Source: a candidate division CSSED10-310 bacterium (GTDB lineage: Bacteria > CSSED10-310 > JAFGDC01). Taken from it: 14,035 bases of DNA. Below the pieces are notes generated by a model that worked only from the letters and a program-made list of their open reading frames with translations, ran no database searches and was not told where the DNA came from. Location: contig JAFGDC010000337.1 of NCBI GenBank assembly GCA_016932295.1, forward strand, positions 1 through 14,035, in the 5' to 3' direction. Each line of letters begins with the position of its first letter. Positions within the stretch are counted from its first letter, which is position 1. A program made the translations under genes and the position numbers. Of the stretch, positions 1 to 14,035 are shown piece after piece.

Positions 1-2
1 GA

Positions 3-323
3 GGCAATCGTGATGTCAAGGTGGATGCGAAGACCCTAACCACCATTCTGTTCGGCCGCACCCCGATCGATCTCTCCGCAGTGGAACAACTGGTGGATGT
101 CAGTCAGACCCGGGCCGTCGCCCAGGCCATCATCCGGTACATGACCGGGTATGCGGAGCAGCATGCCACGCTGAGGGAGGGCCTGGAAGCGATGGATGGC
201 GCCATCGATGCGCAGGGACTGGATGCGCTGACGGCATATTCCACCGGCAATCTGGCACGTCCCAGGGTGTTCGAAATCGCCGCGGCGATCAATCGCCTGC
301 GAGGATTTCGAACATTGCAGTAG
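3..323 (+). CDS. ABC-ATPase domain protein (PF09818-like), C-terminal end only
   Basis: The reading frame is open from the left edge of the window to a TAG at 321-323, so this is the last ~106 residues of a longer protein. A GTG at 21 would give a 100-residue ORF but has no convincing ribosome site, so I treat the gene as truncated by the window. Visible landmarks are FGRTPIDLSAVEQLVD followed by SQTRAVAQAI, and near the end LARPRVFEIAAAINRLR. From memory these match the conserved C-terminus of the predicted 'ATPase of the ABC class' family, which has a single large P-loop protein of about 550-600 residues. Its Walker motifs would lie outside the window. The cellular role of that family is poorly known. 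The assignment rests on recalled family sequence, not on a search. A weak hairpin follows the stop codon. Confidence 0.7.
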   Translation, partial: GNRDVKVDAKTLTTILFGRTPIDLSAVEQLVDVSQTRAVAQAIIRYMTGYAEQHATLREGLEAMDGAIDAQGLDALTAYSTGNLARPRVFEIAAAINRLRGFRTLQ

Positions 324-646
324 CTTTCAGGCGACCGGATCGCACCCGCCTGTTGCCACGCCTCCCGGATGCTCCGGATGGAATATGAGGATTCCATGAG
401 CCATGCCGCGCGGATCGAGATCACTGTGAAGCGTCGCGACCGTACCGGGATCGAGAACCCTGAAAACGTGCCATTCAACCCGGCTGGTGCTTCCGGAGAG
501 CCGATGAAGAGTCGGAAGGATGGATGGCTTCTCGCCGGGGGAAAGATACACCATGGAACTGGACAAGCACCGGACAATCCCGTACATTTGCCTATGAGCA
601 GAGAACAACATGAGTAAGGTTCATACAGGGTGAGGTTGAGGTAAAT
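324..646. other. Intergenic region without a convincing gene
   Basis: Between the ABC-ATPase stop and the GntR gene I see no credible gene. Overlapping short ORFs exist on both strands (for example 369-617 plus and 327-611 minus). None has a good ribosome site or a recognisable motif. The interval presumably holds the promoter and operator of the GntR gene, but I could not identify a clear -35/-10 pair or palindromic operator. Confidence 0.5.
328..352 (+). terminator. Weak hairpin just after the ABC-ATPase stop
   Basis: CAGGCG (328-333) pairs with CGCCTG (347-352), a 6-bp stem with a 13-nt loop, starting 5 bp after the TAG. It is followed by TTGCC and not a T run, so it is at best a poor intrinsic terminator. 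Confidence 0.3.
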
Positions 647-1369
647 ATGACGGACAGAAAAGCGGATAAAAAGCTTCGTATTGCAGATACTATCACTGAA
701 GATTTATTGGCGAAGATACTGGGCGGGGAAATCAAACCGGGTGACAAGCTGGCTCCGGAGCGTGAATTGGCGGTGATCTACAACACAAACCGCAATACAC
801 TCCGGGAGGCTATCAGGAATCTCCAGACCTTGAACCTGCTGGATGTTCGGCACGGTGATGGACTGCGTATCAAGGACTTCCGGACGGCGGGGGAATTGCA
901 CCTCCTGCCGCAGTATTTTAAACACTGTGTCAATGAAAATGAGCGGCTTGCCGTATTTGAAGAGGTACTCAGCTTCCGTAAAACAATGTTGATCGAACTC
1001 GTGGGTGAAGTTGCCAGCAACCGGTCCCAGGAGGATCTCGCCGCCTTGAAACGAATCATAGATCACCAGCACTCGCAATCAGGTGATCCCGGCAAGATGC
1101 TGTTGTCGGACGTTGAATTCAACAAGATCCTGGTCCGCGCCTCCCACAACCAGACCGCCTACTGGATTTTCAATACGCTGGTGAAGCTGTACCAGGAAAT
1201 CATCGCTGATTTTTCATCGTTGGGCCTGATCAGTAACAACTACCTGGATTTTCTTGACAAACTCTACGATGCGATCAGGACTCGTGATGCTAAAACCGCA
1301 AGGTCCGTGATTGAGCAGCATTTGATCAGCAGCGACAAGATGGTCCTGACCATGCTGCGGGTGCTCTGA
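647..1369 (+). CDS. GntR-family transcriptional regulator with FCD-type ligand domain
   Basis: A 240-residue protein of typical FadR/FCD-regulator length. Residues ~11-77 form the GntR winged helix: an IKPGDKLAPERELA segment, the recognition-helix region NTNRNTLREAIRNLQ, and the wing LLDVRHGDGLRI. Residues ~95-228 are all-helical, as in an FCD ligand-sensing domain, with D155 in DVEFNKIL and H225 in VIEQHL. The usual D-x-x-F-H motif is D-x-x-F-N here, and the middle His is not evident around 198-206, so the metal-binding site of many FCD proteins looks incomplete. E. coli FadR also lacks the metal. The ATG at 647 is preceded by GAGGT at 637-641, supporting this start. The gene stands alone on the plus strand, convergent with the argF operon. 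It could regulate itself or a neighbour. The ligand is unknown. Confidence 0.88.
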   Translation: MTDRKADKKLRIADTITEDLLAKILGGEIKPGDKLAPERELAVIYNTNRNTLREAIRNLQTLNLLDVRHGDGLRIKDFRTAGELHLLPQYFKHCVNENERLAVFEEVLSFRKTMLIELVGEVASNRSQEDLAALKRIIDHQHSQSGDPGKMLLSDVEFNKILVRASHNQTAYWIFNTLVKLYQEIIADFSSLGLISNNYLDFLDKLYDAIRTRDAKTARSVIEQHLISSDKMVLTMLRVL

Positions 1370-1375
1370 GCATTC

Positions 1376-1401
1376 CCCGCCGCAATCAGCCTGGCGGCGG
1401 G
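1376..1401. terminator. GC-rich hairpin between convergent genes
   Basis: CCCGCCGC (1376-1383) and GCGGCGGG (1394-1401) form a perfect 8-bp stem with a 10-nt loop, 7 bp past the GntR stop and about 60 bp past the end of the convergent minus-strand operon. No T tract follows on either strand. It may be a bidirectional terminator or a 3'-end-stabilising hairpin. Confidence 0.4.
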
Positions 1402-1458
1402 TGGCTGTAGCATTGGGGAGAAAGGCTGGCGCCTGAATCGGCCGGCACCGGCTGAAGG

Positions 1459-3174
1459 TCACCTGGAATAAGGGACAAGCCAGAGCGAGGGTGCCTGGAA
1501 TCCCGGAACGCGTCTCAGTTCTCCAGCCAGGATGGCGCTCATTTTGATTGCTGTCACCGGTTCCAGCCACTCCTCATGAAGCACGACGTACCCGATCCCC
1601 AAGCGTTGCAGCGCGACAGCAGATCCTTCCACCGTCATCGTCGGTTCCGATTCCGTGATGCGTTCACGCAGCCATTCTTCCATGCGATACGAACCAGATC
1701 CGGCGGGTGAGGTGAAGTGCGGATCCGCCGCCGTGACAGCAAGGATGAGGGGCACTTCCAACGCCAGCCGCGGATTGAAACCCTTCATATCGGATGCTTC
1801 AGAAATATTGTAGGGGATCGGCCGATGGTGCCTCGTCTGGTAAAATTCATACCAGCCGACCCGATGAAATCTGAACCGAACAGGCAGATCGAGCACGGCG
1901 GTCCGGTCAGGTTGCTCCGCAATCCAATCACAGGCAGGCGGATGCTCCGCACTACTGGTTTTCGGCAGACCTCGCCCACACACAAAGTGATCACCTATCA
2001 GCAGAAAGAACAGGACAGCGAGTGGCAGGTGTTTCCGGTGCATGGCGCCGATACCGGCCGCGCATGGTGGTACCAGAGCCAGCATGGCGCCTGCCTGGAA
2101 ACGGAATGCGTTACGGAAGAATGACAGGGGTGGGATCAATGCCATGAGGTCATATGGCATGGGAAGATCCATGACCAGGGCCGAACGCCAGTAGAGGGCG
2201 GGTCCCATGGACAGGATCAGCAGGCTCAGGGCGGCCGCCCACCAGCGCCACATCCGCCGCTCCACTGTCGCGCCGATCAGGGCGAGGGCACAGAATGCCA
2301 ACCCGATATATGGAGGCCTTGGGACCGGCGCAGCGGTATCATGAAACGGAACGAAGTATTCCAGTCCGGTGACATCGAAGGGTTCGAGGTGATTCTCGAG
2401 ACGTGAAGCCAGGCGCAATTCCGTGCCGTCGCGCATGGCGTGGAGATATATAAACTGGACGGGCGCGGTCAGGATGACGGCGGTGAAAGCACTCAAAGCG
2501 AGCAGCCTGAAGTTGCGCCGTGGCGCCGATGCGCGCACGGCTTGGGTACCGCAGATGATGCCGGCCAGGATCACCAGTTGAAAAGCATGGTAATGACCGG
2601 CAAAAAGCGTCAAAGCCGCCGTGGTCCCGGCCGCCACCGCCATTGTCGGCGATGCTGCCGCCTGGGACCGGATGAGCAACGCCAGGCTGACGGCGATCCA
2701 GCCGAATCCGGTGGCGGATGGCACTCCTTCTTCAATCAGGGCCAGCAAATGGGAACTGGTCATGACCGCGGCGGCAACGATCACGGCGGAGCCCCGGATG
2801 GCTCCGGAAGCCAAGGCCAGGGCAAACGCTCCCACTCCGGCGAGGATGACATGCACACCGATGAGCAGGTTGTAGGCTCTGACCGGCCCGTCCGCCGCGC
2901 CCAGTACCCAGGCCAGCCAACCGTTCAAAGGGTCGGGCAGCATCAATGCACCGCCGTCCGGATAGAACAACAGGGGAGTATGGTAGGGCAGCAACCTGCC
3001 GGCGGACGATTCGCCGGCAAACCACCAGTAACCCCATACCGAATCCAGCAGATCTCCGGTCACATCGCCAACCAGTCGACCTTCGGAATGAGGCAGCAGG
3101 CGGCACAGGACAACCACGACCAGGAGTACCGGTAGCGCGACCTTCCCAAGCCGCGGCGAGGACAAGTGTTTCAT
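1459..3174 (-). CDS. Polytopic membrane protein, probable GT-C-type glycosyltransferase-like
   Basis: A 571-residue protein with about 10-12 hydrophobic segments from residue ~11 to ~397, then a soluble tail of ~175 residues. The architecture resembles GT-C fold lipid-linked sugar transferases or YfhO-like proteins. It has one TM helix (11-27), then a large first external loop with acidic residues (D37, D41, D44 in GDVTGDLLD) and a WGYWWFAGES...PLLFYPDGG region. A late signature LIPPLSFFRNAFRFQAG (346-362) is common near the end of the membrane part of such proteins. The exact reaction cannot be read from sequence, and a non-catalytic role is possible. The start ATG lies 15 bp after the argF stop, with GGAG just upstream, so it is the last gene of the argF operon. 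No transporter signature is seen. Confidence 0.65.
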   Translation of the reverse strand: MKHLSSPRLGKVALPVLLVVVVLCRLLPHSEGRLVGDVTGDLLDSVWGYWWFAGESSAGRLLPYHTPLLFYPDGGALMLPDPLNGWLAWVLGAADGPVRAYNLLIGVHVILAGVGAFALALASGAIRGSAVIVAAAVMTSSHLLALIEEGVPSATGFGWIAVSLALLIRSQAAASPTMAVAAGTTAALTLFAGHYHAFQLVILAGIICGTQAVRASAPRRNFRLLALSAFTAVILTAPVQFIYLHAMRDGTELRLASRLENHLEPFDVTGLEYFVPFHDTAAPVPRPPYIGLAFCALALIGATVERRMWRWWAAALSLLILSMGPALYWRSALVMDLPMPYDLMALIPPLSFFRNAFRFQAGAMLALVPPCAAGIGAMHRKHLPLAVLFFLLIGDHFVCGRGLPKTSSAEHPPACDWIAEQPDRTAVLDLPVRFRFHRVGWYEFYQTRHHRPIPYNISEASDMKGFNPRLALEVPLILAVTAADPHFTSPAGSGSYRMEEWLRERITESEPTMTVEGSAVALQRLGIGYVVLHEEWLEPVTAIKMSAILAGELRRVPGFQAPSLWLVPYSR

Positions 3175-3189
3175 CGACTCCGGCAGCGC

Positions 3190-4176
3190 CTAGGCACCTC
3201 CGGCAATGGTGGCCACCATCACCGCCTTGATAGTATGCAGGCGATTCTCGGCTTGATCGAATACTCTGGATCGAGGACCTTCGAAGACCTCGTCGGTAAC
3301 CTCCATGATGTCCGGGTGCGCGGCGGATGTCTTGGTGTCCATGTTATGAAAGCTGGGAAGACAATGCAGGAAGATCGAATCCCGCTTGCCGGTCTTTGCC
3401 ATCATTTCCCCGGTGACCCGATAGGGAGACAGGAGCCGGATACGCTCGGTGATCTTGTCCTCCTCACCCATGGATACCCACACATCAGTATAGATCGCAT
3501 CGGCACCTGCAACTCCCAGATCAATGACATCGGTCACGGTGATACGGGCGCCGGATCGTTCAGCCATGGCTTCTGTGCGCACCATGAGCCCCCCGGCAGG
3601 ATGCAGTTCACGAGGCGCGACAATGCGGAAATCGATACCCAGTTGGGCGGAGATAACCAGCAGGGAGTTGGCCACGTTGTTGCGGCCGTCGCCGACGTAG
3701 GCCAGGCTGAGATCGCTCAGGCGGCCGAAGGCTTCACGCATGGTCATGATATCCGCCAGCGCCTGGGTTGGGTGAAAGGTATCGGTGAGACCGTTCCAGA
3801 CAGGAACGCCGGCATATTCGGCCAGTGTTTCAACAGTCTCATGCCTGAATCCACGAAACTGAATCCCATCGAACATCCGGCCCAGGACCCTGGCGGTGTC
3901 GGCCACGGTTTCCTTTTTTCCGAGTTGGATGTCATCACGTCCGAGATATTCCGGATGCGCCCCTTCATCAGCGGCTGCGGTGACAAAGGCGCAACGAGTC
4001 CTGGTCGAGGGCTTCTCGAAAAGCAACGCGATGTTCTTGTGGGCAAGCCGGTTTCTGAAGACGCCTCTTCGTTTCTCCTCCTTCAGACGGCCGGCCAGAT
4101 CCAGCAGGAAGACGATTTCTTCCGCCGTGAAATCAAGCAATGTCAGGAAATGTCGTGAGTTAAGATCGATGGTCAT
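3190..4176 (-). CDS. argF: Ornithine carbamoyltransferase
   Basis: Transfers the carbamoyl group of carbamoyl phosphate to ornithine, giving citrulline (arginine biosynthesis), or runs in reverse in catabolic enzymes. The 328-residue length is normal. All diagnostic motifs are present: the carbamoyl-phosphate loop STRTR (57-61) within FEKPSTRTRCAF, HPTQ (135-138), the ornithine-specific SMGEE (235-239) within DVWVSMGEED, and the catalytic HCLP (271-274). The SMG loop argues against putrescine or aspartate carbamoyltransferase. The start ATG overlaps the stop of the upstream gene (ATGA, 4 bp) and has AAGGAG 8 nt upstream, so translation is probably coupled. No other arginine or deiminase-pathway gene is in the window, so anabolic versus catabolic role is undecided. 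The neighbours, two proteasome-like proteins and a membrane protein, are not the usual arg gene partners. Confidence 0.96.
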   Translation of the reverse strand: MTIDLNSRHFLTLLDFTAEEIVFLLDLAGRLKEEKRRGVFRNRLAHKNIALLFEKPSTRTRCAFVTAAADEGAHPEYLGRDDIQLGKKETVADTARVLGRMFDGIQFRGFRHETVETLAEYAGVPVWNGLTDTFHPTQALADIMTMREAFGRLSDLSLAYVGDGRNNVANSLLVISAQLGIDFRIVAPRELHPAGGLMVRTEAMAERSGARITVTDVIDLGVAGADAIYTDVWVSMGEEDKITERIRLLSPYRVTGEMMAKTGKRDSIFLHCLPSFHNMDTKTSAAHPDIMEVTDEVFEGPRSRVFDQAENRLHTIKAVMVATIAGGA

Positions 4177-5252
4177 CGGCCGCTCTCCTTCCCGTCGTCC
4201 TTGTCCAGACTGCTCCTCAACGTATAACCGCGCAGGAACCGAAGGAGCCGATACGTGTCGGAAGCAGCCCGCAGAAAGGCTTCGTTGATCTCGGGAAAAG
4301 ACTTGTCTTTGAATACCAGGTCCTCGATCAGTTCGTAGGCATTCTCCCGTGAAACCAGACCTTCATTCTTGGCGCTCTCTATCTCGAAGGCCAGGCGCGA
4401 ACGCCTGTCGAATAGTTCTTTCACCCGCAGATCGGGATCATCCTGCAATCCGTTGAAGTAGATGATCTTGGGATAACCACCGACGCCCGCGGTCATGCGG
4501 TAGGCGTGGGTCAAGCCGCGCAACATGGTCATGACCGCCTCGACCCGGTCGATGCGACAGCGGCGCTCCTGCTTGCTGCGCGCAACGGTATAATCGCAAT
4601 ACACCAAGTCGCAGGTATCGCGGCCCGAACCCTGTGCGAGGAAAATTTCCTGGACTTCTTCGCACACCGGCATCCTGGTGGTCATGTAAAAAATCCGGAA
4701 TCCCTCATCGGGATGGTAACCGGCCAGTACCTGTGAATTTCCATAAATGCCTTTCACATCCGCGGGCATACCGTCGAAGGTCATGTAGTTGCAGCCCTTG
4801 CCGATGGTGGCGGCATCGGCGATCTCATAATGCGCGCCGGCTCGCTCATAGTAGCCAGCCACAAGATCGTCACCAGTGAATCCGTACCTGCCTCGCAGCA
4901 TGTCATCGACATGCACTCGCTTGACCCGGGTGATCACCTCGAAGGACAGCAATGCCGCTTCCTCGACCCCCATAAACACCGGCGGCATCCCGTCGTGTTT
5001 CTTGCATTCAAGCTCGTAGTTCCTGGTAATTTGCTTTTCAGTCTGGTCGATAAACTCATCGCCGATACTTGATGTGCCCGTGGTTCCCATGAACAACACG
5101 AGACCTTGCTCGTGCTGAATCTGCCGGTTCACCACCGAGCGGATCTTTTCCGGTGTGTAGAAGATCATCCATTCCGGATTCCAGTAACGAGCCTCGTCAC
5201 AGATGCACAACCCGGAATCACGATCGATACGCATAGCATTGATGGAAGTCAT
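4173..5252 (-). CDS. Proteasome/HslV-like Ntn-hydrolase, putative active subunit
   Basis: A 359-residue protein with no assigned name known to me. The landmarks match the proteasome beta/HslV fold in order. T2 directly follows the start Met and would become N-terminal after Met removal, as in HslV. D19 lies in LCICDEAR and K36 in TPEKIRSV, close to the Thr1/Asp17/Lys33 triad. A Gly-rich turn GTTGTSS (56-62) is followed by a helix. G-S-G (208-210) matches the GSG around proteasome Ser129, and GVGGYPKIIYFNG (256-268) matches the late SGG-strand. Insertion at about 85-170 and a predicted helical C-terminal extension (270-345) make it much longer than HslV (~175). The start is firm: ATGA overlap with the upstream gene's stop and AAGGGGGG at 5260-5267. 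It is paralogous to the upstream gene. Substrate and partner ATPase are unknown. Fold assignment is by eye, so another Ntn-hydrolase family is possible. Confidence 0.72.
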   Translation of the reverse strand: MTSINAMRIDRDSGLCICDEARYWNPEWMIFYTPEKIRSVVNRQIQHEQGLVLFMGTTGTSSIGDEFIDQTEKQITRNYELECKKHDGMPPVFMGVEEAALLSFEVITRVKRVHVDDMLRGRYGFTGDDLVAGYYERAGAHYEIADAATIGKGCNYMTFDGMPADVKGIYGNSQVLAGYHPDEGFRIFYMTTRMPVCEEVQEIFLAQGSGRDTCDLVYCDYTVARSKQERRCRIDRVEAVMTMLRGLTHAYRMTAGVGGYPKIIYFNGLQDDPDLRVKELFDRRSRLAFEIESAKNEGLVSRENAYELIEDLVFKDKSFPEINEAFLRAASDTYRLLRFLRGYTLRSSLDKDDGKESGR

Positions 5253-6352
5253 GACAAGGCCCCCCTTGTGAACTCCTCGATCACCTTGACATGGTCGTCG
5301 TCCAACTCCACCTTGATGGTGTCGGTATCTCCCAGCTTGTAATTGCGGAGCAGGAAATGGAGCCTCGTCAGATCATTGACGCTCCCCAGGAAGTTCTTCT
5401 CCGTTTCTTGCAGGGAAGTGGTTCCAGTGACAATCTCCTCCATCAAGGCGCACGCCTTGCTCTTCTCGAGCAGCTCCGCCTTGCAGGCGCGGACCACCTC
5501 AGTGGCCAGCCTTGCCCTGTGGTCAACCAGTTCGAAAACCTGTTCCGCACGGGTCGCGCCACGGCGATTCAGCAGGATGAGATTGAGATTACCGCCGACT
5601 TCCTTGAAATGATCAGCGGCCGTGACCGCGGATTCGAACAACTCGAGAATGCCTTCACCGATCCCGTATCCGGCTTTTCTGACCTTGAACACCTTGGTTC
5701 CGAAATCCTGACCGAGAACCAGTCCGGATGCATACTTGCCGGCGCCGATGGCTTCGAATCCCTCGTGGATGTACCCCATCACCCAGTTTTCGATGCTCAG
5801 GTGATATGCGGTGATCCCGTAGGTCTCATCGAAACCGAAGATAACGGCCTTGGATTCCATCGCCGCTTTGAGAAGCGCATCCGCCTTTTCCCCGGATGCG
5901 ATACCGGTGGCATTCTCTTTTATCTTTTCGTTTTTTATCTCGATTTTTTTACCGTTCACCAGGTAATAACCGCGATTGAGATCATCGCTCGAGAAGCCGA
6001 AGAAAAACGTGAGCTTCTGATCGATCCGGCGACGTATGGCGGTCTGGAGATTCTTGAAGGCGATCGTGGCAATGTCCTTGATCAGGGTGGGCTGGCCGCC
6101 TTCCACCTTCTTCTCGCTGTACAATCTGGCCAAGGCACGGCGGGTATCCCGAACCACCTCATGATGGACCGAAGGGTAGCCCACTCCGCCGTACACCACC
6201 TCCATCTTCCAATCCCTCGCCATGTTCTCCTGGAGAAGCAGTTGCAGATTATCCGCGTAGAGACGTTTGCGAAAATGAACATTCCAGAACTCTTCGTCGC
6301 TGATGATCGCCCCGGTATCGGGACTGAACTGCAACAGGTTGACAAGTGCCAT
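5249..6352 (-). CDS. Proteasome/HslV-like paralog, putative non-catalytic subunit
   Basis: A 367-residue paralog of the downstream gene. The two align from the first residue (ALVNLLQFSPDTGAIISDEE against TSINAMRIDRDSGLCICDEA) through the Gly turn (YGGVGYPS, 54-61), the GSG-equivalent (G203-A204-G205), the late strand VGGNLNLILLNRRG (252-265) and the C-terminal helices ending FLLRNYKL (333-340). Catalytic positions differ: residue 2 is Ala, the Lys position is Leu (L36), and GSG is GAG; only D19 is kept. It therefore looks inactive, as alpha or non-catalytic beta subunits are. I chose ATG 6352 over an upstream in-frame ATG at 6439 because GGAGGG (6360-6365) lies 7 nt before it and because homology with the paralog begins exactly there. 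It is the first gene of the operon and its stop overlaps the next start (ATGA). Confidence 0.7.
   Translation of the reverse strand: MALVNLLQFSPDTGAIISDEEFWNVHFRKRLYADNLQLLLQENMARDWKMEVVYGGVGYPSVHHEVVRDTRRALARLYSEKKVEGGQPTLIKDIATIAFKNLQTAIRRRIDQKLTFFFGFSSDDLNRGYYLVNGKKIEIKNEKIKENATGIASGEKADALLKAAMESKAVIFGFDETYGITAYHLSIENWVMGYIHEGFEAIGAGKYASGLVLGQDFGTKVFKVRKAGYGIGEGILELFESAVTAADHFKEVGGNLNLILLNRRGATRAEQVFELVDHRARLATEVVRACKAELLEKSKACALMEEIVTGTTSLQETEKNFLGSVNDLTRLHFLLRNYKLGDTDTIKVELDDDHVKVIEEFTRGALS
5260..5267 (-). promoter_or_regulatory. Ribosome binding site fixing the Thr-2 start
   Basis: On the minus strand AAGGGGGG lies 7 nt before the ATG at 5252. Together with the ATGA overlap, it fixes the start so that Thr is the second codon, which matters for the Ntn-hydrolase interpretation. 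Confidence 0.75.
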
Positions 6353-6359
6353 GACCACG

Positions 6360-6365
6360 CCCTCC
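6360..6365 (-). promoter_or_regulatory. Ribosome binding site deciding the operon's first start
   Basis: GGAGGG on the minus strand, 7 nt upstream of ATG 6352. The alternative ATG at 6439 has no comparable site, and its 29 extra residues have no counterpart in the paralog. Confidence 0.8.
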
Positions 6366-6619
6366 ATTTCAAATGGCTGTGACGACAGACCGCTTCCACA
6401 CAAGTACTGGACTTTATCCAAAAGGATCAGGCAAGGCAACGAAGAAGTGCCGCCTGGTCCCGTGAGAACACACCGGAAGATCCCTCGGCGAGTCGATGAT
6501 CGGCGGCCGGCAGGGACCAGTGGATCCGGGTGATTCCGTCATTGGCATGTTTCCACGGGAAGGTTGATACCGCTGTCCCGGAAACGGGCTCCGGTATTTC
6601 GCAGGCCGGTGAAGGGAGA

Positions 6620-6651
6620 TGACAAGAAAAGGGCGCACCAGAGTGCGCCCT
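6620..6651 (-). terminator. Intrinsic terminator of the thioester surface protein gene
   Basis: Read on the minus strand, AGGGCGCAC (6651-6643) pairs with GTGCGCCCT (6638-6630): a 9-bp GC-rich stem with a 4-nt loop followed by TTTTCTTGTC. It begins 21 bp past the stop codon. It separates this gene from the same-strand operon downstream. Confidence 0.88.
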
Positions 6652-6672
6652 CGCAATCATTCAGTCAGATGA

Positions 6673-8550
6673 TCAACGACGCTTGCGCAGGAATCCCATG
6701 AGCATGCCGCCAAGTACAATGGCCAGCAGTCCGACGCCGGCCGGTGAGGTGGCCGGAATGGGAGGCCGGGTGGGAGTCCTGGTGGGACGTGGCGTAAGGG
6801 TGATGGTGGGACTTGGCGTCAGGGTGGGTGTATAGATGGTGGGGGTGGCGGTGGGAGAAGGCGTAACCGTGGGGGTGAAGCTGTAGAGGGGTTGGGTCGG
6901 GGTCAGGGTGGGGCTGAGTGTCGCCGTCCAGTTCGGAGTTGGTGTGGCTGTGTATCCCGGACCGGAGGTGATGGCCGAAGTGGGCGTAAGGGTGGGAGGA
7001 ACCTGGGTGTAGAACGGTGTAAATGTGGCGCTTGGCGCGGGGGAACTCTCCGGAGTCGGGAACGGTGTGGCTTCCTGCCGGTTGCCGTATTGGATGGTGT
7101 ACAGTCCGGTCGTCACCACGTTGAGCGGAACATCCGTACCGGTGGTGCACGTCCAGCCGGGCTGTACCGCTTCCCGCAAAGTATATGCACCGGCCGGGAA
7201 GTCGGTGAAAGCGATGTGACCATTGGCGGTCCTGCCGCTGGCCTGGACGCTGCTGTCGGATCGATACAGCGAGAACCACCAGCCATCCATCAGCTCATCG
7301 CCGGTATCCTTGATACCGTTGCCGTTGTGGTCGTTGAACTTCTCCACGACGATGGCCGGCAGTTTGACATTACCGAAGTTGAGGATGGCGGATACGCCGG
7401 AGGTCAGCGTGACCAGTTGCTGCAGTGGCAGTGTATTGTACCAGCCGCTTTGCAGGGTTTCCTCGACGATGAAGTCACCCGAGGAGAGCCCGGAGAAAAC
7501 AGCGTTGCCGTCGGAATTGGTGACAGCGGTGTTGATGGGAAGTCCGCCCTGGTACAAGGTCATGGTCCAGTTGGCCAGATTATCTTCATTGTCCTGTTGG
7601 ATACCGTCCATGTTGGTATCATAGAACTTATGGGCGATGATCGAACCGGGATGGAGGAACTCACCAGTGACCTGGGCAAACACCGAGCCGGTCACCGATT
7701 CGGCCAGCACCAGCTTCTGCTTGTTCTCGACGATGGGGATGAACATGATACCCGCGGGCAACTGGAACGATGCCTCACCCTCGATGTAGGCGACGTGTGG
7801 GTCTGCCGGGGTTGGGTTGGTGAGCGTAAAGGTGGCTTCGCCATCCTCGTTGGTGACAACCGATGTACTGCTGAGGATGCCGAAGGTTGTGGTGAGATTG
7901 ATGGTGAGATCAGGCACCGGAGCGCCATCCTGGGTGGCCGTCACGGTATAGGTGAGGACGGCATTCGGCACGGTGGCGTAGTTGTAGGCCGGGGAAATCG
8001 TGATGTCCGGAGGATCCTGCTCGATGAAACAGGGATCCGGCACCATGTTGATGATTTCCTGGGTTCTATTCCTGATGGCGGAATAGGACGTGCTGACATG
8101 AAAACCATCGGCGAAGTACCAGACGGCGGCTTGCCGGGCCGCGGCTTCCGTATCGGTGACGTTCGGATCCGGCGGTAATGCGTTCAGCAGCCATGTCACC
8201 TCGCAAGGTGTTGGTCCAGCGCTGGTGAACTGGTCACCGATCTGGATCGGATGGTGAATGTCAACACAGAACGCCATGACCTGTGGCGTACTGCCGGGCG
8301 GAATGCTGACCTTGAGGATGCCTCCCCAGACCGATTTGGTCTCACCGGAATCGAAGTAGCCGGAAAATTTCGCTCCGCGCCCCGTTCCGTCCAGCCGGCC
8401 GGTCTCCTGATTCATATCCTCCGGCAATTTGGCGAGCAGTTGTCCTTCCCCGGTCAGAGACACCTTCGGTTGCTGATCGAAGGCTGCAAATGCGCCCGGA
8501 ATCAGCAACAATGTGATGATCCCCATTAGCATAACAGATGTTTTTCTCAT
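6673..8550 (-). CDS. Cys-Gln thioester-domain surface protein with SdrD-B-like repeats and C-terminal anchor
   Basis: A 625-residue exported protein. Signal peptide 1-23 ends at GAFA|AF. Residues ~60-175 resemble thioester domains (TED): C95 in MAFCVDIHH and Q140 in ARQAAVWYFADG are the expected pair forming an internal thioester, which in known TED adhesins binds covalently to host amines. An Ig-like, Big-type segment follows (~185-275). Then come two SdrD-B/Cna-B-like modules with Asp-rich calcium-type loops (DTNMDGIQQDNED, 311-323; NDHNGNGIKDTGDE, 406-419). A Thr/Pro-rich linker spans ~494-596. The tail is PPIPATSPAG, a hydrophobic helix 605-620 and RKRR, resembling IPTL/PEP-CTERM sorting signals. 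The start is supported by GGGAGGA 9 nt upstream. It has its own terminator and is divergent from the papain-like gene with the same kind of tail. Likely an adhesin; the ligand is unknown. Confidence 0.82.
   Translation of the reverse strand: MRKTSVMLMGIITLLLIPGAFAAFDQQPKVSLTGEGQLLAKLPEDMNQETGRLDGTGRGAKFSGYFDSGETKSVWGGILKVSIPPGSTPQVMAFCVDIHHPIQIGDQFTSAGPTPCEVTWLLNALPPDPNVTDTEAAARQAAVWYFADGFHVSTSYSAIRNRTQEIINMVPDPCFIEQDPPDITISPAYNYATVPNAVLTYTVTATQDGAPVPDLTINLTTTFGILSSTSVVTNEDGEATFTLTNPTPADPHVAYIEGEASFQLPAGIMFIPIVENKQKLVLAESVTGSVFAQVTGEFLHPGSIIAHKFYDTNMDGIQQDNEDNLANWTMTLYQGGLPINTAVTNSDGNAVFSGLSSGDFIVEETLQSGWYNTLPLQQLVTLTSGVSAILNFGNVKLPAIVVEKFNDHNGNGIKDTGDELMDGWWFSLYRSDSSVQASGRTANGHIAFTDFPAGAYTLREAVQPGWTCTTGTDVPLNVVTTGLYTIQYGNRQEATPFPTPESSPAPSATFTPFYTQVPPTLTPTSAITSGPGYTATPTPNWTATLSPTLTPTQPLYSFTPTVTPSPTATPTIYTPTLTPSPTITLTPRPTRTPTRPPIPATSPAGVGLLAIVLGGMLMGFLRKRR
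6763..7071 (-). repeat. Thr/Pro-rich low-complexity linker (TPT repeats)
   Basis: Codons for residues ~494-596 of the thioester protein, dominated by imperfect TPT, LTPT and SPT units. It is probably an extended, possibly glycosylated stalk. It resembles the linker at 11520-11745 in composition and position just before the C-terminal tail. Confidence 0.75.
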
Positions 8551-8845
8551 TTCAGCTCGTCCTCCCTATTGCGAACCACATCTCGAGCTCCGATGCTCTC
8601 TCCCTGAATTGTTTCCGAGATCGATAATCCCTCACGCCGGCGCGCTCCGGCCATCGAAGGGAAAAATAAAAAAACAGAAAAAATACGTTTCGACGAGCAA
8701 CAGCAGACTCGTCGTGTGTCCATGATCACTCACTCCCGAACATGGCGCCCATCGTCCCCTCCGGGCTTTGTTCTTTGCTATCAATAAGTTACCATCTCCC
8801 TTGCTGGTGCAGCCTCGCCTTAACACACCATCGGAATTCGTCTCT

Positions 8846-8873
8846 ATTATAATGCACATTGTCAAAGTTGCAA
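8846..8873 (-). promoter_or_regulatory. Candidate promoter for the thioester protein gene
   Basis: On the minus strand TTGCAA (8873-8868), a 16-bp spacer and TATAAT (8851-8846). It would give a leader of ~290 nt. The -10 element also reads TATAAT on the plus strand (8848-8853), but no good plus-strand -35 sits at the right distance; TTAACA at 8820-8825 is 22 bp away. Confidence 0.35.
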
Positions 8874-9197
8874 GTTTTTCAAAAAGAAATCCGCATTTTT
8901 ACTCACCGACCAGGATGAACGAAAAGTTACTCCGACGGCTCATTACATTTTCTCTTCTCCCAAACCCTTCCCACCTCCCGGGCTTCGTCCGCGATGTTCT
9001 TTTTTTTTCGCACTCCCAGAAGCTTTCATTTCAAGAAAAACGGGTATTGGAGATGTATTGATGGGCCGTCAGGGAATCTCCGCTGAAATCCCCCCTCAAC
9101 TGACATTTTTTTTCGTTATCCTTTACTTAGCTGAAGAACATTTGTAAAGTGCATGGAGAGATATTGTGGCTTCATTTTTTGCCAATGTTTTTTTCAT

Positions 9198-9203
9198 GGA
9201 GGG
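9198..9203 (+). promoter_or_regulatory. Ribosome binding site selecting a GTG start
   Basis: GGAGGG is 6 nt upstream of the GTG at 9210. The in-frame ATG at 9153 has no such site, and its extra 19 residues would precede an otherwise normal signal peptide. Confidence 0.75.
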
Positions 9204-9209
9204 AACAAG

Positions 9210-11834
9210 GTGATATCGAGCAGTACAACGAATAGAAAGACCTTCATGCCGGTCCTCTTGGCCAGCTTGATCTGGGTGGTCTTCGCATGCTGCATTTCAT
9301 GGCTGCCCGTGCACCCGGTCGCCGTCGCCGGCGACCTGCCGACGGGTCAGACCGGCGCCGTCGAGTCCAGTCAATGGTCCGTCTCGACAGAGGACAGCCG
9401 CATCGCCGCGATCAAGGCGGAAACCCGGTTCAGGATCGATCGCCTGTCACTCTCTCCAAGCATGGTCAAGAATCCTGTCGCGGTAGTCGAGTCGAATCAG
9501 ACGATCAAGCGCATCAAGCAGGAAACGGAAATCGAGATTTTGGAGGAGTATCTGGAGCGAGCGATGGCGAGCGGAGACACCGAGTGGGCGGAGGAATTGT
9601 TATCGCGCATCGAGATCGTCACCGGTACGCAGAGCGCTGCGCCGGCAAGGGCGGCGGTTTCCGTTTTCAACGCATCTGAAGCACAGAAAGATGCCGCTGT
9701 TTCACGATCCATGTTCACCTGGCTGGATTACGCGGCTCTGAACTGGATGACGCCGGTGAAGGAGCAGGGATATGACGACTCCTGGGCGTTCGCGGTATTG
9801 GGCGCCACCGAGGCCATTTACAAGATCACCGCCGGGAACGGCACGGTGACGCCGGATCTCTCCGAGCAATACATGGTGAGCTGCCTTATGGGGCACGGCA
9901 ACTACGTGCCCCTCTCCGATGCGCTGAGCCTGCTGAAAAATTACGGCATCACTGATGAGTGCTGCTTCCCTTATGATGGATCGTTACCGGTGCCCGCCTG
10001 TTCAGGCAACGCCTGCGGCGACGCCAACAACCGCCTTCATTCCATCGATTTGTATGGGGCGGTGAGTCCAACCGTAGCGGACATAAAGACCGCGCTCCAG
10101 ACTTACGGTCCCCTGCCGACCACCGTCACTGTCAACAGCGATTTCCTCAACTACAGCGGTGGAGTGTTCTCGAGCTGCGCCCGTGGCGATGCCAGGGCTG
10201 TACAGCACGTTGTAATCGTCGGCTGGAATGACGACGATCCCGAGGGAGCCTGCTGGATATGCAAGAATTCCTGGGGTGATGACTGGGGAGAGGACACATA
10301 TGGCGATGCCGGCGAACGCGGTTATTTCCGAATCGCTCTGGGCAGTGACTGTTCCGGAATCGAGAGTTCGGTCTATTTCATCGATGGTAAAACCCTTCCG
10401 GATCTTACCGACAGCACGCCTTCTGGCTGGGACTACCCGATCGTCATGCGTAACGACACCTCCTGCTCCGATCTCTCCTGCCCCGTGCCAGCCACCCTGT
10501 CCGGCAACACCATCTCCTCGTACTTCAGTGTCGCCACGCACAACTCCGGTACCATCATCGCTCAGCAGGCTTACCAGAGACTGTACATCGACGACGAGTA
10601 TATCCGCTGGTTTTCCTGGAGTTATGTAGGTTCCGGCAGCACCAACAACTACGTCAACCTCGGCCCTCACATGGTCAAGGGCGGGCGGCATACCATGCGG
10701 GTTTTTTACGACGATCCGGCCCGTTGCGTTCCTCCTCCGGCGGACGGCACCGTCTGGGAGGTGGATGAATCCGACGGCAGCAACAACTACCGCCGGCAGT
10801 ACATCTGGAGTCCCCTGCCTCTGACCGTCGATTCCCCTGAATATCGAACCAGTCCGCCCAATGAGTGGACCGGGGGCACCTATCGTAACTGCGATGGATT
10901 CTCCTTCACCACGCCGGCAATCACCGGCTTCGCCGCTGGGGTGGGTATGCTCAGCCCTAACTACCTGGCTGACTACGATCTCTACGGTTTCGACGATTAC
11001 AGCGGCGCCGAAGCAGGTTTCGCCAACGAAGAAATTGCCTCTCTCAGCGGTCCCAATCAATCCGAACTGATCATCTACTGCGGGTATCCAAACCACGGCG
11101 TGACACGCTGGGCCGGGGTCACCAATTCCACCGGCAATGCCAGCAACTTCTACGTCCAGGCCGATGCCTACGATGCCATCCTCGAGACGGAGGACACCCC
11201 TCTTGTCGGCGGTATAGATGTCAACAAGATTTTCGACATCTATGAAGTAAATCTCGATTCCGGCATACGCTACGTTTTCAATCTTTACGTGACGGATGGC
11301 GATGCCGATATCGGGATCACTCTTTATGGACCAGAGGTTGCGGATACTTATTACGCGAAGGACGATTACATCACAGGCTGTTACGCCGACGATTTCGGCG
11401 ATGGCGACGGCGAAAGTTTCGTCTGGGACTGCACCCAGGCCGGCACCTACATCTTCGCAGTCTGGAAAGTGAACAGCGAGGACTACCAGGATTACTGCAG
11501 CTACACCCTGGCCTTCGCTCCTCCCACGCCAACGCCGACGCTTACTCCCACCAAAACCCCGACACTCACCCCGACGTTCTCCCCCACCTTCTCGCCAACG
11601 CTCACCCCGACACTCTCACCGACCCTCACACCAACCCCAACCGAGGAACCACCCACTCCCACGCCCTCCACGACTCCCACCGTGACCAAGACCGCCACCA
11701 TGACCGTCACTCCCACCATCACCCTCACGCCCACCTTCCCCCCCATCCCAACCACCGCCACCAGCGGTTCAATCGTTCTGCTGGGGCTCCTCACCCTCCT
11801 CGTGCGTTTCTCGATCATTCGCCGGCGGTCGTGA
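9210..11834 (+). CDS. Secreted papain-like (C1A fold) protein with Cys-to-Ser active site and C-terminal anchor
   Basis: 874 residues from the GTG start. The signal peptide ends about AVA40|GD. A charged helical region at ~50-165 may be a propeptide. Residues ~175-385 show the papain landmarks: PVKEQG with Q186 (oxyanion Gln), H333 in VQHVVIVGW and N353 in [10 protein letters not shown]. Where papains have QGxCGSCWAF this protein has QGYDDSWAF, one residue shorter, with S191 directly before the conserved Trp, so both the catalytic Cys and the nearby disulfide Cys are missing. It may be a serine-nucleophile variant, as proposed for Plasmodium SERA proteins, or a pseudoenzyme. Next is a CARDB-like region (~390-520), then an intermediate part and a PPC-like beta domain (~700-790, with [12 protein letters not shown]). 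Last come a TPT-rich linker, [10 protein letters not shown], a hydrophobic helix and RRRS. A strong terminator follows. Confidence 0.82.
11520..11745 (+). repeat. Thr/Pro-rich low-complexity linker (TPT repeats)
   Basis: Imperfect repeats of CTCACCCCGAC-like units encoding TPTLTPT, SPTLTPT and similar. They lie just before the PPIPTT tail of the papain-like protein. Such repeats are prone to copy-number slippage. Confidence 0.75.
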
Positions 11835-11870
11835 TGCCGATCATCACCAAGAACTGAACAGGTACACCAA

Positions 11871-11904
11871 CCAGGGCGGTTCGCATGAACCGCCATGGTT
11901 TTAT
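11871..11904 (+). terminator. Strong intrinsic terminator of the papain-like gene
   Basis: GGCGGTTC (11875-11882) pairs with GAACCGCC (11887-11894) around a GCAT loop. CCA/TGG extends the stem past a 1x1 mismatch, and TTTTATAT follows. It lies about 37 bp after the stop. Confidence 0.88.
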
Positions 11905-12100
11905 ATGCAAGTATCCACTTTAGGGCGTACACGTAATCTTGTACTGTTCGCTGCGAAGCCTTGGCAATCAATGCCTTACCACGGTATTTTCCCATCAAAT
12001 CGATTCGCCGGTCTTGACAGGCACATTGTCCCGTGGTCTGTGCCCTGTGCTCCAAGGACGGAGCGGTAACCCCTCAAATGCGTCTAACAGATCTGTATGA

Positions 12101-12125
12101 CACCCCTCCCAATCGAAGAGGGGTG
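12101..12125. other. Hairpin upstream of the asnS promoter
   Basis: CACCCCTC (12101-12108) and GAGGGGTG (12118-12125) form an 8-bp stem with a 9-nt loop. An outer pair GACACC (12099-12104)/GGTGTC (12130-12135) offers an alternative fold. No T tract follows. It sits about 20 bp before the -35 region, so it is not in the asnS mRNA if the promoter call is right. Confidence 0.4.
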
Positions 12126-12144
12126 ATTTGGTGTCCCCGATATC

Positions 12145-12172
12145 TTGCAGTGGATGAGAATCGCGTTATAAT
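12145..12172 (+). promoter_or_regulatory. Sigma-70-like promoter of asnS
   Basis: Perfect TATAAT at 12167-12172, with TTGCAG at 12145-12150 and 16-bp spacing. Transcription would begin near 12179, leaving a ~30-nt leader that includes the ribosome site GAGAGGA before ATG 12210. Confidence 0.62.
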
Positions 12173-12209
12173 GCATCGCATTGTTGAACCGTTATCGAGA
12201 GGATACATC

Positions 12210-13589
12210 ATGAAAATAAAACAGATTCTGAATTCCGAGGAAGCCGGCGTCCGGATAGTCGTGAAGGGATGGATACGGACCAAGCGATCATCCAAAAACA
12301 TCACGTTCATCGAATTAAATGACGGTTCCACCATCAATAACCTCCAGGTGATCGCCGAATCAGAGAGTGGCGAGTTCGCCGCCGTCGAGAAATTGGGAAC
12401 CGGCGCGGCCGTAGCCATCCACGGGGAACTCAGGGACTCGCCCGGTAAGGGGCAACGCTTTGAACTCAAAGCCTCCAGGATAGAGGTGATAGGCGAATCC
12501 GATCCCGCTTCGTACCCGCTCCAGAAGAAACGCCACTCGTTCGAGTTCCTTCGCCAGATCGCGCACCTGAGACCGCGCACCAACACATTCGGCTGCGTAC
12601 TCCGCGTGAGAAACGCTCTGTCGTATGCCATCCACGAATTTTTCCAGAAACACGGATTCGTCTACATCCACACACCGATAATCACCGGCTCTGATTGTGA
12701 AGGCGCAGGTGAACTGTTCAAAGTAACGACCCTGGACTTGAACCAGCCCCCCAGGAGCCAGGATGGCGGCATCGACTTCGAACAGGATTTCTTCAAACGT
12801 CCCACCTACCTGACGGTCTCGGGACAGCTCGAGGGTGAGTTGTTCGCCCTGGCGCTGGGCGACATCTACACATTCGGACCCACCTTCAGGGCCGAAAACT
12901 CCAATACCACCAGACACCTAGCAGAATTCTGGATGATCGAACCGGAGATGGCCTTCTATGACTTGCGGGACAACATGGATCTGGCCGAATCATTCCTCAA
13001 GGAAATCACCGCCAAGGTGATCGAGCGCTGCCCTGATGATATGACCTTCTTCGATCGGTGGATCGAGAACGGCCTGCTGAATCGACTCCGCGCCGTCCTG
13101 GATGCCCGTTTTATCCGGCTGTCGTACACGGACGCCATGACCATCCTTCAGAACAGCGGCCGGGCATTCGATTACCCCGTGGAATGGGGTTGCGAGCTGC
13201 AGACGGAGCACGAGCGCTACCTTACGGAGCAGCACTTCAAGGGTCCGGTCATCGTGTATGACTATCCGCGGGAGTTCAAGTCATTCTACATGCGAGTGAA
13301 CGACGACGGGAGAACGGTTGCCGCGATGGATGTGCTGGTGCCAAAAATCGGGGAAATCATAGGCGGAAGCCAACGTGAAGAGCGGTTGGGTAAACTCCAG
13401 GAACAGATCGACCTCAAACAGCTCGATATGTCCGACTATCAATGGTACATGGATTCGCGCCGTTTCGGCAGCGTCCCCCATGCGGGATTCGGTCTCGGAT
13501 TCGAACGGATGATGATGTTCATCACAGGCATGAACAACATCAGGGATGTCATTCCACTCCCGAGGTATCCGGGCTGCGCGGAGTTTTGA
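12210..13589 (+). CDS. asnS: Asparaginyl-tRNA synthetase
   Basis: Class IIb aminoacyl-tRNA synthetase charging tRNA-Asn with asparagine in the cytoplasm. It has 459 residues, a normal length for bacterial AsnRS. The N-terminal OB-fold anticodon-binding domain spans ~1-100 ([22 protein letters not shown] region). Class II motif 1 lies around 146-160 with [17 protein letters not shown]. Motif 2 contains [20 protein letters not shown] (222-241). Motif 3 is [20 protein letters not shown] (428-447), ending IPLPRYPG. The pattern [10 protein letters not shown] and the motif 3 tail distinguish it from AspRS. I chose ATG 12210 over the in-frame extension starting at 12033. It has GAGAGGA just upstream, the usual AsnRS N-terminus, and the promoter TATAAT lies inside the extension. 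It is transcribed alone. Confidence 0.96.
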
Positions 13590-13687
13590 AACCGGTCGCC
13601 GGCTCCCCCTGTCCAGCTCGTCCGCGCCTTGATCAGCGCCACATCGGAGAGCTGTAATCGATCCGCTGAACAGGCCATTGCGCGCTC

Positions 13688-13712
13688 AAGCGCCGGCCAA
13701 TCACCGGCGCTT
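13688..13712. terminator. Hairpin between convergent asnS and minus-strand gene
   Basis: AAGCGCCGG (13688-13696) and CCGGCGCTT (13704-13712) form a perfect 9-bp stem with a 7-nt loop. It lies about 100 bp after asnS and 15 bp after the stop of the minus-strand gene. No strong T run follows on either strand, but position and symmetry suggest a bidirectional terminator, mainly for the minus-strand gene. Confidence 0.55.
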
Positions 13713-13726
13713 CGTGCGGACAGACC

Positions 13727-14035
13727 TCAACCGCTGAAACCGAAAGCCACAGAATCAAGATTGCTGATGAGCATCCCGGAAGCGGGATCCAGCAGTGCAC
13801 TCCAGAACTGCACGCCATAAGCTGATCCAGCCCCGGAAGGCCAGGTGAACTCGAGGATGCGGCTCATTTGCCAGCTATACCCCCCGTACACGATCTCCTG
13901 GCTGTCGATTGCCGTGCTCCATCCCGGCCAGAAATAATACCCATCTCCGCCTCCAAGGCTGGTGATATCCAGGATGATATAGGTGTCAGCCGTTCGAGCG
14001 GTCCCGTGGTTCTCAACTTCCAGATCCAGGATGAA
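13727..14035 (-). CDS. C-terminal end of a secreted-protein module (YYFWP...FTWP type), unknown function
   Basis: A minus-strand frame runs open from the right edge to TGA at 13727-13729, giving the last 102 residues of a longer protein. The segment is rich in aromatic residues and beta-strand-like: LDLEVENHGTA, YIILDI, DGYYFWPGWS (31-40), ILEFTWPSG (60-68), YGVQFWSALLDP (73-84), and the end VAFGFSG. Its pattern of a beta sandwich with conserved Trp/Pro resembles C-terminal modules of exported proteins I have seen in uncultured bacteria that carry TPT-linker proteins. I cannot name the family. It lacks the Arg-rich anchor of the other two exported proteins. The real start and any catalytic domain lie outside the window. 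Confidence 0.6.
   Translation of the reverse strand, partial: FILDLEVENHGTARTADTYIILDITSLGGGDGYYFWPGWSTAIDSQEIVYGGYSWQMSRILEFTWPSGAGSAYGVQFWSALLDPASGMLISNLDSVAFGFSG

Follow-up and report, generated by a model that had tools for sequence, protein, structure and literature searches.

The window, meaning the whole 14,035-nucleotide stretch of DNA analyzed here from a candidate division CSSED10-310 bacterium, carries two adjacent genes on its reverse strand, B first and then A, with argF beyond them:

5249..6352, minus strand: B, 367 aa, predicted catalytically dead proteasome-fold paralog (Ala2, no Lys33 equivalent, Asp17 equivalent present)
4173..5252, minus strand: A, 359 aa, predicted Thr1 Ntn peptidase (Thr1 being Thr2 of the gene product, once the Met is removed)
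5249..5252, minus strand: ATGA, overlap of the B stop and A start, suggestive of translational coupling
5260..5267, minus strand: AAGGGGGG, Shine-Dalgarno-like as read from the sequence, ahead of A
6360..6365, minus strand: GGAGGG, Shine-Dalgarno-like as read from the sequence, ahead of B
5247..5249, minus strand: Thr2 codon of A, predicted nucleophile and Thr1 of the mature chain
5196..5198, minus strand: Asp19 codon of A, equivalent of proteasome Asp17
5145..5147, minus strand: Lys36 codon of A, equivalent of proteasome Lys33
3190..4176, minus strand: argF, ornithine carbamoyltransferase (Pfam/NCBIfam match)

An initial annotation had described A and B as adjacent, coupled paralogs possibly forming a proteasome-like, two-subunit Ntn-hydrolase, an interpretation that is supported overall. 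Both open reading frames are present at the coordinates it gave, and the paralogy held, with the ATGA overlap joining genes whose products share 24% identity (87/361; BLASTP, E 2e-27). Each of the landmarks that it had named in A was located, comprising T2, D19, K36, the glycine-rich turn G56–S62 (GTTGTSS), G208-S209-G210 and G256-V-G-G259. The argF start and the A stop share 4 bases, making argF a possible operon mate of A; argF was not found at any of the 29 other A/B loci by tblastn. The Pfam-matched genes of the window are argF, GntR, a surface protein, a papain-type protease and asnS. The AsnS of the window was closest to that of genome G015 (62%), then to those of G003 and G010 (61%; partial in G010), with several genomes lacking a full match; this agrees with, but does not prove, membership of the phylum that comprises CSSED10-310 with Schekmanbacteria.

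Neither A nor B matched Pfam, NCBIfam, PHROGs or PADLOC over cut-off; one of the two (P0001) had no match of any kind in these libraries and the other (P0002) had a sub-threshold Pfam match to PF04414 (E 0.063). For the proteasome family PF00227, neither window protein reached the curated cut-off, sub-threshold matches occurred in 4/65 A members (best E 0.005), and the best A/B place across the 15 genomes with these loci was likewise under cut-off (E 0.003). No A/B place was among the matches of the HslV model TIGR03692 at E ≤ 10 in 17 genomes. When compared by HHalign with a 23-row profile of HslV plus one 20S beta subunit, A aligned in its GSG region alone (E 0.075, probability 0.7%) and B gave a doubtful match (E 0.019, probability 2.5%). 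A single-sequence search of the PDB returned unrelated chains (E 0.67 or worse), as did the B profile (best E 0.028). In a protein search space of 5.8 billion, and including the window's own protein in each count, 150 proteins were recovered with A, 59 with B and at least 174 with a mixed A and B alignment. No precomputed Pfam domain was found among the matches listed (A, best 120 of 150; mixed, best 120 of 174; and B). The few named relatives among the matches listed were all a ‘hypothetical protein’ from CSSED10-310, Schekmanbacteria, Planctomycetota, Eremiobacteraeota, Firmicutes or a plain ‘bacterium’, and no archaeal source occurred among the few organism-named matches listed. Overall, the A/B family is absent from all libraries searched. 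No earlier description of the paired family was found in the open-licence literature, the nearest being a survey of proteasome homologs (PMC8665760), as far as its accessible text extends.

AlphaFold2 models, built from a 65-row alignment for A and a 40-row alignment for B, had pLDDT values of 93.3 and 91.1, respectively. The best 50 Foldseek rows for each model consisted of Anbu and of core subunits of the proteasome, from 20S, 26S and precursor complexes. The A model aligned with the Rhodococcus 20S beta subunit 1q5q_H (VIA Z 21.5, rmsd 2.5, 212 aligned), placing residue 2 of A on residue 1 of 1q5q_H, and the B model aligned with 8g6f_M (VIA Z 23.2, rmsd 2.7, 198 aligned). In the A model, a strand (13–18) stops just ahead of Asp19, Lys36 lies immediately before a strand (37–39), and the glycine turn is followed by a long helix (61–85), which we take to be the order of elements in proteasome beta subunits. 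A second long helix (96–123) follows, and additional to the core are short elements at 127–170 and three C-terminal helices (302–314, 319–329 and 333–340); the helices 211–223, 227–231 and 236–253 are closely consecutive. The B model opens with a strand (residues 3–8) and lacks the alpha-type N-terminal helix H0. A is predicted to fold as a proteasome beta subunit, as had been proposed. The PDB fold lists name neither BPH nor connectase and have no bearing on either.

Residue conservation was counted across 149 A rows and 76 B rows aligned jointly, with rows <320 aa and identical rows removed beforehand and the best 120 of the 150 proteins of the A search (query included) entering the counts. 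The putative catalytic residues were expected to be conserved in relatives of A, and they are invariant: Thr at position 2 in 147/147 rows (2 further rows lack the N terminus), Asp19 in 147/147 and Lys36 in 149/149, accompanied by G208 and S209 of the GSG motif (149/149 for both) and by G256 and G259 (each 149/149). Amongst the B rows, position 2 is Ala (n = 48), Ser (n = 19) or Gly (n = 8; 75 rows), Lys never occurs in the Lys36 column (0/75), the Asp19 column is always Asp (75/75), and Ser occupies the 209 column in 17/76. Judged from these alignments, the proteasome triad is kept in A and B is without two of its three residues; the Ser2 of 19/75 B rows could in principle act as a nucleophile, though without the lysine. 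A begins Met-Thr-Ser and has no propeptide. The invariant GxxG of A (256–259) presumably occupies the site of the Asp-x-x-Ser motif of 20S subunits, so that the active site of A would not be identical to that of the 20S proteasome.

With the 20S beta and alpha subunits (PF00227), A and B share the predicted fold, the Thr1/Asp17/Lys33 order, the GSG motif and the presence of active and inactive subunit types, but they differ in their length (~350 aa), in the added elements and C-terminal helices, in having no PF00227 match over cut-off, in the missing propeptide of A, and in the start of B, which lacks the N-terminal helix of alpha subunits and opens directly with strand 1. HslV resembles them in the predicted proteasome fold and Thr1 centre, and possibly in the use of HslU in one group; it is, however, a single gene with a core of ~172 aa, A at 359 aa being far longer, as had been pointed out, and A/B are missing from the TIGR03692 matches, with HHalign aligning just the GSG stretch of A. 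Anbu is alike in predicted fold, with 5nyw chains in the Foldseek best 50 for both models, and has the catalytic residues Thr1, Asp17 and Lys32(33) (PMC6376114), but it has no second subunit. Anbu genes mostly adjoin those for ATP-grasp, alphaE and transglutaminase proteins (PMC6376114), and none of these was found amongst the Pfam-matched window genes or the ten plus two annotated neighbour proteins elsewhere.

A scan of genome contigs identified 29 loci, 30 with the window. A search for the paired genes in other genomes had been suggested; in 29/30 loci, window included, B is the gene immediately upstream of A, at distances of −4 to +99 bases (excluding the over-long start calls of L024, L025 and L029); a contig end truncates B or A in L003, L008, L026 and L027, L010 is a lone A, and L004 has the order B-A-A'. 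The 15 genomes with these loci hold 36 A places and 34 B places. A directly follows B for 33/36 of the A genes, the exceptions being the lone G006:C281:4981 and G007:C42 and the A' after A in G004. Four pairs occur in G004 and G006, three in G001, G003, G005, G008 and G010, two in G002 and G007, and one in the remaining six; in a further genome, G215, ~1 kb separates B and A. In a tree of 26 pairs, A forms one clade and B another (100/100), and the pair groups seen in one half recur in the other, which implies that the A/B duplication came first and the copying of pairs later. The window pair clusters with L001, L002, L004 and L028, with support of 100/100 in the A half and 100/99 in the B half, and the groups of L028, L012 and L022 co-occur in G010, as they do in G003 (L003, L015 and L019). 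Distances among A and among B proteins were correlated in a mirror-tree comparison (r 0.97; 16/26 pairs after removal of identical rows), which is not proof of contact between A and B because shared descent yields the same result. Carriers of A/B make up 7/8 genomes of the phylum of G010 (CSSED10-310 with Schekmanbacteria), 4/39 of that of G009 (Muiribacteriota/Wallbacteria), 3/199 sampled genomes of that of G001 (Planctomycetota) and 2/149 of that of G007 (Eremiobacterota). Joint inheritance of A and B is seen in several groups of uncultured bacteria.

HslU is the motor that normally drives the HslV protease. Over 17 genomes (the 15 together with G215 and with G016, a genome lacking A/B), HslV (TIGR03692) was found over cut-off in 8/17 and HslU (TIGR00390) in 12/17. 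HslV is absent from five genomes of the G010 phylum (G002, G003, G005, G008 and G010), and all of these except G008 keep HslU. In the four HslU-bearing genomes, all from the CSSED10-310 group, the xerC end and the hslU start overlap, and as far as each contig extends the genes are ordered dprA-topA-xerC-hslU-...-dapA-dapB; in G004 of the same phylum the order is xerC-hslV-hslU, which argues that hslV was lost from the four and not missed through incomplete assembly. The tail by which HslU docks on HslV is intact in 8/8 genomes with HslV, where the protein ends in LS(R/Q/K)Y(I/V)L or MAKYIL, and is replaced in the 4/4 without it, where the ending is EN(I/V)RKKxKxGF, extended by at most two residues. 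The four tail-changed HslU proteins are 61–73% identical to one another. Among the eight others, 115 HslU columns show no variation; in 7 of these the four never carry the residue of the eight, two of the 7 lying at the end of the tail, three within RFPIRVEL and one each at P450 and L82 (G010 numbering). In Leishmania, binding and activation of HslV require five of the final six residues of HslU (PMC6429459), and an aromatic residue of the tail matters in other species (PMC4106860). Each of the four genomes has either two or three A/B pairs, and none contains a PF00227 match above cut-off, so that A/B are the only proteasome-fold proteins detected in them; HslU may drive A/B there. The tail change, confined to four related genomes, may have been one event.

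Taken together, A/B probably constitute a new family of two-subunit proteasome-like proteases, possibly driven in the CSSED10-310 group by a re-targeted HslU. Removal of the Met from A would bare Thr1, and T2, D19 and K36 would form a proteasome-type Thr1-Lys33-Asp17 centre with presumed peptidase activity and no propeptide to be processed. B, with the same predicted fold minus Thr1 and Lys33, is most likely a structural partner, and A and B may assemble into a mixed ring or double ring; its role would resemble that of the inactive 20S subunits, but would have arisen by a separate duplication of its own. Copying of the pair as a unit would account for the three or four diverged pairs of some genomes. 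In the four genomes without HslV, HslU has been retained, looks intact and carries a new, conserved tail at its C terminus, which would be explained most simply if HslU now docks on the A/B particle. A fuller scenario, which we consider less likely than not, is that of a separate bacterial lineage of active and inactive subunits, expanded to three or four diverged pairs per cell, in which, in CSSED10-310, HslV was displaced and HslU re-tailed to feed a mixed A/B barrel. If true, one proteasome-fold peptidase would have taken over the partner of another, with the exchange visible in present genomes, and the absence of hslV along with the re-tailed HslU makes such a motor capture directly testable. 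The evolutionary path by which proteasome cores gained inactive subunits, numerous paralogs and a motor has been debated chiefly on the evidence of 20S and HslUV, and A/B, with a dead partner gene and repeated pair duplication, would be an independent case of that path.

For BPH or the 20S core on its own, action without a motor has been suggested. A credible alternative, to which we give somewhat less than an even chance, is that A/B also works without an AAA+ motor, digesting small or unfolded proteins, with the re-tailed HslU an independent chaperone or drifting after the loss of HslV. A dedicated AAA+ neighbour was sought and rejected, with no HslU/ClpX-like protein near the pairs and no ORF matching the HslU profile at E ≤ 0.01 in the 29 loci plus the window. 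A Walker A motif is present in nine ORFs ≥150 aa of the 30 loci; by appearance five of these are RecN-like, one, next to the L016 pair, is DnaX-like, one is of kinase type and two are of other kinds. Further, five A/B genomes have no HslU over cut-off (G001, G008, G012, G013 and G014) and 7/16 A/B genomes hold HslU, HslV and A/B together, so HslU is not the general motor. Against motor-free action stands the retention of HslU by four of the five HslV-less genomes of the G010 phylum, and the mutual identity of these proteins, their common new tail and the 7/115 changed columns are unlike drift.

It is also conceivable, if unlikely, that A is a specific processing enzyme or a connectase-like protein ligase regulated by B, the pair types serving different substrates. 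This would suit the elements added after the second helix of A, its three extra C-terminal helices and the several diverged pairs per genome, and no annotated neighbour points to general protein turnover: the recurring annotated neighbours (polyprenyl synthetase, SMC/RecN-like, NAD kinase, FtsJ/S4, DXP synthase, RNase Y, TruB, PNPase, M23 peptidase, protein kinase and Kelch-repeat proteins) are unrelated to A/B. Connectase shares the proteasome-like Ntn fold, but according to the accessible text of PMC8665760 it is monomeric, with an S3/S4 insertion and no H1/H2, whereas A has both long helices; the initial annotation had likewise set A apart from archaeal connectase.

The same survey, in its accessible part, reports 22 new proteasome homologs without telling genomic context and expects more, and it is improbable that A/B is already one of these, most likely PHI, with the pairing overlooked: the elements of A after the second helix fit the helical insertion of PHI, which is present in ‘other bacteria’, yet PHI is among the clusters closest to the proteasome and A/B stay below the PF00227 cut-off, PHI is also archaeal and the few named matches listed include no archaeon, and a partner gene of PHI goes unmentioned in that part of the text (PMC8665760). 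Compared by description only, PHI, PMI-3 and PMI-4 have a proteasome core with longer insertions after H1/H2, which in PHI corresponds to the elements 127–170 of A by secondary structure reading, but no paired inactive subunit is described for PHI or the PMI groups in the portion available; PMI-2 to PMI-6 differ in an H3/H4 insertion of which the A model, read in the same manner, has none (PMC8665760). As far as that portion of the survey goes, the A/B family may be new, with PHI nearest in architecture by description, and may overlap with one of the 22.

Candidate origins outside of the bacterial chromosome were rejected. For mobile elements, neither the 50,697 phage nor the 72,556 plasmid records gave a match to A at E ≤ 0.1, and for viruses, 52 pattern-matching stretches were found in viral contigs, none encoding a relative. 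Within a viral structure library the best match reached a TMq of 0.42, and the top entries were phage proteasome/HslV-like proteins.

The gene for A, the predicted Thr2-bearing proteasome-like subunit, overlaps argF by four bases at its stop and the argF start (window 4173–4176); argF was found at none of the 29 A/B loci other than the window. Two sets of neighbours recurred. At five loci (L005, L008, L012, L013 and L015), the pair adjoins the same cluster of polyprenyl synthetase, SMC/RecN-like, NAD kinase, FtsJ/S4, DXP synthase and RNase Y genes (Pfam assignment from L012 only). Members of a large Kelch-repeat protein family (Pfam assignment from L003 and L023 only) lie close to six pairs (L002, L003, L006, L022, L023 and L028), immediately 3' of A on the opposite strand in L002, L003 and L028.

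A-type genes that depart from the plain B-A pair include:

L004 7267–8343, A', second Thr2-bearing A paralog, third gene of a tandem B-A-A'
L097 1520–2752 (G007:C42), lone A-type gene, start MTVVSAMKF

A' overlaps A by four bases; the lone gene has no neighbouring B and overlaps a downstream ORF.

One genome with A/B pairs, G008 of the CSSED10-310 group, also encodes two proteins over the PF00227 (Pfam proteasome family) cut-off, from neighbouring genes on a 4,778-base contig (G008:C231):

L030 1052–1588, PF00227 protein
L041 1501–2040, PF00227 protein

By inspection, these adjoining proteins resemble 20S beta and alpha; they may truly belong to this genome or may come from a misbinned contig.

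In the four HslU-bearing genomes without HslV (L087–L090), the order is dprA-topA-xerC-hslU-(lipoprotein-like)-dapA-dapB, lacking hslV, as assembled from contig pieces that do not each contain all genes (Pfam-based in L090, assigned by inspection in L087–L089). The tail of HslU is replaced in all four.

The window also encodes two proteins with similar C-terminal ends:

9153–11834, papain-type protease
6673–8550, SdrD/SpaA-domain surface protein (IPTL-CTERM match under cut-off, E 0.07)

Both share a Thr-Pro-rich stretch and end C-terminally in a hydrophobic segment followed by an Arg tail, resembling a sorting signal.
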